Shown here: positions 1 to 64,000 of the stretch, one piece after another | How positions within the stretch are numbered: the stretch's first letter is position 1 | Layout of the letters: each line of letters starts with the position of its first letter | Virus record (IMG/VR): IMGVR_UViG_3300035181_000401 | Coordinates: 1 to 64,000 of that record | DNA: 64,000 bases | From: a virus | Direction: 5' to 3' (one strand) | Translations under genes and position numbers: made by a program | The notes under the pieces: model-generated | Told to the model about the DNA's origin: nothing | Database searches by the model: none | Seen by the model: the letters and a program-made list of their open reading frames with translations, nothing else

Positions 1-24
1 CTTAACTGCTGGCACGAATTCAGT

Positions 25-100
25 TGGGGGTTAGCTCAGTTGGTAGAGCAACGGGTTTTGATCCCGTTGGTCGTAGGTTCGAGTCCTACACCCCTTGCCA
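25..100 (+). tRNA. tRNA-Gln (anticodon TTG)
   Basis: Cloverleaf with D arm at 34-49, anticodon stem ACGGG/CCCGT around a seven-base loop whose middle is TTG (58-60), T arm GTAGG/CCTAC with loop TTCGAGT, and an encoded CCA at 98-100. The first acceptor pair is weak (T-T), as is common in tRNA-Gln. It is the first of twelve clustered tRNA genes. Confidence 0.93.
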
Positions 101-106
101 AGATTT

Positions 107-183
107 GCCCTCATCGTCTAACTGGTTCAGGACGCCGGACTTTCAATCCGGGGATGCGAGTTCGATTCTCGCTGAGGGTGCCA
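107..183 (+). tRNA. tRNA-Glu (anticodon TTC)
   Basis: Acceptor GCCCTCA pairs with TGAGGGT, anticodon stem CCGGA/TCCGG holds loop CTTTCAA with anticodon TTC, the T arm has loop TTCGATT, and CCA is encoded at 181-183. Confidence 0.93.
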
Positions 184-438
184 AATTTGTCACTCGCCCG
201 AAACGAGAAACACGTGGCTGTGGAAACCGATGCATACGGACCACGGCAGTGAAAAGTCGGAATTGAAGTGTACGCAGAGGAAAGGCGTAGCACGCTCTCC
301 CCGCATCCGAGCCTGATTCGGTCGGCGAGGGTACAAGGCAAAGGGCTTTCTCGGGTGACAATCTTAGAGGACGTGGGTTCGGGCAACCGGGCCTACGAAG
401 TGACCTCCATCGGGGTGCAAAGCCCTGTCCAAACATTT
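184..438. other. gene-free stretch inside the tRNA cluster
   Basis: About 255 bases between tRNA-Glu and tRNA-Asp. I find no complete cloverleaf and no convincing reading frame with a ribosome binding site. A GGTTCGGGC motif near 377 recalls a T loop but its arms do not pair. It may hold a decayed tRNA or a small RNA; nothing can be assigned. Confidence 0.4.
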
Positions 439-514
439 GCCTCGTTAACTCAGCGGTCAGAGTGCTCCCCTGTCTAGGGAGAAGCCGCCAGTTCGATTCT
501 GGCACGGGGCGCCA
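439..514 (+). tRNA. tRNA-Asp (anticodon GTC)
   Basis: Acceptor GCCTCGT pairs with ACGGGGC, anticodon stem CTCCC/GGGAG with loop CTGTCTA (anticodon GTC), T loop TTCGATT, encoded CCA at 512-514. The next tRNA begins two bases later. Confidence 0.93.
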
Positions 515-515
515 T

Positions 516-589
516 CGGTTTCAAGCATTAAGGTGATGCAACTGGCTCTTACCCAGTAGAATGCGGTTCAATACCGTGGAGGCCGACCA
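516..589 (+). tRNA. tRNA-Lys (anticodon CTT)
   Basis: Acceptor CGGTTTC pairs with GAGGCCG, D arm GCAT/ATGC with GG in the loop, anticodon stem ACTGG/CCAGT with loop CTCTTAC (anticodon CTT), T loop TTCAATA, encoded CCA at 587-589. Confidence 0.9.
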
Positions 590-598
590 AAGATCAAT

Positions 599-677
599 TC
601 CGGTGAACCCGAGCAAGGTGCATGGGCCTGACTGTTAATCAGAGGTTAGGTTGGTTCGATTCCAACCTCCGGAGCCA
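599..677 (+). tRNA. tRNA-Asn (anticodon GTT)
   Basis: Acceptor TCCGGTG pairs with CTCCGGA apart from one T-T mismatch, anticodon loop CTGTTAA gives GTT, T arm GTTGG/CCAAC with loop TTCGATT, encoded CCA at 675-677. Position 8 is A instead of T and the D stem is only CCC/GGG, so the fold is somewhat irregular. Confidence 0.87.
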
Positions 678-683
678 AAATAC

Positions 684-770
684 GCGTGTCATGTTCCAAA
701 GGTGGGACAGGAGGCTGTAACCCTCCCGGCCTCTAGGCCATGCTAGGTTCGATCCCTAGGGCACGCACCA
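684..770 (+). tRNA. tRNA-Tyr (anticodon GTA)
   Basis: Acceptor GCGTGTC pairs with GGCACGC, anticodon stem GGAGG/CCTCC with loop CTGTAAC (GTA), a long variable arm as expected for bacterial tRNA-Tyr, T arm CTAGG/CCTAG, encoded CCA at 768-770. It is 87 bases long. Confidence 0.93.
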
Positions 771-842
771 AGTTTTCAAGGTGGGGACGTTAGAGGCTAG
801 TAAGTCCGGCCTCGGTCGAAAGACACTGTGCCACCACCTCTC

Positions 843-918
843 GGACGGGTAGCTCAGATAGTAGAGCACCGGATTGAAAATCCGGGTGTCGCTGGGGCAG
901 AGCCAGCCCCGTCCACCA
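843..918 (+). tRNA. tRNA-Phe (anticodon GAA) with abnormal elbow loops
   Basis: Acceptor GGACGGG pairs perfectly with CCCGTCC, anticodon stem CCGGA/TCCGG with loop TTGAAAA (GAA), encoded CCA at 916-918. The T stem GCTGG/CCAGC is intact but its loop is GGCAGAG, without the TTC found in every neighbour. The D loop AGATAGTA also lacks the GG pair. The two loops that normally dock together are thus both changed, so it may be non-functional, specially folded or doing another job. Confidence 0.85.
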
Positions 919-926
919 AAATTCAT

Positions 927-1003
927 GGGGTCGCATGTGCCAAGGGCGGCGAGGAAGGTTTGCACCTTTCCTGTGGTGAGTTCGATTCTCACCGGCTCCA
1001 CCA
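927..1003 (+). tRNA. tRNA-Ala (anticodon TGC)
   Basis: Acceptor GGGGTCG pairs with CGGCTCC (one G-T), anticodon stem GAAGG/CTTTC with loop TTTGCAC (TGC), T arm GTGAG/CTCAC with loop TTCGATT, encoded CCA at 1001-1003. Confidence 0.92.
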
Positions 1004-1010
1004 ATTCAGC

Positions 1011-1086
1011 GGGTGCCAATGTTCCAAGGCTGGCGAGCGAGGCTCCAAACCTTGCTGGCGCGGTTCGATTCCGTGGGTGCTTGCCA
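1011..1086 (+). tRNA. tRNA-Trp (anticodon CCA)
   Basis: D stem GTTC/GAGC, anticodon stem CGAGG/CCTTG with loop CTCCAAA (CCA), T arm CGCGG/CCGTG with loop TTCGATT, encoded CCA at 1084-1086. The acceptor stem relies on several G-T pairs. Confidence 0.88.
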
Positions 1087-1087
1087 A

Positions 1088-1175
1088 GGAAGAATGGCAG
1101 AGTGGTCTATTGCAGGACGGTGCTAACGTCCCGGGCGGCAACGCCCCGTAGGTTCGACTCCTACTTCTTCCGCCA
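1088..1175 (+). tRNA. tRNA-Ser (anticodon GCT)
   Basis: Acceptor GGAAGAA pairs with TTCTTCC, anticodon stem GGACG/CGTCC with loop GTGCTAA (GCT), a long variable arm typical of class II tRNAs, T arm GTAGG/CCTAC, encoded CCA at 1173-1175. Confidence 0.93.
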
Positions 1176-1180
1176 GATTT

Positions 1181-1257
1181 CAGGGTGTAATGTCAGTTGG
1201 TAGACGGCGAGCTTTGGAAGCTTGAGGCCGGTGGTTCGAGCCCACCCACCCTGACCA
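1181..1257 (+). tRNA. tRNA-Pro (anticodon TGG)
   Basis: Acceptor CAGGGTG pairs with CACCCTG, anticodon stem CGAGC/GCTTG with loop TTTGGAA (TGG), T loop TTCGAGC, encoded CCA at 1255-1257. Confidence 0.92.
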
Positions 1258-1267
1258 GATTTCTGTC

Positions 1268-1340
1268 GTGGCCCTAGTGTAATGGCGAGCACTCCGAGTT
1301 GTGACCTCGGCAGACGGGTTCGATTCCCACGGTCACCCCA
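1268..1340 (+). tRNA. tRNA-His (anticodon GTG), compact
   Basis: Anticodon stem CCGAG/CTCGG with loop TTGTGAC (GTG). The acceptor GTGGCC pairs with GGTCAC, followed by C and CCA (1338-1340), matching the C73 of tRNA-His. The T stem is short of two pairs, one acceptor base and position 9 appear to be missing, and a second CCA follows. The identity is clear although the fold is degenerate. Confidence 0.78.
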
Positions 1341-1460
1341 CCATTCACGTATCCTTTCCTCTGCACTTCGGTTTCTTCTTTCTCCTTGTCTGGAGTGCAG
1401 TGGTGAGTGTATTCCGCCCCGCCCGGTTCGCCGTCGCGGGGTGTTTCTTTTGGAGGTTTC

Positions 1461-2939
1461 ATGAGTGAACGTCCCGTCTTCGGGCCATGCAGCGAAAAGC
1501 AGCGACTCATTCTAACCGACGACACCACGGACGTGCTTCTTTGCGGCGGCGGGGCTGGCGGCGGTAAGTCGCACACCTGTCTTACAAAGGCGCTCAAGTT
1601 CATCAACGACCCGGCAGCCCGGGTCATCATCGTCCGTCGTTCCTATCCTATGCTGAAGCTTCCGGGGGGTCTGATTGACGAATCGAAGGGCATCTACAAG
1701 CACTTCAAGGGTAAGTTCCTCGTTCAGACATCGACGTGGGTCTTCCCGAACGGCGCGAGCATCCAGTTCGCCCCGATCCCTGAACCTGTGAGTGAGTGGC
1801 AGGGCCTTCAGGCCAGTCACATCCTCGTTGACGAAGCGGCTGAGTTCACTGAGGATGAAATCCTCTTCCTCATCTCCCGGCTTCGTGCGGTGCGTTACAA
1901 GGGCCACCTGAGCATCATCCTGACGTGCAACCCCTCCCGGGAGTCCTTCCTGTACGAGTGGGTCAAGTTCTCACTGGACGAAGCTACGGGTATCCCAATC
2001 GGCGGCACCGAAGATCGTGTTCGTTGGTTCATCAACGTCAGTGGTAAGGTTTACTGGGGTGAGAGCGTAGAAGAACTGTGGCAAGAGTACGGCACGAAGT
2101 TCGGCATGAATCGCGATCCCGCGAACGGCCCTATCAACTTCATGCCCAAGAGTTTCCGGTTCATTCCGCTCACGGTGTATGACAACCCCATCCTACTGAA
2201 GAACAATCCCGGCTATCTCGCCAACCTGCTGTCGCAGCCTCGCGTCAACCAGCTTCGTTACCTCCACGGCTCGTGGACGGCACGTGCTGAAGGCTCTGGC
2301 CGTTTCCGGCGTGAATGGGTGGAGATTGTGGATTACCCTCCCAACAACCCCATCTCCCGGGTTCGTTCGTGGGACTTGGCAGCTTCCGTTCCATCTGAGA
2401 CGAACCGCGATCCTGACTGGACGGCGGGTGTCAAGATGAGCCGTGCCAAGGACGGATTCTACTACGTAGAGGACGTGAACCGCTTCCGTAAGCTCGCGGA
2501 CGGGGTCATCAAGGAACTCGCAGCCACTGCCTACTCGGATGGACTGGAGGATTGCAAGGTGACGATCCCTCGCGATCCCGGCGCTGGCGGCAAGACTGCC
2601 AACGCCTTTCAGCTTCGACACCTTGCTGAGAACGGTGTGAACGCAACCTCGGTTGTCGTCTCCGGGCACTCTGGCAAGCTTGCACGATTCTCCCCTTTTT
2701 GTACGCTTGCCGAATCGGGGTTTGTACGGATCGTCCGAGGGGATTGGAATGAGGCTTGGCTGACGGAGCTTGAACTGTTCGAGGGTATCCGTGGACAGAA
2801 GGACGACCAAGTGGACGCCACGTCCGACGCCTTCAACACCCTCTCCCGTCAACTGAACCTTCCCAACTTCGCGGTCCCGAATTTGACACAACCTAGTCAA
2901 ATTCCTTACCATCCCGGCCAACTGCCCTTGACAAGTTAA
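1461..2939 (+). CDS. terL: terminase large subunit
   Basis: ATP-driven DNA packaging motor and nuclease, 492 residues. The ATPase half has a Walker A GGGAGGGKSH at residues 29-38 and a Walker B-like ILVDEAAEF near 120. The RNase H-like nuclease half begins near residue 300 (RVRSWDLAAS) and ends with DDQVDATSDAF near 447, which supplies acidic residues for metal binding. The start was placed at the ATG with GGAGG nine bases upstream, not at an upstream in-frame ATG that lacks a binding site. It is the first protein gene after the tRNA cluster and precedes the portal, the usual head-gene order. No small terminase subunit is seen in this window, so it may lie left of it. Confidence 0.96.
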   Translation: MSERPVFGPCSEKQRLILTDDTTDVLLCGGGAGGGKSHTCLTKALKFINDPAARVIIVRRSYPMLKLPGGLIDESKGIYKHFKGKFLVQTSTWVFPNGASIQFAPIPEPVSEWQGLQASHILVDEAAEFTEDEILFLISRLRAVRYKGHLSIILTCNPSRESFLYEWVKFSLDEATGIPIGGTEDRVRWFINVSGKVYWGESVEELWQEYGTKFGMNRDPANGPINFMPKSFRFIPLTVYDNPILLKNNPGYLANLLSQPRVNQLRYLHGSWTARAEGSGRFRREWVEIVDYPPNNPISRVRSWDLAASVPSETNRDPDWTAGVKMSRAKDGFYYVEDVNRFRKLADGVIKELAATAYSDGLEDCKVTIPRDPGAGGKTANAFQLRHLAENGVNATSVVVSGHSGKLARFSPFCTLAESGFVRIVRGDWNEAWLTELELFEGIRGQKDDQVDATSDAFNTLSRQLNLPNFAVPNLTQPSQIPYHPGQLPLTS

Positions 2940-2956
2940 GGGTTGTATGCTATAAT
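2928..2956 (+). promoter_or_regulatory. consensus sigma70-type promoter before portal
   Basis: TTGACA at 2928-2933, a 17-base spacer and TATAAT at 2951-2956, with TGC just before the -10 (extended -10). It begins inside the last codons of terL and would start transcription about 25 bases before the portal ATG. Both hexamers match the consensus fully. Confidence 0.85.
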
Positions 2957-2984
2957 TGCTTTCAACTGATAGGAGCAGCCATAT

Positions 2985-4505
2985 ATGCCTGAAGCGAGCA
3001 CGCCACAGGGCGTAGACTCCACGGCGGCTCTCCAGCCCGATCAGGACGCCATTATCCCACGCATGAAGCTTGGTGAGCAAGGTGTCCTCGGCCTGAAGAC
3101 GAGCAACCGACGAATTCTAGAAGAGGCGCAAGCCGCCTTCCGGTTCCCGGCCTTCATCCAGACTGTTAACGAGATGCGCAACAACCCCACGGTTGGTGCT
3201 GCAATGAACGTCTACCGGATGATGATTTCCCGCGTGAAGTGGGATATCGAACCCCCCGCGAACGCAACAGAAACAGACAAGGCGCGAGCCGCCATTATCA
3301 AGACGATGATGGACGATATGGACCACTCGTGGTCTACGTTCATTGAAAGCGTCATCCCGTATCTCGAATATGGGTTTGCCATCAACGAAAAGGTCTACCG
3401 TCGTCGCCTCAAGCGAAACGGTTCTAAGTTCGATGACGGCTTGATTGGCCTCAAGAAGCTCGCCCCTCGAAGCCAAGAAACCATTGGTGGTTGGTGCTTT
3501 AGCCCGGACGGTCAAGAACTGCTCGCGGTTGAACAGAACCTCCGATATGTCGAACATGCCTATCTCTTCGCAGACCGCTTTGACGAGCGGGGTATGCTGA
3601 AGATTGACCGGGAAAAGATTCTCCTGTTCACGGCGAGCCCTACCAAGGGTAACCCGGAAGGCAATTCGATCTACAAGAACATCTACCTTGCGTTCAAGCA
3701 ACTCGCGTTGCTCCAGAATCAAGAACTCCTTGGCATCACCAAGGACGTGCAAGGTATCCTGAAGATCGCGATTCCGCCTCGCTACCTCGACCCGAATGCT
3801 TCCCCGGAAGATCAAGCGGTCGTCGCAGCGTTCCAGCAGATCATCGACAACTACAACGCGGGCACTCAACGGGGTCTTCTGGTCCCGAACATGATTGACC
3901 CGGAGACGAAGCAACCGCTGTTCACCTACGACCTCATGGAGTCGAAGGGTCTGGCGAAGTACGACACGGAGAGCGTGATCCGTCGCCTTCAAGGTGACAT
4001 CCTCTCTGCCCTGTCGGTGGACGTTCTGAAGCTTGGCTCAGACGGTTCCGGCTCGTTCTCCCTCGCGGAACAGAAGTCGTCGGTGCTCGCGCTCGCCATC
4101 GACTACCGTCTTCGTGAAATTGCTGAGGTTCTGAACAACGACCTGATGCGGCAATTGTACGAGCTTAACGGCTGGGATGCAAGCAACACAGCAAAGTTTG
4201 TGTACGCGGACATCGAAGACGTGAGCCTCGAAGAGTTCTCGAAGGCCATTCAACGCATCTTCTCGACAAGCGCCATTGAAGTTGACCGAGACGTTCTGAA
4301 CCGTGTGCGTCAGATCATGGGTATCCCGCTCAAGCCGGATGACGAACCTGTGGACAAGGACAACCTCCCCGCCACTCTCACTGGGCAATCCAGTGGTGCA
4401 GGGGCCGGAATGGAGGTAGGCACGACTGGCGAGGGCACCGCAAAGAACCCCGCCAAGAACAGCAAGCAGAACAAGTCGGACAACAACGCCAACAACTCTG
4501 CGTAA
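2985..4505 (+). CDS. portal protein
   Basis: Forms the dodecameric ring at the head vertex through which DNA passes. 506 residues, resembling the DUF935 (Mu gp29-like) portal family in length and in its central region (AYLFADRFDERG, SPTKGNPEGNS, LKLGSDGSGSFSLAEQ). The C terminus is a low-complexity Gly/Asn/Lys tail from about residue 460. It has a TAGGAG binding site and its own strong promoter. Its place between terminase and protease supports the call. Confidence 0.92.
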   Translation: MPEASTPQGVDSTAALQPDQDAIIPRMKLGEQGVLGLKTSNRRILEEAQAAFRFPAFIQTVNEMRNNPTVGAAMNVYRMMISRVKWDIEPPANATETDKARAAIIKTMMDDMDHSWSTFIESVIPYLEYGFAINEKVYRRRLKRNGSKFDDGLIGLKKLAPRSQETIGGWCFSPDGQELLAVEQNLRYVEHAYLFADRFDERGMLKIDREKILLFTASPTKGNPEGNSIYKNIYLAFKQLALLQNQELLGITKDVQGILKIAIPPRYLDPNASPEDQAVVAAFQQIIDNYNAGTQRGLLVPNMIDPETKQPLFTYDLMESKGLAKYDTESVIRRLQGDILSALSVDVLKLGSDGSGSFSLAEQKSSVLALAIDYRLREIAEVLNNDLMRQLYELNGWDASNTAKFVYADIEDVSLEEFSKAIQRIFSTSAIEVDRDVLNRVRQIMGIPLKPDDEPVDKDNLPATLTGQSSGAGAGMEVGTTGEGTAKNPAKNSKQNKSDNNANNSA

Positions 4506-4516
4506 CAGGAACCCGA

Positions 4517-5395
4517 ATGCATCCTCACAGCCTTTATCGGCTGGCTTCGCGGGTTCACAACACACCTCACTTGATCGTCCCGGACGAGTTCCACTTCATC
4601 CTCAATTATCTGGATGCACGGAACTCTCCGCTCTTCGCTCCTACGTCTGTCCCTCTGGACGACGACAATCAGGAGTCGATGGACGACGACGTTGATCCCG
4701 GCCCGTCTCCCCTTGACGACGACACGAACCAGATTCCTGTCGTTTCCGTTGATGGCACCCTGACGTACAAGCCGGTCATGTCGATGTGCGGTGAAGTTGG
4801 AACCAGCTACCAAGCCCTCGTTGAAACCTTCGAGGAACTGGCTGAAGCCGGTCACAAGCTCATCGTTATGGAAGTCAGTTCGGGTGGCGGCGAAGCCTCT
4901 CACTGTTTCCAAGCTGCAAATGACATTCGTGCCATCTGCGACGACAACAACATCCAACTCATCGGCTACGCCGACACGATGGCGTGCTCCGCCGCCTACG
5001 CGTTGATCTGCGTGTGCGATGTAGTGATTGCCAATCCCTCTGCCTCGCTCGGTTCCATCGGCTGTGTCGTCTCTCTGCTCGACACCTCGAAGGCAATGGA
5101 GCAAGCGGGCCTGAAGCGCATCTTCATCACTTCCGGTGAGAACAAGGTGCCCTTCGATGCAGACGGCTCTTTCAAGGAATCGTTCCTTGAGGAAATTCAA
5201 GCTGACGTTGACCGGCTGAACGATGAGTTCACCGCACACGTGGCAGCCAATACCGGCATTGACGCGAAGATCATTCGCTCGTTTGAAGCTGGTGTCTTTG
5301 ACGCTGAAACCGCTGTGCAAAAGGGCCTCGCCAACGCCGTGATGACCAACAAGCAATTCGCGGCCTACGTCGCGTCACTCCAAGGAAACCAATGA
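4517..5395 (+). CDS. capsid maturation protease, S49 (SppA/ClpP-like)
   Basis: Serine protease that trims the scaffold and head proteins during maturation. 292 residues with the crotonase/ClpP-type fold signs of the S49 family: SSGGGEASHCFQAAN for the oxyanion region, MACSAAYAL with the likely nucleophile Ser158, and ITSGENK with the likely general-base Lys about 50 residues later. An acidic linker of Asp residues (about 55-75) precedes the domain. The gene overlaps the scaffold start by four bases (ATGA), a common coupling of protease and scaffold. Confidence 0.9.
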   Translation: MHPHSLYRLASRVHNTPHLIVPDEFHFILNYLDARNSPLFAPTSVPLDDDNQESMDDDVDPGPSPLDDDTNQIPVVSVDGTLTYKPVMSMCGEVGTSYQALVETFEELAEAGHKLIVMEVSSGGGEASHCFQAANDIRAICDDNNIQLIGYADTMACSAAYALICVCDVVIANPSASLGSIGCVVSLLDTSKAMEQAGLKRIFITSGENKVPFDADGSFKESFLEEIQADVDRLNDEFTAHVAANTGIDAKIIRSFEAGVFDAETAVQKGLANAVMTNKQFAAYVASLQGNQ

Positions 5396-5937
5396 AGCAA
5401 TCCATGCTGAAGACGCTTCTCGGCAAGTTTGGCGGCGAAGAAGTCGCTGCGCCCGAAGCTCTCACATCCCTCCAAGCCGAATTCGACGCGTTCAAGCTCG
5501 AAGCTTCGGCACAAACCGCTGAACTGTCCGCCGCGCTGGAAACTGCGCTGACTGCGGTCAAGGAAGCTGACGCTCGCGTCGCTGAACTTTCTGCTGCTGT
5601 GGAAGCCGCTGTTGCCGAGAAGGCTGCGATGGTTGCCAAGGCTGCTGAAGCCAAGGCGAATGCACGCAAGGAAAAGATCGTTGCTGCTGTCGGCACGGCC
5701 CGGGCTGACGCCCTGTTCGCTGCGACAAGCAATCTCGAAGATGCTGCTTTCGACAGCGTGATTGGTGCTCTTGTCACCAGCGCGTCGGCTGAAGCTTCCT
5801 CGAAGCTTTTCACCGAAGTCGGTGTGACGGGTGAACCCTCTCCCGCCCAAGCCGCTGCTCCTGCTGTCGAATCTGCGGAAATGAAGATTCTTCGCGAGAA
5901 GTACGCAGCCAGCGCAAACCAATCTCAGGGCGCTTGA
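5392..5937 (+). CDS. head scaffolding protein
   Basis: 181 residues, very rich in Ala, Glu and Lys, with a long predicted coiled coil at about 28-100 and a short basic C-terminal stretch. Such a composition, between the protease and the decoration and capsid genes, is typical of an internal scaffold that is cleaved and lost during head maturation. I see no sequence motif beyond this, so the role is inferred mainly from position and composition. Confidence 0.8.
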   Translation: MKQSMLKTLLGKFGGEEVAAPEALTSLQAEFDAFKLEASAQTAELSAALETALTAVKEADARVAELSAAVEAAVAEKAAMVAKAAEAKANARKEKIVAAVGTARADALFAATSNLEDAAFDSVIGALVTSASAEASSKLFTEVGVTGEPSPAQAAAPAVESAEMKILREKYAASANQSQGA

Positions 5938-5970
5938 GCCCATCTCCCTAGCTAGGAAAAAGGAAACACA

Positions 5971-6387
5971 ATGACTGTTCTCTCCACCGACACGACACGC
6001 CTGAGTGGCGTTGTCAAGATGGAATTCGAGCCGCAGAGCCAATACTGCCGCGAATCCATCATCATCAACGACATCGCTGCGACTCTTGCTGTGGGCACCG
6101 TGCTCGGCAAGGTTACGGGCACTGGCAAGTACAAGGTCTGCCAGACCAACGCTGTTGACGGTTCGCAGACCCCTGCTGCCATCTACATCGCTGACGGTCT
6201 TGGCCTGTCGGGTCCGCTGACGCTGGCTGCTGCGACTGACACCAAGGCAATCGTGCTCGCTCGCGGTCCTGCCATCGTCGCTGACATTGGCCTCGCTTTC
6301 GGCGCTGCCAACCAACCGACCGTCTCTGCGTGCAAGACAGCTTTCGCTGCTCTCGTGCCTCCGGTCCTCGTGGAAACGGGCCTGTAA
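5971..6387 (+). CDS. head decoration protein (lambda gpD-like)
   Basis: 138 residues. The segment AATLAVGTVLGKVTGTGKY resembles the N-terminal beta region of the lambda gpD decoration family, which trims and stabilises the expanded capsid. It has an AAAAAGGAA binding site and lies directly before the major capsid gene, where gpD-like genes are usually found. No catalytic features. Confidence 0.85.
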   Translation: MTVLSTDTTRLSGVVKMEFEPQSQYCRESIIINDIAATLAVGTVLGKVTGTGKYKVCQTNAVDGSQTPAAIYIADGLGLSGPLTLAAATDTKAIVLARGPAIVADIGLAFGAANQPTVSACKTAFAALVPPVLVETGL

Positions 6388-6427
6388 GCCCTGACCCCGA
6401 TCTAAACATCCACAAGGAACAATCACA

Positions 6428-7441
6428 ATGATTATCCGTAGTTTCTCGAACGGCTTTGAAGTCCAAGACTGGACTCAGGAAGTTTCGTTCATCCCGAACC
6501 AATGGGGCACGATCGGTCAACTGGGCCTCTTCGCTGAAGAACCTGTTGCTGAACACGTGGTCGTGTTCGAGGAAATCGACAAGGACGGCGCGCTTCTGCT
6601 CGACCGTGTGCGCGGTGACCGTGGCAACGTGGGCAAGGACTACAGCCGCAAGCTGCACACCTTCGCTGTGCCTCACTTCCCGTATGACGACTACATCAGC
6701 CCGCAAGACCTCCAAGGCAAGCGTGCTTATGGCTCGATGAACGTGGAAACGCTGGAACTGGTCCGCACTCGCAAGATGGAGCGCATTCGCCAGAACCACG
6801 CTTGGACGCTGGAATACGCCCGCGCCAAGGCCATCGTCGCAGGTACTGTGTACGCTCCGAACGGCACCGTGTCGCAAGACTGGAATGCTGAATTCGGCGT
6901 GACCCGCCTGACCGTGGACTTCACGCTCGGCACCTCGACGACCGACGTGATCGGCGCAATCGAACAGGGCACGGCCCGCATCCAAGACTACGCGTTTGGT
7001 GAAACCGTGACTGGCACCGTCGTGCTGACTTCGCCGGAATTCTTCGCGAAGCTCATCTCGCACGCCGCTGTGAAGACTGCCTACCAGTATTACATGGCTG
7101 GCAACCAGCAACCGCTGCGTGATCGCCTCGGTGGCTTCTCGATGCACCGCACTTTCGAGTTCGGCGGCACGAAGTTCATCGAAATGCGCGACACCTACGC
7201 GGGTCAGCGTCTCATCCCCACGGGTGAAGCGTACATGGTTCCGCTGGGCACGAGCACGACGTTCAAGACGTACTTCTCGCCTGCCAACCGTTTCGGTCTG
7301 GTGAACACGCTCGGCGAACAAGTGTACCTGTTCGAGACTCAGAACCTCAGCGGCACGCGCATCGACCTCGAATCCGAGTCGAACTTCGTGAACGCTCTCC
7401 TGCGTCCGAACCTCGTGGTCAAGTTCTTCTCGTCCAACTAA
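6428..7441 (+). CDS. major capsid protein (Phage_cap_E family)
   Basis: 337 residues, the usual length of the gpE-type major capsid family. Recognisable parts are the N-terminal RSFSNGFEVQDWTQEVSFIPN, the E-loop region DRVRGDRGNVGKDYSRK, and the C-terminal GEAYMVPLGTSTTFKTYF and LVNTLGEQVYLFE segments. It would form the hexamers and pentamers of the shell. Codon use is strongly biased to C- and G-ending codons, as expected for the most abundant protein. Two hairpin terminators follow at once. Confidence 0.93.
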   Translation: MIIRSFSNGFEVQDWTQEVSFIPNQWGTIGQLGLFAEEPVAEHVVVFEEIDKDGALLLDRVRGDRGNVGKDYSRKLHTFAVPHFPYDDYISPQDLQGKRAYGSMNVETLELVRTRKMERIRQNHAWTLEYARAKAIVAGTVYAPNGTVSQDWNAEFGVTRLTVDFTLGTSTTDVIGAIEQGTARIQDYAFGETVTGTVVLTSPEFFAKLISHAAVKTAYQYYMAGNQQPLRDRLGGFSMHRTFEFGGTKFIEMRDTYAGQRLIPTGEAYMVPLGTSTTFKTYFSPANRFGLVNTLGEQVYLFETQNLSGTRIDLESESNFVNALLRPNLVVKFFSSN

Positions 7442-7444
7442 TCT

Positions 7445-7504
7445 AGAGCCTTCGGGCTTTTGATTGGCGAAGCCCCTCCCTCCTGACGGGGAGGGGCTTT
7501 TCTC
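7445..7504 (+). terminator. tandem terminators after the major capsid gene
   Basis: First a small hairpin AGCC-TTCG-GGCT followed by TTTT (7445-7461), then a strong one with a ten-pair stem, AGCCCCTCCC (7471-7480) against GGGAGGGGCT (7489-7498), followed by TTTTC. They could end or reduce transcription after the highly expressed capsid gene. Confidence 0.85.
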
Positions 7505-7520
7505 GTTTAGGGGAAAACCA

Positions 7521-7955
7521 ATGTCTCAATCTCCCACGCTGAAGATGTTCGACCTTGGCACGACGCCTGCGACATTCGCTGAGGGCAGCATTCCCGCTGA
7601 CCTGAACGGTGTCCCGCTGTTTGCCACGAACAACCTTCACGCCCTCTCTGCTGCGAATACGAACGCTGCAAACGTCAAGGCACAAGCCGGGCGTGTGTTC
7701 GTCATCAACGCGATCAACACGGTGGCTTCGATCCGGTATCTGAAGCTCTACAACAAGGCGACGGCTCCCGCTCCTGCGTCTGACACGCCCCTGAAGACAT
7801 ACCAGATTCCGGCATCCGGCACTCTCAGTGTTTCGATTCCGAACGGCATCGGCTTCTCGAACGGCATCGGCATCGCTGTCGTGGCGGGTATCGCTGACAA
7901 CGACGCTACCGCGATTGGTGCTGGCGACATCCTGCTCGACCTCAGCTACGCGTAA
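7521..7955 (+). CDS. probable structural protein
   Basis: 144 residues with alternating hydrophobic beta-like segments (INAINTVASIRYLKLYNKAT, IPNGIGFSNGIGIAVVAG). Similar small proteins next to capsid genes are annotated as head or virion structural proteins in other phages, and I recall the motif RYLKLYNKATAP from such proteins. The start is the ATG after AGGGGAAAACC; a longer in-frame version would run through the terminator. The exact role is unknown. Confidence 0.7.
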   Translation: MSQSPTLKMFDLGTTPATFAEGSIPADLNGVPLFATNNLHALSAANTNAANVKAQAGRVFVINAINTVASIRYLKLYNKATAPAPASDTPLKTYQIPASGTLSVSIPNGIGFSNGIGIAVVAGIADNDATAIGAGDILLDLSYA

Positions 7956-7964
7956 AGGATTCCA

Positions 7965-8405
7965 ATGACGACCATCGATCCGTCCACAAATCTCGGCAAG
8001 GTCCGACTTCGGGTGGGTGATTGGTCCGACATCCCGATCCTTCCTGACACGGTAGTCAACCAGACCCTCACGGATTGTAACAACAATGTGATCCGTGCGA
8101 GTCAACTTTGTGCTCAGTACATCCTCGCGACACTGACTGCAAAGACACACCGCAAGCTGGCCCAACTTGAAACGTGGTCGTCGGAACAGTTCGACAACTA
8201 CGTCAAATTCCTTCAGATGACGGTTCTCAACCCTCACCTCTCTGGCATCGCTCCGGTGCCTTACGTGGTCGATTCGGGCGTCGAGAATCCCATCGAACAG
8301 TTCATCGAGAACTGGAAGGCTGGCTACGAACGTGGTGCTGTGGTTGTGCCGTTTGATCCGTACACCCCTGCTCCTTCTCCGGTGATCGTGAATGAACCAA
8401 TCTAA
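7965..8405 (+). CDS. head-tail connector (adaptor) protein
   Basis: 146 residues. The helical N terminus (NLGKVRLRVGDWSDIPILPD, then VNQTLTDCNN) has the pattern of gp6-type adaptor proteins that dock on the portal, and the C terminus is a Pro-rich tail. Its position, between the capsid block and the stopper-like gene, supports this. It overlaps the next gene by 14 bases. Confidence 0.7.
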   Translation: MTTIDPSTNLGKVRLRVGDWSDIPILPDTVVNQTLTDCNNNVIRASQLCAQYILATLTAKTHRKLAQLETWSSEQFDNYVKFLQMTVLNPHLSGIAPVPYVVDSGVENPIEQFIENWKAGYERGAVVVPFDPYTPAPSPVIVNEPI

Positions 8406-8787
8406 CGACTTTGACACGGCGGCTCTTGCCATCGTGCAGGAGTTCGGCGGGACTGGGACATACACACGGTACACAGTGGGCGCGTACAACCCTGCCACTG
8501 GCAAGGCTACGCGTACCACTACATCGCAGACGGTCAAGGTAGCGATTACCGACCTCCAGCTTCGGAGCAACGGTACGTCGCTGAAGTACGGCACGGAAGT
8601 GGTTGCGGGTGACAAGGAAGCGTATCTCATCCCTCCCGAGAAGACTGGTGGCACGTCCATCGCTCCTATCGACGTGGTGAATGACACGCTGACTGTCGGC
8701 CCCTACACCTACACAATCGTCTCGTACAAGGAAACCAATCCGGACGGCACCACGCCGATTCTGTATTCCCTGTACTTGCGCCGGTAA
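8392..8787 (+). CDS. probable head-closure (stopper) protein
   Basis: 131 residues, beta-rich, with the segments NPATGKATRTTTSQTVKVAI and VNDTLTVGPYTYTIVSYKE, the repetitive strand pattern of neck proteins that seal the portal after packaging. It starts within the end of the connector gene. Assigned by size, order and fold pattern, not by a diagnostic motif. Confidence 0.65.
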   Translation: MNQSNDFDTAALAIVQEFGGTGTYTRYTVGAYNPATGKATRTTTSQTVKVAITDLQLRSNGTSLKYGTEVVAGDKEAYLIPPEKTGGTSIAPIDVVNDTLTVGPYTYTIVSYKETNPDGTTPILYSLYLRR

Positions 8788-8791
8788 GGCA

Positions 8792-8820
8792 TTGACAAAC
8801 AGTGCTGGCCGTGCTATAAT
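8792..8820 (+). promoter_or_regulatory. consensus sigma70-type promoter before tail completion gene
   Basis: TTGACA at 8792-8797, 17-base spacer, TATAAT at 8815-8820 with TGC before it. It has the same architecture as the promoter at 2928-2956 and lies 20 bases before the next ATG. Confidence 0.85.
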
Positions 8821-8840
8821 CTCATTCACTTGGGAGAAAA

Positions 8841-9269
8841 ATGGCTAGTTTTGCTGCGTCCGTCAGCAACAACGTCTATGCAGTGCTGACCAAAGTCAAT
8901 GCAGACGTTCACAAGATCGCCCGGGAGTTGTTTACCCTCACCGTCGATCTTACGCCCTCTCCGTCAAATCCCGGCCCCTATGCCACCGGCCATCTCGCCG
9001 ATCAATGGTATCCCGAGGTTGGGGACTTTTCCGACGAACTGAGCCCTTCCACTAGCTCCGATGGAGCGGGAAGCAAGTCTCGAATTGCTGCCGTCATCGG
9101 TAGTACGTTCTTCGGGAAGGACGGGAAGCTCACCTTCACCAACAACGTCCCCTACGCCTATCGCGCCGAAGCAGTCGGCTGGCCCATCGAAGATGGCTGG
9201 TCGGGTCGCCAAGGGCCTTATCGTATGGTGGCGCGTGCTATTCAAGCGGTCGCCGCTAAGTACCAATGA
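8841..9269 (+). CDS. tail completion protein (HK97 gp10-like)
   Basis: 142 residues. Helical N terminus (VHKIARELFTLTVDLTPSPSNPGPY) followed by ATGHLADQWY and a final AYRAEAVGWPIEDGW-like stretch. This is the pattern of gp10/gpZ-like proteins that join the tail to the head: an initial helix, the turn at TPxxxxPYATGHL and a terminal basic helix. It overlaps the next gene by four bases and is expressed from an adjacent promoter. Confidence 0.75.
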   Translation: MASFAASVSNNVYAVLTKVNADVHKIARELFTLTVDLTPSPSNPGPYATGHLADQWYPEVGDFSDELSPSTSSDGAGSKSRIAAVIGSTFFGKDGKLTFTNNVPYAYRAEAVGWPIEDGWSGRQGPYRMVARAIQAVAAKYQ

Positions 9270-9676
9270 GCAATCCAATCATCCGGGCCGCTCTTGAATC
9301 GCGGCTCGCTACTTGGGCTGCAATCCAATCCCCTCCGATCATCGTCTCTTATCAGAACGTGGCTTTCAACAAGCCCGCTGACGATGAGACGCCGTTCCTT
9401 GAATGCTTCCTGATTCCCAACACGGTCATGAGCCGGGACGTTGCCCAAACCAAGCAACGTCGCTACGGCCTCTTCCAGATCAATGTGTGGTGTCCTCAGG
9501 GTGCTGGCATGGGCATCGCGGAAGCTCTGGCGGAAAGTATTGCATCTCTCTTCGGTCCGCTCCCTAAGAACGGGCCTGTCTTCATTGAACAACCTCCTAC
9601 GATTGATCCGGCCATCCTCGACGATGCAAGTTGGGTCATCGTTCCAGTTCTTGTCAAGTATCGTTACGAATCGTAA
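9266..9676 (+). CDS. tail terminator protein (lambda gpU-like)
   Basis: 136 residues, alpha-beta pattern of the DUF4128/gpU group: first helix SNPIIRAALESRLATWA, then the strand RYGLFQINVWCPQGAGMG, which is the recognisable core of these proteins. It would cap the tail tube and set the end of tail growth. Neighbours are the completion protein and the tail tube region. Confidence 0.75.
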   Translation: MSNPIIRAALESRLATWAAIQSPPIIVSYQNVAFNKPADDETPFLECFLIPNTVMSRDVAQTKQRRYGLFQINVWCPQGAGMGIAEALAESIASLFGPLPKNGPVFIEQPPTIDPAILDDASWVIVPVLVKYRYES

Positions 9677-9694
9677 CGCTGAAAGGAAAATCCA

Positions 9695-10060
9695 ATGGCT
9701 GCACTTACCTTCACGACTGGCGTCACCAGCACGAACGGTCCTGTTGCTGTGACCAAGCAAACCATGACGACTTCCGATACCTTCACCTATGCGCAAGGTC
9801 AAGGTATGGTCGCCATGCTATACAACCCGAACCTTGGTTCGACTGTGACCGTGACCTTCGTTGGCACGTCTCCCACACCGATCAACCTTCCGGGCGGCGG
9901 CGGCACTTTCTCCACCGCTGGCGGCAAGGCCGTCACTGTCCTCAACAACGGTGCTACGTTTGTTGACCTTGACGACATCTCTGCGTATCTCACTGGCAAC
10001 GGCACTGTGACTGCGACTTCCTCGCTCGCTGGCCTGTTCGTCTTCCTGTTCCAAGCGTAA
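9695..10060 (+). CDS. unknown beta-rich tail-region protein
   Basis: 121 residues, rich in Thr, Val and Gly, with regular short strands and no charged clusters. It lies between the tail terminator and the tail tube gene with its own AAAGGAAA binding site. It could be a minor tail or decorating protein. I do not recognise a family. Confidence 0.6.
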   Translation: MAALTFTTGVTSTNGPVAVTKQTMTTSDTFTYAQGQGMVAMLYNPNLGSTVTVTFVGTSPTPINLPGGGGTFSTAGGKAVTVLNNGATFVDLDDISAYLTGNGTVTATSSLAGLFVFLFQA

Positions 10061-10089
10061 TCGACGCTTAACCCTCAAAAGGAAATCTC

Positions 10090-10527
10090 ATGACTGTCAT
10101 GACCACAGCGGGCTCGACGCTTGCGCTGTCCGCTACTCTGCCCGCGACGTATGACGCCACGGGTTACAACGCCCTCTCGTGGACTGTCGTCGGCGAAGTG
10201 ACCGACCTCGGCGAAGCGGGCAAGGCTTTCAACACTGTCAACCACTCGCCGGTTGGTTCGCGCCGGATCATCAAGCTGAAGGGCTCGTTCAACAACGGCT
10301 CCCTCCAGTTCCAGTTCGGCCGGGACTTCTCGGACGCGGGCCAGACTGCGTTCCTCACCGCTCTCGGTGTGGACACGGCCTACTCGTTCCGTATGGTGCT
10401 CCAGAACGGCAAGAAGCTCTACTTCACGGGCCTCGTGATGGACTTCAAGTACAAGGTCGGCTCTGTTGACCAAGTGACCGCTGCTTCGAGCACGGTGGAA
10501 CTCGTTTCCGACATCGTCGAAGTCTAA
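10090..10527 (+). CDS. major tail (tube) protein
   Basis: 145 residues. Typical tube-protein pattern: a beta sandwich with IIKLKGSFNNGSLQFQFGRD in the middle and the C-terminal strand pair LVMDFKYKVGSVDQVTAAS and STVELVSDIVEV. Strong codon bias. A GC-rich hairpin (10546-10567) follows it, and the chaperone pair comes next, as in lambda-like gene orders. Confidence 0.82.
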   Translation: MTVMTTAGSTLALSATLPATYDATGYNALSWTVVGEVTDLGEAGKAFNTVNHSPVGSRRIIKLKGSFNNGSLQFQFGRDFSDAGQTAFLTALGVDTAYSFRMVLQNGKKLYFTGLVMDFKYKVGSVDQVTAASSTVELVSDIVEV

Positions 10528-10545
10528 TCCTGACTTCGGTTGAAA

Positions 10546-10567
10546 GCTGGGGGAGAAATCCCCCAGC
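10546..10567 (+). terminator. GC-rich hairpin after the tail tube gene
   Basis: GCTGGGGG (10546-10553), loop AGAAAT, CCCCCAGC (10560-10567). No T run follows, so it is more likely an mRNA stabiliser or partial attenuator than a full terminator. The 125-base gap holds nothing else I can identify. Confidence 0.5.
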
Positions 10568-10652
10568 CTCTACACGATAGCTGCAAAGATCAGCTACGTC
10601 AAGAAAGACCCTACGGTCTACTCCATTACTTACCACGAAAGGCATACATCAA

Positions 10653-11060
10653 ATGACGCTCGACCTCGCTTCCCTCGCTCTCAAGGCGGACACCGAAATC
10701 CAACTCCGTCACCCTGTTTCGGGTGAACTGCTCTTCGCTGACGAAGACAAGACGGAGCCTGTGACGGTCAGCCTGTGGGGCTCCGCTTCCAAGCAGTACC
10801 GCAACGCTGTTGCTGAGATGCAGAACCGCGCCCTGAAGCGCCAAGCGAAGAAGGAAAAGCCCACTGCCGAAGTGATGCGTGAAGAAGGCATTCGCCTCCT
10901 GCTCGCTGTCTCGGCTGGCTCCAAGAACCTCGTGCTCGATGGCAACCCGGTCATCACCGAGGACGACTTCCGGAACCTGTACTCCAATCCCGCCTACTCG
11001 TGGGTGAAGGATCAGGTTGACGAAGCTCTCGCTGACACGTCGAATTTTTTGGCCCAGTAA
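10653..11060 (+). CDS. tail assembly chaperone, short form (gpG-like)
   Basis: 135 residues, acidic at both ends with a Lys/Arg-rich middle. It lies between the tube and tape measure genes, the place of the lambda G gene, whose product coats the tape measure before the tube polymerises. Its last codons carry the slippery sequence TTTTTTG at 11045-11051, seven bases before the stop codon, so part of the ribosomes should shift into the longer form. Confidence 0.85.
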   Translation: MTLDLASLALKADTEIQLRHPVSGELLFADEDKTEPVTVSLWGSASKQYRNAVAEMQNRALKRQAKKEKPTAEVMREEGIRLLLAVSAGSKNLVLDGNPVITEDDFRNLYSNPAYSWVKDQVDEALADTSNFLAQ

Positions 11061-11557
11061 GCGAGTCGCTTAGTCTGTACGTGCGCCACCTCGGGTGGCT
11101 GCACGCGATACCAGAAGGGGACAAGAAATCACGATTCGCGAAATACACAGCCTCGGACCCCGAACATCCGTTGCTGCGTATGCCCGACATCGAAACTGAA
11201 CACGCGGCTGGTTACCTCCTAGGTCTGCTGCAAGAAGCTGGCCTCATGTCCTCTGGTGGCATGGGGCCAGTTCCTATTTCATGGGTCGAAATTGATGCAT
11301 GGCTTCGGGTCACCGAACGTGAACTCTCCATGTGGGAGCGGACCACCATCAAGCGACTCAGCGAGGAATACGTTTCTGAGTTGGTGCAGGCCACAAAGGC
11401 TGACCGACCGGCTCCGTACATTCACGAAGAAGACCTGGACAACATCGACCGTGAGCGTGTTCAGACGAAGATTCTGTCTGTGCTCTCGAAGTTCATCCGA
11501 AAGACTCCGACAGAACCCGCCGAAGAGGCACTTGTAGAAAAGGACACAGACCAATGA
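10653..11557 (+). CDS. tail assembly chaperone, long form by -1 frameshift (gpG-T-like)
   Basis: A -1 shift at T-TTT-TTG (11045-11051) moves reading into a frame that is open from the slip site to 11557, giving a fusion of about 301 residues. The downstream part has no proper ribosome binding site of its own: the first possible start is a GTG at 11081, beyond the stop of the short form. The fused part (LGWLHAIPEGDKKSRFAKY and a helical tail) corresponds to the lambda T half that contacts the tape measure. The arrangement is the conserved one of long-tailed phages. Confidence 0.85.
11045..11051 (+). promoter_or_regulatory. -1 ribosomal frameshift slippery site
   Basis: In the reading frame of the short chaperone the heptamer reads T TTT TTG, so both P-site and A-site tRNAs can re-pair after slipping back one base. 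The minus-one frame is stop-free across the junction into the downstream frame. Confidence 0.85.
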
Positions 11558-14500
11558 CGATGGACGTTTCTCGTCTTGCCATTGAAGTCACCTCGAATGG
11601 TATCGAGACAGCAACGAAGGCCCTCAACGGTGGTAATGGCCGTGGGGGTCTTGCTGGCGCTGCTGCGACCGCTGAACGCAATGTCACCAAGCTGACGGAC
11701 TCGCTTGGCAAGATGATGGCTCTGAACACGTCGGGTACAGCCTCCGCGTGGGCAGCAAGCCTCGGTAATCTCGGCACTGTCCTCGCGCAGATCAATGCGC
11801 AGGCTGCCACTGCATCGAAGGCCATCTCTCAGATGGCTGCCACGATGGAAGATGTGACGAAGAAGACGAAGGACTTGTCTGCCGCCACTCGCGAATCTCA
11901 CGAACGCATGAGCATCTTCAGCACGACCTTCCGTGCGATGACTTCGGCATTCGTCATTTACAAGGGCATCGAGCTTGCTCACAGCATCGTCGAAGTGAAC
12001 GATGCGTGGCAAAACCAAGCTGCCCGTTTGAAGATCGTCACGGGCTCGGCGAGCCAAGCTGCCGCCGTGCAGGACGCGCTCTTCAAGTCCTCGCAGTCCG
12101 TCCGCATCCCGCTCGAAGAACAGGTGAACATGCTCACCCGTTTGCAGCCTGTGATGCAGAAGATGGGCTACTCCACAAAGGACGTGGTTGACACCGTCGA
12201 TACGTTCTCGAAGGTCATCCGAGTCTCGGGTCTGAGCACACGTGAAACGCAATCCGCGATGCTGGCGTTCAACCACTCCATGACGGAAGGTTGGATGACG
12301 GGCCGGGCGTACAACTCGATGGCTCAGGAAGCTCCGAAGTTCCTCCAGATTCTTCGCGATCAACTTGGCATGACTGCCTCGGAATTCCGTAAGGCTGTGA
12401 CCAACCGTGAAATCACGGGCGACAAGATCGTTGAAGCCCTGAAGGCAAACAAGGACAAGCTCGACGCTGAGTTCAACGAGATGCCTCGCACCGTTGCTCA
12501 AGCGTGGGTTCAAGTCAAGAACGAATGGGAACGCTCCATCGGCCAGATGGGTCAGGAGACGCAGTTCTCCAGCGGCGTCGTTGGCGTTCTCGACCTTCTG
12601 CGCAGCATCATCCCGGAGGTTGCTAACTCGCTGGGTCAAGCCTTCACGGAAATCCTGAAGTGGGTGAATGAGAACCGCGATTCGCTGGGCCAGATTTGGC
12701 TTCAAGTGAAGGGCATTGCTAAGGACGCTTGGGGCATCGCAACAGCCTTCGGTGGTCTGCTCGGTTCTATCTCCACGGCGGGTGGCGAAGTCAACGTCAT
12801 CGGTCTTGGGCTGTTCACCGCTCGCGTCATGCTGGCGGGTATCGAAGACATCCTGAAGGTCGTTGTTGCCTCGTTTGCGGATGTTGGCCTCACCATTGGT
12901 GCAGTGCTCGTCTCGCCTCTGCAAATCGTTATCGAACTGCTTGGTACGCTTGAAGAACTGCTCACGGGCATGTTCAAGTACATGGCAGAAGTGGCATCGA
13001 AGCTGCACATGGATGGCCTGTCGAAGTCCCTCCAAGAAGCCAGCCAACGTGCCTCCAACCTGACGGATGAGTTCGCGGGTGCAGATGCCAAGATCGAGTC
13101 CTTCTTCGCGAAGGGCCACGCATGGGCCAACTCTCTTGAGAAGCCTATTGCGGAAGGTCATGGCGCGCTCGAAACTCTGCTCAGTGGTGCAGAGGATGTT
13201 GGTGCAGCTTTTGACAAGATGCAGAAGCACATCGACAAGGTGAGTGACAAGAAGGGTCCGCCTGAACCCCCTCACACTGACGACAAGATTGAAAAGGCTC
13301 TCGACGCGGATGCTCGTCATGCTGCGAATGCGATGGCCCAACTCAATGCTCAGTATGCAGACCTGATTGAGAAGAAGACCCGTCTTCTCTCGATGGGCTC
13401 TGAAGCTGACAAGCTGGGTCCGGCACAACGAGAACTGAACAAGCTTCTCGCCGAACGCATCGCCCTCGACGGTGACGCCTCGAAGGGTCTGGACGCCCGC
13501 CTCGCGGCTCAAAAGAAGGCAGACCTCGACGCACAGATCGGGCAAGCAAAGATCAACGCGGGCCTCGAACAGTACGTCAACAGTCTTCAAGGTGCGATTG
13601 ACGCGGAAGCGAAGCTCGACAAGAACGCTGAATCGCGTGCGACAACGCTGGAACAAGAAGCTGCACAACTCCAAGCTAAGGCCGTCACGTATGGTCTGCT
13701 GAAGGGCGCAGTGGAAGAGTACACGGCTGCTCAACTCAACGCGAAGATCGCGGAGCTTGAAGGCATGAGCGACGATTCGCGGGACGAAAAGTACCTCGCG
13801 GCTCTCATCCGTCAACGTGACGCTCTCCAACAGATCGCCCACTGGAAGGGCATCATCGGCGGCAAGGACGCTGAGTCTGCTTTCGCTAAGGCGATGGACG
13901 CCAAGAAGCTTGAAGACTTCTCCACAGCGGCTCAAAAGTCGTTCGGGAAGATCGGGCAGGCTTTCGGCGGCATGGTCCTCGCTGCTCAGAAGTGGATGGA
14001 CAAGCAAGGCCAGTTCAAGGCTGCGGCAGAAGATGCCAGCAAGATTCAAGACCCGAAGAAGCAAGAAGAAGCTTTCAAGGAACTTGCGGTTGCTCAATCT
14101 GAAGCTCAAGCTGGCGCATACGCGGACATGGCTGAATCTGCGAAGGGGTTCTTCAAGGAGAACTCGCGTGGCTACAAGATCATGGCCGACATCGAGAAGG
14201 GCTTCCGGCTCTACCAGATGGCTATGCAGCTTGAACAGTTCACGATGCAGATGACGCAAACCACGGCGGCTACTACAGCGCAAGTGGCTGGGCACGAAAT
14301 TGTCGCGGCCTCGGCTGTTGCAGCGGCTCCTGCGGTCATCGGTGCGAACATGGCTATGGGTACATCGGCTGCTGTGGCTGGTGTTGCCAACCAAGCTAAC
14401 GGTGATCCGTACTCGGCGTTCTTCCGGATGGCAGCTATGGCTGCGATCATGGCTGCGTTGGGCTTCGCGGTTACTGCTGGTGGCTCTGGTGGCGCTCACC

Positions 14501-16719
14501 TCGCTGCGGATCGTCAGGCTGTGCAAGGCACTGGCACCGTCCTCGGTGACGCTTCCAAGCAATCCACATCGATTGCTGACGGCATCAAGGCGCTCAAGGA
14601 CAACAGCGACATCTCGCTGTCCTACTCGCAAGGGATGCTCTACTCGCTGCAAAGCATTCAAGACTCTCTCGCGGGCGTCACGAGCTACCTGCTTCGTGGT
14701 AACTCTTCGCTCCTGACTGGTGCTGGGTATCAGAACAGCAAGACCTACGGTGCTGGTAACGGCCTCGTTGGTGCGCTCAGTCTGCACCCTGACTTCCTCA
14801 TGAATCTGCTCGGTCCGCTGGGCTCGTTCATGCAGAAGATTTCCGGCTTCGGCACTTCGACATCGCTGGTTGACTCGGGCATCACTGCCGGTTCTCAATC
14901 GGTTGGTGACATCCTCTCTGGCGGCTTCCAAGGCTCTACGTACCAAGACATCGAGACGAAGAAGAAGGCGCTGTGGATGACGTACAGCGATTCGACGCAA
15001 CGCAATACGCAATCTCTCGACCCGACGACATCTGCGCAGTTCACTGACGTGATTGCTCAAATGGTGTCCACGGTGACTCAGGCTGCTACGGCTCTCGGCA
15101 TGGACGCGACGACTGTGAGTGCGGAACTCGCCAAGGTTCAACTGAATCTCGGCAACCTCTCGCTCAAGGGTCTTAGCTCGGACGAGATTCAAAAGCAACT
15201 TGAAGCTGTGTTCTCTGCGTTCGGTGACCAACTCGCTACTGCGGCTCTCGGTCCTACCATCTCGTCGTTCCAACATGCGGGTGAAGGTCTGCTCGACACT
15301 GCCGTGCGTGTTGCGACTGGCGTCGATCAAGCGAACTACGAACTCGGCAAGCTTGGCTTGACAGCCGTGTCCTTCACGGATATAATCAACAAGCAAGGTG
15401 ACATCGGCGCGGAAATCGTCCGTCAAAGCATTGAAGTGAAGGAAGCTGGCACCGGCATCGGTGACATCATCCAGACCATGCAAGGCACGGCGGCTGAAAT
15501 CGCGAAGACGTATGCTGCGCTTCTTGACATCCGCAAGGGCTTCAAGGACGTTGGCCTCGGTGCTGTGAACGTCACCTCCGACCTCATTCGTGCGGCTGGT
15601 GGTATGGACGTGCTGACGCAATCGCTGTCGGACTACAACAAGAACTTCTTCTCGGACGCCGAACGCGTTCAGATGGGTCTTGCGGATATGAGCGGTCAGT
15701 TCGCTGCCCTCGGACTCCAAATGCCCGCATCGAAGCAAGCTTTCCGTGACCTCGTCAACTCGCTCATGTCGGGTGACGCTGCAAGTCAAGCACTCGCAGT
15801 GAAGGTGATCGGACTGTCGGGTTCGTTCAGTGATCTGATGGACGGCATGTCGTCGGCAATCAGCGATGCTCAAGGCAAGCTGACCGATGCCTACAACGCT
15901 CAGAAGGACGCGCTGGACAACACGATCAGCACGTTCCAAGGCTTTGCGAAGACCCTGTCGGACTTCCAACTGACACTGAAGGTTGGCGACCTCTCTACAG
16001 AGACGCCGATGCAGAAGTATCAGGACGAACTGGCTCACTACCAAGACGTGCAACAGCGCGCGATGGCGGGTGACCAGACAGCGATTGGTGAATACCAACA
16101 AGCCGCGACGGACTTCCTGAATGCCTCGCGGGGCATGTACGCTTCGGGTGACCAATACTCGTCTGACTACAGCAAGGTTGCCAGCGACACCGCTGCGATG
16201 GCCTCGTACACGGCAGATCAAGTCTCGGTGGCCCAACAGCAACTCGATGCGCTGAACACGCAAGTCGGTTCCCTCATCACGATCAACACGAGCGTGATGT
16301 CGGTGACGGACGCGATTGCCGCTCTCCAAGCGGTGATCGAAGCGAACACCATTGTGGCGGGCACTGTCACCCTCACGGATGGCAGCGGTCAGCTTGATGG
16401 TTCTCACGCAATGGGTCTGGCAAGCGTGCCGTTCGACGGCTACCGTGCTGAACTCCACCAAGGCGAACGAGTCCTGACGGCCTCTGAAGCCCGTGCCTAC
16501 AACCAACAAGGTTCGGACACTGGCGACATGGCTCAAGAAATTCGCAACCTGCGGATGGAAGTGACGGCTCTCCGAGAAGATGCTGCGAAGCAAACATCGG
16601 CTCTCATCACGTCGAACATGGCTGCCCACGATCAATCGGCTCGCACGATTGTGAACGGTCAGAAGGAAGCGGCGAAGACAACCAACTACGCAGGAAAGGC
16701 TAAGGCTACTCTCGCATGA
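11554..16719 (+). CDS. tail tape measure protein
   Basis: 1721 residues, by far the longest gene. It sets tail length and is later ejected with the DNA. The N-terminal tape-measure domain (about residues 140-320) is recognisable from ARLKIVTGSASQAAAVQDAL and GWMTGRAYNSMAQEAPKFL. Two hydrophobic stretches, near residue 430 and near 960, could be membrane-inserting. Long coiled-coil parts lie around 590-900 and in the last 100 residues. It overlaps the frameshifted chaperone by four bases and the next tail gene by four. By the common 0.15 nm per residue rule the tail would be about 250 nm long (inference). Confidence 0.93.
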   Translation: MTMDVSRLAIEVTSNGIETATKALNGGNGRGGLAGAAATAERNVTKLTDSLGKMMALNTSGTASAWAASLGNLGTVLAQINAQAATASKAISQMAATMEDVTKKTKDLSAATRESHERMSIFSTTFRAMTSAFVIYKGIELAHSIVEVNDAWQNQAARLKIVTGSASQAAAVQDALFKSSQSVRIPLEEQVNMLTRLQPVMQKMGYSTKDVVDTVDTFSKVIRVSGLSTRETQSAMLAFNHSMTEGWMTGRAYNSMAQEAPKFLQILRDQLGMTASEFRKAVTNREITGDKIVEALKANKDKLDAEFNEMPRTVAQAWVQVKNEWERSIGQMGQETQFSSGVVGVLDLLRSIIPEVANSLGQAFTEILKWVNENRDSLGQIWLQVKGIAKDAWGIATAFGGLLGSISTAGGEVNVIGLGLFTARVMLAGIEDILKVVVASFADVGLTIGAVLVSPLQIVIELLGTLEELLTGMFKYMAEVASKLHMDGLSKSLQEASQRASNLTDEFAGADAKIESFFAKGHAWANSLEKPIAEGHGALETLLSGAEDVGAAFDKMQKHIDKVSDKKGPPEPPHTDDKIEKALDADARHAANAMAQLNAQYADLIEKKTRLLSMGSEADKLGPAQRELNKLLAERIALDGDASKGLDARLAAQKKADLDAQIGQAKINAGLEQYVNSLQGAIDAEAKLDKNAESRATTLEQEAAQLQAKAVTYGLLKGAVEEYTAAQLNAKIAELEGMSDDSRDEKYLAALIRQRDALQQIAHWKGIIGGKDAESAFAKAMDAKKLEDFSTAAQKSFGKIGQAFGGMVLAAQKWMDKQGQFKAAAEDASKIQDPKKQEEAFKELAVAQSEAQAGAYADMAESAKGFFKENSRGYKIMADIEKGFRLYQMAMQLEQFTMQMTQTTAATTAQVAGHEIVAASAVAAAPAVIGANMAMGTSAAVAGVANQANGDPYSAFFRMAAMAAIMAALGFAVTAGGSGGAHLAADRQAVQGTGTVLGDASKQSTSIADGIKALKDNSDISLSYSQGMLYSLQSIQDSLAGVTSYLLRGNSSLLTGAGYQNSKTYGAGNGLVGALSLHPDFLMNLLGPLGSFMQKISGFGTSTSLVDSGITAGSQSVGDILSGGFQGSTYQDIETKKKALWMTYSDSTQRNTQSLDPTTSAQFTDVIAQMVSTVTQAATALGMDATTVSAELAKVQLNLGNLSLKGLSSDEIQKQLEAVFSAFGDQLATAALGPTISSFQHAGEGLLDTAVRVATGVDQANYELGKLGLTAVSFTDIINKQGDIGAEIVRQSIEVKEAGTGIGDIIQTMQGTAAEIAKTYAALLDIRKGFKDVGLGAVNVTSDLIRAAGGMDVLTQSLSDYNKNFFSDAERVQMGLADMSGQFAALGLQMPASKQAFRDLVNSLMSGDAASQALAVKVIGLSGSFSDLMDGMSSAISDAQGKLTDAYNAQKDALDNTISTFQGFAKTLSDFQLTLKVGDLSTETPMQKYQDELAHYQDVQQRAMAGDQTAIGEYQQAATDFLNASRGMYASGDQYSSDYSKVASDTAAMASYTADQVSVAQQQLDALNTQVGSLITINTSVMSVTDAIAALQAVIEANTIVAGTVTLTDGSGQLDGSHAMGLASVPFDGYRAELHQGERVLTASEARAYNQQGSDTGDMAQEIRNLRMEVTALREDAAKQTSALITSNMAAHDQSARTIVNGQKEAAKTTNYAGKAKATLA

Positions 16720-18788
16720 CGATCAGTGACACACAGTACACAGCGTGGCTTCGCAGCCCGCTGGCTGTGCGTTGCATTCTGGTTGAAGTAGATATCGGAC
16801 TGGCAGCGGGTGGGACAACCACCCGCTATTTGTCCAATAAGGGGTACAACACGTTCCCCACGGACACGCCCGCGAATGTCTACTACCTCCCTCGAATCAA
16901 CGACGGCATTAAGTTCACACGCAGCTTCTCGTTGGACGGGGGCGACGTGTCGCTCAGTTTCGGTGACATCGAACTGGCAAACAACGACGGAGCACTGGAC
17001 TCTTGGGTCTACGACTACTGGGCGAATCGCACATTTCGTGTGTACCTCGGAGACGTGACTTGGGCTCGCAGTGACTTCCGCTCCGTATTCAGCGGGACGA
17101 CGCTTGGCATTGACGCCAAGAGCCGCACCGTGCTCAACATTCACATCAGTGACAAACTCCAACGTCTCAACACGACGTTGACTGAGACTAAGCTGGGAGG
17201 CACAACGCAGCTTTACGATAGCCTGCTCCCTCTTTGCTTTGGCGAATGTCACAATGTGTCTCCGCTCCTTACGAATCCCTCGCTCCTTGAGTATCAGGTC
17301 CATCAAGGCCCTATCGAGAGCATCATCGAGGTTCGGGACAACGGGGTTCCTGTTTCTTTCTCTTCGACGCCAGCGACGGGCAAGTTCACTTTGAACCAAG
17401 CCCCAATCGGTCAAATCACGTGCAGCGTGCAAGGTGCGGTTATCCCCACCAACATCCTCTGGACGGATGACGTTCTGACCTCTGGTAGTTGGACCCGGTT
17501 GAACATTAACAGCCTCTCCACAAACCCGGTGACGGGGCCTTACGGCGCGGTGGGAGGTTGCTCGTCTTACGGGATGGTTCCAACCGTAACCAACTCGGCT
17601 CATCAGCTTTACCGAATCACATCGAGCGGCATCACGGCAAACACCACAACTTGTTTCTCGGTGTTTGTGAAGCTCGCGGTTGGTACGCAGGTTGACCTCA
17701 TCATGTACGACGGTGGGGGCGCGGACTACATCACTAGCAACGTCAACACAACCACTGGTGTTGTGACTGTGGCGAACAACGCTGGCACAGGCTTCAGCAT
17801 TGACGGCTACGGGGCTGTCGCTCTGGCGAACGGTTGGTGGCGTGTGTGGCTCGCGGGCAAGCCCAATAGCTCCACGACAGGCCGCTCTTGCCGAATTCGC
17901 CTCCGGGATGCATCCAACTCTTTCACCTTCGCAGGAGATGGCTCCACCACTTACGCGTATGTGGGCGGCGCTCAGTTGGAATACACCACGTACCCCTCTA
18001 GCTTCTGGAATGGTGCTGTGGTGAGTGCTGGTGCGGTCTTCCGCAACTCGCCTTGCGAAATCATCAAGTACATCACGAAGGTGTGGAGTTCTGTCGCCGC
18101 GAACCTGTTCACGGACGCGGACTACAACTCTCTGGCTTGGATCAAGTCGGAAGCAACTTTCCGGCAGCCCGTTGGCATCTTCCTGAAGGATCGCGCCAAC
18201 ATGATCGACGTGTGCAACCAGCTTGCTGCAAGCGTAGGTGCTCGTTTGGTTATCGACGGTACTGGTCTTGTTCAGGTGGTTCAGTTCGCTGACCAGACGG
18301 CAGGGACAGGCACGCAGATCACGACGACGGACATTCTTGAGCACACGCTTGAGATTGCATCCCTCCCTCCCGTGAGTGCGGGCATCTCTCTCGGCTACTG
18401 CAAGAACTGGACAGTGCAGTCGGACCTTGCTGCTGGGCTGGATACGTCCTCCGCTGCTCTCTTCCAAGAAGAGTGGCTGACGAGCACGCAAACGGACTCT
18501 GCGGCGGCTGCGAACTACAACCTGTACCAGACCCCTGTGATGACGGAAACGTTGCTCCAGACGGCTTCTGATGCGGCTACAGAGGCTGTTCGTCGGCTCA
18601 ATATGTTCAACCATCAGCGCATGGTTCTGAAGTACACCGGCTTCTACCATCTCATCAATGAGACGCTGGGGGGTGCGCAGACCCTCACACATCCTCGGTT
18701 TGGTTTGGTGTCCGGTAAGACGGGGCAAATCACATCCATTTCGGTTGACTTGCTCAACCCTCACGTAGACTTTGAGGTGCTTATCTAA
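16716..18788 (+). CDS. distal tail / tail tip protein with inserted carbohydrate-binding-like module
   Basis: 690 residues. The N-terminal 170 residues (YLSNKGYNTF, YLPRINDGIKFTRSF, FGDIELANNDG) match the class of distal tail proteins that begin the tip. Around residues 245-430 there is an apparent insert with the pattern of phage carbohydrate-binding modules: FSVFVKLAVG, GYGAVALANGWWRVW and YVGGAQLEYTTYPSSF. The C-terminal part (residues 440-690) returns to a tip-like domain. It follows the tape measure with a four-base overlap and is directly followed by the fibre gene, so it may combine tip structure with sugar binding. Confidence 0.75.
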   Translation: MTISDTQYTAWLRSPLAVRCILVEVDIGLAAGGTTTRYLSNKGYNTFPTDTPANVYYLPRINDGIKFTRSFSLDGGDVSLSFGDIELANNDGALDSWVYDYWANRTFRVYLGDVTWARSDFRSVFSGTTLGIDAKSRTVLNIHISDKLQRLNTTLTETKLGGTTQLYDSLLPLCFGECHNVSPLLTNPSLLEYQVHQGPIESIIEVRDNGVPVSFSSTPATGKFTLNQAPIGQITCSVQGAVIPTNILWTDDVLTSGSWTRLNINSLSTNPVTGPYGAVGGCSSYGMVPTVTNSAHQLYRITSSGITANTTTCFSVFVKLAVGTQVDLIMYDGGGADYITSNVNTTTGVVTVANNAGTGFSIDGYGAVALANGWWRVWLAGKPNSSTTGRSCRIRLRDASNSFTFAGDGSTTYAYVGGAQLEYTTYPSSFWNGAVVSAGAVFRNSPCEIIKYITKVWSSVAANLFTDADYNSLAWIKSEATFRQPVGIFLKDRANMIDVCNQLAASVGARLVIDGTGLVQVVQFADQTAGTGTQITTTDILEHTLEIASLPPVSAGISLGYCKNWTVQSDLAAGLDTSSAALFQEEWLTSTQTDSAAAANYNLYQTPVMTETLLQTASDAATEAVRRLNMFNHQRMVLKYTGFYHLINETLGGAQTLTHPRFGLVSGKTGQITSISVDLLNPHVDFEVLI

Positions 18789-21782
18789 ATGGCAACAATT
18801 GTCAATGCTCGGGACGTTCAGCTTCAGGCTACTAGCCCTCGGCTTCTCGGCGTGACGATTGGCGGAAACGTCAGCATTCCCCAATCGAACGTCACTGGCC
18901 TTGGGCTGGTGGTGGAGGGGACGAAGCAAATCTTCATTCAAGCCTCGTCCCAAATCTTCCAGATTCCGAAGACGGGCTCTACAAGTCCATCCTCGATTAC
19001 CCTGACAGCGGTGGTTCGTAACATCACCGCAACACCGACGTTGACAATTGCCTCGGGTGGTGGTACAATGTCAGTTACACCGAGCCTGAACGGCTCGCTG
19101 CAATTCACCTTTACCGACACGCAGATGACCACCGACACGGTGACTCTGCAAATCTCGGCTACTGAAGGTGGACACACGTATACTGACACGATGACGTTCG
19201 TCAAGTGCCGGGAGGGTATCGACTCCCTGAACGGCTTCCTGACGAACGAAAACCTGACGATGCCTGCCGACTATCTCGGCAACATCCTGACTTGGACGGG
19301 TGCCTCTGGCAACTTCAAGGTCTATCAGGGCATCAACGATGTCACCAGTGCCTGTACCTTCTCGATCCCTTCTGGCGGCAACCCCGACAGCATCACGGGC
19401 TCGATCAACGGCACCACCGGCTCCTACTCCTTCACTGGCAACTGGCCCAGCGCGAAGGACCAAACAACGATCACGCTGCGGGCAACCTTCGGCTCGATCA
19501 ACCTCGACAAGATTTTCACCTTGTCCCGTGCCAAGGCTGGCACGAACGGTGCGACGGCTCAAAACCTAGCCCTGACCTACACGGCTCAGACCTTCACGTA
19601 TGACGGTCCTGTTGGCACGAACGCCCCTGTGGCGAACCCGTCCTCGCAGACGATCACCTTCACGGCACAGCTTCAGAATCTCTCTGGCACCGTGACGTGG
19701 ACGGCTACGGGCTATGACTCGTCTGGTACGTCTCTCGGCTCCATCTCGCTCTCGGGCACTGGCAACCAGCGCACGATGACGAATGCGCAGTTCCTCGCTG
19801 TGGGCTCGACTGTGGCCTACGCAGTGGTGAGCGCATCACTCTCTGGCTTCACTGACCAGACCACTGTCGTCAAGCTCGTGGCAGGTTCCGGCAACATCGT
19901 CGGCTACCTGACGAACCCTGCGGTCACTGTCGCAACCGACAGCGCAGGTAATGGTGGCACGTTCGGCGGGGCCGGTGGTGTCTTCAAGGTCTTCAGCGGC
20001 ACAACGGATGTCACCACGTCCTCTGCCTTCTCTGTGCAGTCCTCGGGCAACCTGACCATTTCGATTGGTGCTGCAACCGGCATCTACACGGTCACGGGCT
20101 GTACATCGGACACATCGAGCGCAACGCTCCGTGGCACCTACGCTGGCAAGAACATCGACCTCGTCTACACCTTCGCTAAGTCGAAGGGTGGAGCGACAGG
20201 TTCCACCGGCTCTCCGGGTCAACGTGGCTCGATGACGTTCTACGTCTCGATTGCTGGCTCGACGTGGAGTGATTCGACGGCTACATCCGCTGCTTCAGCT
20301 TCTGGTGGCCCCATCGTCAACGACATCGTTTGCGAGTACAACAACTCTGCCAACTTCAGCCTCTCGAAGTTCTGGAGTGGTTCTGCGTGGGTCACCATCA
20401 GCGCAGTGGTTGACGGTAACCTGCTGGTCACTGGTACGGTTGGTGCATCGAAGATCAACTCGACGGGCCTTGACATCAAGGACTCGCTGGGCAATACGAT
20501 CCTGTCTGCGGCTCAGATTCCGGGCGGCGACGATAGTGCCCCTCTCGGCTTCAACCCTTACTTCTCGGACTGGACATCCACCTATCCGAACGGTTGGGCA
20601 AACTGGAACGGCACTGCGCCTGCCCGCACAGCAAGCACGCTGTCGAATGCGCCTTACGTGGCCCAGTACACGACATCGGCCTCTGCCAACCAAGGCATCC
20701 AGAACTTCTACGATTTCGCTGTGCCGGTCCCCGCAGGCTCGTTCCTGTCGGGCACGTTCATGATGAACATGGTGACGAACAACGGCGGAGGTCCCTCGGG
20801 CTATCTCGTTCGTCTGTACACCAATTCGGCGCACACGACCTACGTGGACAACATCATCACCATTCCAAGTCAGACGACTTCGGGCTGGCAGAAGTTCCCT
20901 TGGATTGCGGGTGCTGGTGGTGCGGCGATCTACCGGATTCACATTTACCAAATGGCCTCGTGGTCCGGTATGCCGGGCAGCTATGCAGCCTCGGGTAACG
21001 TGATTCAGTTCGGCCCGATGTCGTTCGCGATCAATCAACCGATCACTGCGTCCAATGTGGCTGTGATGATCGGCACCGCAGCCATCCAGAACGCTCAGAT
21101 CGGCAACTACATCGCGTCGAGTGATTGGGATGGCGTTGTGAACAGCAGCGGCATCATCACCACGCCCGGTACGCAAGGTTGGGTTCTGGCGAAGGGTGTT
21201 GGTGGCTCTGGAGCAATGGAAGTTGGTGCAGCGAACATTCGTGGCACGCTGACGACTAGCCAAATTGCGATTGGTGCGGTGACGGCGGTTGTCATCAACT
21301 CCTTCTCAACCACCAATTCGGTTTGGCCCGCTGTCACTACAGCTTGGGATGCATACCCGCTCAGTTCTCCAGTGCATGATGTGTCGTTCACTGCCGCGAC
21401 AAACGGTTTCGTGACCTTCCTTCATCAAGTTGACTTGGACTTTTATCTCGGCTCCACTACAGGTTGGCCGTCTTTGTACAACTGCTCTGTGCGAATCCAA
21501 TTGGATGATACGACGACAAGCACGATGATCGCCTCCTCTGATCGCATCATTCGTTGTGCAGGTGGTCAGACAAGTTCCAATACATCGGAAGCCGTGGCTA
21601 ATGTGACTACAACGCTTTCGACAGCGGCATCGGACCTTGTCGCCGGGCATAACTACCGGGTTCGTGTGACAATAACAGGCATCCGAGCGTTTACCAACTC
21701 AGGTGCGGCTTGTCTCGGCAGCGGCAGCAATGCCTTCGGGGTCTACGACTCCAAGTTGACGGTTCTTCAAAACAAGGTGTGA
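18789..21782 (+). CDS. tail tip attachment / central fibre protein
   Basis: 997 residues with tandem Thr/Ser/Gly-rich beta domains of Ig-like pattern. Two segments are similar to each other (FLTNENLTMPADYLGN near 150 and YLTNPAVTVATDSAGN near 370), each followed by a GxFKV(Y/F)xG strand, which points to internal duplication. A short collagen-like linker (GGATGSTGSPGQRG) lies near residue 470. Towards the end there is a TSNVAVMIGTAAIQNAQIGNYI region like the C termini of lambda J-type central fibres. A strong hairpin follows the stop. Probably involved in host recognition. Confidence 0.75.
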   Translation: MATIVNARDVQLQATSPRLLGVTIGGNVSIPQSNVTGLGLVVEGTKQIFIQASSQIFQIPKTGSTSPSSITLTAVVRNITATPTLTIASGGGTMSVTPSLNGSLQFTFTDTQMTTDTVTLQISATEGGHTYTDTMTFVKCREGIDSLNGFLTNENLTMPADYLGNILTWTGASGNFKVYQGINDVTSACTFSIPSGGNPDSITGSINGTTGSYSFTGNWPSAKDQTTITLRATFGSINLDKIFTLSRAKAGTNGATAQNLALTYTAQTFTYDGPVGTNAPVANPSSQTITFTAQLQNLSGTVTWTATGYDSSGTSLGSISLSGTGNQRTMTNAQFLAVGSTVAYAVVSASLSGFTDQTTVVKLVAGSGNIVGYLTNPAVTVATDSAGNGGTFGGAGGVFKVFSGTTDVTTSSAFSVQSSGNLTISIGAATGIYTVTGCTSDTSSATLRGTYAGKNIDLVYTFAKSKGGATGSTGSPGQRGSMTFYVSIAGSTWSDSTATSAASASGGPIVNDIVCEYNNSANFSLSKFWSGSAWVTISAVVDGNLLVTGTVGASKINSTGLDIKDSLGNTILSAAQIPGGDDSAPLGFNPYFSDWTSTYPNGWANWNGTAPARTASTLSNAPYVAQYTTSASANQGIQNFYDFAVPVPAGSFLSGTFMMNMVTNNGGGPSGYLVRLYTNSAHTTYVDNIITIPSQTTSGWQKFPWIAGAGGAAIYRIHIYQMASWSGMPGSYAASGNVIQFGPMSFAINQPITASNVAVMIGTAAIQNAQIGNYIASSDWDGVVNSSGIITTPGTQGWVLAKGVGGSGAMEVGAANIRGTLTTSQIAIGAVTAVVINSFSTTNSVWPAVTTAWDAYPLSSPVHDVSFTAATNGFVTFLHQVDLDFYLGSTTGWPSLYNCSVRIQLDDTTTSTMIASSDRIIRCAGGQTSSNTSEAVANVTTTLSTAASDLVAGHNYRVRVTITGIRAFTNSGAACLGSGSNAFGVYDSKLTVLQNKV

Positions 21783-21800
21783 CGCTAACGTCAATCGAAT

Positions 21801-21826
21801 CGGGAGGCTTCGGCCTCCCGTTCCCA
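21801..21826 (+). terminator. hairpin terminator after the central fibre gene
   Basis: CGGGAGGC, TTCG tetraloop, GCCTCCCG (21801-21820), then TTCCC. The T run is poor, so termination may be partial. Confidence 0.65.
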
Positions 21827-21839
21827 TTTCTGAGAAAGC

Positions 21840-22688
21840 ATGACCACAGCCTACAATCTCCGCATCTGCTACAACAATGCAGCGGATCGCAATAACCTCT
21901 TCACTGCCAGCAACACGGCAGGTAGCCTCGCCGTCACCAACCTTCTCACAGACATCAAGTCGGAAGTGTGGCGGTCCACAACAAACACTCCCTACCTCAC
22001 GCTCACGTGGCCCACGACTGAGACGTTCTCTTGCGTGGCCTTTCCATTCGGCTCTTTCACTTCGACATGCGCGATGCGCGTCAAGGTATTCACGCTTGCT
22101 GGGGACGCCTCTCCGGTTTACGACTCGGGTTGGAAGCTGTGCTCGCCTTCTTCACTGCAAGGCTACTCTGCCGACTGGGGTGTGATCCCGTTCGGCGTCA
22201 ACGCCTACTCCTACGGCGGCTCTTCGGCTGCGGTGATGTATTTCCCGGCCGTCTCGGGACAGAAGGTCATCATCCTCTTCGATGACTCCGCCTCCGGTGC
22301 GAGCTATATCGAAGCGGGCAAGATTGTCTTGGGTCCGTACTTCTCTCCCACTTACAACCCTGCTCACGGCTCTGTGAAGGTTGGTGTTGGGGAGACATCG
22401 AAGAACGAACGCTCGGATGCTGGTGATCTTCGCACAGATCGGGGCTCGATGTTCAAGACTCTCAGTCTTGACCTTTCGCTGATGCCTTCTCAAGACCGTG
22501 ACTACATCTGGCGGATTGCTCGCGGCAATGGGATGTACAAGCCAATGTGGGTGAGTCTTGCCCCTGAAAACACGGACACGATGGAAGAGCAAATCTTCTC
22601 GATCTACGGCAAGCTGACGAAGGGTGCGATCATCAACTACACCTACATGAATCAGTTCGCCACATCCCTTGACCTTGAGGAAATCTGA
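21840..22688 (+). CDS. tail fibre-region protein
   Basis: 282 residues without recognised motif. It has hydrophobic beta segments and a final helical part (SLMPSQDRDYIWRIARGNGMYK). Its position among tip and fibre genes suggests a virion tip component. It overlaps the next fibre gene by one base. Function not known. Confidence 0.65.
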   Translation: MTTAYNLRICYNNAADRNNLFTASNTAGSLAVTNLLTDIKSEVWRSTTNTPYLTLTWPTTETFSCVAFPFGSFTSTCAMRVKVFTLAGDASPVYDSGWKLCSPSSLQGYSADWGVIPFGVNAYSYGGSSAAVMYFPAVSGQKVIILFDDSASGASYIEAGKIVLGPYFSPTYNPAHGSVKVGVGETSKNERSDAGDLRTDRGSMFKTLSLDLSLMPSQDRDYIWRIARGNGMYKPMWVSLAPENTDTMEEQIFSIYGKLTKGAIINYTYMNQFATSLDLEEI

Positions 22689-23560
22689 TGACCATTGCCT
22701 TCTCGATTGGTCAGCTTGACTACATCACGCAGTTGAATGCCCTTGTGGCTCTGGCGTCTACGACGACATACACAACGACAGCCTTCGCGATTTACGACAC
22801 GACTGACACCACCAAGATTGCCAAGTTCGATTGCTCTGGCTTCACGACAGCAACTACGAACACGTATACGTTGCCCAACGCCTCTGGCACCCTCGGACTA
22901 CTGAACCAAGGCCAGACGTGGACAGGCAACAACATCTTCAACGCGGCCAACAGCACGTTCGGGGGCGGCACTGCCAACGGCACAATCAACCTTGGCACGG
23001 GTGCTACAGCCAACGGCAACACCAAGACTGTCAACATTGGTACTGGCGTGGTTGGCACCGCGACGACGAACATCAACATCGGCCCTTCCTCGGGCACGGT
23101 GACGATCACGTTCAATGCTGCGCCTGTCAGTGCAACCGGCTACAAGATCGGCACGACTCTTTCGTCCGACGTGAACACGCTGGACTACTACCAAGAGGGT
23201 ACGTTCACCCCTGTGGTGGCTGGGACAACAACAGCCGGTGCGGGTACATACACCACGCAGAACGGCAAGTACACACGTGTCGGCAACGTGGTGACGTTCG
23301 TGCTTGAAATCAACCAGACTGCGCACACGGGCACTGGCAACATGATCGTGACAGGTCTTCCCTTCACGAGCCAATCCACAATTGATTGCCCTGTGGACAT
23401 CCGGGCAACCAACCTGACGTTCTCCAACCAACTGAGTGCAGTGGTCCCGAAGAACACAACTCAGATCAACCTTGAAACGTTCTCGACAGGTGCGGGTGTT
23501 GCTGCGCTGGCAATGGACACCTCCTGCAACTTCTGGATTTCTGGAACCTATCTCCTTTGA
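22688..23560 (+). CDS. tail fibre / receptor-binding protein
   Basis: 290 residues, extremely rich in Thr, Asn, Gly and Ala. The middle has repetitive NxGTG and TINLGTGA elements typical of a trimeric beta-helix shaft. From about residue 165 the stretch DYYQEGTFTPVVAG and GKYTRVGNVVTF matches the C-terminal head found in many phage fibres. It is the last virion gene before lysis and a good candidate for host-range control. Confidence 0.82.
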   Translation: MTIAFSIGQLDYITQLNALVALASTTTYTTTAFAIYDTTDTTKIAKFDCSGFTTATTNTYTLPNASGTLGLLNQGQTWTGNNIFNAANSTFGGGTANGTINLGTGATANGNTKTVNIGTGVVGTATTNINIGPSSGTVTITFNAAPVSATGYKIGTTLSSDVNTLDYYQEGTFTPVVAGTTTAGAGTYTTQNGKYTRVGNVVTFVLEINQTAHTGTGNMIVTGLPFTSQSTIDCPVDIRATNLTFSNQLSAVVPKNTTQINLETFSTGAGVAALAMDTSCNFWISGTYLL

Positions 23561-23562
23561 CC

Positions 23563-23919
23563 ATGTTTGAAAACCTTGAGCCAGCAAAGAACTCTAACTT
23601 CATCTCTGCCGACTGGCTCACCTATGCCGGTGTCCTTGTGATTTCGATTTGGGGTGGCCTCGTGTCGTTCTTCGAGAAGAAAGAAAAGTTCTCATGGGTG
23701 AGTTTGTTTGCTCACCTTTCGTCGTCGTCCTTCGCAGGTTGGATGACATTCCTCGGTTGCCAGTACGCTCACATCAGCGGTCCGCTCGTCGGTATCTTCT
23801 GCGGTGTCGCAGCGCACATGGGCACTCCTGCTCTCCTGAAGCTCGCGTCGAAGTTCAAGATCGTTCGCGAAGTGTTGAAGGCTGAAGGGCTGGATGAAAA
23901 CGGAGACAAGAAGCAATGA
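23563..23919 (+). CDS. holin, class with N-terminal membrane segments
   Basis: 118 residues. Hydrophobic segments at about 22-40 (LTYAGVLVISIWGGLVSFF), 50-70 and 75-95, with a charged C terminus ending in Lys. It resembles the LydA/holin-3 family in size and in the pattern WGGLVSFF-KK. It precedes the endolysin with a four-base overlap. The ATG at 23563 is chosen; a TTG six bases earlier is also possible. The role is membrane permeabilisation for lysis. Confidence 0.8.
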   Translation: MFENLEPAKNSNFISADWLTYAGVLVISIWGGLVSFFEKKEKFSWVSLFAHLSSSSFAGWMTFLGCQYAHISGPLVGIFCGVAAHMGTPALLKLASKFKIVREVLKAEGLDENGDKKQ

Positions 23920-24449
23920 TCCAACTCACAATCGACCAGCTTCTCGCGATTATGCCGAACGCGAAGAACCACATGCGTGCGTCGATGTTCCTCGCACCGC
24001 TGAACGCTGCGATGTACGAATTCGGCATCGACACCCCGGCCCGTGCGGCTGCCTTCCTTGCTCAAGTCGGGCACGAAAGCGGCGAACTGGTGTACGTCAA
24101 GGAACTCGCCTCGGGTGAAGCCTACGAAGGTCGTCATGACCTTGGCAACACCTCTCCGGGCGATGGCGTGAAGTACAAGGGCCGGGGCCTCCTTCAGATC
24201 ACGGGTAAGGCGAACTACATCGCCCTCGCGGCGGACCTGAAGCTCGATTGTGTGGAGCATCCTGAACTCATGGAGCAACCGTACAATGCGGCCCGGAGTG
24301 CAGGCTGGTTCTGGAAGAAGCACAACCTCAACCAGTACGCAGACTCGGGTGACTTCATCACCCTGACAAAGCGCGTCAACGGTGGCACGAACGGACTGGC
24401 TTCACGCCAAGCCCTGTGGGAAGCTGCCAAGAAGGCGCTCGCCGCCTAA
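23916..24449 (+). CDS. endolysin, glycoside hydrolase family 19
   Basis: 177 residues, a single GH19 chitinase-like muramidase domain. Catalytic glutamate Glu54 lies in AQVGHESGEL, and the second acid is likely in the ELASGEAYEGR region that follows; the substrate-binding motif KYKGRGLLQITGKANY follows. It has no signal peptide, so export should depend on the holin. It cleaves the glycan of peptidoglycan at the end of infection. Confidence 0.93.
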   Translation: MIQLTIDQLLAIMPNAKNHMRASMFLAPLNAAMYEFGIDTPARAAAFLAQVGHESGELVYVKELASGEAYEGRHDLGNTSPGDGVKYKGRGLLQITGKANYIALAADLKLDCVEHPELMEQPYNAARSAGWFWKKHNLNQYADSGDFITLTKRVNGGTNGLASRQALWEAAKKALAA

Positions 24450-24462
24450 ACGAAAGGACAAC

Positions 24463-25002
24463 ATGGACCTCGGTTCTTTGCTCAAGACAGTCGCCCCGTG
24501 GATCGGAACGGCCCTAGGAGGCCCGTTGGGAGGCTTGGCGGTTGATGCCGCTACCTCTGCCTTGGGACTGTCGGATAAGTCCGCTGACGGGCTTAAAAAC
24601 GCCCTTGCTGGGGTGACTCAGGAAGACATCCTCAAGCTGAAGCAGGCGGATCAGAACTTCCAAGAGACTATGCAGACCCTCGGGTTCAAGCAAGTCACCG
24701 ATCTGGAAACGATTGCCGCGAGCGACCGCAAGGACGCCCGGGCTCTGGAAGTCAACACGAAGAGCATCATGCCTGCCCTGTTGTCCTCCTTCATCACAAT
24801 CGGATTCTTCGGCCTGCTCACTGGCATGATGACAGGTGTCCTCCAATACAAGGACAACCAAGCTCTCATGCTGATGCTCGGCTCGTTTGCGACAGCCTTC
24901 ACAGGCGTCGTGGCTTACTGGTTCGGCACCACCGCTTCGAGTCAAGCAAAGACCGACATCATCGCCCGCTCCCCTCCAGTCCAAATAAATGCGAGTAGCT
25001 GA
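24463..25002 (+). CDS. holin-like protein (3TM/GTA-holin type)
   Basis: 179 residues. The N terminus has GTALGGPLGGLAVDAATSALG, then a charged helix with DILKLKQADQNFQETMQ, then two hydrophobic segments at about 103-125 and 130-152. This order is that of 3TM holins. It is the second holin-like gene around the endolysin, so it could be an antiholin partner. The ATG after AAAGGACAAC was chosen over an upstream in-frame one inside the endolysin gene. Confidence 0.78.
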   Translation: MDLGSLLKTVAPWIGTALGGPLGGLAVDAATSALGLSDKSADGLKNALAGVTQEDILKLKQADQNFQETMQTLGFKQVTDLETIAASDRKDARALEVNTKSIMPALLSSFITIGFFGLLTGMMTGVLQYKDNQALMLMLGSFATAFTGVVAYWFGTTASSQAKTDIIARSPPVQINASS

Positions 25003-25456
25003 CTGTCATCCGGACCAGAAGTATTACGGTAAAGGTCTTTGTCGAACGTGCTACAACCGAGAGCACAATCGAAAGAGGCCCAAGCGTGCAGACTACTTCA
25101 CGCAATACCGAGAAACCCATGCTGATAAGTTTGACGGGTATGCTGAGGCGAGAGCTTCCAACCCGGAAAAGAGGGCAAGGGACTTGGAGTGCAAAAGGTG
25201 GAACTCGATTGAGGCTAAGTATGGCCTGAGCAAAGCTCAGGTCGAAGCACGATTGGAGAGCCAAAACCGAAGCTGTGCGTTGTGTGAGCAACCTTTTGAA
25301 GACACGCCTGAGAGGGTTGGCTACTGTATAGATCACTGCCACCAAACCGGGAGAGTACGTGGTTTGCTTTGTACGGGCTGTAACACAGGCTTGGGCCTGT
25401 TGGGAGACAACGTGACAGGATTGAATCGCGCGCTGGAATACCTCCAGCGGAAATGA
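24989..25456 (+). CDS. HNH/recombination endonuclease VII-like protein
   Basis: 155 residues. The C-terminal part has the endonuclease VII signature: CALCEQPF, then IDHCHQTGRVRGLLC and CNTGLGLLGDN, a zinc-binding beta-beta-alpha nuclease. Two extra cysteines lie near residue 18-21 (CRTCYN). Such enzymes cut branched DNA or act as homing endonucleases. Overlap with the holin-like gene is 14 bases. Whether it resolves packaging intermediates or is a mobile HNH gene cannot be decided here. Confidence 0.85.
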   Translation: MRVADCHPDQKYYGKGLCRTCYNREHNRKRPKRADYFTQYRETHADKFDGYAEARASNPEKRARDLECKRWNSIEAKYGLSKAQVEARLESQNRSCALCEQPFEDTPERVGYCIDHCHQTGRVRGLLCTGCNTGLGLLGDNVTGLNRALEYLQRK

Positions 25457-25461
25457 ACAAA

Positions 25462-25501
25462 GCCCCTCCATCCGTGAGGACAGAGGGGCAATCCAGTTTT
25501 A
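25462..25501 (+). terminator. first terminator at the end of the rightward block
   Basis: GCCCCTC (25462-25468) pairs with GAGGGGC (25483-25489), with TTTT eight bases later. It is backed up by a stronger one downstream. Confidence 0.55.
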
Positions 25502-25521
25502 TGCTGTGGTAAGCATTTTCA

Positions 25522-25553
25522 GGGACACACCTTTCGGGGTGTGTCCCTTTTTT
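25522..25553 (+). terminator. strong terminator closing the late transcript
   Basis: Ten-pair stem GGGACACACC (25522-25531) against GGTGTGTCCC (25538-25547), followed by six T. It stands at the meeting point of the rightward late block and the leftward block, and its T run abuts the stop codon of the first leftward gene. Confidence 0.92.
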
Positions 25554-25675
25554 CATTTGTCAGGCCAGAACACTGCGACGGCTGCCATCACGCCCACAAC
25601 CATCATGCACAGGGCAACGATGACAACGAACGGGATGACGGGCTTCTCTTCTTCACGGGTGTGTCTCGGCAACAT
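25553..25675 (-). CDS. small membrane protein (40 residues)
   Basis: Reads MLPRHTREEEKPV followed by a single hydrophobic helix (FVVIVALCMMVVGVMAAVAV) and a short polar end. A GGAGG lies seven bases before the ATG, which makes it credible despite its size. It is the most distal gene of the leftward block. Topology with a charged N terminus in the cytoplasm is likely; function unknown. Confidence 0.72.
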   Translation of the reverse strand: MLPRHTREEEKPVIPFVVIVALCMMVVGVMAAVAVFWPDK

Positions 25676-25753
25676 GGCACCTCCTACGGTTGTTGCTCTT
25701 TGATTCTGCCACGTTTTGAGACACGTGTAAAGCTAGGGAAAACCCGTAGTTCC

Positions 25754-26023
25754 TTACCGCACCGAGTCCAGCGCGTCGAAGGTGTCGGCCGTGGCGCGGG
25801 CTTCCTTGAGCTTCGCGGCGTGCTTCGCCTTCAGGTACTTCGACAGGACGGCCTTCTTGATGCCCGTGGCTTCAGCCAGTTCTTCGACAGCCGTCTTGAA
25901 GGCGGACTTGGCTTCCTCCAGCGCGTCGAGCGCGTCGTTGGCCTCGCCCTTGCCGTTGCTGAACGCTTCGACATCGACTTCGTAGTCTTGCCCGTCGCCG
26001 AGCGTGATGGTGGTCTTGCTGAT
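25754..26023 (-). CDS. DsbA-like dsDNA-binding protein, AUC start codon
   Basis: 89 residues: an acidic N terminus, then a charged helical part (DALEEAKSAFKTAVEELAEA, TGIKKAVLSKYLKAKHAAKL). Length and the pattern of the last 50 residues resemble the T4 DsbA double-strand-binding protein, a late-transcription helper. An AAGGAG lies seven bases before an ATC codon. There is no ATG or TTG anywhere in the frame and the only GTG is next to the stop, so the most economical start is AUC. Family call is moderate. Confidence 0.68.
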   Translation of the reverse strand: MSKTTITLGDGQDYEVDVEAFSNGKGEANDALDALEEAKSAFKTAVEELAEATGIKKAVLSKYLKAKHAAKLKEARATADTFDALDSVR

Positions 26024-26040
26024 GGTAGTTCTCCTTGTGG

Positions 26041-26424
26041 TCAGGTGAGTTGGTTGACGATGTTGTTGAACACGGCCTCACCGAAAGCCGTGCCCGCTGC
26101 TTCCTCTTCGGAAGGTGCCAGAAAATTGACCACCGCTTGCAGTTCGGCTTCCACCGCGCTGTAGGAACGCGACACATAGGTGCCGTTGGCGAGACGATCC
26201 CGCACGAACTCGATGGTCACGTCTTCTTCGCACCACTGGTCTTCGAGGCCGTAGCAGGAACAGTGGCTGCCATGCACCTCGAAGAGCGAGCCGTCGATGC
26301 GTTGGAACAGGCCGTAGGCGCTGCCCGAGTAGTCGGCGTAGGTGTAATCGTACACCAGCGGGGTAACCCCGTCAAGCACGTCGAGGTTGATGCGCCAGTC
26401 CGACGCAATGTCTTGGAGGTTCAT
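26041..26424 (-). CDS. unknown protein
   Basis: 127 residues, acidic, with a Cys pair CSCYG in the middle and the polar stretch YTYADYSGSAYGLFQ. The start is the ATG that overlaps the stop of the upstream gene by four bases. An in-frame longer version would run into that gene. No family recognised. Confidence 0.7.
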   Translation of the reverse strand: MNLQDIASDWRINLDVLDGVTPLVYDYTYADYSGSAYGLFQRIDGSLFEVHGSHCSCYGLEDQWCEEDVTIEFVRDRLANGTYVSRSYSAVEAELQAVVNFLAPSEEEAAGTAFGEAVFNNIVNQLT

Positions 26425-26783
26425 TGCTTGATGGGCTCCCACGTCACCTTGTCGCCCTGAAGGACGAGCCAGCCCGCTCGGTCGTAGCCTTGGTAGCCAG
26501 CGTCCAGTTCGTCGCGGTCGGCCCACGCAGCCATGCCATTCGGGATCGTCGTGCCGTCGTTCCAGACGAGCTTGTACTTCGGCGGGATGACTTCGATCAG
26601 GTCGCAGTCCGGGTTGACTTCATGTCGGTACACGCGGCCGTTCTCAGCGAACGTCTCGACGTACTCATCACCGCTCGTGTGCTGGCAGATGAAGACCAGC
26701 GGGTATTCGGTGTCGCCCGACAGGCGGCGCACGAACACGGCCGGACGCCCGCCCACGGTGTAGGTCTTGGAGGTGTCGATCAC
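26421..26783 (-). CDS. unknown protein, GTG start
   Basis: 120 residues with a beta-rich N terminus (YTVGGRPAVFVRRL) and several Trp and Asp near the end (WADRDELDAGYQGYD). The GTG overlaps the stop of the upstream 43-residue gene as GTGA, indicating coupled translation. Function not known. Confidence 0.7.
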   Translation of the reverse strand: MIDTSKTYTVGGRPAVFVRRLSGDTEYPLVFICQHTSGDEYVETFAENGRVYRHEVNPDCDLIEVIPPKYKLVWNDGTTIPNGMAAWADRDELDAGYQGYDRAGWLVLQGDKVTWEPIKQ

Positions 26784-26911
26784 GAGAGACGCCCCATCTT
26801 CTTCAGCTTCTTCTTCGCAGCGACGGCCTTGAGGCGATCCCGGGCGTTCTCGATCTGGTTCTTCGTGTGGGTGGCGAGGGCCTTGCGGTCCCATTCGTGG
26901 CGGAAGTACAT
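26780..26911 (-). CDS. small basic protein (43 residues)
   Basis: Reads as one basic helix, with KKKLKK near the C terminus. AAGGAGA lies ten bases before the ATG. It begins directly after the 3' end of a tRNA-like gene and overlaps the next gene by four bases. The charge suggests nucleic-acid binding, which is inference only. Confidence 0.7.
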   Translation of the reverse strand: MYFRHEWDRKALATHTKNQIENARDRLKAVAAKKKLKKMGRLS

Positions 26912-26937
26912 TGTGTTGGTTCTCCTTGTATTGTGAG

Positions 26938-27014
26938 TGGTGGACGTGGCGGGACTTGAACCCGCGATAACCTGCCTGTAGCCAGCAGCGATGACCTAAC
27001 ATATCACCACGCCC
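26938..27014 (-). tRNA. tRNA-like gene with unclear anticodon
   Basis: Read on the minus strand: acceptor GGGCGTG pairs with CACGTCC, discriminator A and encoded CCA, T arm GCGGG/CCCGC with loop TTCAAGT, and GG in the D loop, so it is a real tRNA in overall shape. The best anticodon stem CTGCT/GGCAG gives loop GGCTACA, with CTA in the anticodon position but G instead of T at position 33. A weaker stem would put GGC (Ala) there. It is the only tRNA outside the left cluster. Confidence 0.7.
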
Positions 27015-27022
27015 GGAAGAAA

Positions 27023-27577
27023 TCAGGGCTTGACGATCTTGTAGGCCACGATGTCGAAGTCTTCGGCACCTTTGCCGCCACGGCCCGATCCGGGCGTACC
27101 CGCCGTGAGCCAGTTGTTGTGACCACAAACCGTGGTCCAATATTGCACCGTGTTCGGGGAGCCGCTGTCGTCGATGTAGCCATCACGGAACTTGACATGG
27201 ACGACTGCATTTTTCGGGATCACCGGGACACTCTTGCCGTCGTGAAGCGTCCAGCCATCCACGGTCATCGTGACCTTGCCGGGCTCGTAGGCGGGCTTCT
27301 CATCCTTGAGAACGGGAGCCGTGTCGCCGAGGTTCAGCTTGTACTCGTACAGACCGTCCGCGACGTAGCGGCGTTCGACTTGCAGGCTACCGAAGCGTTC
27401 CTTGCGCATGTCGCGGAGACGCGCACTCACGCTGCTCTCGGGGTCTTTCGTCACGCGACGGATGTCGCTGAGGGATCGCCACTGGCCGTCCTTCATGACG
27501 CCGAAGACGCGGAGGTACTGTTGGCCGAGGCGCTTGCCGTCACGGTCGTGCGTGTACGTGGAACCGTCGAAATGCAT
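27023..27577 (-). CDS. protein with N-terminal winged-helix-like region
   Basis: 184 residues. Residues 25-75 (RVFGVMKDGQWRSLSDIRRV, SSVSARLRDMRKERFG) have the helix-turn-helix and wing pattern found in phage regulators. The C-terminal part has a CGHNNW turn and a Gly-rich tail. AAGGAG lies eight bases before the ATG. It could be a DNA-binding regulator of the leftward block; this is inferred from pattern only. Confidence 0.68.
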   Translation of the reverse strand: MHFDGSTYTHDRDGKRLGQQYLRVFGVMKDGQWRSLSDIRRVTKDPESSVSARLRDMRKERFGSLQVERRYVADGLYEYKLNLGDTAPVLKDEKPAYEPGKVTMTVDGWTLHDGKSVPVIPKNAVVHVKFRDGYIDDSGSPNTVQYWTTVCGHNNWLTAGTPGSGRGGKGAEDFDIVAYKIVKP

Positions 27578-27596
27578 GAGTGTCGTTCTCCTTGTG

Positions 27597-27809
27597 TTAG
27601 GCCAGCACTTCGCTGGCGGGGACGTGGATGCCGTTCCGGTAGACGACGGGCACGCTGCGGTGGCCGTGGCTCAGGAGGAAGTTCTTGGCGTCCTCGTCAT
27701 TGTCGATGTTTCGTTCCTCGAAGTCAATACCCGCAGACTTCAGTCGGGCTTTGAGGGTGTCGCAGCCTTGGCAGCGGTTTTTCGAGTAAACGATGAGGGA
27801 TTGTTGCAT
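27597..27809 (-). CDS. glutaredoxin-like protein
   Basis: 70 residues: strand LIVYSK, active-site CQGC (Cys13 and Cys16), helix, and SVPVVYRNG with the cis-proline typical of the thioredoxin fold. It would supply electrons to the phage ribonucleotide reductase or keep phage enzymes reduced. The chosen ATG has GGAAGGA upstream. The frame stays open to an ATG at 27937 that overlaps the preceding gene, giving a basic N-terminal extension of about 43 residues as an alternative. Confidence 0.85.
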   Translation of the reverse strand: MQQSLIVYSKNRCQGCDTLKARLKSAGIDFEERNIDNDEDAKNFLLSHGHRSVPVVYRNGIHVPASEVLA

Positions 27810-27931
27810 GGTTCCTTCCGTGATGTCAAGAGGTTCGTTCTTCTTTCTTTTCAAGAGGCGCTTGCTGTTCCAGCCCTCCCATTTGCGAAGACGAGCGATG
27901 CATTCGCTCATCCCTGTAGGCTTTCGCCTTC

Positions 27932-28021
27932 TCATTCCATCGCCTTGTCGAGCACCCACACGAAGAGGCCGATCACGACGAGGAAGATGCTGCCGAGCAC
28001 CAAGGCCGTTGTGAGGCTCAT
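27932..28021 (-). CDS. putative 29-residue membrane peptide
   Basis: Single hydrophobic helix (ALVLGSIFLVVIGLFVWVL) with a short charged end. No clear Shine-Dalgarno: a hairpin (GCGTGG/CCACGC) precedes the ATG. The stop overlaps a downstream ATG as ATGA. Small single-span peptides are common in this block, but the weak start keeps confidence low. Confidence 0.45.
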   Translation of the reverse strand: MSLTTALVLGSIFLVVIGLFVWVLDKAME

Positions 28022-28094
28022 GTGCGCGTGGGAGGCCACGCAAGTGTGGCAGTGATGCGCAGGCTGCACAAAGATGTGTGGGACGACCACCATC

Positions 28095-28484
28095 TTATTC
28101 GCTGTAGAGGATGTTGTCGAGCTTTACCCTCAAGCCCTTGGCGTAGCTCATGTGCTCCACGTACTCCCGGGTGAGAGTTTCGAGGTCGTGCAGCCGCCCG
28201 TTGAGGCGCTTGATGACACTGTGGGTGAACTTTGCCTCATACATCTCTTCCGTCGTGGGCTCGAAGGGCGGGACGCTCCAGTCGATGTTGCCCGGATGGG
28301 AGTAGTTGTGATCCGTACCCGTGGAACGACCGTTGTCGCTGTCCTGCGTGGAACGGTTGTAGCGATGATGACCGTACTGGTCCGCCATCGTTTCGTAGCC
28401 CTTGTACTTGGCGCTCACCTCCATCATGGTCACACGGCGACTGTCTTGTGTGGTGTACGTCTTTCCGAGTTCGAGTTGCTTCAT
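28095..28484 (-). CDS. unknown protein
   Basis: 129 residues. N-terminal MKQLELGKTYTTQDSRRV reads like a small beta domain, followed by a His/Asp/Asn-rich polar middle and a final helix. AAAAGGAG precedes the ATG, and a GTG lies one codon upstream. It overlaps the stop of the upstream gene. No family recognised. Confidence 0.7.
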   Translation of the reverse strand: MKQLELGKTYTTQDSRRVTMMEVSAKYKGYETMADQYGHHRYNRSTQDSDNGRSTGTDHNYSHPGNIDWSVPPFEPTTEEMYEAKFTHSVIKRLNGRLHDLETLTREYVEHMSYAKGLRVKLDNILYSE

Positions 28485-28855
28485 CACAGGCTCCTTTTCA
28501 GTCGTTCGATTTCGGCCAGCGTCCGGGCACGCCGGGCGTCATCCGCCGCGCTGGCCTTGCGGCGCTTGTACTCAGCAGCGGCGATCATCGGATCGTCGGC
28601 CTTCAGGATTGACAGCGGCAGCTTGTAGTAGTTCGTGTCGAAGTCACCACGGGTCGTCTCCGTCCGAATCTCGATTTCCGTCGAGCGGATGTAGATGTCG
28701 GTGATCTTCTCGCACAGCAACGAGCCGACACCAGCCTCCTTGATGAGCTTGCGGATGGGTTCTTCCAGTTCGTCGCGAATGTCGCTTGCCTTCTGTTCGA
28801 GGCGTTCGATGGCAGCCAACCTCCGCTTGAATTTTTCGATGTCGATCTTCTCCAT
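28484..28855 (-). CDS. unknown coiled-coil protein
   Basis: 123 residues with a charged coiled coil at both ends (KFKRRLAAIERLEQKASDI; AADDARRARTLAEIERLKR) and a beta-like middle. AAGGAG is seven bases before the ATG. Possibly an oligomeric accessory protein; no function can be assigned. Confidence 0.7.
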   Translation of the reverse strand: MEKIDIEKFKRRLAAIERLEQKASDIRDELEEPIRKLIKEAGVGSLLCEKITDIYIRSTEIEIRTETTRGDFDTNYYKLPLSILKADDPMIAAAEYKRRKASAADDARRARTLAEIERLKRSL

Positions 28856-28856
28856 G

Positions 28857-29018
28857 TCAGTGCTCCTTATCGGTCAGTTGGACAGCCCAGCACCAGCGGA
28901 GGAAGTCACGCTGCTTCCACGCACCCGTGCGGACCCACTCGTACACCTGTTCCAACGGAATCGCCCCGATTTGTTCGGGCGTCAGTCGGTCCTTGTGCTT
29001 GATGTCTTCAGCCTTCAC
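28857..29018 (-). CDS. small unknown protein, GTG start
   Basis: 53 residues, with PEQIGAIPLEQVYEWVRTG and two Trp-rich helices. The GTG overlaps the stop of the upstream gene as GTGA. The predicted form is a small helical protein; function unknown. Confidence 0.65.
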   Translation of the reverse strand: MKAEDIKHKDRLTPEQIGAIPLEQVYEWVRTGAWKQRDFLRWCWAVQLTDKEH

Positions 29019-29374
29019 GACAGCCCTTTTCGAGCCGCTGCGAACACAGCAGCGAGGGCTTCCGTCTTTGAAGCGTAAAGGACGGCGGGCGGAGGCTTCA
29101 TCGCGTCGGGTGCCTTGAAATAAGCAGTGTACCACACGCCCTTCGAGACGAGTTGCACGAGCCACTTGTTGATGGATATGTGCTCGCAATGCTCCGCGAA
29201 GAACTCTTCGTTGGCGAGGCCACCTTCCACCTCCACAACTTCCATTGAGGAAACCCGGTTCTGCTCGTCATCGGACAGGCTTCGCCACAGAATGACCTTG
29301 GCATCCTTCTCAGTCAGGGCATGAACGCACCGCTCTCCCAGTGGATCAATGGCAATGGTGAACTTCTTGTACAT
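29015..29374 (-). CDS. unknown protein
   Basis: 119 residues, alpha-beta pattern, with Cys near residues 16 and 63. GGAGG lies six bases before the ATG at 29374; an upstream in-frame TTG lies inside the terminator region and was not used. It is the first gene after the terminator that ends the RNR transcript. Confidence 0.68.
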   Translation of the reverse strand: MYKKFTIAIDPLGERCVHALTEKDAKVILWRSLSDDEQNRVSSMEVVEVEGGLANEEFFAEHCEHISINKWLVQLVSKGVWYTAYFKAPDAMKPPPAVLYASKTEALAAVFAAARKGLS

Positions 29375-29393
29375 GGCTTCCTCCAAAAGAAAA

Positions 29394-29421
29394 AGGGACT
29401 AGCCCCGAAGGACCAGTCCCT
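29394..29421 (-). terminator. terminator after ribonucleotide reductase
   Basis: On the minus strand AGGGACT pairs with AGTCCCT around a TTCG-type loop, followed by a T-rich tail (TTTTCTTTT). It lies 15 bases after the nrdJ stop. Confidence 0.88.
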
Positions 29422-29435
29422 AGTGTAGCACAGGC

Positions 29436-31349
29436 TTACTTGATGGGGCAAGCACCCGTTGCACATTCATCCCCACCGTCAAACTCAGCAGAGCCGATGG
29501 ACGAGATGAGACGGGTGGAAGCCACGAGAGCATCGTACTGCTCCTTCGAGATTTCCTCATACGGAGCTTGGTCGAAGCCATGTTCCGAGTGCAGGAGGAA
29601 GCTCAGAGACTTGTGGCCCTTCGCGTAGTTCTTCGCGAGGTAGGTTTGAATCTCGGGAAGCTCTTCCTTCCGGTAGTATACGGTACACGACACGCTGTTG
29701 TCCGACCAGACCGATTGCATCTCTTTGACCATCTTCAGTTGGTCAACCGCACTCATGTCCTTCGCCAGCACAGTGCCCTCGGGGTAGGCGAACGGGAAGC
29801 TCACCACCACAGTGCCGTAGTCCTCCGTGCCGTCGAAGTTGCGTTGGTACTCCACCGGGTAGCCGTGATCGCGGCAGACCTGAATCAGCGGATGACCAGC
29901 AGCAATCCGAATGCGACGGATCATGTACTGAGCGTAGGCAGGGTGGATGCCCGGAGTCACGCCCGGCAGCAGCGACAGTGTGCCCGAAGGCTTCACAGTC
30001 GTCAGCTTGACGGAGATGGGCCAGCCACGTGCAGCCGAATACTCCTTGTCATACTCCCGGAGAGCCTTGTACGTCTCGTCCAACCACGAACGCTGTTCCG
30101 CTGTCGCTTGCAGGATGCCGGTCATGCCGATACCCATGCGCAGGTTCTTGTGGACGATGGCTTCCGTTTCCTTATGGTGCGAGCGCAGCATCAGCGAATG
30201 CTTGTTCACTCGGTACAGGAGCTTCACCACATCCAGCAGTTCTTCCTTCGACGAGATGTTCGGCAGGTAGACTTCCGCAAGGCAGCACGTCTCGTAAGAC
30301 GCCAGACTCTGTTCGGCACACGGGTTGTAGCCCTGAACCTCGGGGTCCGGATACTGCGTCTCACCCAGTCGGCCCATCTGACGCGAGAGCTTCAGGTTGA
30401 TGAGGCCGTAGGGCTCGCCCTTGCCGGTGTAGCCATCCCAAAAATACTCGTGGAGGTCGCTGATGCGATCACAGACCACCGAGTTGTTGGACATCGCACG
30501 CCACGAAGGAATGTTGCCCATGTCCCAACGCTTCGCCAGCAGGTACTCCACGTCATCCGGATCACCAATCGCGATCTGCGCAGAGCGACGGACATTACCA
30601 GCAACCACGATGGCACCGATGATGTTCATGATGTCGAGAGCATCAATCGGGCGAATCTTCTTGCCAGCCCGCTTCTCCAGCACAGCGGAAATCTGTGCGA
30701 TGCCTTTGCACAAGTCCTCAGGACCGGAGGCCGTCCCACCGAAGCCCTTGATCGGAGCACCCTTCGAGCGGATCAGTTGCGTCGAGTAGGTGAAGTGAGG
30801 GTTGTCCTTGTCCGACAGGAAGGCAGCTTTCAGCGTCTTCGCCAGCAGGGCAACCCAACCTTCGCGTGTATCAGGTACGACAAAGTCAGCATCCGCCGAG
30901 TCCTGACGCTTCGGAGCCTTGAACTCTGCGTTCACAGCCGGGAGCTTGTCCACGTTCTTGCGCTGGATGTTGTAGCCAACGCCAGAGCCCAGCATCAGCA
31001 TGTCCATCGCCCACGTGAACGGACGCACCGGAGTGTCCACCACGACGAACGCACAGTTCTGGAGGGACGAAAGACCCAGCGTGTCCACCGTCTTCGTACC
31101 CAGTTGCCAGAGGAAGCGGCCAGCAACGGTGCCCTTCAGTTCCAGCAGGTAGCGACGGAGACGTTCGGATTCCGAGACGCCGAAGTCACACTTCAGTTGA
31201 TCGTTGGCAGCACGAACCACACGGTCAACAGTGTCAGTGAATTCTTCCGTTGAGGACTCAGGGTCGTTCTCGAACAGACGGCGGGCGTAGGTGCGCTTGA
31301 AGGTGAGGTAGCCGACAGACGACCACGGGGTTTGAATTTCAGTTGTCAT
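29436..31349 (-). CDS. nrdJ: class II (B12-dependent) ribonucleoside-triphosphate reductase
   Basis: 637 residues. Makes deoxynucleotides from ribonucleoside triphosphates with adenosylcobalamin, without oxygen or a second subunit. The active-site cysteines lie in LQNCAFVVV and in NPCAEQSL, and the C-terminal redox pair is in DECATGACPIK. Length and motifs fit the monomeric Lactobacillus leichmannii type. It opens a nucleotide-metabolism region that includes a glutaredoxin, MazG-like, dNMP kinase and HD genes. Activity would depend on B12 from the host or surroundings. Confidence 0.93.
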   Translation of the reverse strand: MTTEIQTPWSSVGYLTFKRTYARRLFENDPESSTEEFTDTVDRVVRAANDQLKCDFGVSESERLRRYLLELKGTVAGRFLWQLGTKTVDTLGLSSLQNCAFVVVDTPVRPFTWAMDMLMLGSGVGYNIQRKNVDKLPAVNAEFKAPKRQDSADADFVVPDTREGWVALLAKTLKAAFLSDKDNPHFTYSTQLIRSKGAPIKGFGGTASGPEDLCKGIAQISAVLEKRAGKKIRPIDALDIMNIIGAIVVAGNVRRSAQIAIGDPDDVEYLLAKRWDMGNIPSWRAMSNNSVVCDRISDLHEYFWDGYTGKGEPYGLINLKLSRQMGRLGETQYPDPEVQGYNPCAEQSLASYETCCLAEVYLPNISSKEELLDVVKLLYRVNKHSLMLRSHHKETEAIVHKNLRMGIGMTGILQATAEQRSWLDETYKALREYDKEYSAARGWPISVKLTTVKPSGTLSLLPGVTPGIHPAYAQYMIRRIRIAAGHPLIQVCRDHGYPVEYQRNFDGTEDYGTVVVSFPFAYPEGTVLAKDMSAVDQLKMVKEMQSVWSDNSVSCTVYYRKEELPEIQTYLAKNYAKGHKSLSFLLHSEHGFDQAPYEEISKEQYDALVASTRLISSIGSAEFDGGDECATGACPIK

Positions 31350-31534
31350 TCACTCTCTTCAGGAAAGGTTTGTAGTTCATCCAACGTGGCAACGTGCTCG
31401 ATGCGGTACGTTGGAAAGGAAAGGCAAAAGAGCCGCACCGCTTCTTCAGGCGATGCGGCATCAATGCGAACGGTGTCTACTCGCATCCAGCGAAGCATCG
31501 GGATGCGGTAGGCAATGATGTAGGTCTTGTTCAT
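31346..31534 (-). CDS. small unknown protein upstream of nrdJ
   Basis: 62 residues, alpha-beta (YIIAYRIPMLRWMRVDTVRI, then ASPEEAVRLF). It overlaps both neighbours by four bases, so translation is coupled with the cupin-like gene and with nrdJ. A similar fold is seen in small phage proteins of unknown role. Confidence 0.68.
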   Translation of the reverse strand: MNKTYIIAYRIPMLRWMRVDTVRIDAASPEEAVRLFCLSFPTYRIEHVATLDELQTFPEESE

Positions 31535-31962
31535 CCGACGATCTTGCGACCATTGGTCAGGGTCACGTCACCGTCAGGCCGACGCTCCATCCACGTCTTG
31601 CTCCACGGACCCCGGAAGGTCAGAGCCCATGTAGTGCCGTGGCTGTAGACCTTGTGCAGATTGTCGCGTGTCGTGACGATGGGTTTCAGGCTCGGCTTGA
31701 AGTGAGTGCGACGCACCACATTCTTGAAGCCCGGGATGAAATATCCGATGAGCGGCAACTTCAACTCGATGAGCCGTTCTTCTTCGAGGTGCCCACGGAG
31801 CACCCACGACACGCTGTTGAACGCGTGTGAGTGGTAAGCCTCGCGGCTTCCGTCGCTGAATCGCAGCAGGGCGATGGAGAAGAGGCCCTTCCACTCGATG
31901 AGCCAGTAGCCCGTGACGTTGGAATCAGGTCCACCATCTTTGCGTTTGGCGAAAAGCTTCAT
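31531..31962 (-). CDS. cupin-like protein
   Basis: 143 residues. The segment EAYHSHAFNSVSWVLRGHLEE carries the His-x-His and Gly of a cupin metal site, followed by strands with HGTTWALTFRGPWSKTW. Cupins of this type in phages have no established substrate. GGAGG lies before the ATG. Coupled by four-base overlaps with both neighbours. Confidence 0.75.
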   Translation of the reverse strand: MKLFAKRKDGGPDSNVTGYWLIEWKGLFSIALLRFSDGSREAYHSHAFNSVSWVLRGHLEEERLIELKLPLIGYFIPGFKNVVRRTHFKPSLKPIVTTRDNLHKVYSHGTTWALTFRGPWSKTWMERRPDGDVTLTNGRKIVG

Positions 31963-32132
31963 TCGTCCTCCAGTTCAAATCCCACGTCTTCCAGTTCTTC
32001 CCGGGTGGGCGGCTCGATGCAGGCGTGGCACGGAGGGCTGATGAAGCATGTACAGCCTCCACGCGCCTCCATGTACATTTGGAATTGATGTTCCGTTAGG
32101 TCATCAATCGGAACCACGTCTTCGAGCTTCAT
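31959..32132 (-). CDS. small cysteine-containing protein
   Basis: 57 residues, acidic, with CTCFISPPCHAC in the middle, a spacing that could bind a metal. The ATG overlaps the upstream stop by four bases and GAGGTGGA lies before it. Function unknown. Confidence 0.65.
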   Translation of the reverse strand: MKLEDVVPIDDLTEHQFQMYMEARGGCTCFISPPCHACIEPPTREELEDVGFELEDE

Positions 32133-32437
32133 GCTTCCACCTCGAAGTCGAACCACTTCCTCAGGTACGCGTACTTCTTCTCGACCCGCTGAGACATCGC
32201 GTGGATGTCCAAGTCGAACTCCCGCACGAGATGCTGCATGGTTGCCATCACGTCCGCCATCTCTTCCTCCAGCCATTGCCTGTTCGGTTTGCCCGTTGTT
32301 GGCTCGCTTTCGGCAATGCCTTGGATGAGACACCGGGCGACAGCGGAGACGTACTCCCCACCTTCTTCCAGAGCTTTGCCCAGCACCTTCAAACGACACA
32401 CGTCGTTCTCAGGCACCCACGGGCTCGGGCCACTCAT
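32129..32437 (-). CDS. MazG-like nucleotide pyrophosphohydrolase
   Basis: 102 residues, all-alpha. The pair of helices VLGKALEEGGEYVSAVARCL and LEEEMADVMATMQHL has the acidic spacing (EE..E and EEEMAD) of MazG-type metal sites. Such enzymes remove the pyrophosphate from NTPs or dNTPs. Phage MazG proteins have also been linked to alarmone levels. The HD hydrolase at 45862 is in the same transcription block. Substrate not determinable from sequence. Confidence 0.72.
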   Translation of the reverse strand: MSGPSPWVPENDVCRLKVLGKALEEGGEYVSAVARCLIQGIAESEPTTGKPNRQWLEEEMADVMATMQHLVREFDLDIHAMSQRVEKKYAYLRKWFDFEVEA

Positions 32438-32952
32438 GCCGCCACCTTATACTCTTCAGGAGTCTTCAGAGCACCCCATTCGTTATAGGGCGTGCCACGG
32501 ATGTCATCTCGCAGAGCTTCAAGCATCGCGATCTGATTCGAGATGTCTTCGCAGTCCGGCTCGACCAGTTCCTCAGGGAAGTCGGGGTCTTCGCCATCCG
32601 CCCGGGTGAAGAGCGAGACGCTGGAGCCCATGAGCTTCGACAGTTCTTTCGTCAGGCTCATGTCATACGTCGAGGCAGCGATCAGGCGCTCGATGGGCGA
32701 GCACAGCTTGCTGTTCAGGAATTCACGCGATGTGGTGATGGAGCCGACTGCACGGAAGCCCACGCCGACGTTCCCCTGCATGTCCCGATGCAGAGCCGGA
32801 ACGTAGAGCACCGACTGATGGATGTTGAAGCCAAGCTGGCTCAGGAAGCTGTTCACCAGATCGTCCATCGACGGGTGCAGCAGTTCGATTTCGTTGTATT
32901 CGGAAAGTTCCGGGATCAGTTGCAGATCACGGAAGGAAAACACTCGGGACAT
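32434..32952 (-). CDS. unknown protein
   Basis: 172 residues. N-terminal half of helices and strands (IELLHPSMDDLVNSFLSQLG, HQSVLYVPALHRDMQG), C-terminal half acidic (EELVEPDCEDISNQIAML). AAGGAGAAAGA before the ATG. It overlaps the MazG-like gene by four bases. No known domain recognised. Confidence 0.7.
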   Translation of the reverse strand: MSRVFSFRDLQLIPELSEYNEIELLHPSMDDLVNSFLSQLGFNIHQSVLYVPALHRDMQGNVGVGFRAVGSITTSREFLNSKLCSPIERLIAASTYDMSLTKELSKLMGSSVSLFTRADGEDPDFPEELVEPDCEDISNQIAMLEALRDDIRGTPYNEWGALKTPEEYKVAA

Positions 32953-32974
32953 TCTTTCTCCTTGTCTCTAGTTG

Positions 32975-33169
32975 TCAATCGAGAAGCGGATTGGCGACCG
33001 GATATTCCCGGGCCATTTGAGCTTCCCATGCCGTCCGGGCAGCTTCGTCGAGAGCGAAGTTCGCTTCGTTCAGGACAGCTTGCTCACAGGCCGGGTTGTC
33101 GCACAGGAGCGTGGAGGCCCCGAAAAGCCGGGTGGCCTCCGCCCCGCAGATGGTGCAGGGCTCACTCAT
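32975..33169 (-). CDS. small zinc-finger-like protein
   Basis: 64 residues with CTICG near the N terminus and CDNPAC about 18 residues later, a four-cysteine arrangement typical of a zinc ribbon. The start overlaps the stop of the upstream gene by one base. Possibly nucleic-acid or protein binding. Confidence 0.7.
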   Translation of the reverse strand: MSEPCTICGAEATRLFGASTLLCDNPACEQAVLNEANFALDEAARTAWEAQMAREYPVANPLLD

Positions 33170-33783
33170 TACGCGTCCTCGTGTTCTTCAGCCGGGGCTT
33201 CTTCCGCAGCAGCGGGTTCGGCAGGGGCAGCTTCGACCACAGGAGCCTCAGCAACCGGGGCAGGAGCCTCCACAGGCGCTTCTTCGACGATGGGGGCGGG
33301 GGTGGTAGCCAGAGAGGCATCCACGTGGCCCTGAGCCGCTGCTTCAGAGGCCGTCATCTGCACGTGCTCCGTCAGGCCATCTTCAGCCGGGACGTTCACG
33401 AACACCACGGGATCGACCGGGGCAGGTTGCTCACCGACTTCCGGTTCAGCAGGCTGCCAGCCGGGCTCCGGTTCCGGGTCAGGCTCCGGAGTGGGGAACG
33501 GGTTCTGGACGTTCTGCGCTTGCAGGTAGGCCAGCAGGTTCGGGATGTACTTGTACGAGTACAGTTGGCCGTAGGCGAAGTCGTCCGTGCTGTCGGCGCT
33601 GATGAGGCGGAAGTAGTCCGCGTAGAACTCGCCACGAACGTCTTGACCTTCATCGTTGTCGATGATGTCCGAGGTGAAGAACGGGGTCTTCAGCACAGCC
33701 ACTTGACCATCGGTCGGGGACACAGCGCGGAGGATGAGGACGAAGGGCAACATGCCCAGCGGAACTTGAACTTGATGGAACAT
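33169..33783 (-). CDS. protein with long Pro/Ala/Glu-rich tail
   Basis: 204 residues. The first 105 residues form an alpha-beta domain (VLILRAVSPTDGQVAVLKTP, FYADYFRLISADSTDDFAYG). From there on the chain is Pro-, Ala- and Glu-rich with repeats such as APVVEAAPAEPA, which should be unstructured and acidic. The ATG follows AAAGGAA. The role is unknown. Confidence 0.68.
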   Translation of the reverse strand: MFHQVQVPLGMLPFVLILRAVSPTDGQVAVLKTPFFTSDIIDNDEGQDVRGEFYADYFRLISADSTDDFAYGQLYSYKYIPNLLAYLQAQNVQNPFPTPEPDPEPEPGWQPAEPEVGEQPAPVDPVVFVNVPAEDGLTEHVQMTASEAAAQGHVDASLATTPAPIVEEAPVEAPAPVAEAPVVEAAPAEPAAAEEAPAEEHEDA

Positions 33784-33794
33784 TGAGATTCCTT

Positions 33795-34682
33795 TCAGAG
33801 AGACATGGCTTCCAGCAGAGGGACGCCGTTGATGATGAGGCCCGTGCCGATGACCGGGCGCTTGGGGTTCACACGGTTGTATGCGAACGCCAGAGATTTG
33901 TTGTCGATGAGGCAACCACCATTCATGCCCCACAGCAGATCACGGGGAGTGCTCCAATACTTCAGAGCGAAACTCTCGTGGTAGTGACCGCAGATGTGGT
34001 TCATGCCGTACATCTGGCTGGTGCGAATCGCTTCCACCGTCTTGCCGTGGCAGATGTACACGAACTGGCCGTTCGGAAGTTCGATGGTCAGGTCTTCATG
34101 CCATTGCCAACCGTCGTCCACATCCAGCACCTCGTTGTAGCTTCGGATGTACCGACGAGGCAGACCGTGATGCTTCGCCTTCCGGTAGATCATGGAGCCG
34201 TGGTTCGAGTCCACGAGGTCCATCGTCGGGAAGAGATGCTTCAGTTCGGCGATGACGGGTAGCGACTTCTCCAGTTCTTGTCCTGCCGAGTCGAGGTCAG
34301 GGTCAGAGTCGTGGAACGACAGAGCGTGCTTGTCCAGTTCGTCACCGAGGCAGATCACCCGCGTCGGTTGGTACTTGTCCTTCAATCCCTTCAGGAAGGG
34401 GATGAGCCTCTTGTGGTGGTAGGGAATGTGCATGTCCGAGATGAGAAGCACTCGGCTGTTGTCATGCACGCTGTTGGCTTGTGGAACGATCAGTGGAGCC
34501 TTGACAGGGACGGTGTACCACCGGCTATCCAAGGCGGGCTCCTGAGCGGGACCAGCCTCCGCAAGCTTCCGCAGGTAATCGCTCACCGTGCTCTTCGGCA
34601 GGTTGAGAGCCGCAGCGATCCCTCGCCACGATGTGCCCGCGTCTGCCATCGTCGCGGCTTGTTGCCGCCAGTTTTCAGTCAT
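33795..34682 (-). CDS. metallophosphoesterase with N-terminal helix-turn-helix
   Basis: 295 residues. An N-terminal region (about 5-45) reads as a helix-turn-helix with SWRGIAAALNLPKSTVSDYL. From about residue 78 the calcineurin-like phosphoesterase motifs appear in order: SDMHIPYHH, GDELDKH, SNHGSM, ICHGKT and GHYHE, giving the two-metal site. Likely substrate is a nucleic acid or nucleotide. It overlaps the upstream HNH gene by four bases. Phages often carry such enzymes near replication genes. Confidence 0.85.
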   Translation of the reverse strand: MTENWRQQAATMADAGTSWRGIAAALNLPKSTVSDYLRKLAEAGPAQEPALDSRWYTVPVKAPLIVPQANSVHDNSRVLLISDMHIPYHHKRLIPFLKGLKDKYQPTRVICLGDELDKHALSFHDSDPDLDSAGQELEKSLPVIAELKHLFPTMDLVDSNHGSMIYRKAKHHGLPRRYIRSYNEVLDVDDGWQWHEDLTIELPNGQFVYICHGKTVEAIRTSQMYGMNHICGHYHESFALKYWSTPRDLLWGMNGGCLIDNKSLAFAYNRVNPKRPVIGTGLIINGVPLLEAMSL

Positions 34683-35221
34683 CCAGACTCCTTCTGTTGT
34701 CGGAGAATTTCGGTCACAGCTTGCTTTCGCTGGGCCACCGTCTTGAGCGATGCCCGAGGGTATCCGTTGGCGTGACAGAAGTTGAGAATTTCATCTTTAC
34801 CCCTCTTCATGAACGCGATCACTTGCTTCTGCAACATGGCTTCCGCAAAGTCTGTGCCGCTGCGTTCGGCATAGCTCTTGATCTTGTGGCACGGGCGACA
34901 TGCCAGCACCCAATTGTTGTTCACGTCGAGAAGGTTGTGCAGGAATTCGTTGGCTGTCTCCCACGAGTTGCAGGTGCCCGCTTGCTGAACGTGGTCAACT
35001 TCGAGAGAACTCTTCGTGAACATCTCTCCGCAGTAATGGCATTTGCCGAAACTCTTACCTCGCCCGGTGTAGCCCTCAGGCTTCTCCGTAGTGGTTTGAG
35101 AATCCTTCCACTTCAACTTCGCGGGGTAGCGGCTCCAGACTGACCGGAGTCCGCCCCGCAGGTACGCAAAGAACGCAGCCTTCGTTTTCCAGATGCTCGG
35201 GTAGGCTTCCCAAGGCTCCAC
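34679..35221 (-). CDS. HNH endonuclease, GTG start
   Basis: 180 residues. Zinc pair CHYCGE, then SLEVDHVQQAGTCNSW with the metal-binding His, and NNWVLACRPCHKIKS closing the HNH motif. The N terminus (EPWEAYPSIWKTKAAFFAYL) is shared with other phage HNH proteins. A GTG at 35221 has GGGAGA eight bases upstream and abuts the previous stop; an ATG five codons earlier is the alternative. It may be a homing-type or packaging-linked nuclease. Confidence 0.82.
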   Translation of the reverse strand: MEPWEAYPSIWKTKAAFFAYLRGGLRSVWSRYPAKLKWKDSQTTTEKPEGYTGRGKSFGKCHYCGEMFTKSSLEVDHVQQAGTCNSWETANEFLHNLLDVNNNWVLACRPCHKIKSYAERSGTDFAEAMLQKQVIAFMKRGKDEILNFCHANGYPRASLKTVAQRKQAVTEILRQQKESG

Positions 35222-35418
35222 TAAACCATCTCCCATGCTTCGCTTTCAATGAAGTTCATGATGGCGTCTTCACGGAAGTAGACTGGAGCATCAGGTTTGT
35301 CATCACGCTTCACCTTATACAAGAAGCCGTGCTTCCTCACCCAATCATCCACAAACTCTGCCGTGTAGGTTGGGCCGTCCCGACGATGGACGAATCGGAA
35401 GTTGTTAGGCAGTTCCAT
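35221..35418 (-). CDS. small unknown protein
   Basis: 65 residues, with aromatic and charged residues evenly spread (FRFVHRRDGPTYTAEFVDDW). The start lies within the end of the exonuclease gene (14-base overlap) and the stop is TAG. No family recognised. Confidence 0.65.
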   Translation of the reverse strand: MELPNNFRFVHRRDGPTYTAEFVDDWVRKHGFLYKVKRDDKPDAPVYFREDAIMNFIESEAWEMV

Positions 35419-36457
35419 CGAACTTCACTCCCAGTTTGTCCATCACATCAAGAACGTCCACCTTGTCGTCCTCCCAACGGAGCATCCGAGCCAGCGTAAA
35501 GTTCTCCCGCATCACGTAGAGCCAATCGATGTCGATGTCCTCGCCACGCCAGCCCTTCACCGTCTTCGGCGCAGGGTAGAGCGTCTTGTAGCCACGCACC
35601 ATTGCTTCGAGAGCTTCCTTGTCGTTCTTCGCATCCTTCAGCACGTTGTAGGCGCTCATGTCCGCCCACTTCACCGGGGATGCCACATTCGCGAAGTAGT
35701 TGTCCGCGTCGTCGCCGTTCATGGTCTGGTAGTACAGCCACATCCGACCACGTCCACGCACCTTGGCCTCCTTGCCGCTCGTGTCGATGAACAGACTGCC
35801 GAAGCCTTCGCCATACGTGTCGATGCCGTTGCCAGTCATCGTGTTGTAGAGGTGCCCCGCACATTGCAGGTAGTCCTTGTCCACGTAGGCCAGCACCAGC
35901 TTGTCCTTGTCGAGCCCCGTGCGCTTCCAGAGCTTGTATGCACTGTAGCTGTCGATGCTGCACGCGTCATCCGCTTCGATACCCGTCACGATGCGACAGT
36001 CGTGGTTGTTGATGAGGTATTCCTTCATCTGGTCCAGATGCACCGGACGCAACGCACCATCGCGATTGCCTTTGTACTTGATGAGCGTGGACACATCCTC
36101 CCGGAATGTCGTGCCCCTACCCGAGTAGCCGTAGTAGCCACCGTCCGCACCAATCGCTTCGACGTACCCCTTGATGAGAGAGTCCATCGTTCGCACGCAG
36201 TTCTCGAAGGGCTCCGGGGTTTGGACATCTGTGATGTCGAACTCTTCCGGCTTGCGCTTCTTCTCTTCACTCTTGGCGGAGTTCCATTCTGCTAGATACC
36301 CGCCAGCCTTCTTCTTGTGGTGTCCCCAAAACTGAGTTCGATTGCCGAACTCATACTCGTCACCGCTCTCACGGTGAACAACCTTGATCGTCCGCTTCTC
36401 GCCAACAAAGCCAGCGGTGTACAGGATAGGATCAAAGTCAAAACAGACTCGTGTCAT
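35405..36457 (-). CDS. 5'-3' exonuclease (flap endonuclease-like)
   Basis: 350 residues. PIN/FEN-type acidic motifs: FDFDPILY at the N terminus, GIEADDACSI, AYVDKDYLQCAGHLYN and MNGDDADNYF, which is the order seen in T5- and T7-type phage exonucleases. It would remove RNA primers and flaps. AAAGGAGTCA lies before the ATG. Downstream of the SSB terminator in the same leftward block. Confidence 0.85.
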   Translation of the reverse strand: MTRVCFDFDPILYTAGFVGEKRTIKVVHRESGDEYEFGNRTQFWGHHKKKAGGYLAEWNSAKSEEKKRKPEEFDITDVQTPEPFENCVRTMDSLIKGYVEAIGADGGYYGYSGRGTTFREDVSTLIKYKGNRDGALRPVHLDQMKEYLINNHDCRIVTGIEADDACSIDSYSAYKLWKRTGLDKDKLVLAYVDKDYLQCAGHLYNTMTGNGIDTYGEGFGSLFIDTSGKEAKVRGRGRMWLYYQTMNGDDADNYFANVASPVKWADMSAYNVLKDAKNDKEALEAMVRGYKTLYPAPKTVKGWRGEDIDIDWLYVMRENFTLARMLRWEDDKVDVLDVMDKLGVKFDGTA

Positions 36458-36477
36458 TGACTCCTTTCAACGGAAAA

Positions 36478-36504
36478 GCCCACTCCCCGATCAAGGGAGC
36501 GGGC
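36478..36504 (-). terminator. terminator after the SSB gene
   Basis: On the minus strand GCCCGCTCCC pairs with GGGAGTGGGC (one G-T), followed by TTTT. It lies 24 bases after the SSB stop. Confidence 0.85.
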
Positions 36505-36527
36505 GTCCTTAGTCCAGCCGGAACTGG

Positions 36528-37469
36528 TTAGAAGGGCACATCGTCGTCCATGTCGTCGAAGCCGGTGTCGGACTTCGGCGCAGGAGCGTTCTTCTTCGGG
36601 GCCTTGGCAGCAGGCTTCGGCGCGGGAGCCGGGGTCGGAGCCGGAGCTTCGTCCTCGTCACCTTCGTCTTGGTTCTGCTCGCTCTCGAAGGCTTCGATGG
36701 CGCGTTGCATCGCGGAACCCGCGTAGTCTTGCGCCAGCTTGATCTTCTTGATGAGGCCCGAACGGATGAACTTGATGTCTTCCTTCGTGGCGGAATCGAA
36801 GCTGATGACTCGGGCAGGCATCGCGAGCGGGTTCACGTTCTGCGGGTTGCCATCGTCGTCTTCAGGGACCGGGGTGACCGACTTGAAGTTGACGTTCTTG
36901 TAGACGATGGTGTTGCCTTCCTTGTCCTTCTTCCCGTTCTTGTCCGGCGTCTCCTTGACTTCCACCGTCACCGTGAGGGGCTGGTTGAGAAGCTGTTCGA
37001 GGTCGAACGAGTGCTTGTTGCCTTCGACGGCGATGTCCGAACGACCGACAGCCTTGCAGAGCTTGGCAATCATGTTCGTCGGGGGGATCACCTTCGGCAG
37101 CCACTTGCCGTTGGCGTCCTTCAGGATGTTGCCCTGAGGATCACGCTGCGGACCCGGCTTGAAGTTGATGCCGGTCCACTCACCCGCGAAGTTGTGGTTC
37201 ACAGAGATGCGGTACGGAGCGGTGCCGATCTGACCACCGTAGTCCACCACGTCATGTGTCAGGTCGATGAAGACCGCGACTTGTTGACAGGGCTTCGGCT
37301 GGCGCGTCTCTTGCGTCTTGGGGTCCACGTACTCTTCGTTCTCTTGGACACCGAGGTCCACGATGAGCGAGATGCGACCCTTGCGCAGACCGCCACGGGG
37401 GACGGGGATGTTGCGGGGCTCGTATTCGCGTTGCGGACGGTCGGTTTCGGACTTGGGCTTGAATGCCAT
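36528..37469 (-). CDS. single-stranded DNA-binding protein
   Basis: 313 residues. A large N-terminal DNA-binding domain (about 1-250) with strands such as GRISLIVDLGVQEN, YRISVNHNF and GINFKPGPQ. Then a Pro/Ala/Lys linker with APAPTPAPAPKPA, and an acidic C-terminal tip FDDMDDDVPF of the kind that recruits replication partners. High-expression codon use and its own terminator. The tail and context make the role clear even though the core is divergent. Confidence 0.85.
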   Translation of the reverse strand: MAFKPKSETDRPQREYEPRNIPVPRGGLRKGRISLIVDLGVQENEEYVDPKTQETRQPKPCQQVAVFIDLTHDVVDYGGQIGTAPYRISVNHNFAGEWTGINFKPGPQRDPQGNILKDANGKWLPKVIPPTNMIAKLCKAVGRSDIAVEGNKHSFDLEQLLNQPLTVTVEVKETPDKNGKKDKEGNTIVYKNVNFKSVTPVPEDDDGNPQNVNPLAMPARVISFDSATKEDIKFIRSGLIKKIKLAQDYAGSAMQRAIEAFESEQNQDEGDEDEAPAPTPAPAPKPAAKAPKKNAPAPKSDTGFDDMDDDVPF

Positions 37470-37536
37470 TTGGTATGGTTCCTTTACTCAGAGGAAAGTT
37501 GATTGGTGCCTACGCAGGGCACGATGGGTGCAGGGC

Positions 37537-37806
37537 TTACAGGCCCAGCAGGTTCTTCAGGTTCGTCGCGACGCGTTGTGCGGAGGCGATTTCCTGTTCG
37601 GCAGCCAGTTTGGCAGCAGCGGCTTCGGCGATCAGCTTGTCCGCAGCAGCCGACAGGCCCGTGTGATGCGAGGCCACGACTTCGAGGTCGGCGACGGCCT
37701 TGTGCAGAGCCGCGACAGCGGTCTGGACGGAAGGGGCAGCGACGGCGATGCCGACAGCGGACTTGACCTTGTTGATGAGGTCGGTGACGACTTGCTTGAT
37801 GCTCAT
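37537..37806 (-). CDS. small alanine-rich helical protein
   Basis: 89 residues, nearly all helix-forming (Ala, Val, Glu, Lys), with IAEAAAAKLAAEQEIASAQ. AAGGAG lies nine bases before the ATG. Such a composition suggests a coiled-coil oligomer. Function unknown. Confidence 0.7.
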   Translation of the reverse strand: MSIKQVVTDLINKVKSAVGIAVAAPSVQTAVAALHKAVADLEVVASHHTGLSAAADKLIAEAAAAKLAAEQEIASAQRVATNLKNLLGL

Positions 37807-37822
37807 GTGATTCTCCTTGTGG

Positions 37823-38173
37823 TTAGGGGGTGAGAATGATCCCTTGAGGCGGGGCAACCACACCCTGCTCCGGGAGAATGAGTCCGCTCTTCGCGAACTC
37901 GGCGATGGACGCTGCGATGCGTTCCTGCTCGATGGCGTACTTGGCTTGCGAGCCCACGAGACGGATGAACTTGTTGAACTGCTCCGCGAAGTTTTCCTCC
38001 GTGGACAGGCGTTCGGTGAAGCTCAGGTAGTCGAGCGTGACGAGGGTCACAATCTGACCCAGCGCGTTGAACACTTCCGTGAAGGAGTAGTTCGCTTCGC
38101 TGTCCATCAGGACTTCGTTCAGCTTGCCAGCGAGTTCCGCGATGCGAGTCGCGGGCTTTTCTTGTTGTGTCAT
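37823..38173 (-). CDS. helical protein with its own promoter
   Basis: 116 residues, helical (IAELAGKLNEVLMDSEANY, EQFNKFIRLVGSQAKYAIEQ), Pro-rich end. No Shine-Dalgarno precedes the ATG, yet a consensus-like promoter ends 16 bases upstream, so the messenger would have a leader of about ten bases or less. Function unknown. Confidence 0.7.
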   Translation of the reverse strand: MTQQEKPATRIAELAGKLNEVLMDSEANYSFTEVFNALGQIVTLVTLDYLSFTERLSTEENFAEQFNKFIRLVGSQAKYAIEQERIAASIAEFAKSGLILPEQGVVAPPQGIILTP

Positions 38174-38188
38174 TGCGGCGGGATTGGA

Positions 38189-38217
38189 ATTATACCACAG
38201 ACGCCATCAGGCGTCAA
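38189..38217 (-). promoter_or_regulatory. sigma70-type promoter on the minus strand
   Basis: TTGACG (38217-38212), 17-base spacer, TATAAT (38194-38189) with TGG before the -10. It reads leftward into the gene ending at 37823. Its -35 sits at the end of the upstream gene. Confidence 0.82.
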
Positions 38218-38425
38218 CCCCCACTGCACCTTCCGGGACGTACAGTGTGTACTTCGTCTCGATGAACCCGGTGGTTTCGTCATAGGAGACGACATCCGAT
38301 GTGTAAGCGGGCATCCCGTTCGTCACGTTGTAGGTGTCCGGGTGATCGACGGGCGTCAGCGTGACGCTGAGGCCGACATGGATCGGCGAATGAATCGCGC
38401 TGTATTGGACGACTTTCTTGCTCAT
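38207..38425 (-). CDS. small unknown protein
   Basis: 72 residues, beta-rich (HVGLSVTLTPVDHPDTYNV, FIETKYTLYVPEG). AAGGAGAAGAG lies before the ATG. Its last codons overlap the minus-strand promoter at 38189-38217. No family recognised. Confidence 0.68.
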   Translation of the reverse strand: MSKKVVQYSAIHSPIHVGLSVTLTPVDHPDTYNVTNGMPAYTSDVVSYDETTGFIETKYTLYVPEGAVGVDA

Positions 38426-38444
38426 GTGTTCTCTTCTCCTTGGT

Positions 38445-39065
38445 TCAGAACTCATCGCAAACCGTATCGAACAGTTCGGCCAGAGTTCCATTGTTGTCAA
38501 TGATCTTGTCGGTATCGCTGTGGAACAGGACACCAGCTTCGCTTGCATGAGCGTTGACGGCTTGGGCGTCATTTCGACGCACGTGCCAGACGGAGCCGCC
38601 CAGTTTCCGGATCAGGTCCGCTTCGTTGTCGAAACGAACGTCCGTGATGACGACGCTCTTGTCTTCGTCCAGCCACGCGGCGATCTGCCGTTGGGCCACG
38701 ATGAGCCAGATGTCGTTGGTCACCAGTTCCCGCCCCCAATCGGTGCCGAGGGTTTGGAGCATCTGGCGAGGGCTCTTGCCGAAGTCCTCGATGACCGTCT
38801 CCTTGAGACTGCCGTGGACGTGTTCGTCCGTGAGGTTCAGCATCGTCTTGAGCCCTTCCTTGAGAGGCCGGGCGAAGGCGAGAGTTTCCACTTGGAAGGC
38901 GTCCTTCAACATCCCTGCAACGGTGTCCTTGCCGCTGCGTGCCTTACCCGTCAGCCCGATCAATTGGGGGCCACGGTAGGCGATGGGAGGGAAGACGTTG
39001 GGAGGCAGGCTACAGCCACCCGGGAGAGCCGCGACTTGCGGACCCTCCAGCACTTGATTGTCGAT
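38445..39065 (-). CDS. deoxynucleoside monophosphate kinase, AUC start codon
   Basis: 206 residues. P-loop LIGLTGKARSGKDTVAGML, then a TDVRFDNEADLIRKLGG segment characteristic of T4/T5-type dNMP kinases. It phosphorylates dNMPs to dNDPs. GAAAGGA lies six bases before the second of two adjacent ATC codons. The only upstream ATG-type codon would lie inside the preceding gene, beyond its stop; a GTG four codons later lacks a binding site. The AUC start is therefore the best reading. Confidence 0.78.
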   Translation of the reverse strand: MDNQVLEGPQVAALPGGCSLPPNVFPPIAYRGPQLIGLTGKARSGKDTVAGMLKDAFQVETLAFARPLKEGLKTMLNLTDEHVHGSLKETVIEDFGKSPRQMLQTLGTDWGRELVTNDIWLIVAQRQIAAWLDEDKSVVITDVRFDNEADLIRKLGGSVWHVRRNDAQAVNAHASEAGVLFHSDTDKIIDNNGTLAELFDTVCDEF

Positions 39066-39081
39066 GATGTGTCCTTTCTTG

Positions 39082-39816
39082 TCAATTCTTTTTGAGCCAG
39101 ATGATGCCCGAGCAACCGGGCAAGAAGTTACACGGACCCTTTCCGTAACCAGCACAGTTCGAGCATCCGCCCTCTTTGTAGTCTTCAGCAACGTACCGGC
39201 TGCCATTGAGGAAGAAGATGTCTCCCGGCTCCGCATCTTCAAACCTGTCTCGAAGCACGCGGCCGGTCGGAACTTCCACTTCGGGCGGAGGTGCCACGTT
39301 CTTCAGTTCCTCATAGCGTTCGAGGAACAGGGCGTGGGCGTCCACGGGTTGAAGGGGCTCCACGTTGAAGTCGTAGGGCTTGTACAGGGGCCAGTGGCCC
39401 ACGTTCAACTCGTCAGCGGGCAGCAGGCTGCGACGTTCGGTCATCAGCATCCGGAGGTCCGCTTCCTTGATCCGGGCGTCCAGCGGGAACGGCAGACCGA
39501 AGTGGGCGCAGATGGCACGCTCGACACGCTCTTCGATGAGCTTGTAGTCGGGCAGGAGACGCTTGAGCGGGCTCGCCACGTCCCCGAGGTAGGCTTCCGA
39601 AGCATCGTGCATCAGGGCAGCCAGAGCCAGTTCCGGAGGCACCATGCGGCTCACCCACACCGAGTGCTGGGCCACGCTGTAGAACTTGCTCACGTGCCCC
39701 GTGTATCGGCAGAGGTTGGAGAGTGCCCAAGCAATCTCCTTGATGTCGAAGTTGTGCGACTCCGGATTCTCGAACGGGAAGTAGCTTCCCGTGCTGGTCA
39801 TGATGACGTTGCTCAT
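39082..39816 (-). CDS. HD-domain phosphohydrolase (YfbR-like) with cysteine-rich tail
   Basis: 244 residues. HD metal site: YTGHVSKFYSVAQHSVWVS, then LAALMHDASEAYLGDV, and a third aspartate further on. This family includes 5'-nucleotidases acting on dNMPs. The C terminus (about 190-244) carries CSNCAGYG and CNFLPGC, a possible zinc knuckle not found in plain YfbR. AAGGAGG precedes the ATG. Next to the dNMP kinase and NAD genes, so it may regulate deoxynucleotide pools. Confidence 0.82.
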   Translation of the reverse strand: MSNVIMTSTGSYFPFENPESHNFDIKEIAWALSNLCRYTGHVSKFYSVAQHSVWVSRMVPPELALAALMHDASEAYLGDVASPLKRLLPDYKLIEERVERAICAHFGLPFPLDARIKEADLRMLMTERRSLLPADELNVGHWPLYKPYDFNVEPLQPVDAHALFLERYEELKNVAPPPEVEVPTGRVLRDRFEDAEPGDIFFLNGSRYVAEDYKEGGCSNCAGYGKGPCNFLPGCSGIIWLKKN

Positions 39817-39825
39817 TCTACCTCC

Positions 39826-41394
39826 TTACGCCTGCGATTGCAAGCGGTTGCGGATCGTGCCCCAGTCCTCTTCCACGAGGATCGTGCTGTCGCGGAAGAC
39901 TTCACGGAGGAAGCCCGACTTCTCGGTTTCGACACCGACTTGATCGACCAGCACGTACTCGTCCGTGTCGCCCTTCTTGCCGACGACCAACAGGCCACGG
40001 GCACTCTTCTTGACACCGGAGTCCGTCTTCGGGTCTTTGAACAGTTCCTTGCCTTCGCCATCCACCACAGCGTAGGTGGCCTTCACAGCGATGCCCAGCG
40101 TGTCACGGGTGACGTGCTGGTAGGTGTAGGAGCCGACGCCGAACACGACGTTCGAGGACGCGAAGCCCTTGCGTTCGAGGCGGGCGAAGATTTCCTTGGC
40201 ACGGTCGAGGGTGATCGAGTCACCATAGATCAGGCCGATGCAGGGGTCGAGTTCCTTGTAGCCCTTGGCGTTCACCGTGCCACCGAACTTGCGGTAGAGC
40301 GTCACGATGGAACCGTCCGCCTCTTCGAGCGTGATGAGGCTGTTGTCTTCCCGCACCATGACCAGACCTTGCGCGATCAGGCCCGGGCGACGGTTCAGTT
40401 CCGACTCGTCGTAGCCACAGATGATCCGCACGGGGTCACCCGAGTCCGGACGGACGACCACCTTGGCGAAGCCGAGAGCGTTCTTCTTGCGAGCACGGAT
40501 TTCCGGCTCCAGCGCGGGCAGGTACTCGGTCAGCACCTTCCAGTAGTCGATGGTGTCCGACACGATGGACACGATGCCTTCCGGGTAGTCCACCGAAATC
40601 CAGCGGCGCAGCGTCTCCATCTCGCCATCCACTGCGATGCCCAGCGAGGTCACGCTGTGCTCCGAAGCCGGGACGGAGCCCGCGATGAAGAACGTCTCCG
40701 CGTCCACGTTGTAGTAGTCCTCGATCAGATCGATGGCTTGGATGGTGTCCGTGCCTGTGAACGAGGCAAGGTGGCCGATGCCCGACAGGGCAGCAGCTTG
40801 ACGACCCATCATGCCACGCATGGAGAAGTCGTGGCACTGGAACGGCACGTGCAGACGATGGCCCACGGTCTTGTCGGCATACTCGTTGCACACCTTGAGG
40901 AACTGGAAAGCCGTAGTGGCGCTGGTCATCACGGGCCACAGTTCATCGGACAGGACGCTCTCGATGTATGTCACCAGCCACGCGAAGTCCGGGTGCGTGT
41001 TGAACACCGTCAGGACCGGCACCTTGAAGTTCACCAGTGAGCCTTCGGGCAGGGCCTTGATGCACAGCGGCAGGTAGCCGAGGTCGTGCAGGGCCTCGAT
41101 GTGATCGGTCGGGATGGAGTCCGGCCCGAGGGACGTGTCACAGCGGCGTTTGAACTTGGCGATGACTTCCGCCTTGGGGCGGTTGAAGAACGCTTCGTTG
41201 AACTCGCCGATCAGGAAGTCCTTCAGGAAGTGCTGGAGGCCGAGGACGACGACTTGCTGGTTGTCATCCGCCCACGCCATGTACTTGCCCGCACGCGGGG
41301 TCAGGTTGGCGTAGAGGAACGTCGTGCCCTCGCGCATGAACTTGCGGTGGGACAGTTTGTAGAAGTCGGCGGCGTGGAGGGGGAAGCTCTTCAT
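39826..41394 (-). CDS. NAMPT-like nicotinamide (ADP-)ribosyltransferase, NAD module
   Basis: 522 residues. NAMPT-family motifs in order: FSMRGMMGRQAAALSG, FTGTDTIQAIDL, AGSVPASEHSV, VVVRPDSGDP and LIYGDSITLDRA, then FGVGSYTYQHVTRD near the C terminus. In ordinary NAMPT the last loop is Gly-rich, here GSYTYQH, which may mark a different pyrophosphate donor. The neighbouring gene is a PRPP-synthetase-like protein, and no NMN adenylyltransferase is visible. This fits the Namat enzyme of the NARP1 pathway, which joins nicotinamide to ADP-ribose pyrophosphate to make NAD+. Plain NMN synthesis remains possible. Confidence 0.8.
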   Translation of the reverse strand: MKSFPLHAADFYKLSHRKFMREGTTFLYANLTPRAGKYMAWADDNQQVVVLGLQHFLKDFLIGEFNEAFFNRPKAEVIAKFKRRCDTSLGPDSIPTDHIEALHDLGYLPLCIKALPEGSLVNFKVPVLTVFNTHPDFAWLVTYIESVLSDELWPVMTSATTAFQFLKVCNEYADKTVGHRLHVPFQCHDFSMRGMMGRQAAALSGIGHLASFTGTDTIQAIDLIEDYYNVDAETFFIAGSVPASEHSVTSLGIAVDGEMETLRRWISVDYPEGIVSIVSDTIDYWKVLTEYLPALEPEIRARKKNALGFAKVVVRPDSGDPVRIICGYDESELNRRPGLIAQGLVMVREDNSLITLEEADGSIVTLYRKFGGTVNAKGYKELDPCIGLIYGDSITLDRAKEIFARLERKGFASSNVVFGVGSYTYQHVTRDTLGIAVKATYAVVDGEGKELFKDPKTDSGVKKSARGLLVVGKKGDTDEYVLVDQVGVETEKSGFLREVFRDSTILVEEDWGTIRNRLQSQA

Positions 41395-41398
41395 GTGG

Positions 41399-42193
41399 TC
41401 AAATCTCCTTGACTTGGTTTCGGGCGTTCTCATTCATGAGATTTGCCACGTAGATGTTGTCGTAGTAGGGCAGCAGAACATCAGCACCCTTCGTGAAGAA
41501 CCCGTGTGTGACGTACAGGTTCAGTTCGGCCGGGTCGTTTGCCCACAGCACCTTCGCCAGTTCGATGAACGTAGCACCTCCGTCACAGAGGTCGTCCACC
41601 ACGCAGACCCGCTTGCCCTTGACCTTCGAGGCATCGTAGATGCGCGTGGAGAGGATGACGCCGCGCTCGCCTCGAACCTTGTCCGCCACCAGAGCTTCAG
41701 CCATGCCATTCACGACTTGGCCGTGCTTGAAGACCTTCTTCGCAGCGCCAGCATCCGGAGCGATCAGGATGTCATGGATCGGAAGACGGATGGCGCATTC
41801 AGCTTGCGGCATCACGTTCAGTCGATCCACCACGGCTTCGAGCACGGTGCTGTGGGCATCATACGTTTCCACGAACTCGAAGTCAAGGCTGTTGATGAAC
41901 TGAGCCACCATCTTCAACGCATGGCCTTCGCCCGGGTTGCATCGGCGATCCTGACGACTGTACGGGAAGTACGGCATCCGGAGGAAGATGCGCTTGGCAC
42001 CCGCATGACGCACGGCATCGACAGCTTGCGCCAGCGCCATCAGGTCATCGTTGCCCTCCCAGTGCAGATGAATCCACACGTCTTGGAACTCGATGAGGCT
42101 GGGAGCGGATTCGATCTTGAAGCCAGCTTCACCGCAAGGAAAGCGCCATTGCTTGACGGTCAGGTCGAGGCCACCAGATTGAACCTTCAGCAT
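41399..42193 (-). CDS. ribose-phosphate pyrophosphokinase-like protein, NAD module
   Basis: 264 residues, phosphoribosyltransferase fold of the Prs family: FLRMPYFPYSRQDRRCNPGE, ETYDAHST, IAPDAGAAKK and the PRPP loop VCVVDDLCDGGATF. It ends four bases before the NAMPT-like start. Shorter than bacterial Prs (about 310). In the NARP1 pathway a Prs-like enzyme, Adps, pyrophosphorylates ADP-ribose; alternatively it makes PRPP. The pairing with the NAMPT-like gene is the main evidence. Confidence 0.8.
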   Translation of the reverse strand: MLKVQSGGLDLTVKQWRFPCGEAGFKIESAPSLIEFQDVWIHLHWEGNDDLMALAQAVDAVRHAGAKRIFLRMPYFPYSRQDRRCNPGEGHALKMVAQFINSLDFEFVETYDAHSTVLEAVVDRLNVMPQAECAIRLPIHDILIAPDAGAAKKVFKHGQVVNGMAEALVADKVRGERGVILSTRIYDASKVKGKRVCVVDDLCDGGATFIELAKVLWANDPAELNLYVTHGFFTKGADVLLPYYDNIYVANLMNENARNQVKEI

Positions 42194-42489
42194 TGGAAGA
42201 TCGCCACGTCGAGGGCGGAGAAGATGATGTCCACTTCCCCGTAGAAGGAGTACATCCGGAAGACCGGCAGCCCTTCGGTGAAGAACACCTCGGAATGGAG
42301 CGGCTTGCACTCGCACAGGTCGGCGAGGTCGCCTTCGATGCTGTCGATGATGCCTTCGACGGGCTGGACGATGTACCGGGGTTCGTCCGGGTTGCCGTCT
42401 TCGGTGAAGATTTCGATGAGTTCATCACCCACGACGTTGATGCCGATGATGGTGTGGCGCAGCAGCGCCTCGGGGTCACAGAGAATCAT
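42187..42489 (-). CDS. unknown protein of the NAD gene cluster
   Basis: 100 residues, acidic, beta-rich (IIGINVVGDELIEIFTEDGN, VFRMYSFYGEVDIIFSALDV). It overlaps the Prs-like gene by seven bases and the upstream gene by 14. AAAGGAG precedes the ATG. It may belong to the NAD operon by position; no function is known. Confidence 0.68.
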   Translation of the reverse strand: MILCDPEALLRHTIIGINVVGDELIEIFTEDGNPDEPRYIVQPVEGIIDSIEGDLADLCECKPLHSEVFFTEGLPVFRMYSFYGEVDIIFSALDVAIFQC

Positions 42490-42817
42490 CAAGCTCCTTT
42501 TCTTTCATTGTGAATTTGATCTTGGCTGCACGAATTATCTCCGTGTCGAGGTCAGTGTAACCATGTGCTCGAAGCCAGTCAAGAACTTTGTTTGCTCGGA
42601 AGCGGTAGATGTTGATGTCGCCTTCCTTCTTGACGTTCCACGCTCGGGGGAAGTCTTCAGGGAACTTCATCACATAGGAAGCAGCCACTGTAACATGGCT
42701 GCCTCCGTCGATCAAGACTTTCACGGTGGCGTACAACAGCCTCACCACCTTGTCTTTGGCCCACTGGGCAACACGTTGTTGCTCCAACGTGGGACGGCCC
42801 ATGCGGTTCTTTGCCAT
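42476..42817 (-). CDS. unknown basic protein
   Basis: 113 residues, Lys/Arg-rich, with a helical centre (RVAQWAKDKVVRLLYATVKV) and a C-terminal helix. Its start overlaps the end of a membrane microprotein gene. DNA binding is possible from charge alone. Confidence 0.68.
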   Translation of the reverse strand: MAKNRMGRPTLEQQRVAQWAKDKVVRLLYATVKVLIDGGSHVTVAASYVMKFPEDFPRAWNVKKEGDINIYRFRANKVLDWLRAHGYTDLDTEIIRAAKIKFTMKEKELDDSL

Positions 42818-42978
42818 TACCAGTCGCTGTACTTGGTCTTGGCAGCATCGTTGACCATCGACCTTACGTACAGGACGATCAGCAGCATGACCAGAAGGCA
42901 CCACAGGCTGCCCTTCGACACGAGGGAGTTGTTCCACACCAGCAGGGCAACGAGCCCGAGTCCTTGGAAGAAGTTCAT
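42817..42978 (-). CDS. small membrane protein (53 residues)
   Basis: Two hydrophobic segments (FFQGLGLVALLVW and LWCLLVMLLIVLYV) separated by a short polar turn. No Shine-Dalgarno, but the ATG lies three bases after the upstream stop, so translation is probably coupled. Function unknown. Confidence 0.62.
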   Translation of the reverse strand: MNFFQGLGLVALLVWNNSLVSKGSLWCLLVMLLIVLYVRSMVNDAAKTKYSDW

Positions 42979-42981
42979 GAC

Positions 42982-43194
42982 TTACGAGAGGACGATGCAA
43001 AGCACGGTACTGGAGTCCGTGCCATCCGGGTTTGCCATGTAGATCGTTTCGATGCCCAGCGTATCGTTAGCCGTGCTAAGGCTCCCTGCGAGGTAGGTTT
43101 CTCGTGTCATGACAGGCGTCGAACCGGCTTCCTTGGTCTTCAGGGCCTCCAATGCGGTGATAAGGGAGTCGATGGTGTGCGGTTGAGAAGTCAT
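42982..43194 (-). CDS. small unknown protein
   Basis: 70 residues, with PHTIDSLITALEALKTKEAG and a beta-rich end. GAAAGGAA lies five bases before the ATG. It sits between the DNA polymerase gene and a membrane microprotein gene. Confidence 0.68.
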   Translation of the reverse strand: MTSQPHTIDSLITALEALKTKEAGSTPVMTRETYLAGSLSTANDTLGIETIYMANPDGTDSSTVLCIVLS

Positions 43195-43207
43195 AATTCC
43201 TTTCGTG

Positions 43208-45640
43208 TTAATGGCATTCGGCCCAATTGCGCCCGAGAATGTAGTCGGCCGACAACGTGACGTTGAGTTTGTAGAAAGCACTCGTCTCACGGACTGCCTC
43301 TTGAATCAGTTCACCCGCGAGAGTGTAGCCGACGTAGTAGCCCTTATCGGAGTGACCGACTTCAGACCACGTAGGGTTTTCCTTGCGGAACGCCTTGGCA
43401 TCAGCCTCTTCCTTGAACGTCTTCCACTTGATGCGCGACTTGTGGACTTCCAACTGCGCTTCGTCGTGGTAGGCGATCATCTGTTGGACGAATGCAGCAT
43501 TCTTCCAGTCATCCCGGAAGAAGTCAACAGTCAGCCCAGCCTCTCGCATCTTCCGTTCGTGCAGCACCATCGCCCGCTTGGCGCAGATGACGCCCGCCGA
43601 TTGGAACAGAGAGTTGATGAGGGCCGAAGCACTGCGGGTGGGAATCTTGCGACCGTCCAGCCCGAGGATGTACTTCTTACCGCCCGTCGTCTCCCAGTAT
43701 TCCTTCAGCTTCTCGCCCAACGCAGCCAGAGGCTTCGCCGCTTGCCAGTAGGCCCCGTGGATCAGCGCACCGATATCCTCGGAGACGCCCACAGTCTTCG
43801 CCACTCGCTTCGGCATGGCACCGTAGGCGCACGCGTACTTCACAGGCTTCGCACTCTGCCGAGCGAACGGGAATGCCTTGCCAATCGCCTGAGACACCAA
43901 CGTCTCGATGAGCTTCGCCGTCTTCGTGTGAACGTCGTTCGGCTTCTCCATCGTCAGCGACAGGCAATAGCTGTGGTCTTCGTCGTCATACCGCCAGCAG
44001 TAGTGCGACTCGATCATCGCCTCAAGCGAGGCGAAATCGTAGCCCATTTGGTAGAAGCCGCCCTTAACGTCCGAGCCAAACATGCCCCGCATGTTCTCCC
44101 CGAAGAGAGACGTGATGCGAGGGATGTTAGCAACCAACCGATGCTTGAAGCGAGAAGTTCCCGCTCCGCACGAGTCAGCAGGAGTCGGGATGCGTCCATC
44201 CACAGCAATACGATCCGATGCCAGATAGCCCTTGCCCGCAAATTCATCATCTTCATCCATCTCATCAGGGTCCACCATGCCCCCGAGGATCGAGTTGCGG
44301 CGGTGGGAGTAGGTCAGGTACTCAGAGATGAGCTTGGCGTGCGGGAACTTGTCAGACAGTTCCAGCAGAGCCGGGTCCATTTCCTTTTCCTGCCCCACGG
44401 TGAACGTCGGGTTGGTGTAGACCTTCAACGGACGCCCGGGCTTGTGCAGCATCAGTTTGTTGCGCAGCTTGTCGGGCCTCACACCGAGGTTGTCACAACG
44501 GTCCTTGCAGAAGGGAGACGCCAGCGTTTGCTCGACGTAGCGTTCCACTGCATCCGCGAACTTGTCGGGAGACAGCTTGTTCTTCTTCGAGTCGCACGTG
44601 AGGTCACGTTCTTTGTACTGAGAGGGAACCCAGCCAAGCTCCACCAGCCAGCCCTTGATGTGCGTCGTGTCCTTCACGGTGGCAGGCTCCGTGGTCAGGA
44701 TGGGCACCTCCGGGTCCATCGGAAGCTTCCAGACAGTCCCGAAGAACTCAGCGGTACGCTCTTCCTCGTTGAACTTCCCGTTGTGCTTCTCGATGAACTT
44801 CTGCATGTGCGAAGACATCTCCCCGTTCTTCTTGAACTGAATCTTCGGGGGACAGTATGCCTTCGCCTTCGTAATGCCCATCGGCTTCGGAGGCAGCAGC
44901 GGCTCGACGATGAGACGGATTTCTTCCATCTTCTCGTCGAGGAACTTGATGTTCTCCCGGGCCAGCGTCTCGTTGAACGCGAAGCCACGGTGGGATTGCC
45001 GCGTCACGATGTCTCGCACGAGGTGTTCGAGGTTCATCGCGGAAGCCCAGTCCCAGCCCTCCATCTCGTCCAGCAGATGCAGGTAGAGCTTGACGTTCGT
45101 CTTGCAGTCCTGCTCGTTGTAGACCAGCATCTCCGGATGGTAGACACGGAACTCGGCACCCTTTGGATCGGAGTAGTGGATCAAGCCCAGTTCAAGAGCC
45201 TTCGCCCGCCAGTCGATCTTGTGCTCGCCGAGGCGGATGCCCCATTCGTCCAGCGAATGTCCACCGAAGCGGTCCGGGTTCAGACACTTCGACGCCACGA
45301 GGGTGTCAAAGATATCCACAGGTTTTCCACAGAAGGTGTCGCGTTCTCCGAACGAACGATCCCCCACCGTGTACTCGATGTCACAGTAGAGCTTGATAGC
45401 CAGCAAATCGAAGTCGAGGATGTTGTGGCCGATGATGACATCTGCTTCCTTCAGCTTATCTATGTACGCGCCACGAATTTCTTCGCCGACGAACCGCCAC
45501 GTCGCGCCAGTGTCCACGTCGATGATGACGGCACAGTGGATGACGAAAGTGGGCTTCAGCTTGAACGGTGCGCTCAGGTAGTCGATGCTCTGCTCGTTCA
45601 GCAGGTTGTTCGACTCGATGTCGGTTACGAATCGCTTCAT
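43208..45640 (-). CDS. family A DNA polymerase with 3'-5' exonuclease
   Basis: 810 residues. The N terminus has the exonuclease motif FVTDIESN and the second motif GHNILDFDLLAIK. The polymerase part has motif A-like YDFASLEAMIESHYCW, a motif B-like stretch KPVKYACAYGAMPKR, and motif C HDEAQLEV. Similar in plan to T7 DNA polymerase but longer. Replicates the phage genome together with the primase-helicase, SSB and exonuclease encoded nearby. GAAAGGACGC precedes the ATG. Confidence 0.93.
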   Translation of the reverse strand: MKRFVTDIESNNLLNEQSIDYLSAPFKLKPTFVIHCAVIIDVDTGATWRFVGEEIRGAYIDKLKEADVIIGHNILDFDLLAIKLYCDIEYTVGDRSFGERDTFCGKPVDIFDTLVASKCLNPDRFGGHSLDEWGIRLGEHKIDWRAKALELGLIHYSDPKGAEFRVYHPEMLVYNEQDCKTNVKLYLHLLDEMEGWDWASAMNLEHLVRDIVTRQSHRGFAFNETLARENIKFLDEKMEEIRLIVEPLLPPKPMGITKAKAYCPPKIQFKKNGEMSSHMQKFIEKHNGKFNEEERTAEFFGTVWKLPMDPEVPILTTEPATVKDTTHIKGWLVELGWVPSQYKERDLTCDSKKNKLSPDKFADAVERYVEQTLASPFCKDRCDNLGVRPDKLRNKLMLHKPGRPLKVYTNPTFTVGQEKEMDPALLELSDKFPHAKLISEYLTYSHRRNSILGGMVDPDEMDEDDEFAGKGYLASDRIAVDGRIPTPADSCGAGTSRFKHRLVANIPRITSLFGENMRGMFGSDVKGGFYQMGYDFASLEAMIESHYCWRYDDEDHSYCLSLTMEKPNDVHTKTAKLIETLVSQAIGKAFPFARQSAKPVKYACAYGAMPKRVAKTVGVSEDIGALIHGAYWQAAKPLAALGEKLKEYWETTGGKKYILGLDGRKIPTRSASALINSLFQSAGVICAKRAMVLHERKMREAGLTVDFFRDDWKNAAFVQQMIAYHDEAQLEVHKSRIKWKTFKEEADAKAFRKENPTWSEVGHSDKGYYVGYTLAGELIQEAVRETSAFYKLNVTLSADYILGRNWAECH

Positions 45641-45649
45641 GCGTCCTTT

Positions 45650-45865
45650 CTAGTTCTTGTTGAGGTTTCTCTTGGCTCGGGAGGCCACCACGCTGATGCC
45701 GCAATAGCTGCACTTGCAGAAGTCGTCCAGCGAGTCAGCCCAGTTGTGCCCGTAGTTGTGGCGTTCGCACCACAGAGGCTCGTACTTCGTGTTGTCGGGC
45801 GGGGCTCTGCGACCGAAGACGAACTCTCGCTTCTCTTGGGAGAGAGGATCGAAGAACGTGGTCAT
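45650..45865 (-). CDS. small zinc-finger-like protein
   Basis: 71 residues with CKCSYCG in the C-terminal half, plus CERH nearer the N terminus, giving a possible zinc site. It overlaps the upstream gene by four bases and precedes the polymerase gene. Function unknown. Confidence 0.65.
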   Translation of the reverse strand: MTTFFDPLSQEKREFVFGRRAPPDNTKYEPLWCERHNYGHNWADSLDDFCKCSYCGISVVASRAKRNLNKN

Positions 45866-46290
45866 GCGATTGCCAGCTTCCCGAGAGTTTCACCGTACCG
45901 CTTGATACGCCTCTCATCGTTTCGCATCAGGCTTTCATGCAGGTTGCAGAAGGCATCGCACAGCTTGACCTTGCGGGCCAGCGGATGCGGCTTGACGCGA
46001 AGGAAGATGTAGTCGTCACGGCTCTCGTCCTCTCGCTTGGTCATCGCCTTCACAGCATCCGCGACTTCATCCCCGAACAGGGCCAGCAGCATCTCGTAGG
46101 TGCAAACGGTGTCTTCGAGGATGTCATGAAGCCATGCGATGACTTCAAGTCGTTCGTCACCCGGGAAGGCTCGCTTGACCTTGATAGCCACTTGTGAGAC
46201 GTGTTCGGTGTACGCGTAGTCCCCGTACTTTTGGCCCGCGTGGAACTTGGCAGCGATATGCTTGGCAAGTTCAATTTGATTGATGTCCAT
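45862..46290 (-). CDS. small alarmone hydrolase-like HD protein (SpoT/MESH1-type)
   Basis: 142 residues. The HD site is HAGQKYGDYAYTEHVSQVA (His30), then AWLHDILEDT (His55, Asp56), with ALFGDEVADAVKAMTKR and a late KLCDAFCNL segment. This is the order of the (p)ppGpp hydrolase domain of RelA/SpoT. No synthetase domain is present. It would degrade alarmones made in response to infection, or a related nucleotide. GGAGAACA precedes the ATG. Confidence 0.8.
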   Translation of the reverse strand: MDINQIELAKHIAAKFHAGQKYGDYAYTEHVSQVAIKVKRAFPGDERLEVIAWLHDILEDTVCTYEMLLALFGDEVADAVKAMTKREDESRDDYIFLRVKPHPLARKVKLCDAFCNLHESLMRNDERRIKRYGETLGKLAIA

Positions 46291-46348
46291 TGTTCTCCAG
46301 TGTGAGGTGGGTTCGAGGGATTCTACCACGCAGCCCACAAAAAGAAAA

Positions 46349-46372
46349 GGCCCCCCGCGAAGACGGGGAGCC
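46349..46372 (-). terminator. strong terminator after the helicase gene
   Basis: On the minus strand GGCTCCCCG pairs with CGGGGGGCC (one G-T) around TCTTCG, then TTTTCTTTTT. It ends the leftward transcript of the UvrD-like gene. Confidence 0.88.
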
Positions 46373-46387
46373 AAAGGCTGTGGTTCT

Positions 46388-48025
46388 TTACGCTGCGAGC
46401 GCGTCTTGCACGTCGCGGATCAGCGGGGCCAGTTGCCCCTTCACAAAGGTGTCCATGCGGCTCTGGATGTCCGGCAGCGAGCCGTCGCTTTCCGGGTCCG
46501 CTTCCGCGCAGTCGTGGTCGATGTGGTCGTGCGCAGAAGACTGTGACAGGTACTCTTCCGTGGTGGCGTTGTACTCCAGCTTCAGGATGGCTCGGGTCAG
46601 GGCCACGTACAGCAGGTTCTGCTCTTCGACGGGCAGGCCCACCCAGTCACCGTTCTCGTCATAGCCGCTCTTGAAGTCGTTCTCCACGATGACTTGCTCG
46701 AACTCCCGGCCCTTCGACTTGTGAGCCGTGGTGAAGGTGATGTGGGGGTTCTTCGAGTTCTGGTGACGCTCCAGCACTTGAATCCACTGGTCGGCCTTGC
46801 CCTCCTTGACCACCTTGACGATGCGGCCCAGTTCCGCCGAGTGCTTCGACTCTTCCACCAGTTCACCCCAGTTGGAGTAGGCCAGCAGGGAATCGTGCTT
46901 GACGTTCTTCATGTCGCCTCGGTTGAGAGCGACAGCCGATTGCAGGAGCTTCACGAAATCCCGCACGTCGATTTCCAGCGACACTTCCGTGCCCTTCTGG
47001 ATTTCCTCCACAGCAGCCGTCAGCAGGGCCGTGTTGGTGCGGAAGAGGCGGGTGTAGGGGGCAGAGCGGTCCACGAGGTTGTAGGGTGCCACGACCGATT
47101 GAATCTTCTCGTTGCCATCGATCACCATGTCACGTTCCAGAACCGCAGTGGCGAGGTCGGCGATGGACTGACCGTAGCGGAAGCTCTTCGTCAGGTACAG
47201 CGCGTCAGCGTTGACCATCTGCATCGCGTTGACAGCACCGCGCCAGCCATAAATGGCCTGACGGGCATCGCCCACCATGACGACGATGGCGTGTTCGGTC
47301 TGTTGCATGACGATGTCCAGCACGCAGGGGGTCGTGTCTTGGAACTCGTCCACGTAGACGATGCTCTTGCCCGCCAGCTTCGGCTTCGACATCTGGTACA
47401 ACTTGAGGTAGGTGTCGTGCGTGGCGAGCACTTCCGAGCGCAGGTTGATGCGGTCTTCCCACAGGCTCTCCGCGTTGGCGAGGATGATCTTCTTGGCAAC
47501 GTTGACGGCCGAAGAGTTGCCTTTGCACTTCTCGAAGAGGTCTGCCGTGGGGACGTGCTTCATCTTGATGGCGAGGTCAGCCGACTGCTCGAACAGCGCG
47601 ACGGTTTCCTTGACCAGCAGACCGAGGAAGTTCGCCGGGATGATGAGGTCTTCATCGATCACCAGATTGCGGATGCCGTAGAAGCGGGCAATCTCCGAGC
47701 CCGTGCCAGCCACGTTGACGTACTTGCCACGCGGACGGGAGAGCTTGTCATTGAGCTTCGCACCGTAGGCAGCGTATGCCAGCGAGTGCGTCGTGCGGCA
47801 CTCCACGTGCTTCGGGAACTTTTCCGCCGCCTCGGTGGCAGTCACCTTGTTGAAGGCAAGGTAGATCGAAGGGACGGGGGAGGCTTCTGCCGTGACGACC
47901 AGCGTCGAGGTCTTGCCAGAGCCCGCACAGGCTTCCACCTTCAGCATCCCCTTGGCACCAGCCTTCACGAGATTGGCAACGTAGTCGCAGACGGCTTGTT
48001 GTTGCGGGGTGGGGGTGCGGCTCAT
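46388..48025 (-). CDS. SF1 DNA helicase (UvrD/Dda-like)
   Basis: 545 residues. Walker A VEACAGSGKTS (residues 30-40), IYLAFNK motif Ia, YVDEFQDT motif II, VGDARQAIYGWRG motif III, FRYGQSIADLA motif IV, TTAHKSKGREFEQVIVEND motif V and NLLYVALTRA motif VI. A 3'-5' helicase likely for recombination or origin opening. Terminators lie on both sides of its transcription unit. Confidence 0.93.
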   Translation of the reverse strand: MSRTPTPQQQAVCDYVANLVKAGAKGMLKVEACAGSGKTSTLVVTAEASPVPSIYLAFNKVTATEAAEKFPKHVECRTTHSLAYAAYGAKLNDKLSRPRGKYVNVAGTGSEIARFYGIRNLVIDEDLIIPANFLGLLVKETVALFEQSADLAIKMKHVPTADLFEKCKGNSSAVNVAKKIILANAESLWEDRINLRSEVLATHDTYLKLYQMSKPKLAGKSIVYVDEFQDTTPCVLDIVMQQTEHAIVVMVGDARQAIYGWRGAVNAMQMVNADALYLTKSFRYGQSIADLATAVLERDMVIDGNEKIQSVVAPYNLVDRSAPYTRLFRTNTALLTAAVEEIQKGTEVSLEIDVRDFVKLLQSAVALNRGDMKNVKHDSLLAYSNWGELVEESKHSAELGRIVKVVKEGKADQWIQVLERHQNSKNPHITFTTAHKSKGREFEQVIVENDFKSGYDENGDWVGLPVEEQNLLYVALTRAILKLEYNATTEEYLSQSSAHDHIDHDCAEADPESDGSLPDIQSRMDTFVKGQLAPLIRDVQDALAA

Positions 48026-48096
48026 TGGATTCTCCTGTGGGGTGCGTTCGTTGATGTGTTCATTATGCCTAGGACTTCAGGTCCACACAAGAGAAA

Positions 48097-48118
48097 AGCC
48101 CCACGGCTAGGTGGGGCT
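48097..48118 (-). terminator. terminator upstream of the helicase unit
   Basis: On the minus strand AGCCCCAC pairs with GTGGGGCT around CTAGCC, followed by TTTTCTC. It lies 16 bases after the stop of the gene at 48134-48559. Confidence 0.82.
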
Positions 48119-48133
48119 TCTCATCCGTGAGAA

Positions 48134-48559
48134 TCACGACTCCAACGGGAAGGGCCATTGGCTCGACGGGTCCGGCACGTGGCGGAACTCACGCGCAGGG
48201 CCGTGGGTTGCCCCGAGGGACTTCTTGGCCTTCTTGCCGCGACGGCTCTTGGCATCACGGATCGCCGCCGCCACGAACAGGAGGGCGTTGGCACGGTAGG
48301 GCTTGCGCTTGGACGTGACGAGCTTGTCCCAAAACGGGTGGGCCACCTCTTCCTTCAGGGTCTTCGGACCCATCACTTCACGGTAGACATCCCGCTCCGG
48401 ACACCAGTAGGTGCCGTTCAGTTCTTCGCTGGCGTAGGAGAGGGCGCAGCACGACATTTCGGCCTCGCCCTTCAGGATCATCTCCGCCGCCCGCTCGAAG
48501 ACCTTGGGGTTCAGCACACGCAAGTTGTCGCGGCTCAGGGGGTTGTATGCTTTGCTCAT
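48134..48559 (-). CDS. unknown protein
   Basis: 141 residues, with one CC pair and several Trp. The C terminus is basic (RRGKKAKKSLG) before a Pro-rich end. The start overlaps the stop of the upstream microprotein as ATGA. No family recognised. Confidence 0.65.
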   Translation of the reverse strand: MSKAYNPLSRDNLRVLNPKVFERAAEMILKGEAEMSCCALSYASEELNGTYWCPERDVYREVMGPKTLKEEVAHPFWDKLVTSKRKPYRANALLFVAAAIRDAKSRRGKKAKKSLGATHGPAREFRHVPDPSSQWPFPLES

Positions 48560-48726
48560 GGGGTTTGTTTCCTTTCCTCTTCGGTCCCGGGGCAAGCTCT
48601 ATTGGCTGCCCTACGGGACGCTTCGTTGTTCAGTCTGAGAAGCCCGCACTTGGCGCAGTAGAGCCACGGCAAGGGAGCCTTACGGTGGCCCAGCTTCACC
48701 GTGAATGCGTGAGGGTGGGCCTTCAT
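48556..48726 (-). CDS. small zinc-ribbon-like protein
   Basis: 56 residues: basic N terminus, then LPWLYCAKCGLLRLNNEASR with a further Cys near residue 45, a CxxC-x(n)-C arrangement. The ATG lies immediately after the upstream stop. Likely nucleic-acid or protein contact; no specific role. Confidence 0.65.
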   Translation of the reverse strand: MKAHPHAFTVKLGHRKAPLPWLYCAKCGLLRLNNEASRRAANRACPGTEEERKQTP

Positions 48727-48729
48727 GCG

Positions 48730-49158
48730 TCAGCGGCGACGACCGACCGAGATGGACGAGCGGCTGGTCGTGGTCGAGATGCCACGGCTGTTGGTGCTAG
48801 TCCACGCAGAGGGGCGGGGCGTGTAGCTCGGCACGATGGCACGCGGGGCCACGTAGGTCGGACGGACCACGGTGGGAGCGATGATCGTGTGTTGGACGAC
48901 GACCGGGGCACGGTAGCCATAGCCGCCGCTGAAGAGGTGGCCCATCATGAAGCCCGACATGAAGCCGTCGTGTTGCGGGGCTTGTTGGACGATCACGGGG
49001 GCTTGACCCGCGACGACCGGGCCTTGCTGCACTTGCGCCACGGGCGGGGCGTATTGCGGGGCGGGCGAGCACGCGTTGAGGACGAGAGCGAACAGCAGGA
49101 TGGACAGCAGGACGGTGATGATGACACGCGTCAGGGAGCCGAAGAAGAAATCGCGCAA
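48730..49158 (-). CDS. predicted lipoprotein with Pro/Gln-rich tail
   Basis: 142 residues from a TTG that has AAAGGA ten bases upstream (an ATG six codons earlier is the alternative). A hydrophobic segment (VIITVLLSILLFALVLNAC) ends at Cys30 in a lipobox-like LNAC. A Pro/Gln/Val-rich section and a Gly/Met cluster (FMSGFMMGHLFSGGYGY) follow, then a Ser/Thr/Arg end. It should be anchored at the cell envelope. Superinfection exclusion is one guess only. Confidence 0.62.
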   Translation of the reverse strand: MRDFFFGSLTRVIITVLLSILLFALVLNACSPAPQYAPPVAQVQQGPVVAGQAPVIVQQAPQHDGFMSGFMMGHLFSGGYGYRAPVVVQHTIIAPTVVRPTYVAPRAIVPSYTPRPSAWTSTNSRGISTTTSRSSISVGRRR

Positions 49159-49192
49159 GGGGTGGGTTCCTTTCATTAAGGTTGGGAGTCTT

Positions 49193-50113
49193 TCAGTCTT
49201 GCTTGAGCTTGACCACGCCAGCCTCCAGAGCGGCGTTGAAGCGTTCAGTGTAGCACTGGAGACGCTGACTTTCAAGGAAAAAGTTGAGGGCTGCGTCGTG
49301 CTTTTCCCACGCGTAGTCCCGGAACCAACCGCTCGTGATCGAGGTGCAGACCTTCATCAGAGCGAAACGGAACGCCTCTTCGGGCGTCTTGCCACCGGGA
49401 AACGGGATGAGGGATCGTTCGAGAGCCAGCACCATTGCCTCTTCCACCACCCCAGCAAGGCGGATGGCTTCAGGCTGCGCCTCGAACAGTTCCCGGCTGC
49501 ACTTGACCGGCCCGTCAAGGTAGTAGGTGTAGGCGGGACGGTCGAAGACCGCCACGGCTTCATGCACAGTGTCGTGGTCGTACTTCTGGATCACGCCCGT
49601 CATCGTTGCGTCGAAGAACTCACCCTTGCCCACGGAGAGGTTCGGGTGCTTGTACGTGTAGGTGTCCACCTCACGCTGACGATAGAACTCCATCCACTCT
49701 TCCGGGATGGTGCAGTTCATCTCACGCAGCAGACGAATGTCCGCCATCGTCTTCCAGAAATGCGGGCTGTTCTTCAGGAAGCGGTGCGACATCTTGAGGG
49801 TGTACACCAAATCCTTCCGGGCAGCGTCCATCGGAACTCCAGCCCAGCCTGACGAGTAGACGGACTCCGGGTGTTCCTTCACGAACGCCAGCAGACGCTC
49901 GGCACGGGAATCGGGCCACGCGATTTCGACTTCGCAGATGAGGCCCGATGCCCGGCGCATGAAGATGCTGTTCCCGTCGTTGATGGGGTAGAAGGAGACG
50001 GCACCGAACACTTTGCGAAAGGCAACTGCCTCGTCGTAGGTGCCGACCAAGTCAAGGTCAGCAGGCTCTCGGTCGAGATGGTGAGCAATGGCAGTCGAGC
50101 CAATCATAAGCAT
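49193..50113 (-). CDS. nucleotidyltransferase-like protein
   Basis: 306 residues. The N terminus has the nucleotidyltransferase-like core MLMIGSTAIAHHLDREPADLDLV: a GS motif and the DLDLV acidic pair. The rest is helical with no further motif recognised. Possibly a tRNA- or protein-modifying enzyme, or a toxin/antitoxin-type relative. GAAGGAGAAC before the ATG. Confidence 0.65.
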   Translation of the reverse strand: MLMIGSTAIAHHLDREPADLDLVGTYDEAVAFRKVFGAVSFYPINDGNSIFMRRASGLICEVEIAWPDSRAERLLAFVKEHPESVYSSGWAGVPMDAARKDLVYTLKMSHRFLKNSPHFWKTMADIRLLREMNCTIPEEWMEFYRQREVDTYTYKHPNLSVGKGEFFDATMTGVIQKYDHDTVHEAVAVFDRPAYTYYLDGPVKCSRELFEAQPEAIRLAGVVEEAMVLALERSLIPFPGGKTPEEAFRFALMKVCTSITSGWFRDYAWEKHDAALNFFLESQRLQCYTERFNAALEAGVVKLKQD

Positions 50114-50134
50114 TCGGTGTTCTCCTTCAATGGT

Positions 50135-50563
50135 TTAGCAGCGCGATGAGTTCCAGTCGCGGGCGGACGATTCCATGTCGCTGACGACATTGTACAGGCG
50201 ACCGAGAGCGTTCTCGCTGCGCCAGTAGGAACCGAGGGCCGTGACATTCTCGTTCTCGATGTTGTCGAGGGCGTGGGAGATGATGTCTTCCGACTCGTAG
50301 GGACCGTATTCCTCGTAGTACGGGAGGCTGAACGTGATGTTCGCCACGCCCGCCACGAGTTGAGCGTTCTCGAAATGCTCCGCCGCTTCGTTGGCGAGGG
50401 CTTCCGCCTCGCTCACGCTGGAGGCTTCCTTCAGTCGGTCGAACGCTTCGCGTCCGGAACTGATGGCTTGGGCCACGAACGTGACGGCATCCTTGCGGAT
50501 CGCTGCCTGTTGGGCGCGGAGGGTGGCAATCGAGATGCCGCCGATGACGATGTCGTTGGTCAT
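50135..50563 (-). CDS. unknown protein, paralogue of the next gene
   Basis: 142 residues, helical and acidic. The end SSARDWNSSRC is similar to the end TDWNSSSAYC of the 78-residue gene just upstream, and the N-terminal parts also align loosely (DIVIGGISIATLR against TIVLNGVPLSDIA). The pair is probably a local duplication. Function unknown. Confidence 0.65.
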   Translation of the reverse strand: MTNDIVIGGISIATLRAQQAAIRKDAVTFVAQAISSGREAFDRLKEASSVSEAEALANEAAEHFENAQLVAGVANITFSLPYYEEYGPYESEDIISHALDNIENENVTALGSYWRSENALGRLYNVVSDMESSARDWNSSRC

Positions 50564-50565
50564 GT

Positions 50566-50802
50566 TCAGCAGTAGGCGGAAGACGAGTTCCAGTCCGTCA
50601 CCGTGTCGGCGCTCTCGATGTCCCAGCGGAGGGAGGCGAGGTCAGCCGGGGCACCCGTGGCGCGGGAAATCTGGTTGATTTCGTCGAGCGTGCTCTTGAT
50701 GAGTTGAACACGTTCGGCGATGGCCTCGATGGCTGCACGCGTGGTGACGGCAGTGGAGGCGGCGATGTCCGACAGCGGGACACCGTTCAGTACGATGGTC
50801 AT
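50566..50802 (-). CDS. unknown small protein, paralogue of the previous gene
   Basis: 78 residues: TIVLNGVPLSDIAASTAVTT, a helix, and DWNSSSAYC at the end. AAGGAGAAAG lies before the ATG. It shares the terminal DWNSS motif with the downstream protein. Confidence 0.65.
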   Translation of the reverse strand: MTIVLNGVPLSDIAASTAVTTRAAIEAIAERVQLIKSTLDEINQISRATGAPADLASLRWDIESADTVTDWNSSSAYC

Positions 50803-50838
50803 TTGGTTTCTTTCTCCTTGAGGTTGTGGGCTGTAGCC

Positions 50839-51018
50839 CTACTTGACGCGAACGAGGATGGGCTTCGCGCCCTCCACGTTGTCCTTGACCGTATGGTAGG
50901 CTACGGTCCAGTCTCGTGTTTCGATGTTGAAGCGTTGGATTTGACCGTTCACCCTCGCCCCGACAACCATATCATCAGGAGGAAAGGGCCACGGGGTTTG
51001 GTGTTCGGTGTCTTCCAT
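50839..51018 (-). CDS. small unknown protein (59 residues)
   Basis: Pro-rich N terminus (TEHQTPWPFPPDDMVV) and a beta-like remainder. AAGGGG precedes the ATG, and the stop is TAG. Found by hand between two better-defined genes. Confidence 0.62.
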   Translation of the reverse strand: MEDTEHQTPWPFPPDDMVVGARVNGQIQRFNIETRDWTVAYHTVKDNVEGAKPILVRVK

Positions 51019-51027
51019 GCTGGCCCC

Positions 51028-51240
51028 TTAGCAGGACTGCGACGAAGGCATCCAGCCAGCCGAAAAGGACCAGCCTTCGGCAGCCTTCTCGCTGACGTAG
51101 GTGCCGCCCATGCCGTAGGCGATGTCGAGGGTGAATTCCAGACCGTGCTCGTCAGCGAAGGCTTCCGCCTCCGCCACAGCCGTGTTGATGGCATCCACGA
51201 GGGCGGACATCTTCTGGTTCAGTTCTTGTTGCGTGCTCAT
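51028..51240 (-). CDS. small unknown protein (70 residues)
   Basis: Acidic coiled-coil-like N-terminal half (QKMSALVDAINTAVAEAEAF) and a Gly-rich second half (GMGGTYVSEKAAEGWSFSAG). AAAGGAGAAC precedes the ATG. Directly upstream of the primase-helicase stop in gene order. Function unknown. Confidence 0.68.
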   Translation of the reverse strand: MSTQQELNQKMSALVDAINTAVAEAEAFADEHGLEFTLDIAYGMGGTYVSEKAAEGWSFSAGWMPSSQSC

Positions 51241-51249
51241 GTTCTCCTT

Positions 51250-53046
51250 TCAGAAGTCTTTCGGACCGTGCTGGGCCATCCAGTCGGCTTTGTGGTACAT
51301 CTTCTTCTCGCTGTTCTCGTAGTAGTATTCCCCAGCCGGGCCGGTGATACCATTCATACGATTCTTCGAGATGTAAGCCTTGGTGGTGTTGCGCTCGATG
51401 GGGTCTTCTGCCATCTTGTCACGCACCAGCAAGATGTTCAGCGAAGCACTCTTGAAGATCGTGGAGGAACCTTGAAAGTCCTCTTCCGAAATCATAGCAC
51501 CGCTGCTGTTCTGCTGTCCACCACCTTGTGACTTCCGGACGTGGTTGATGTTGATGAACAACACCCCGTGGCTCTTGTTGAGACTCTTCTGCCACTTCAG
51601 GAAGACCGCTTGCTCGTCGATGGACAAACCATCGAGGATGTCTTGCAGCGGGTCGAGGACGATCACCTTGACGTTACATTGAACGACCAATTGTTCCACA
51701 ACAGCCTTGAGGTCGTCAAGCGTTCCGTCACGGTCGTCCACCAAGTAGAAGCGGTGACTGCCATCCTCACGGAAGAACAGTTCCTTTTCCTTCGCCTTCA
51801 CCCAGTCCTGTTCGAGAAACTTCTGCTTCTCGGCAGGGTCTTGGATGCTGTTGATGTTGTAGCGGATGTACCGAGACAACATCGAGATGCCATACTGCCC
51901 AGCCGTGGCTTCCATCGACACCACACCAACGAGGTGAGGGCTGTTGAATGCCAGATGCTCGACGATTTCATCCACCCACGTCGTCTTGCCGAGGCCCGAC
52001 GCTGCACCGATGTTGACGATACTGCTGAGGGTCATGCCCCCGGCCGTCATCTCGTTCGCCTCACGCATGAACACAGGGAACGTGACCTTCGGGACCGACA
52101 CTTCCAAACGCATCCGTGCAGACAGGTCACCGGAGCCAACGATGCCCGCAGGCGTATAGGGCTTCGAGCCCCAGTAGTCGTTGATGAACTCCTTCTCCCT
52201 GCCAAGAGGCGCACCGCTCTTGTCTACCACGTAGTCATCCGCGTCCTTGTACCGCATGGTCATGACGTGGGCCTTGCCCTTGGGCAACACCTTGCAGATT
52301 TTCTCAGTGGCTTCGTGTCCGGCTTCGTCTTGGTCCATGCAGACGATGACACGCTCGAACTGGTTGAAGAACTCGTACTGCGCTTGGACTTGCTTCCACG
52401 CCCCGGACTCCCCGAGAGTGGAGCATACCACGGCAGGCGGATCGTAGTCCTTGCCTCGCTGCTCGTTGTAGTCCTTGAGCATCTGGTACGTGTTCAGAAG
52501 CTTCGTCTCCCCGCCGACGATGATGCAGTCACGTCGGGCCGACTTGAATCGGAACTGGCCGATCATGTCACATTCCTTACCCACGACACCGATGGGGTTG
52601 GAAAAGTCCTTGGGGAAAACGCGAGTACGGTAGCCGACGATGTTGCCGTCTACCGTCGTTGGGACGAATTGCTTGATGGGCTTGCCAGTCTCTTCGTCGT
52701 ACTGGTAACGAACGCCGAAATAGCGGCTCGTCTCATCCCGGATGCCACGGTAGCCGTAACCCTTCAGGCCCGTGTAGCTTTTGATTTCGTCGTGTTGTTC
52801 TTGTGTCAGGGGTTCTCGGGTAGTCACTTCTTCATCCTCGTCTTCCTCTTCTTCGTTCCATCCCATCTTCTCCATGTGCTCGTCAGAGGGGATTGTGAAG
52901 TTGCAAGACCAACAATAGGCTCCTTGTCCAGAGCCGTACACGTGGAGGTTGTTGCCCGCATTGTCTCGTCCTTTTCGACGGCAACGCGGGCAAGCGGTCT
53001 TGTGTTCGTAGCTGAGGTCGAGGCCGTATTTCTCGGCTGGTGACAT
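51250..53046 (-). CDS. primase-helicase (T7 gp4-like)
   Basis: 598 residues. Zinc-binding primase domain with Cys19, Cys22, Cys45 and Cys48 (CPRCRRKG and CWSCNF). TOPRIM core with IIVGGETKLLNTYQ and IVCMDQDEAGHEA. C-terminal RecA-like DnaB helicase with Walker A GAASGLGKTTW near residue 345 and VIVLDPLQDI further on. It unwinds the fork and primes lagging-strand synthesis. Start overlaps the upstream stop by one base. Confidence 0.93.
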   Translation of the reverse strand: MSPAEKYGLDLSYEHKTACPRCRRKGRDNAGNNLHVYGSGQGAYCWSCNFTIPSDEHMEKMGWNEEEEDEDEEVTTREPLTQEQHDEIKSYTGLKGYGYRGIRDETSRYFGVRYQYDEETGKPIKQFVPTTVDGNIVGYRTRVFPKDFSNPIGVVGKECDMIGQFRFKSARRDCIIVGGETKLLNTYQMLKDYNEQRGKDYDPPAVVCSTLGESGAWKQVQAQYEFFNQFERVIVCMDQDEAGHEATEKICKVLPKGKAHVMTMRYKDADDYVVDKSGAPLGREKEFINDYWGSKPYTPAGIVGSGDLSARMRLEVSVPKVTFPVFMREANEMTAGGMTLSSIVNIGAASGLGKTTWVDEIVEHLAFNSPHLVGVVSMEATAGQYGISMLSRYIRYNINSIQDPAEKQKFLEQDWVKAKEKELFFREDGSHRFYLVDDRDGTLDDLKAVVEQLVVQCNVKVIVLDPLQDILDGLSIDEQAVFLKWQKSLNKSHGVLFININHVRKSQGGGQQNSSGAMISEEDFQGSSTIFKSASLNILLVRDKMAEDPIERNTTKAYISKNRMNGITGPAGEYYYENSEKKMYHKADWMAQHGPKDF

Positions 53047-53348
53047 CAGCGCAGCAGTTCAGCAGTGGCAGCCCAGCCGATACTTTGGATGAGCTTGCCG
53101 AGAAGCTTGGCGTGTTGACGGGTCACGTTGACCGATGCGTGTAGCACCTTCATGGCTTGCCGGTCCTCGCGCTGCTCCTTCGCCAGTTCCTTGATTTCAT
53201 CACGCAAAGCCCACAGCGTGTACTTGGCGTGCTTGCTGGTCATGGCACGGATGGAGAAGTAGCTGGCACGGAGTTCCAGTTCGGCGATGAAGTTGCCGCG
53301 ACGGTCGATGCGGCTCTGGAGATGGCGGATGCTTTTCGGGGCGCTCAT
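53046..53348 (-). CDS. small helical protein before the primase-helicase
   Basis: 100 residues, basic and helical throughout (ELKELAK-like region with KEQREDRQAMKVLHASVNV). GAAAGGAATC precedes the ATG. Its position directly before the primase-helicase suggests a replication accessory role, which is not proven. Confidence 0.65.
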   Translation of the reverse strand: MSAPKSIRHLQSRIDRRGNFIAELELRASYFSIRAMTSKHAKYTLWALRDEIKELAKEQREDRQAMKVLHASVNVTRQHAKLLGKLIQSIGWAATAELLR

Positions 53349-53357
53349 GGATTCCTT

Positions 53358-53624
53358 TCAGGGAGTGGTTCCGTCTTGTTCATGGAGGGCGAGGCTGAGG
53401 GCAGCGAAGTATTCGGCGATCTGACTCGCGTCATACTTGTCCACCGGACCGCTGATGTTGACATTCGCCCTTGTGTAACCGCAGTCCGCCCGGGTGGCAG
53501 GAGACAAGGCGACGATGCGCCCACTACGGGGCGTCAGCCAGTGACTCTCCTTGGCTTCCGGGATGACCGGCTTGGGAAAAACCGCCGTGATGGCGGCTTC
53601 CGTGCTGTGCGTCTTGTAGCTCAC
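53358..53624 (-). CDS. small unknown protein, GTG start
   Basis: 88 residues, beta-rich N-terminal half and a helical end (DASQIAEYFAALSLALHEQ). The GTG overlaps the upstream SPFH gene's stop as GTGA. Function unknown. Confidence 0.65.
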   Translation of the reverse strand: MSYKTHSTEAAITAVFPKPVIPEAKESHWLTPRSGRIVALSPATRADCGYTRANVNISGPVDKYDASQIAEYFAALSLALHEQDGTTP

Positions 53625-54457
53625 TTGCCGCCCAAGTTGACCATGCCCTTGAAGTCCATCGGCAGGACGATGGTCTGCACCTTGCCCTCGTGGATGGCTT
53701 GGGCGATGAGCTTCTGGTTCTCCAATTGCATCAGGGCCATGTTGCCGGTGTTCTGCGACAGGGCGGACAGGCGATGTGCTTCGGCTTCGGCGATGGCGAC
53801 TTCAGCTTCCTTGGCCTTCAGTTCGTTGGCCTTGGTGACGACGAGGCGGGCGCTCTGAAGGATCATCTCGGCAGGCTTGGCCGTCTTGACCTGCACACTG
53901 TTGATGCTCAGGCACGTCTCCAAACCGTTCTCCTTGAAGACTTCCTTGGCGAGTTCGTGGACCTGTGCGCCGATCTGGTCACGATTGTCGTTGACCACGA
54001 GGGCATCGTAGGAGCGGACGGCCTTGTAGGCGGCGGAGTTCAGCGTGTTCTGCACGAAGCTCTGCATCAGGAGCCATTCACCCGACTCGGAAGAGCCGTG
54101 GAACGTGCGGGACTTTTTGGTCCAGAGGTCGAAGACGCACGCTTGGTTGATCGAGTAGGCAGCCGTCAGGTCGAACTCGTCGAGCGCGGTGTTGTCCTTG
54201 GTGATCGGGTGGGCGTTGTTGATGACGAGGGGAACGTCACGCACCGGGAATTCGAGCACGTGACCGACGAGGGTCTGGTTCCACGAGCCGGGCATCAGTT
54301 CGCCGGGCAGCGTCTGGTTGTTCACGTCCACGCGGAGGCCGACTTCACCCGTGGCGATGCGGGCACAGCCCGAGGCGCAGGCCAGCACGCCCGCCATCAG
54401 GGCGATGCACAGGATGTTGAGGATGCGGGAGTTGACGAAAGATCGGATCGGATTCAT
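53621..54457 (-). CDS. SPFH (band 7) domain lipoprotein
   Basis: 278 residues. Signal with hydrophobic segment and lipobox ASGC (Cys31), then an SPFH domain (VGLRVDVNNQTLPGELMPGS, RDVPLVINNAHPITKDN), and a C-terminal coiled coil with repeated EAEVAIAEAEAHRLSAL, typical of prohibitin/flotillin-like oligomers. Likely forms rings on the membrane or periplasmic side. Host quality-control proteases are usual partners of such proteins. AAGGAGAACC precedes the ATG. Confidence 0.8.
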   Translation of the reverse strand: MNPIRSFVNSRILNILCIALMAGVLACASGCARIATGEVGLRVDVNNQTLPGELMPGSWNQTLVGHVLEFPVRDVPLVINNAHPITKDNTALDEFDLTAAYSINQACVFDLWTKKSRTFHGSSESGEWLLMQSFVQNTLNSAAYKAVRSYDALVVNDNRDQIGAQVHELAKEVFKENGLETCLSINSVQVKTAKPAEMILQSARLVVTKANELKAKEAEVAIAEAEAHRLSALSQNTGNMALMQLENQKLIAQAIHEGKVQTIVLPMDFKGMVNLGGK

Positions 54458-54642
54458 GAGGGTTGGTTCTCCTTAGGGATGAGAGGGTGACGCAGCATGG
54501 CTTGAACGAATCGCACCGTGCCTTCGTAGTAGTTGTTGACGCCGACACCACCTTGAGGCAGGAAGCCTTCGTCAATCATCAAGTCCACTTGCTTCTGTAA
54601 CCCCGCGAGGTTGGGTGACTCGATGATCGCGTAGTTGTCCAT
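54454..54642 (-). CDS. DUF1737-like small protein
   Basis: 62 residues. YAIIESPNLAGLQKQVDLMI and FLPQGGVGVN match the pattern of the DUF1737 group, found in many phages. It overlaps the SPFH lipoprotein gene by four bases. Role unknown. Confidence 0.72.
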   Translation of the reverse strand: MDNYAIIESPNLAGLQKQVDLMIDEGFLPQGGVGVNNYYEGTVRFVQAMLRHPLIPKENQPS

Positions 54643-54830
54643 CAGCGGCTCAGGGCGGCGGCGGCTTCGCGGATTTCGTCCAGCGTCATCGGACGGTTGC
54701 CCTTGTCGCCGTTCAGGACCACGTTGAACACGGGCTTGCCCTCGCGGCTCTTCGCCTTCTGGAAGCCCACGGTGTAGGTGGGGTAGCAGCGGGTGAAGGC
54801 GTCGGCGTAGGCGTTCAGGATGTCTTGCAT
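54642..54830 (-). CDS. small unknown protein
   Basis: 62 residues, alpha-beta with a basic centre (VGFQKAKSREGKPVFNVVLN). AAGGAGAACC precedes the ATG. Coupled by a one-base overlap with the next gene. Function unknown. Confidence 0.68.
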   Translation of the reverse strand: MQDILNAYADAFTRCYPTYTVGFQKAKSREGKPVFNVVLNGDKGNRPMTLDEIREAAAALSR

Positions 54831-54853
54831 GTGGTGGTTCTCCTTGTGTTGGT

Positions 54854-55027
54854 TCAGAACAGGGCGACGATGACTGCCAGTGTAATCGTTGCGACGGTTG
54901 CCGTCAAGGCCCCGACTGCAATGGCTTTCCAGATCGACTTGCGTTCGGCGCGGGTGGCGTGTTTGTAGCCTTGGTAGGCAGCGGTCACCAGCAACCAAAC
55001 GATGACGAATGTTAGCGCGTTCTTCAT
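54854..55027 (-). CDS. small membrane protein (57 residues)
   Basis: Two hydrophobic helices (TFVIVWLLVTAAYQG and GALTATVATITLAVIVALF) with a basic loop between (KHATRAERKS). GAAAGGA lies 14 bases upstream, a longer spacing than usual. Function unknown. Confidence 0.65.
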   Translation of the reverse strand: MKNALTFVIVWLLVTAAYQGYKHATRAERKSIWKAIAVGALTATVATITLAVIVALF

Positions 55028-55044
55028 GAGAGTGTCAAGTCCTT

Positions 55045-56064
55045 TCAGCCAGTGTAGTTTTCGCCGGGGATCAGCTTGCGGAATTGAACAAACCCTTTCA
55101 GGTTGCCAGACCAGAAGTTGCCGTCGCGATCCATGTGCGACACGCCGGGCTCCCACGAACGGGGGAACATCGGCTCGTTGATGGTGGGCTCGTTGTCGTC
55201 CTCATTGCCGCTCTGTCGAGCTTGCATCGGAGTCCCTTGGTGCTCGAACGCCGAAGCGTGCTTGCGGTCATCGCCGACGAGACGTTGGAACACTTCCTCG
55301 CATTTCGCGACACCGTAGTCCACGTTGCGGAAGGACACGGCAGCAGAACGAGCGGCGCTCACCTTGCGTGCAGTCTCCACGTCGAGCCAGACGGGGTAGG
55401 AGGTGCCGTCTTCGGCTTCCTCGGTGATGAAGTACCGCATCCCGCCATTGACACGGACGTTCTCCACGTAGGGCAGATGCCACTCCCCCGGGTTGAGAAC
55501 CTGCGGCATTGATTGCTCGCGAGCCTCGTACATCACGCGAGCCAGTTCAGCCAGCGACGGGTCCGCTGCCTCGTGGTGGCGGAGCCAGAAGAAGTTCTCC
55601 AGTTCGGTGCCCGAGAAGATGGTCTTCATCATCTGGAAGGCTTCCGTCAGGCGGTTGTACACCTGTTTGTGGAAGCCCGCGTCGGCGAAGCCCTTGGAGT
55701 AGAGCATGGCGCTGTTCTTGGCGAGTTCCCACGCTTGTTCCGGGGTCACGGGGAACGCATGAGCGAAGCCGAGAGCCGGACCGATGTCCACGAGGCCATC
55801 GAAATCCTCGCCCTTGTCCTGCATTCCCTTGTTGGCTTCCCCGAAACGGATCGGGCGGCCGGTGAGTTGCTGCACCATCTTGGCGAACGGAATCGCCCGG
55901 CTCGATGCACTGCTCTTGGAGTCGGCCCGATGGGTGTTCAGTTCAGCGAGGATGATGCGGGGGTACTCCAGTTCATAGCTGATGAACCGGGAGCCGTTGC
56001 GTGCGAGGCTGTCCTTGAGGATGGTGGCCTTGACGCCGTGCTTGCCTTCGATGGTGAGGATGAT
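55045..56064 (-). CDS. thyX: flavin-dependent thymidylate synthase, AUC start codon
   Basis: 339 residues. Makes dTMP from dUMP with FAD. The ThyX signature appears as LNTHRADSKSSASSRAIP, a variant of the phage-type motif. AAGGAG lies five bases before an ATC, itself followed by another ATC. The first in-frame ATG after it lies beyond the signature motif, and the in-frame ATG before it (56124) lies deep inside the upstream hydrolase gene. The start codon is thus most likely AUC. Neighbouring dTTP genes are dUTPase and dNMP kinase. Confidence 0.85.
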   Translation of the reverse strand: MILTIEGKHGVKATILKDSLARNGSRFISYELEYPRIILAELNTHRADSKSSASSRAIPFAKMVQQLTGRPIRFGEANKGMQDKGEDFDGLVDIGPALGFAHAFPVTPEQAWELAKNSAMLYSKGFADAGFHKQVYNRLTEAFQMMKTIFSGTELENFFWLRHHEAADPSLAELARVMYEAREQSMPQVLNPGEWHLPYVENVRVNGGMRYFITEEAEDGTSYPVWLDVETARKVSAARSAAVSFRNVDYGVAKCEEVFQRLVGDDRKHASAFEHQGTPMQARQSGNEDDNEPTINEPMFPRSWEPGVSHMDRDGNFWSGNLKGFVQFRKLIPGENYTG

Positions 56065-56498
56065 GGTTTCTCCTTGCAGAAGCTGTGCCCGCCTATCTTG
56101 TGGCAGAGCATGTGTTTGGCCCACGTCGGCTTCAGCTTGATGCTGAAGAAGAACTTCTCATTGTTGAGAACGCGGGGATGTTGGGAGGCTGCATTGTACA
56201 ACGCAACCTTGTCCTCGTCAAGCTCCACAAGTCCGCTCTTCTTCCAATGCACCCACTGGAACTGGTGAGGCTCGGCGATCACTTGACAAGCTGTCTTACC
56301 TGTGGCATCTGCCCTGTTGTAGATGACATCGAGCACGGCTCTCTGGCCTTCGATGCTCTCCCCTCGGGCCTCTCGGTAGACAGCAGAGACTAGACAGGGA
56401 TCGGGTGGAGGTGGAGGGGGTGGTGCTGGGTCTTCGATTTTGGCTAGGAAAAAGGCAAAAACGCAAAACACCAAAATCGACTTCACAATTTTTTTCAA
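55938..56498 (-). CDS. cell wall hydrolase (SleB-like) with N-terminal membrane segment
   Basis: 186 residues as read. Hydrophobic N terminus (SILVFCVFAFFLA), a Pro-rich linker with seven prolines, then the SleB domain: VSAVYREARGESIEGQRAVL with the catalytic Glu in EARGES, and IYNRADATG. The domain ends near HSFCK, but the frame stays open for about 40 more residues, overlapping thyX by 127 bases. The tail is Ser-rich and looks non-native, so a lost stop codon is possible. TTG start with a weak binding site. Confidence 0.75.
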   Translation of the reverse strand: MKKIVKSILVFCVFAFFLAKIEDPAPPPPPPPDPCLVSAVYREARGESIEGQRAVLDVIYNRADATGKTACQVIAEPHQFQWVHWKKSGLVELDEDKVALYNAASQHPRVLNNEKFFFSIKLKPTWAKHMLCHKIGGHSFCKEKPSSSPSKASTASRPPSSRTASHATAPGSSAMNWSTPASSSLN

Positions 56499-56517
56499 AT
56501 TTTGGCTTTCAGAAATA

Positions 56518-56545
56518 GGGACAGGCCCCCGAAGGGGCCTTGTCC
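56518..56545 (-). terminator. terminator upstream of the hydrolase gene
   Basis: On the minus strand AGGACAAGGCCCC, TTCG, GGGGCCTGTCCCT forms a long stem with one mismatch, followed by ATTT. It separates the gene at 56561-57376 from the hydrolase. Confidence 0.75.
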
Positions 56546-56560
56546 TCTTGGCATGATTGC

Positions 56561-57376
56561 TCAGGCCGTGACGGCTGCCGGGGCAGCAACCGGAGTCGCC
56601 ACCTTCAGCTTCGTTGCCGCGAAGATGGTGAGGTCCGCGACCATCGCCATCACGTCGTCGTAGGTGGCATCGACGGGGATCGCGCAGTGGACCTTGCCGT
56701 GGTTGAAGACGCGCTCCGGAGGAAGGCTGGCTTCCTCCTTCAGACGCTCCTGCACGTAGGCCATCACCATCTTGTCCTTCTCGGACGGCTGGGCCGTGGT
56801 GCCCGTCCCGCCGCTCGCGACGCCGCTGGGCTCCGTGGTGCCTTCACGCGGACGCTTGACGGCCACGGCCTTGCCCATGTGCGCCAGCACGGAGTTGATG
56901 CCGTCGAAGTTGAACTCCTTCAGCTTCTCCACGATGCGGGCGATCTGCACGCGGGGTTGCGCGTCCTCCACCCAGTCGGTGACCGTCTCGCGACCACCGA
57001 GGTACTGGTAGAGGTCGGCCGACACGTTGATCCGGCGCATGACCGTCTTGTAGTCGGCACCCTGCGGAGTGGCACAGGCGTAGCCCGCTTCCGCGTACAC
57101 CTCGCGCAGCGCCTTCTTCGCTTCGAGAGTGGCCTTCGCCGCGTCCGCCTTCGAGGCGAACAGGGAGAGGCCGACCGCGAGTTCGAGTTGCAGCGCGTCA
57201 CGGTGGAAGCCGCCCGCGTCTTGCAGCGCGTGGACCCACATGCTGTTGCTCGGGGGCTTCGGCGCGTCGTGACGCGGCACTTCCTTCTCGCCAGCCTTGA
57301 GGGCGGCACGCGTGTTGGCAGCCGTCTTCGGCAGCGTCAGCGTCTTGCGGGGGGCACGGATCGTCGAGGTAGCCAT
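56561..57376 (-). CDS. unknown protein, independently transcribed
   Basis: 271 residues. N-terminal basic region (RAPRKTLTLPKTAANTRAAL), a central helical domain, a Gly/Ser/Thr-rich linker near residue 190 (GVASGGTGTTAQPSEKDK), and an Ala-rich end. AGGAGAACG precedes the ATG, and a promoter lies about 60 bases upstream. Composition differs slightly from the neighbours, with a higher content of Ala and charged residues. No family recognised. Confidence 0.65.
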   Translation of the reverse strand: MATSTIRAPRKTLTLPKTAANTRAALKAGEKEVPRHDAPKPPSNSMWVHALQDAGGFHRDALQLELAVGLSLFASKADAAKATLEAKKALREVYAEAGYACATPQGADYKTVMRRINVSADLYQYLGGRETVTDWVEDAQPRVQIARIVEKLKEFNFDGINSVLAHMGKAVAVKRPREGTTEPSGVASGGTGTTAQPSEKDKMVMAYVQERLKEEASLPPERVFNHGKVHCAIPVDATYDDVMAMVADLTIFAATKLKVATPVAAPAAVTA

Positions 57377-57437
57377 GATGCGTTCTCCTGTGATTGCATC
57401 CTGCCGACAGAGAACCATTCCCTGTCTGACGGTTCCC

Positions 57438-57465
57438 ATTGTGCTCAGTTTTCGGAGCATGTCAA
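57438..57465 (-). promoter_or_regulatory. promoter upstream of the 271-residue gene
   Basis: TTGACA (57465-57460), 16-base spacer, CACAAT (57443-57438). The leader between it and the ATG contains a GACAG/CTGTC hairpin. The region 57377-57527 has no other gene. Confidence 0.6.
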
Positions 57466-57527
57466 GCAAATTCCGAAATTCCCATGTCAATCTCATGGAT
57501 TTTCAAGGAATCTCGGAAAGTCCGAAA

Positions 57528-58496
57528 TCAGCCCTCGCTCATGTCCTCCTTGGAGCGGATGCAGACCCACGTGGGGAAGCGAGGCTTGTCCTTCTGGCCG
57601 TGCGGGAAGAACTTCACCTTCGACACCTCGGAGGTCAGGAGTTCGGGGTTCTTGAAGAACTTCACACGGTCATCGTGGTTCATGTTGCCCGGCCCCACGT
57701 CGATGACCTGTCCCGCCGTCATCAACGTCTTGCCATTCCAGACGACATCCTTCAGCACTTCGGCCTTCAGCATCCCCGCCATACCCTTCGGCACGAGGTT
57801 TTCCTGATGCGTCGAACGCTCGGTGCGGCCCAGTTCGTTCGTCTTGGCCTCGTTCTGGTTTTCCATCGCTTCGGTGACTTCGATGACACGCACCTCGAAG
57901 TCCATGAAACGCTTGATGCGGAGGTAAGACCCCGCCTTCACGGTGGCCCGGCCATGCTTGTGCGGGGCGTTCGGATCGCGCATGATGACTCCCTCGAATC
58001 CCATCGACAGCCAGACATTCTCAAGGTCGAGAAGTTCTTCCAGCGAATGCACCAGCTTCCACGGCACCATGCGGACGTAGCTGTAGCCTTCCGCTTGCAG
58101 AGCCGTGACCAATTCCTCCACGGCATTCAGCCGTTCGTGGTAGGCTTGGTCTTGCATGTGCGGGGCGATGTAGTCGAAGATGTACCACACCGCATCGCAG
58201 TGCGTCGGAGCCTTCTTGCGACGAAGGTCGCCGGAGGTCTTCCGGCACAGGTCCGGATGCGTCCAGTCGTCGGTGACGATTTCGCCATCGAAGCCGATGA
58301 ACTGCTCCCCGGAGAAGCGTGCCGTGACGTGCGGGTTGTCGTGCAGCTTCAGGCTGCGCCCGGTGAGCGTGCCACTGAAGTTGATCCCACGCACGCCGTC
58401 GATCTTGGGCATGGCTATGAGAGGGAACTTCAGCTTCGATTCCTCGAAGTCGCAAGCCAACTGCGGCTTGAAATCAGGTTTGGGTTTGGTAGCCAT
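57528..58496 (-). CDS. ATP-dependent DNA ligase
   Basis: 322 residues, adenylation plus OB-type domain. Motif I MPKIDGVRG with Lys31 as the adenylated residue, FDGEIVTDDWT motif III, FEGVIMRDPNAPHKHG motif IV and YLRIKRFMDFEVRV motif V. It seals nicks in replication and repair. AAGGAGAGACG precedes the ATG. First gene of the leftward block; divergent to the gene at 58684. Confidence 0.9.
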   Translation of the reverse strand: MATKPKPDFKPQLACDFEESKLKFPLIAMPKIDGVRGINFSGTLTGRSLKLHDNPHVTARFSGEQFIGFDGEIVTDDWTHPDLCRKTSGDLRRKKAPTHCDAVWYIFDYIAPHMQDQAYHERLNAVEELVTALQAEGYSYVRMVPWKLVHSLEELLDLENVWLSMGFEGVIMRDPNAPHKHGRATVKAGSYLRIKRFMDFEVRVIEVTEAMENQNEAKTNELGRTERSTHQENLVPKGMAGMLKAEVLKDVVWNGKTLMTAGQVIDVGPGNMNHDDRVKFFKNPELLTSEVSKVKFFPHGQKDKPRFPTWVCIRSKEDMSEG

Positions 58497-58683
58497 ACGT
58501 CTCTCCTTGTAGCTATGTGACGAAACGAACATTGTTACACATGGTGCGTACACGGGTATAGGTATTTGCCCTAAGTGTTGTATGTGACAAAGTTCACGCA
58601 CAGTTTGCTCGACTGTGGGTTACAGTTCAGCCATTCCGTACACATCGTTACGGTGACAGCAACAACCCGGAAGGAGTTCCCTC
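58497..58683. promoter_or_regulatory. divergent intergenic region with direct repeats
   Basis: The 187 bases between the divergent ligase and the rightward gene have two near-identical TATGTGACRAA repeats at 58514-58524 and 58581-58591, and several GTTACA/TGTAAC elements. Both directions need promoters here, but I see no consensus hexamer pair. The repeats could be operator sites. Confidence 0.5.
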
Positions 58684-58965
58684 TTGAACCAGTCCCAGCT
58701 TTACGCCGTCTACCAACAAGCACAGGCTCGTAAGAGGAAGGCGAAGCACGATCAACGTGACGATTGCATCATCGCTCTGTGGGACTCCCTCGCGGAATCC
58801 CTGACGAACAACAAGAGGCTGGAATCCCAGCTTGACGAACTGTCGAAAGACAACCGACAATACGCCCGAGATGCCGACATGCTGCACACGCGGCTGATGG
58901 CAGCCGAAGGCAAGGGCCTGACCCTCGCTCAATTCATGGACGTGACCACCGGCTCCATCCAGTAG
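58684..58965 (+). CDS. small charged protein, TTG start
   Basis: 93 residues, helical and charged (ARKRKAKHDQRDDCIIALWD, ESLTNNKRLESQLDELSKDN), likely a coiled coil. AAGGAG lies eight bases before the TTG. First rightward gene after the divergent region. Function unknown. Confidence 0.72.
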   Translation: MNQSQLYAVYQQAQARKRKAKHDQRDDCIIALWDSLAESLTNNKRLESQLDELSKDNRQYARDADMLHTRLMAAEGKGLTLAQFMDVTTGSIQ

Positions 58966-58986
58966 GCTCCCGCCTGAAGGATGGTC

Positions 58987-59010
58987 ACCCTCCTTTTCAG
59001 GAGGGTTTTG
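58987..59010 (+). terminator. terminator between the coiled-coil gene and dut
   Basis: ACCCTCCT (58987-58994), TTTC loop, AGGAGGGT (58999-59006), then TTTT. dut must therefore either be read through or have its own promoter in the 110 bases that follow. Confidence 0.82.
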
Positions 59011-59118
59011 GTATTTGGAATATCGATTTCAGGATTTTTGGACTTTGTTCCAAGGATTTTGGATCGCGCTGTCAATGCCACACGTCAACTCTTCCAACCA
59101 CTTCCAAGGAGAACCAAC

Positions 59119-59568
59119 ATAACCACTGTCCAAATTAAGCTGCTGGATGATCGTCTTCACGGCAACATGCCCAGCTACGCGACGAAAGGATCGGCGGCGC
59201 TCGATCTGTGCGCCTGTCTCCCCGACACCATCGGCATCGGCCCGGGTGGCGTCGAGATGGTGCCTGCCGGATTCGCTCTCGACATGGGGCGGGATGACCT
59301 CTGCGCCATGATCCTGCCTCGCTCCGGGCTGGGAACCAAGCAAGGGCTGGTGCTCGCCCACGGCACGGGCCTCATCGATTCCGACTACCAAGGCCCCATC
59401 TTCATCCCCCTGTGGAATCGTTCCAACCAGACCCGCTTCATCGAGCCGATGGACCGCATCGCTCAGATGGTGTTCCTCCCCGTCGTGAAGGTGGACTTCG
59501 AGCAAGTGGAGGACTTCGCTGTCAAGTCGGCGCGTGGCGAGAACGGCTTCGGCAGTACGGGGGTCTGA
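59119..59568 (+). CDS. dut: dUTPase, AUA start codon
   Basis: 149 residues. All five trimeric dUTPase motifs: GSAALDLCA, PRSGLG, GLIDSDYQG, RIAQMVF and the C-terminal RGENGFGSTG. AAGGAG lies seven bases before ATA, and the protein aligned from there (TTVQIKLLDDR) matches the N termini of bacterial dUTPases. No ATG is in frame after the terminator; a TTG 23 codons upstream has a cramped AAGGA. Start codon AUA is the simplest reading. It turns dUTP into dUMP for ThyX. Confidence 0.88.
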   Translation: MTTVQIKLLDDRLHGNMPSYATKGSAALDLCACLPDTIGIGPGGVEMVPAGFALDMGRDDLCAMILPRSGLGTKQGLVLAHGTGLIDSDYQGPIFIPLWNRSNQTRFIEPMDRIAQMVFLPVVKVDFEQVEDFAVKSARGENGFGSTGV

Positions 59569-59571
59569 AAC

Positions 59572-59739
59572 ATGAACGCAGAAACTTCCGCTTTCTTCGA
59601 GATGGTTGCTGCGGGCGCAGTCACTACCATGCTGGTCATTGTGGCTCTGGCAGTGACTGTGGTTGTGCTGACGGGCTGCGTGTTCGGACTGCGCCATGCG
59701 TTCAGGTGCCTGAGGGATGGCAAGTCGGTTCTGTGCTGA
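59572..59739 (+). CDS. small membrane protein (55 residues)
   Basis: Acidic N terminus, one hydrophobic helix (TTMLVIVALAVTVVVLTGCV) and a basic C terminus (RHAFRCLRDGKS). It starts three bases after dut, with GGGGGTCTG upstream. LTGC could be read as a lipobox but lies late in the helix. Function unknown. Confidence 0.68.
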   Translation: MNAETSAFFEMVAAGAVTTMLVIVALAVTVVVLTGCVFGLRHAFRCLRDGKSVLC

Positions 59740-59943
59740 AGGAGGGGCCGTCTGGCCCTTTCTCGGAGGATTGCCAAGTAGAGGCATGAGAGTAGAAACA
59801 AGGAAGCTGTCATCGATTCTGTGAACTGTACCACAGATCGGCAGCCCTCCCGGGCTGGCTCAGAATTGGATTTTTCGGATTTGGGATTTCCTAGCGGAAG
59901 GGGCCAATTCCCCTAATATGAGCTTCGCTTCCCCTCCCCCACC

Positions 59944-60241
59944 TCGCCCCCGGGCGATCACCCGCCTGTTGCGCGAAAACAACAGACAGGTGTCTGATAG
60001 GGAGCGGCTATCAGAGACAGTGTCCAATAGGCGGAGCCTATGAGACGGCTGTCGGCTATCATGGACGGGTGTCCGTTAGCCTCAGGCTATCGACGGGCGT
60101 CTCGCGACGGACCTAGGGGATAACCCTATGATAAAGAACGACGGGCGCTAACGGCCCTACGGTCGTTTGACCGTATGGGAGCGGATTCTAGCGGGTATTC
60201 CGGGGCTGTCATCGGGACAAACCCGTAAGGGTGAACCCTTA
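59944..60241 (+). repeat. array of short hairpins / imperfect palindromes
   Basis: Hairpins in order: CTGTTG/CAACAG (59966-59985), TCTGATAG/CTATCAGA (59993-60015), ATAGGC/GCCTAT (60027-60041), TAGCC/GGCTA (60077-60089), TAGGG/CCCTA (60114-60128), TACGGTC/GACCGTA (60158-60175), TAAGGG/CCCTTA (60226-60241). Four units begin with TGTC followed three bases later by TAG or a variant (59991, 60021, 60051, 60070), so they also form a direct repeat with a period of about 30. Confidence 0.75.
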
Positions 60242-60442
60242 GTGTCCGGGAGACGCGCAGGGTTGGATTATGCACCCGGGGGACGACCTCTCTTCCGATG
60301 CTGCGCCCCTATTATACCGCCGCCTCCGCTTCGCCCGTCAAGCAATACCCGACAAACCCGAAGGGCATTACATCGCGTTACTTGCAGTTTCTGCTCTGCC
60401 GTGTAAGAATTGTCCTACCATCAATTCCCCCTAGATTCTGAC

Positions 60443-60471
60443 TTGTCACGCCCGCCCGTGTCGTGCATAGT
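60443..60471 (+). promoter_or_regulatory. promoter P1 of the right arm
   Basis: TTGTCA (60443-60448), 17-base spacer, CATAGT (60466-60471), 45 bases before the next ATG. Confidence 0.6.
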
Positions 60472-60516
60472 GCAAACCTTCAAAACCGGGCATCCCGCCC
60501 ACTATGAAGGCAGACC

Positions 60517-60972
60517 ATGACGACATACCGCAAGACATCGCCCGCCCCCTCTTCCCTCGTGGCGGAGCCCTTCACAGACTATGCGGACGCCCGGACTCGT
60601 GCGGATGCGTTGGGCATCCCGTCCCGCCCCCTCCGCCGCATGACTCCGGAGGGCTTGCGATGGCTCGTCATCCGCCCGGGCATCCCGGCCCGTCCGTCCT
60701 TCGTTCGCGTGGCAGACTGGCACCCTTCGCCCCGCGTCCGTGCGGACATCCTCGGGGAAGTCATGGCCCGGATTCGTTTCGATATCGAAGCCCCGGAGCG
60801 TGACACGGACCGACAGCCCCGCGAAGTCATCCGCCCGCCTGTGAATGGCAACAGGCAACAGGAACGCCCCCGGGAGCCCTTCAAGCCCTCCCCCGGGCAT
60901 GTTGACCGCATCGGGCGGACCTCCCGGCATCCTTCCATGCAACGGAGGGAGAGGGAGCGCGTGACGGCCTGA
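60517..60972 (+). CDS. unknown basic protein
   Basis: 151 residues, Pro- and Arg-rich. N-terminal half may be folded (YADARTRADALGIPSRPLRR, GLRWLVIRPGIPARPSF); the C-terminal 60 residues look disordered. Basic, unlike the acidic genes that follow. Own promoter upstream and a hairpin after the stop. Function unknown. Confidence 0.65.
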   Translation: MTTYRKTSPAPSSLVAEPFTDYADARTRADALGIPSRPLRRMTPEGLRWLVIRPGIPARPSFVRVADWHPSPRVRADILGEVMARIRFDIEAPERDTDRQPREVIRPPVNGNRQQERPREPFKPSPGHVDRIGRTSRHPSMQRRERERVTA

Positions 60973-61023
60973 AGCCCCTACAAATCTAAGGGGCTTGCGT
61001 TACGCTCCCTCATCGCCTACACT
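60972..61023 (+). promoter_or_regulatory. hairpin fused to promoter P2
   Basis: AAGCCCC (60972-60978) pairs with GGGGCTT (60990-60996), and the last two bases of the hairpin are the first two of the -35 TTGCGT (60995-61000). After a 17-base spacer follows TACACT (61018-61023). A terminator-like element and the promoter of the next gene thus share bases. Confidence 0.65.
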
Positions 61024-61096
61024 CGCAGTCATGCGCTCCGGACGCCCTCCGGGAACCATCGGCAAGCCCGCCGATTCTCACGAATGAGAAACCGAA

Positions 61097-61414
61097 ATGT
61101 CTTTCATGCAACCGCAAGTTTATCAAGGCGAATTCTTCCGCGTGAACACGTCGGCCGGTACGGAGACGGTCCCCGCTGACGTGCTGTCCCTCCGTGTCGG
61201 AGGCGTGGAGGCTTCGATTCTGGCGGACTATTTAGAAGGGACTCCGGACGACCCGCAAGAAATCATCCCCACGGAATCGGGATGGCTCGCGCGCATGTCC
61301 GCCCCGGGCTACCTCGATTGCACGGACTGGACCGCGCACAACACGGAAGCGGAAGCCCTCGCGTATCTGGCGGAAATGTACGGAGACGACACGGACGAGG
61401 AAGGGGGCGAATGA
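61097..61414 (+). CDS. acidic early-type protein
   Basis: 105 residues, strongly acidic. The stretch GWLARMSAPGYLDCTDW is followed by an acidic tail EMYGDDTDEEGGE. I recall similar proteins from phages and plasmids without assigned function. Overlaps the next gene by four bases. A DNA-mimic role is possible from the charge but unproven. Confidence 0.68.
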   Translation: MSFMQPQVYQGEFFRVNTSAGTETVPADVLSLRVGGVEASILADYLEGTPDDPQEIIPTESGWLARMSAPGYLDCTDWTAHNTEAEALAYLAEMYGDDTDEEGGE

Positions 61415-61644
61415 TGGCCCGCGCCCCTCAATTCCTGAACGCCCCGGAAGATTGCGAATGGCTCCGGGATACGGCCCTCCGTTCGTTCCCGGACGCTCCG
61501 CCCTTTCAATCGTTCACCATCGAAGGGAACGAGGACGCCCCGGAACGCGTGACGCTGTACACCTCCGCCGATCCCCTGTATACGGACAAGCCCGCCGCAG
61601 AATACGTGCAAGACCCGGAAACGGGCGACCTGACGAGGGAATAA
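61411..61644 (+). CDS. small acidic protein
   Basis: 77 residues: N-terminal helix (DCEWLRDTALRSFPDAPPF) and beta-like second half. The ATGA overlap indicates coupling with the gene before. AAGGGGGCGA upstream. Function unknown. Confidence 0.65.
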   Translation: MMARAPQFLNAPEDCEWLRDTALRSFPDAPPFQSFTIEGNEDAPERVTLYTSADPLYTDKPAAEYVQDPETGDLTRE

Positions 61645-61705
61645 CCCTCTAGCCCGTAAGGGCTTCCCCTGAAGGGTTGACAAAACCTAAAAGGGTCCGC
61701 ACAAT
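61643..61705 (+). promoter_or_regulatory. nested hairpin fused to promoter P3
   Basis: AACCCT (61643-61648) can pair with AGGGTT (61673-61678), enclosing AGCCC/GGGCT with a GTAA loop (61651-61664). The 3' arm runs into TTGACA (61677-61682), then a 17-base spacer and CACAAT (61700-61705). Confidence 0.65.
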
Positions 61706-61734
61706 GGGAACCCTCAACTAACGGAGCCCGACAA

Positions 61735-61986
61735 ATGCACGTCATCGTTTACAGCCCGGAAACCGGGGAAGAGTACCTTTCGCGGGAACTCGCCCCCGAT
61801 GAAATCATGAATGAACGGACGTTTGCGGACGAAATCGCGGACGCCTACGGGGTGGAAATCGCGGACCCGGACGGATGGATTCCGAATTGTTCCGGGGATA
61901 TCCGCGTCGAATTCCGCCCGGACCCCGCGAACCCGGTTCACATCTGGTCCGGTGAATCGTTCTACTTCAAGCGGGAAGACGAATAA
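61735..61986 (+). CDS. small acidic protein
   Basis: 83 residues with many Asp and Glu (ELAPDEIMNERTFADEIADA, ends KREDE). CGGAGCCC precedes the ATG. Transcribed from its own promoter. No family recognised. Confidence 0.65.
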   Translation: MHVIVYSPETGEEYLSRELAPDEIMNERTFADEIADAYGVEIADPDGWIPNCSGDIRVEFRPDPANPVHIWSGESFYFKREDE

Positions 61987-62034
61987 CCCCATGGATCAAA
62001 GGGGCTTGACAACAAAACATCAATGCCCTACAGT
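61987..62034 (+). promoter_or_regulatory. hairpin next to promoter P4
   Basis: CCCC (61987-61990) pairs with GGGG (62001-62004), directly before TTGACA (62006-62011); after 17 bases follows TACAGT (62029-62034). Confidence 0.6.
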
Positions 62035-62068
62035 CTAGACATCGCAACACAAACCCACGGGTAGACAA

Positions 62069-62551
62069 ATGACCATCGAACGCGCCACCATTCCCGAACA
62101 AGTCGCCGAATTTCTGACGGCTGCCGGGATCACGTATTCCGTTACCCTCGTCGGCCCGACGGTCCGCCCGGATGGCGGGAAGGGCTGGGAATGCGACGAA
62201 TGGCGCCCCGTGTTCCGTCGAATCGGGACGTATGCGAAGCCCGCCCGCAAGGGTTGCCCGGACATCGCCCGCCCTTTCTTCACGGGTACGGGGCTTCGCA
62301 AGCCCGGAACGAAATTCACGCCCGCGAAGCCTCAAGCCCCGGACGCGGCATCCGTCCTGCATTCCCTCATTCTCGACGGGCAAGCGGTGGATATGTCTTT
62401 CCGTGACTGGTGCGACGAAATGGGGGATAACCCCGATTCCATTCGCGCGCTCGACACCTATCGGGAATGTTGCGACATCGGCGCGGAACTCCGGGCGTTT
62501 TTCACTGCGGAGGAACGGCAAGCCCTCGCGGACATGCTCGCGGACTATTGA
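62069..62551 (+). CDS. unknown protein
   Basis: 160 residues. Basic middle (GTYAKPARKGCPDIARPFFT) and acidic helical C-terminal half (FRDWCDEMGDNPDSIRALDT, FTAEERQALADML). It resembles plasmid and phage orphan proteins in style, but I know no function. Weak binding site but A-rich leader. Confidence 0.65.
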   Translation: MTIERATIPEQVAEFLTAAGITYSVTLVGPTVRPDGGKGWECDEWRPVFRRIGTYAKPARKGCPDIARPFFTGTGLRKPGTKFTPAKPQAPDAASVLHSLILDGQAVDMSFRDWCDEMGDNPDSIRALDTYRECCDIGAELRAFFTAEERQALADMLADY

Positions 62552-62581
62552 CCCGAGGACGTCCCTTTAGGGATTCCCGAC

Positions 62582-62637
62582 AAGCCCGAAGGGGCTTTCG
62601 CTAGGGGCTTGCGTGGCCCCTGCCGATAGCTTAGAAT
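62582..62637 (+). promoter_or_regulatory. terminator hairpin and promoter P5
   Basis: AAGCCC/GGGCTT with TTTC after it (62582-62598) looks like a terminator. Then GGGGC (62604-62608) pairs with GCCCC (62616-62620), with the -35 TTGCGT (62609-62614) lying inside the loop. The 17-base spacer ends in TAGAAT (62632-62637). Confidence 0.65.
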
Positions 62638-62672
62638 TCCTTCACTGTCAACAAACCCGAACGGGTGAACCT

Positions 62673-63203
62673 ATGAACCTCGACCTTTCCGACGACATCA
62701 TCAACGTTTCCGACATCACGGAGCGTTTCGCGGAACTCCGCGACGAGCGGGCGGACCTCGAATCCGATATCACGGACGCGGCGGAAGCCCTCGAAAACGC
62801 GAAGCTCGCCCGGGATGACCTGACGGGCGAAGAGCCCGACGCGGAGACGGACGCCGCACAATCGGCAGTTACGGACGCGGAATCCGACGCGGAAGCGGCC
62901 CGGGAAGCTCTCGACGAATGGGAGGAAGAGAACCGCGAAGAATTCGACACCCTGTCGGGCATCGTGGACGAACTCCGAGGGGATGGCGGGGATCATCAAT
63001 TCGAGGGCGATTGGTTCCCGGGCTACCTCATTCGCGAAACCCATTTCACGGACTACGCGCAGCAATTCGCGGAGGACATCGGCGCGATTCCCGGGGATGC
63101 CGCGTGGCCCTGTACCTGCATCGACTGGGAGGAAGCGGCCCGGGAACTCCGCCACGATTACAGCGAAACGGATATCAACGGGACCTCATACCTCTACCGC
63201 TAA
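62673..63203 (+). CDS. very acidic protein with ArdA-like C-terminal motif
   Basis: 176 residues. N-terminal 100 residues are an acidic coiled coil (RADLESDITDAAEALENAKL, REALDEWEEENREEFDTL). The C terminus has FTDYAQQFAEDIGAIPGD, CIDWEEAARELRHDY and a final GTSYLYR, which resembles the C-terminal signature of ArdA anti-restriction proteins, whose acidic surface mimics DNA. Similarity is only in motif pattern, so the role is an inference. Confidence 0.62.
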   Translation: MNLDLSDDIINVSDITERFAELRDERADLESDITDAAEALENAKLARDDLTGEEPDAETDAAQSAVTDAESDAEAAREALDEWEEENREEFDTLSGIVDELRGDGGDHQFEGDWFPGYLIRETHFTDYAQQFAEDIGAIPGDAAWPCTCIDWEEAARELRHDYSETDINGTSYLYR

Positions 63204-63219
63204 GGGTTTCCCCTAGTAG

Positions 63220-63239
63220 CCCGGAACTACGGTTCCGGG
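63220..63239 (+). terminator. perfect hairpin between two right-arm genes
   Basis: Eight-pair stem CCCGGAAC/GTTCCGGG with a TACG tetraloop, no T run. A CAGAAT follows at 63240-63245 and may be a -10 element, but no -35 fits well. Confidence 0.65.
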
Positions 63240-63278
63240 CAGAATGCAAAGCATCCCGCAACACTTCAGGCAAACAAA

Positions 63279-63962
63279 ATGCAAGCCTACGATTCCCGCA
63301 AAGTGACGCATGACGGACGCGAATTCGTCGCCCGGTTCTATTACGATGATTCCCACGATGCCCCGTGGGAACGGGAGGACGGACACGGACCCGTCACGGG
63401 CTGGGAACGCCGCGACAAGCGGCCCGGGGAATGGATCATCAACGAGGACCGGGGATCGCGTCGATTCTACGATGCGCAAGAGGCCCAGCGAATCGCGCTG
63501 CGCGATGGCTGGGGATGCCCTCCCGATGCCCCGTATGAACCGCCGTCCGCATACATGAGGGAAGCGGAAGCCCGGGCCATCGCCCAACAGACTGCATGGG
63601 GATTCACGGGCGGGGGCCGAATCAACCGCCGCGCGGCCCTCGCGTGTCGCGATCCCCTCGGGGAATGGCTGGGCATGACGCAAAGGGAGATTGCGGCCCG
63701 TGCTGTCCGGGCAGACTTCGCCCGCCTCCGTGACTGGTGTAACGATGGCTGGCATTACTGCGGAGTGTCCGTGTCCCTCGTGACTCCCCCGGAAGACCCG
63801 GACGAATTCGCGGAGGAACCCGAAGAGACTTTCGCCTATGCCCTGTGGGGTATCGAATCGGACGCGGGGGATTACTTCGCGGAAGTCATCGCGGAATTGT
63901 GCCGGGAGGCTTTGGCCGACGAAGCCCGCCGCACGTATCCCGTGCATTCTCTCGGGACGTGA
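63279..63962 (+). CDS. unknown protein
   Basis: 227 residues. N-terminal EFVARFYYDDSHDAPWERED and C-terminal RLRDWCNDGWHYCGVSVSLV, then ALWGIESDAGDYFAEVIAEL, segments shared by phage and plasmid orphan proteins I recall without function. Last complete gene of the window. A-rich leader before the ATG, no strong binding site. Confidence 0.65.
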   Translation: MQAYDSRKVTHDGREFVARFYYDDSHDAPWEREDGHGPVTGWERRDKRPGEWIINEDRGSRRFYDAQEAQRIALRDGWGCPPDAPYEPPSAYMREAEARAIAQQTAWGFTGGGRINRRAALACRDPLGEWLGMTQREIAARAVRADFARLRDWCNDGWHYCGVSVSLVTPPEDPDEFAEEPEETFAYALWGIESDAGDYFAEVIAELCREALADEARRTYPVHSLGT

Positions 63963-64000
63963 TACGATGACGGGACAACCCTACAGCATCAAACGCGATG

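Follow-up and report, generated by a model that had tools for sequence, protein, structure and literature searches.

In the "specific purine trap", reportedly derived from suppressor-tRNA selections in E. coli by Doyon, Zagryadskaya, Steinberg and colleagues (2004), a purine at position 18 is said to be held between the 54-58 pair and the purine at position 57, and a G at position 55 reportedly requires an A at position 18. These selections of the Steinberg laboratory are said to have kept U54-A58 and to have concerned laboratory tRNAs, not natural phage genes. PMC7912444 lists two related papers of this laboratory, one of which is also listed in PMC13191261.

The TΨC loop is regarded as near-universal. 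The anatomy of the tRNA elbow is described in a review in which pseudouridine 55 (Ψ55) is called universally conserved (PMC4810234). tRNA-Pyl and mitochondrial tRNAs without GG/TΨC have lost either G19 and C56 or the whole contact between the D and T loops (PMC7609411). No paper on natural A18/G55 tRNAs was found in the literature searched, which does not imply that they are unpublished since most subscription papers were beyond reach.

The tRNA-Phe gene described here lies in a window of 64,000 bases, corresponding to bases 1-64000 of a virus record of 87,459 bases (G000). The last 127 bases of the record are identical to the first 127 bases of the window, and a second contig (L001, IMG/VR 3300035182) spans the junction. 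The genome is thus circular or terminally redundant with a size of about 87.3 kb. The gene belongs to a tRNA array (Table 1) that runs on across the ends of the record with tRNAs for Ile, Met, Leu and Thr and that is followed by the gene encoding the large subunit of the terminase. Among the 16 listed members of the array tRNA-Phe is the only one with a T loop other than TTC; the T loops of His, Leu, Met and Ile are listed with a shift of one or two bases, with TTC visible in each.

Table 1. Position and composition of the tRNA-Phe gene, its parts and the surrounding tRNA array in the window.
Feature	Position	Strand	Details
tRNA-Phe(GAA) gene, encoded CCA	843..918	+	Rfam RF00005, 54.9 bits; cloverleaf fold; missed by ARAGORN
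Acceptor stem of tRNA-Phe			7 bp, GGACGGG/CCCGTCC
D loop of tRNA-Phe, AGATAGTA	856..863	+	A14 G15 A16 U17 A18 G19 U20 A21
Anticodon GAA	876..878	+	standard loop TTGAAAA; sequence
T arm of tRNA-Phe	891..907	+	stem GCTGG/CCAGC, 5 bp
T loop GGCAGAG	896-902	+	G54 G55 C56 A57 G58 A59 G60; C56 (898) retained
tRNA array holding tRNA-Phe	1..1340	+	Gln, Glu, Asp, Lys, Asn, Tyr, Phe, Ala, Trp, Ser, Pro, His

The position of the gene, its unusual T loop and the D loop without GG had been noted in the initial annotation and were all confirmed in the sequence. The stems, which had been described as perfect, are intact according to the sequence, the Rfam match and the predicted fold: besides the acceptor and T stems also the D stem (4 bp) and the anticodon stem (5 bp) are paired throughout. 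The Rfam score clearly exceeds the gathering threshold of 29 bits, and the minimum-free-energy fold is a cloverleaf (-36.6 kcal/mol, z -3.7).

Compared with the canonical elbow (G18 and G19 in the D loop; U54, U55 and C56 in the T loop), G18, U54 and U55 are absent and G19 and C56 are present. With the numbering of the D loop set by comparison with canonical tRNA-Phe genes, A18 (860) takes the place of G18, and G19 (861) is retained. The pair 18·55 has changed from G·U to A·G and the pair 54·58 from U·A to G·G, both of them altered on both sides, and position 60 has become a purine. The outer elbow pair, the Watson-Crick pair G19-C56, is intact as far as the sequence tells. The gene therefore belongs to the A18-G55 elbow class as defined here (A18 and G55 together with G19 and C56) and, within it, to the GGCRGNR subclass (G54, G58 and a purine at position 60 in addition to A18/G55). 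The loss of the contact between the D and T loops, as initially proposed, proved to be wrong, since G19-C56 is kept and A18/G55 recurs together with G54/G58 as a matched set.

A sequencing error, which had been considered as a source of the odd loops, was ruled out: contig L001 matches the window base for base across all 5737 overlapping bases including the tRNA-Phe, which excludes a lone read error. An alternative register of the T arm that would hide a TTC was not detected, the minimum-free-energy fold having a 5-bp stem and a 7-nt loop. The motif GGCAGAG looks like the 3' half of a D arm, and 13 of 15 positions of the T arm are complementary to the anticodon arm of the tRNA-Lys (542-556). 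However, an origin by a single local copying event is an unnecessary assumption given the varied GGCRGNR loops in other tRNAs.

The scan of bacterial genomes with the body of the window tRNA-Phe, leaving the T loop free, revealed 13 Planctomycetota loci. Eleven of them carry G18 with U55 and two (L045, L048) carry A18 with G55, suggesting that positions 18 and 55 change together. No tRNA-Phe with the T loop GGCAGAG was found in the same collection of bacterial genomes.

A viral pattern scan with A18 and C56 fixed and position 55 free yielded 82 stretches. Among all loci gathered up to this point, 76 distinct A18 tRNAs were identified (five from bacterial loci), of which 70 have G55, two of these pairing weakly, and six have U55 (UUC). 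The T loops of the 70 A18/G55 sequences contain TGC (44), GGC (18), AGC (7) or CGC (1). In the reverse scan, which specified a GGCRG T loop and placed no constraint on position 18, A18 was found in 20 of 20 viral contigs, and the pattern combining G18, G55 and A58 gave two matches. The coordinated change of both loops, initially judged unlikely to arise by chance, is thus strongly supported by the relatives, in which A18 goes with G55 and GGCRG goes with A18.

Furthermore, a general cloverleaf finder detected 422 tRNA-like sequences in the gathered loci. In 58 of these sequences position 18 could not be assigned, and they were removed before clustering. The 334 representatives obtained at 80% identity comprise G18/U55 (204), A18/G55 (112), A18/U55 (7), G18/G55 (7) and G18/C55 (4). 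The association between positions 18 and 55 is pronounced (Fisher p 8e-70), although this value, like those from the shuffles below, overstates the independence of the sequences, which are related. Since the loci had partly been fetched for A18, the share of A18 does not represent a natural frequency, and it is the state of position 55 given position 18 that matters.

The seven A18/U55 representatives are exceptions to the rule that A18 goes with G55. Among the eight G18/G55 tRNAs present before clustering, seven have D loops (such as AGCAGGA or AATTAGGA) that are equally readable as A18 G19 G20; L134, which was fetched for G18/G55, is the clear case of a real G18/G55 tRNA. From at least 120 viral loci selected by a G18 tRNA the finder extracted 448 tRNA-like sequences. 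Among the loci listed (at least 120) no unambiguous G18 was found with G55, and the unambiguous A18 sequences have G55 in four of four cases; eight further sequences with G55 have no assignable position 18, five of them showing AG in the D loop and three looking spurious.

A second pattern of co-variation was detected within the T loop. In the 112 A18/G55 representatives the combinations at positions 54 and 58 are UA (84), GG (14), AA (7), AU (4), CC (2) and UG (1). The set UA/GG/AA/CC was thus observed 107 times compared to a shuffle mean of 79.9, and this number was reached in 0 of 10000 shuffles. Positions 54 and 60 are either both purines or both pyrimidines in 130 of 131 distinct sequences. 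The mutual information with position 54 is 0.81 for position 60 and 0.78 for position 58. A 54-60 purine-purine pair may therefore be an alternative to the 54-58 pair, as the letters fit either of them.

The GGC..G tRNAs amount to 23 distinct sequences from 20 loci, forming 16 clusters at 75% identity. The D loop contains AG in all 23, and CCA is encoded in 19 of them. They cover ten anticodons (GAA, TGT, TCC, GAT, CAT, TAC, TGC, GCC, GGG and TTC), and the window gene clusters with another viral tRNA-Phe (L108). In the viral and bacterial sets examined here the G54·G58 subclass was seen in viruses alone. Judging from these sequences the same swap extends to phage tRNAs with many different anticodons, and it probably had multiple origins.

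The missing call for the window gene in the ARAGORN output seems to reflect a general blind spot. ARAGORN recovered 150 of 150 tRNAs with a TTC loop, 111 of 114 with TGC and 13 of 21 with AGC, but only one of 23 with GGC. Consequently, swapped phage tRNAs are probably under-counted. The BLAST-matched cultured phages that were opened (Synechococcus phage S-SCSM2R, MT836342, Staphylococcus phage K, Tunturiibacter phage Tunturi_5, Sinorhizobium phage Phosso and Aeromonas phage AsFcp_4) have tRNAs of the G18 type with no G55 in the portions shown, and a few searches revealed no cultured phage with the swap.

The extent of the swap varies between arrays. Three contigs from phages of 131-225 kb (L121, L116, L090) have G55 in nearly all tRNAs found; the heavily converted arrays include L121 (9 of 10) and L116 (8 of 8 tRNAs found). 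Mixed arrays are common as well, as in L091 (4 of 14) and L129 (5 of 13).

The A18/G55 combination is not restricted to viruses. In 392 Planctomycetota genomes the scan for A18 with position 55 free detected five genes, all of them with G55, and the scan for G55 with position 18 free returned the identical five genes. Three of them encode a tRNA-Thr(GGT) in the neighbourhood Trp-...-Thr-Gly-Tyr-Thr, and at the one of these loci that was checked for proteins (L266) the neighbours include EF-Tu and NusG. The fifth gene is located in an array of 38 tRNAs (L264 3163-7643; G205:C138) on a contig that carries dprA, and most of the examined members of this array have G55 (L136).

With a pattern leaving positions 18 and 55 free, the tRNA-Thr(GGT) with A18/G55 was the sole Thr(GGT) gene matched in each of its three genomes, and in two further Planctomycetota genomes (G012, G013) a single tRNA-Phe was matched, which is of the A18/G55 type; "sole" and "single" refer here to the matches, since some letters are fixed in the patterns and the genomes are possibly incomplete. 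Where a cell relies on such a tRNA, the A18-G55 elbow must be able to support translation. None of the 392 Planctomycetota genomes showed the G54-G58 form. Being seen only in viruses, it is not covered by the bacterial evidence for function, which extends to A18-G55 in combination with U54-A58 and not to the full set.

Taking the intact stems, the matched letters and their recurrence into account, we consider it likely that the window gene encodes a functional phage tRNA-Phe with compensated alternative elbow contacts, and a working phage tRNA rather than a decoy or a relic appears to be the best reading of its sequence. The G18-Ψ55 pair would be replaced by A18-G55, the two positions of which co-vary, and the T54-A58 reverse-Hoogsteen pair presumably by G54-G58 (or G54-G60) with a purine at position 60, whereas the outer pair G19-C56 stays as read from the sequence. 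The L shape would thereby be kept and with it the charging, the delivery by EF-Tu and the decoding of UUC/UUU. Given the letters G54 and G55, neither m5U54 nor Ψ55 can be formed.

What brought the swap about is to be judged separately from this anatomy. Neutral compensatory drift, in which tolerated intermediates (A18/U55, G18/C55) lead to an equivalent set without any advantage, is quite conceivable, if short of probable. Such intermediates exist (seven and four representatives, respectively), and the frequent occurrence of mixed arrays fits the same idea. However, the GG class needs changes at positions 18, 54, 55, 58 and 60, yet its narrow motif GGCRGNR is shared by 16 clusters, which is more than unselected drift readily predicts, and the same applies to the near-complete conversion of some arrays.

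The conversion of these arrays could instead point to selection. Host factors that recognise the elbow or its modifications, such as TruB, TrmA and elbow- or T-arm-binding nucleases, might be unable to read phage tRNAs with the swap; we regard this escape as possible but rather unlikely. It would agree with the concentration of the swap in the arrays of some phages (L121, L116) and with the elimination of both modifiable uridines in the GG loop. A parallel may be seen in phage tRNAs that are proposed to evade host tRNases via mutations of the anticodon loop (PMC10264068); the changes of the anticodon-loop cleavage site that characterise such resistant tRNAs are absent from the window gene, the loop of which is ordinary. 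The defence nuclease Cas12a3 contacts the T arm, but it is described as touching the backbone and not the bases (PMC12851939). Furthermore, bacterial housekeeping tRNAs also have A18/G55 with no evident phage conflict, and in the window array the swap affects just one of the 16 listed tRNAs.

More speculative, and in our view unlikely, is the wider proposal that the combination of A18-G55, G54-G58 and a purine at position 60 is a repeated private elbow code. It would keep the L shape and remove the two uridines that are modified almost universally. The tRNAs would then be competent for translation but go unnoticed by host enzymes and defences reading the TΨC loop, and by annotation programs as well.

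The T loop of the window gene is far off the consensus, and two neighbours in the array, a tRNA-Ala and a split Met-like element, look degenerate, which might suggest a decaying or dead tRNA gene. This seems very improbable considering the perfect stems, the encoded CCA and the many other phages in which the loop class occurs together with a matching D loop.

The initial suggestion of a decoy for anticodon nucleases found no support, and, like a tRNA set aside from translation, it is highly improbable. Consensus letters of both the D and the T loop have indeed been altered together, and a precedent for a tRNA set aside from translation exists in the staphylococcal peptidoglycan tRNA-Gly, which is not used by the ribosome and has a partner enzyme. 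However, the anticodon loop of the window gene is ordinary and its G19-C56 pair is retained. In five Planctomycetota genomes, moreover, an A18/G55 tRNA is the sole gene matched for its anticodon.

T arms of tRNA genes commonly serve as integration sites. The T loop could have been altered so that integrases or recombination no longer target the gene, with the D loop changing in structural compensation; such a change at the DNA level has very little probability, as the matched D loop shows that it is the RNA that is preserved.

The initial annotation had named relatives with normal loops, together with reads showing a sequencing error, as findings that would speak against its reading. This applies only in part: distant phage tRNA-Phe genes are normal (L002, phage K), but the second contig has the same letters, and a search for a tRNA-Phe in close relatives that would show the ancestral loops gave none. 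Among relatives with an array the nearest is L005 (72% terminase identity); at least 11 tRNAs, but no tRNA-Phe, were found in it.

The arrays of both viruses also contain other putative RNAs. A structured spacer of about 250 nt between tRNA genes occurs in the window (184-438) and in L005 (3262-3509), the block GTGAAAAGTCGGAATT being identical in both. The L005 copy folds better than shuffled sequences (z -3.6), the window copy less markedly so (z -2.0), and an Rfam search revealed no convincing family. The spacer is thus a candidate for an unnamed phage RNA. A second spacer with a strong fold (z -4.7) was detected in the L005 array (2984-3184), with tRNA-like pieces recognisable by eye. A short hairpin RNA (z -1.8) lies between the tRNA-Tyr and the tRNA-Phe in the window (775-842). 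The tRNA-Ala(TGC) at 927-1003 has an odd D arm, is missed by ARAGORN and matches Rfam weakly as a tmRNA, below the cutoff. The Met-like (CAT) tRNA at L034 3595-3780 (G000 about 86594-86779) has, as read by eye, cloverleaf arms that are seemingly interrupted, with about 70 nt inserted in the D loop and about 40 nt in the T loop.

The natural recurrence of the swap provides evolutionary evidence that the pair 19-56 is kept and that 18-55 and 54-58/60 are exchangeable as sets. If the swapped tRNAs work, they can dispense with m5U54 and Ψ55, and the role of these modifications would become testable.

With tRNA-Pyl and the mitochondrial tRNAs the window gene shares the alteration of both the D-loop and the T-loop consensus, but unlike them it keeps G19-C56 and a standard cloverleaf (PMC7609411). 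The stems, the anticodon loop, G19 and C56 are shared with canonical bacterial and phage tRNA-Phe genes (L002, Burkholderia phage BcepSauron, Planctomycetaceae genes), and the L002 gene (record G009) is 86% identical to it over 73 nt. The canonical genes, however, have G18/U55 and U54/A58 where the window gene has A18/G55 and G54/G58.

The A18/G55 tRNAs with a TGCRANN loop (tRNA-Phe of the Planctomycetota loci L045 and L048, tRNA-Thr of L137 and L139 and tRNAs of many phages) share A18, G19, G55 and C56 with the window gene, but differ from it in keeping U54-A58 and mostly a pyrimidine at position 60. Its own class is represented by the GGCRGNR phage tRNAs (tRNA-Phe of L108, tRNA-Thr of L062, tRNA-Met of L071), which have A18, G19, G54, G55, C56, G58 and a purine at position 60 in common with it and differ in their anticodons and stems, L108 being the nearest by clustering. 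With respect to the specific purine trap, the letters of the window gene fit at positions 18, 55 and 57, whereas those at 54-58 are G-G instead of U-A. The rule that connects A18 with G55 in these natural genes agrees with the one reportedly obtained in the suppressor-tRNA selections.

Follow-up and report, generated by a model that had tools for sequence, protein, structure and literature searches.

Bacteria normally refuse AUC and AUA codons as start signals, which raises the question of how to read a phage genome in which the dUTPase gene appears to start at AUA and three further genes at AUC. The window, that is, the whole 64,000-nt stretch of DNA analysed here, covers positions 1–64,000 of an 87,459-bp phage record. 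A 127-bp direct repeat at the record ends indicates a circular and probably complete assembly. Its gene content includes a phrog_979 terminase, DNA polymerase A, a primase/helicase, a ribonucleotide reductase and NAMPT, with ~16 tRNAs in an array that spans both record ends. Among the complete relatives found, G021 (IMGVR 3300016484_000447) is the nearest, with a terminase 72% identical; other relatives are more distant. A contig from another metagenome is 100% identical over 5.97 kb in a part of the genome away from the four starts, and among viral contigs we found no near-identical strains covering them. The nearest matches of the dUTPase are Burkholderiales enzymes, which hints at a Burkholderiales host; a search of bacterial genomes with terL to find the host gave no match. 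In an open reading frame at 60517–60972 on the forward strand, coding potential stops ~39 codons ahead of the stop codon.

Start codons of four phage genes

A codon model trained on long genes served to score all open frames, and Shine–Dalgarno (SD) sequences were sought without presuming a start codon; the scans used here favour strong SDs. This blind scan yields exactly four genes, at 26023, 39068/39065, 56064/56061 and 59119, each with a good SD at the usual spacing before AUA or AUC, coding potential that sets in there and no ATG, GTG or TTG that could credibly serve instead. The first-pass annotation had named AUC genes at 26023, 39065 and 56064 beside dut; all three reappear in the scan, but the latter two each open with a tandem ATC ATC rather than a single codon. 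The remaining starts in the genome are normal (96 ATG, 12 GTG and 4 TTG in a stricter call set), and the four genes make up 3.5% of about 113 in this phage.

On the forward strand, dut (59119–59568) encodes a dUTPase of 149 amino acids (PF00692, 3e-28; phrog_135, 4e-48). Its ATA lies at 59119–59121 and an AAGGAG at 59106–59111, confirming the spacing of seven bases first reported. In the codon-usage model coding begins at 59122, and the product aligns to E. coli Dut from residue 4. The earlier claim that the dUTPase N terminus aligns from the ATA is also borne out: among 19 bacterial homologues, ATG falls exactly at the ATA codon in 14 and within one codon in 18, with MTTIDLRVLD of Rubrivivax facing ITTVQIKLLD in the phage enzyme. 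Nor is there a usable in-frame alternative, as had been stated. ATG 58981 sits inside an apparent intrinsic terminator, TTG 59059 would demand a lengthy non-coding stretch, and a start at ATG 59167, which has no SD, would remove the first strand from the protein.

One small gene, placed by its SD and the coding scan, lies on the reverse strand (25754–26023) and encodes 89 amino acids with a weak match to an HTH regulator. It opens with ATC at 26023–26021, 7 nt after an AAGGAG at 26031–26036. Its open frame holds no NTG near the start, and the homologue in the relative G002 has an ATG exactly aligned to the ATC.

The thyX-like thymidylate synthase gene (55045–56064, reverse strand; phrog_85, 2e-72) has two successive ATC codons, 56064–56062 and 56061–56059, preceded by AAGGAG at 56070–56075 at distances of 5 and 8 nt, respectively; the first is more likely the start. 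Relatives have ATG, in some cases GTG or TTG, at the aligned place or within one to a few codons, and the GTG or TTG starts fit a gene under weak demand. Upstream on the same strand, the open reading frame of a cell-wall hydrolase, or lysin (SleB/Hydrolase_2; 55938–56498), matches the full PF07486 profile at residues 46–141 and overruns its expected end by 41 amino acids into the thyX start region. This tail is rich in Ser, Ala and Pro and comes from the thyX +1 frame; in the 12 relatives that we read, the lysin upstream of thyX stops 0–14 amino acids past its domain. Both oddities meet in one base, the C at 56062, third base of the presumed ancestral ATG(A) overlap, which turns ATG into ATC and the upstream TGA into TCA. 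Because the lysin overrun goes through this same base, AUG was likely ancestral at 56064, and one G to C change would have altered both genes with loss of an ATGA stop/start overlap.

The deoxynucleoside monophosphate (dNMP) kinase gene (38445–39068, reverse strand; phrog_139, 6e-54) begins with a tandem ATC ATC at 39068–39063, 3 and 6 nt after an AAAGGA at 39072–39077. Its first ~33 amino acids are not conserved, so what places the start is the SD together with codon usage and coding potential, and among the four cases it is the least secure because an in-frame GTG, although without an SD, is present at 39053.

A comparison of homologues had been proposed at the outset, and in it ATG starts fall on the same codon for dut and the 26023 gene or within one to a few codons for thyX; the refuting pattern, with homologues that begin at a different in-frame NTG, did not appear. 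The AUA or AUC codon is thus placed where homologues start in these three genes. Unlike in infC, the start codon is not itself conserved among orthologues, those of the relatives being ATG, GTG or TTG.

AUA, AUC and AUU starts in related phages

A homology-guided start scan covered 1,948 loci in 27 phage genomes and a codon scan 2,182 genes in 25 genomes. We accepted, after inspection, starts supported by homology or codon usage that lacked an NTG and stood behind a strong SD of the AAGGA/GGAG type. Eight genes were accepted among about 2,400 genes of the 27 genomes, four here and one in each of four relatives, and all eight start with AUA, AUC or AUU (AUH), none with CUG, ACG, AAG or AGG. In G005, a vWA gene starts with ATA at 44399 on the reverse strand, behind an SD, where relatives have ATG and G021 has GTG. 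An endolysin gene of G016 starts with ATT at 48052 on the reverse strand, again with an SD, and nine relatives have ATG at exactly that codon. On the forward strand lie an SD-led gene of G021 with ATC at 75410, whose homologue has ATG one codon on, and a conserved small gene of G032 with an SD and ATT at 8201, which has NTG-starting homologues and is identical in two metagenome assemblies. The AUH rate in relatives is ~1 in 570 genes, and overall ~0.3% of genes. We found no AUH start common to relatives for any of the eight genes, and none at all in two isolate phages (about 295 genes).

ATH triplets make up 5.6% of the codons adjoining real starts, and the chance of an SD facing one is ~0.11 per gene. 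The chance of four out of four SDs facing ATH is then 1e-4 and that of eight out of eight accepted starts being AUH 2e-8. Set against the frequency elsewhere, the four cases in this phage give a Poisson P of about 5e-5. All these values serve as guides only, since the tests use one scan with its thresholds, inspection removed some candidates and the phages are related to one another.

Other candidates in the relatives were treated separately. At G002:31535 and G003:39209 there is a possible ATA ATA start behind a weak AGGA, with one distant homologue only. NTG-less tail-assembly genes were rejected as AUH starts, as they look like frameshift products. A conserved gene without any NTG start, directly behind another frame, at G005:28586, G013:27590 and in homologues, is probably a frameshifted tail-assembly chaperone.

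On these comparisons, the AUH starts of this phage look real, derived, sporadic and enriched, and of a known but rare kind. The four genes are best explained by weak but working starts, derived from AUG, that would make low-level protein, a reading to which we give a probability of about 0.68. Weighing against it, AUH is not conserved between relatives, a 41-residue lysin extension is odd to select for, and the kinase has an unconserved N terminus.

An error of sequencing or assembly at the four bases, or a minority strain allele, is improbable. The sequence is a metagenome consensus, and the thyX base is doubly odd in losing a start and a stop at once. Yet random error would strike the third start base only about once in 700, making four such hits by chance negligible, and there is no frameshift in 199 homologue comparisons, a result that likewise disposes of general genome decay; across the assembly, a lost stop overlapping a neighbour occurs solely at the thyX base. 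Moreover, the ATT start of G032 is the same in two assemblies, and other relatives show the same codon class.

The genes might instead have been switched off recently, with essentially no product and with frames intact for lack of time. AUG is ancestral and the change private to this genome, the thyX base destroys the stop codon of a neighbour as an unselected mutation might, and dTMP could come from the host. We nevertheless consider such a loss unlikely, as the third start base is precisely what changed in all four genes, with no hit on an SD and no frameshift, although a gene can be lost in far more ways than this. Loss would also give CUG, ACG, AAG and AGG equally often, whereas every one of the eight cases, spread over five phages, is AUH. 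Weak working starts are therefore favoured over start-loss alleles, and the Pfam, phrog and Dut alignments indicate intact enzymes.

Three of the four genes act in dTTP synthesis, and IF3 represses the ATT-started infC of E. coli (ATC in Streptomyces) and the GTC-started sigR (PMC5472188). From the dTTP link and the normal rejection of such codons by IF3, the first-pass annotation had suggested that the starts keep these enzymes low or tie them to host IF3. A shared dTTP-synthesis mechanism or an IF3 tie did not hold up: no relative keeps AUH at any of the four, and where relatives do have AUH, the genes (for a vWA protein, an endolysin, a small protein and an unknown protein) are functionally unrelated, leaving it very unlikely that a circuit tied to IF3 or a dTTP programme maintains the starts. 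Avoidance of CATG was rejected as a cause: although each of the four ancestral starts would read CATG, so do the starts of 39 other genes. Pfam scans of 82 non-structural proteins revealed no phage translation factor.

The phage tRNA-Ile(GAU) as a candidate initiator

A bolder proposal is that the lineage actively uses AUH as a very weak start class for trace-level nucleotide-metabolism genes, possibly with AUC read by its own tRNA-Ile(GAU) as a natural non-methionine initiator, which we regard as highly improbable. The tRNA in question lies outside the window, at record positions 87187–87262, and has U1:A72 and C33 (loop CCGATAA). C33 also occurs in the tRNA-Ile(GAU) of G021, G018 and G017, with U33 in G014, G013 and G005. 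Nearby, at record positions 86963–87039 and likewise outside the window, an initiator-like tRNA-Met has U1:A72 and a GGC:GCC anticodon stem; the corresponding stems of relatives are GGG, GGC or AGG variants.

That the tRNA-Ile(GAU), with U1:A72, G2:C71, C3:G70, A73 and C33, itself initiates at AUC with isoleucine is extremely unlikely. AUC starts were found only in this phage and G021, both with the unusual tRNA, and in vitro IF3 accepts an engineered initiator with a GAU anticodon at AUC (PMC10158994). Among initiator elements, however, the tRNA has U1:A72 but a 29–31 stem of CGG:CCG instead of GGG:CCC, its 11:24 pair (C:G, where initiators have purine:pyrimidine) is of the elongator type and it carries IleRS identity elements. 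AUA is not readable by tRNA-Ile(GAU), Ep020 has a U1:A72 tRNA-Ile but no AUC start, and AUU and AUA starts occur in phages without such a tRNA. C33 may rather belong to the anticodon-loop changes that would protect phage tRNAs from nucleases; such changes have been proposed as nuclease protection in a study that does not name C33 (PMC10264068). The record also encodes an RtcB ligase and an RNA ligase within 61097–87459, partly beyond the window, which could plausibly repair tRNAs cut by anticodon nucleases of the host.

Probable weak initiation and its known counterparts

Under the favoured explanation of weak working starts, each AUC or AUA would have arisen by one third-base substitution from AUG with the SD kept. 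Initiation there would be infrequent and carried out by a normal 30S complex bearing the usual fMet-charged initiator tRNA with its CAU anticodon, the tRNA pairing with the first two bases and mismatched at the third, and IF3 would keep the rate low. The strong SD would help, and so, for the 26023 gene and the kinase, would a stop codon lying fewer than 20 nt upstream. The outcome would be small amounts of dUTPase, dNMP kinase, thymidylate synthase and a regulator-like small protein. From the sequences we infer the initiation at AUH codons, the amino acid used, the low protein level and any advantage; that the phage benefits from low expression is a guess.

The expected level follows from the third-base mismatch, which IF3 disfavours, and from figures for rpoS and for infC mutants, which together point to low expression of the four genes. 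A natural ATG to ATA change at the start of rpoS in E. coli O104:H4 leaves the protein still made, at most about 5-fold lower (PMC12864459), and reporter work, as cited in that study, gives up to about 1% of ATG. Fidelity mutants of infC raise non-canonical starts 3- to 15-fold (PMC5472188). Similar to the phage genes, rpoS involves a single-base change with reduced but continuing expression, but as one laboratory-acquired allele, as opposed to four wild genes in one phage. The infC gene, which encodes IF3 (ATT in E. coli, ATC in Streptomyces; PMC5472188), is likewise an SD-led bacterial gene at AUH, a third-base change from AUG; its weak start, however, is conserved and part of IF3 autoregulation, whereas the phage AUH codons are private to one genome and lie at metabolic enzymes. 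The GTC start of sigR in Streptomyces (PMC5472188) is also non-canonical and has been shown to be held down by IF3, but it is a different codon, it is kept throughout Streptomyces, and its role in regulation is known. Evolutionary change from AUG to AUH has a precedent in AUG to AUU switches in 36 triplets of prokaryote genomes (PMC5622118), at 1 in 61,358 AUG starts, an annotation-limited figure, against 4 in about 113 genes here.

We searched the literature for AUC, AUA, ATC or ATT starts in phages and found no report, which is no proof of absence. Gene callers as a rule accept only ATG, GTG and TTG, so AUH genes will be truncated or missed. The eight AUH starts placed here by homology and SD provide ready natural leaders for testing initiation at AUA, AUC and AUU and the limits set by IF3.

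Follow-up and report, generated by a model that had tools for sequence, protein, structure and literature searches.

Background

Descriptions of ncRNAs from virulent phages are scarce, and for the majority of them no function is known. One source of such molecules is PAK_P3, a virulent Pseudomonas phage that makes small and antisense RNAs (PMC4933390). The locus reported here resembles this case in the intergenic or antisense placement of its predicted ncRNA, in belonging to a probably virulent phage and in a similar genome size (PMC4933390). It differs, in a comparison made by description, in that the sRNAs of PAK_P3 are ~100 nt long, late and situated near tRNAs, with no hairpin array mentioned in the accessible part of the account (PMC4933390). 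The PAK_P3 RNAs thus make a phage-ncRNA reading of our locus ordinary in kind. Another comparable system is that of HK022 putL and putR, two related RNA elements downstream of oppositely facing promoters, an arrangement with a likeness in the present phage (PMC9378689). The put elements differ in being ~70 nt long and consisting of two stem-loops, a conserved fold that was not recovered here (PMC9378689). Moreover, unlike in the put arrangement, the array follows only one of the two copies of the conserved 5' block described below. Finally, the array is a series of imperfect dyads with TGTC arms, and in this it presumably resembles the res sites of the Tn3 family. It differs from them in that it does not lie beside a resolvase gene, is absent from a resolvase-bearing relative and has inner parts that both pair and vary; the res arrangement of three dyads next to a resolvase gene, shared by relatives that have the resolvase, was found neither at this locus nor in the relative.

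Here we analyse a gene-free gap in a phage genome whose tandem hairpins appear to be set in a conserved scaffold and which may encode a leftward structured RNA. If this reading is true, an RNA whose hairpin domain can be swapped on a scaffold that is conserved would offer a useful handle on RNA evolution and binding partners.

Results and discussion

The phage and the gene setting of the gap

The window, i.e. the whole stretch of DNA analysed, comprises 64 kb of the 87,459-base virus record IMGVR_UViG_3300035181_000401. The ends of the record (window 1-127 and full record 87,333-87,459) form an exact 127-base repeat, suggesting that the genome is probably complete at ~87.3 kb, in a circular assembly. 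It encodes a terminase, portal, protease, capsid, primase-helicase, DNA polymerase, ligase, thymidylate synthase and nicotinamide phosphoribosyltransferase, a gene set that marks it as a tailed phage, probably a virulent one; its DNA polymerase is at most 55% identical to those of named phages. An early gene for a small protein (window 61097-61414) shows a 74% DNA match over 101 bases to the Burkholderia jumbo phages BcepSauron and BcepSaruman, which is a hint of a related host and of gene exchange.

Leftward replication genes extend up to the ligase at 58,601. They are followed by dut and two small genes, which are oriented rightward and reach 59,739; a series of small early genes, also rightward, begins at 60,517. 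The intervening gap, 59,740-60,516, carries the tandem hairpins. It had been described as gene-free from inspection of the sequence, and we found in it only short mechanical reading frames and no plausible gene; the small proteins flanking it have no family match. A potential hidden protein gene, a minus-strand frame from 60,275, was rejected because the start codon is not shared by the other copy of the 5' block. On the side of the early genes, the promoter scan called the following site:

60443..60471, plus strand: promoter-like site TTGTCA-17-CATAGT for the early genes, rightward and divergent

Folding and repeat structure of the hairpin array

The array and the hairpins next to it comprise the following features, listed in the direction of the minus strand:

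60114..60128, minus strand: short hairpin TAGGG/CCCTA between the array and the first hairpin, found by eye and absent from the minimum-energy fold
60070..60094, minus strand: array unit 4, plus strand TGTCCGTTAGCC TCA GGCTATCGAC (sequence, motif scan and folding)
60050..60066, minus strand: array unit 3, shortened, plus strand TGTCGGCTATCATGGAC, without a fit to TGTCnnnTAG
60021..60046, minus strand: array unit 2, plus strand TGTCCAATAGGC GGA GCCTATGAGAC (sequence, motif scan and folding)
59991..60019, minus strand: array unit 1, plus strand TGTCTGATAG GGAGCGG CTATCAGAGACA (sequence, motif scan and folding)
59959..59992, minus strand: last hairpin, with 14 pairs in the minus-strand RNA, the U-G pairs among them being mismatches on the plus strand

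With the pairing span restricted to at most 40 nt, the minus strand of 59,960-60,120 folds to -67.7 kcal/mol, as against -39.6 (sd 4.67) for 500 dinucleotide shuffles (z -6.0), and the plus strand to -64.5 kcal/mol (z -3.6), none of the 500 shuffles being as low on either strand. The hairpin array is thus present where the sequence-only reading had placed it. Folding with DNA energies gave z-scores of -4.0 for the minus and -2.7 for the plus strand. The stronger folding of the minus strand arises partly because G-U pairs exist only in the minus-strand RNA, e.g. in the last hairpin. In a coarse genome-wide scan of local folding, with few shuffles, the array region ranked high, being neither top nor unique.

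TGTC occurs four times within 90 bp (59,991, 60,021, 60,050 and 60,070), a density matched by none of 2000 shuffles of the region and also reached at two other places in the genome, at ~35.7 and ~71.1 kb. The earlier claim of four TGTCnnnTAG starts with a period near 30 holds only in part: the motif is exact in three of the four units (59,991, 60,021 and 60,070), the unit at 60,050 (TGTCGGCTAT) does not fit, and with start-to-start distances of 30, 29 and 20 the array is not strictly periodic. That the stems vary and nevertheless keep pairing can be read directly in the sequence, as in TAGGC..GCCTA of unit 2 versus TAGCC..GGCTA of unit 4; only three units align well. A scan of viral contigs with a pattern of two consecutive units gave no match, and GTC..GAC closings, considered as a genome-wide signature, are common everywhere and give no signal. 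Among 12-mers complementary to the rest of the phage genome there were three trivial matches only. Rfam returned no family match for the element at the curated threshold and nothing credible at a permissive one. A CsrA-type sponge was considered in view of the GGA in the plus-strand loops of units 1 and 2, and was set aside as the strand evidence is opposite.

A conserved scaffold around a lineage-specific array

Searches for relatives recovered 29 with TerL, 14 with the ligase and 8 with the polymerase, and none or one distant relative with the downstream protein and dut. A syntenic element was found only in the near relative G001 (IMGVR_UViG_3300016484_000447), which came from the TerL search and is identical to our phage at 72% of TerL and 57% of ligase positions; the contig of G004 stops beside the ligase and does not cover the gap. 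The gap of G001 (L054 3,780-4,146) aligns with ours at both ends and around 60,140-60,210, but not in the array. The aligned portions and the sites that accompany them are these:

60336..60341, minus strand: P1 -35-like hexamer TTGACG, 19 bp from the -10 (sequence)
60311..60316, minus strand: P1 -10-like hexamer TATAAT, with constant spacing to the 5' block
60254..60309, minus strand: conserved 5' block, GGGCrCAGCrTCGG-n-CCGGGkGnnTAATCC-CCCTGC, ~55 bp
60273..60286, minus strand: putative 5' strand of a closing stem, TCGTCCCCCGGGTG (RNAalifold, two phages)
60185..60212, minus strand: P2, sigma70-like leftward promoter, ATGACA-16-TAGAAT (TTGACG-16-TACAAT at the same place in the relative)
60158..60175, minus strand: first hairpin after P2, UACGGUC-loop-GACCGUA, paired by eye
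59944..59976, minus strand: conserved end block, putative 3' strand of the closing stem, plus strand TCGCCCCCGGGCG..CCTGTTGCGCG

In minus-strand order the 5' block consists of a -10-like box, GGGCrCAGCrTCGG, a spacer of 7-13 nt, CCGGGkGnnTAATCC and CCCTGC. A second, inverted copy pointing rightward flanks the early region on its far side (~68,438-68,494 of the full record, L004:10438-10494), and both copies, mutually inverted, are also present in the relative. All four copies have a -10-like box at a fixed distance, namely TATAAT, TATGCT, TACAAT and TATGAT. Searches with exact patterns (two forms in viral contigs, one in genome contigs) yielded no further credible copy; matches in L057 and L058 are chance-like, with the rest of the block missing. 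The sequences TTTCTCTTTGAC, after the block copy at 68.44 kb, and TTTGCTTTTCAC, in the relative, resemble a boxA antitermination signal. The promoter and terminator calls are consensus matches, and several of the structural readings are post hoc, made with the sequence in view. P1, with its 19-bp spacer, falls outside the 16-18 bp range of the promoter scan and was hence not called by it; in the relative, the -10 of P1 is poor and a clear -35 is lacking.

Between the two phages the first hairpin and the end blocks are kept, whereas the interior is not. In the relative the first hairpin reads UUCGGUC/GACUGAA, which by eye amounts to one double compensatory change and one change of G-C to G-U, the latter pairing in minus-strand RNA only; RNAalifold recovered this helix only partly from the automatic alignment. 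The same program, run on the two phages, pairs CCCCCGGGUG with CGCCCGGGGG and CCUG with CAGG, joining the 5' and end blocks, which lie ~300 bp apart. These pairs are invariant between the two phages, so that covariation speaks neither for nor against them; they are compatible with a closing stem without proving one. As DNA, the paired stretches form an inverted repeat with imperfections, and the same stem is obtained from the plus strand.

The interior of the relative's gap lacks TGTC repeats, and its local folding is no better than that of shuffles (z -0.2 to -1.1). With unlimited span the z-scores are -1.7 to -2.3 for the whole element and the P2 stretch, a signal that is weak at best. The hairpins are thus specific to one lineage and, judged from the two phages compared, the array is a lineage-specific part of an older conserved element. 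Relatives lacking both the pairing and the TGTC period had been named beforehand as what would tell against the structural interpretation; this lack is what we observe for the array, but not for the element that surrounds it.

A putative leftward structured RNA and its alternatives

The element has no protein-coding frame, folds above chance with a bias towards the minus strand, and has conserved ends and, on the structured strand of both phages, a promoter-like consensus. We consider it about an even chance that the region encodes a leftward (minus-strand) RNA, structured and non-coding or else a long untranslated leader, whose hairpin domain changes fast; on the best reading this predicted RNA would be ~230-360 nt long. 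The non-coding interpretation follows from the presence of only short mechanical frames and from the lack of family matches among the neighbouring small proteins. Of the roles proposed in the sequence-only reading, a regulatory RNA fits best, in light of the stronger minus-strand folding, the conserved leftward promoter-like site and the pairable end blocks, and the element is likely, on these predicted features, to be a new viral regulatory RNA. That reading's broader notion of a non-coding, structure-dependent element is supported, whereas the lasting selection on structure across relatives that it implied is not.

We infer transcription, RNA ends and any function of the element as follows. 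The host RNA polymerase would start at P2 (~60,178), and perhaps also at P1 (~60,305), giving an RNA that opens with the conserved hairpin or with the conserved 5' block and continues into the tandem hairpins, the latter being a lineage-specific, fast-changing insert on an older scaffold. The RNA would reach the block at 59,944-59,976, which may close the domain by pairing with the 5' block if transcription began at P1; as the P2 start falls inside the closing stem, only the P1 transcript could form it. The terminator scan found no good intrinsic terminator on the minus strand after the end block. Hence, the RNA might serve as a leader or extend as antisense RNA as far as dut, and its 3' end could be made by processing; a longer transcript would lie antisense to dut and the small gene at 59,572. 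The most likely job would be that of a stable RNA with nuclease-resistant hairpins that offers several docking sites for an RNA-binding protein. A bolder extension, which we regard as quite doubtful, is a new family of phage RNAs in which the conserved scaffold (5' block, P2, first hairpin and closing block) carries lineage-built hairpin arrays; such RNAs would serve as sponges or decoys that evolve fast to match a host nuclease or RNA-binding protein.

Alternatively, the dyads might act as protein sites in double-stranded DNA, such as res-like subsites for the serine resolvase of the phage or operators of the divergent promoters. The phage does encode a resolvase-domain protein (PF00239; 69,811-70,500 of the full record), and TGTCYGATA arms (at most one mismatch) number four in the 0.4 kb at the array against 24 genome-wide; further, the unit size of 25-29 bp is like that of res subsites, and the arm TGTCTGATA recalls Tn3-type resolvase arms. 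We nevertheless consider this proposal, the leading alternative, unlikely: the arm pattern was picked after the array had been seen and is absent near the phage's own resolvase gene, a homologous resolvase occurs in the relative with no such arm at either the element or the gene, and the inner stems, which a resolvase should not require, still pair.

A different possibility is that one palindrome was duplicated in tandem and that the copies are now decaying, without present function, their pairing being inherited rather than selected. Such decay would account for the degradation of the units along the array, with that at 60,050 shortened and the stretch past 60,095 scrambled, and for the unrelated interior of the relative. 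It appears quite unlikely given that the inner stems are altered but still paired and that the folding is far above that of shuffles.

The functional units might instead be the 5' blocks found at both outward starts, acting in cis as antitermination or pausing elements like HK022 putL and putR, with the array being merely the leader that follows one of the two. Similar blocks at promoter-like sites, in opposite orientations, bracket the early region in both phages, and the conserved -10-like TAATCC inside the block may be set beside the -10-like pause site that putL contains (PMC9378689). However, only weak pairing and no conserved two-stem fold was recovered in the 5' block, in a comparison with put by description, and the leftward block faces opposite-strand genes for ~1.3 kb, making this explanation decidedly unlikely. 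A replication origin or packaging site, also raised earlier, would suit a location flanked by replication genes that run leftward and early genes that run rightward, but is highly improbable; as regards an origin, the region is 59% GC, lacks a DnaA-like box and shows no clear GC-skew turn.

Other elements upstream of the resolvase gene

Besides the putative leftward RNA, the genome offers a second candidate hairpin RNA, a predicted plus-strand, hairpin-rich ncRNA at 70,973-71,264 of the full record (L004:12973-13264). It lies in the gap on the upstream side of the resolvase gene (full record 70.5-71.27 kb), where a promoter-like TAGACA-17-TATAAT (11/12; 70,973-71,001) is followed by a run of hairpins and then, with its end at 71,264, by a terminator-like stem of 20 pairs. 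The RNA between promoter and terminator folds with a z-score of -5.4 (0/200 shuffles as low), has no match in Rfam and runs against its minus-strand neighbours, with only a 74-aa plus-strand frame ending at the start of the RNA. On these predicted features it is a stronger ncRNA candidate than the array at 60 kb, and it supports the idea that the phage may make hairpin RNAs.

In the same gap, at ~70,600-70,735 (L004:12600-12735), the words GCTGTCATATTT and GTTAAGCnACG are common to the phage and G001, and partly to G004; in this phage a plus-strand TTGACA-18-TACAAT precedes the stretch, which could be another conserved element. A direct repeat, CCACGCTCTCGATAAAT, also occurs twice, 40 bp apart, at 70,718-70,775 (L004:12718-12775) upstream of the serine resolvase gene, and its copies are candidate resolvase sites.
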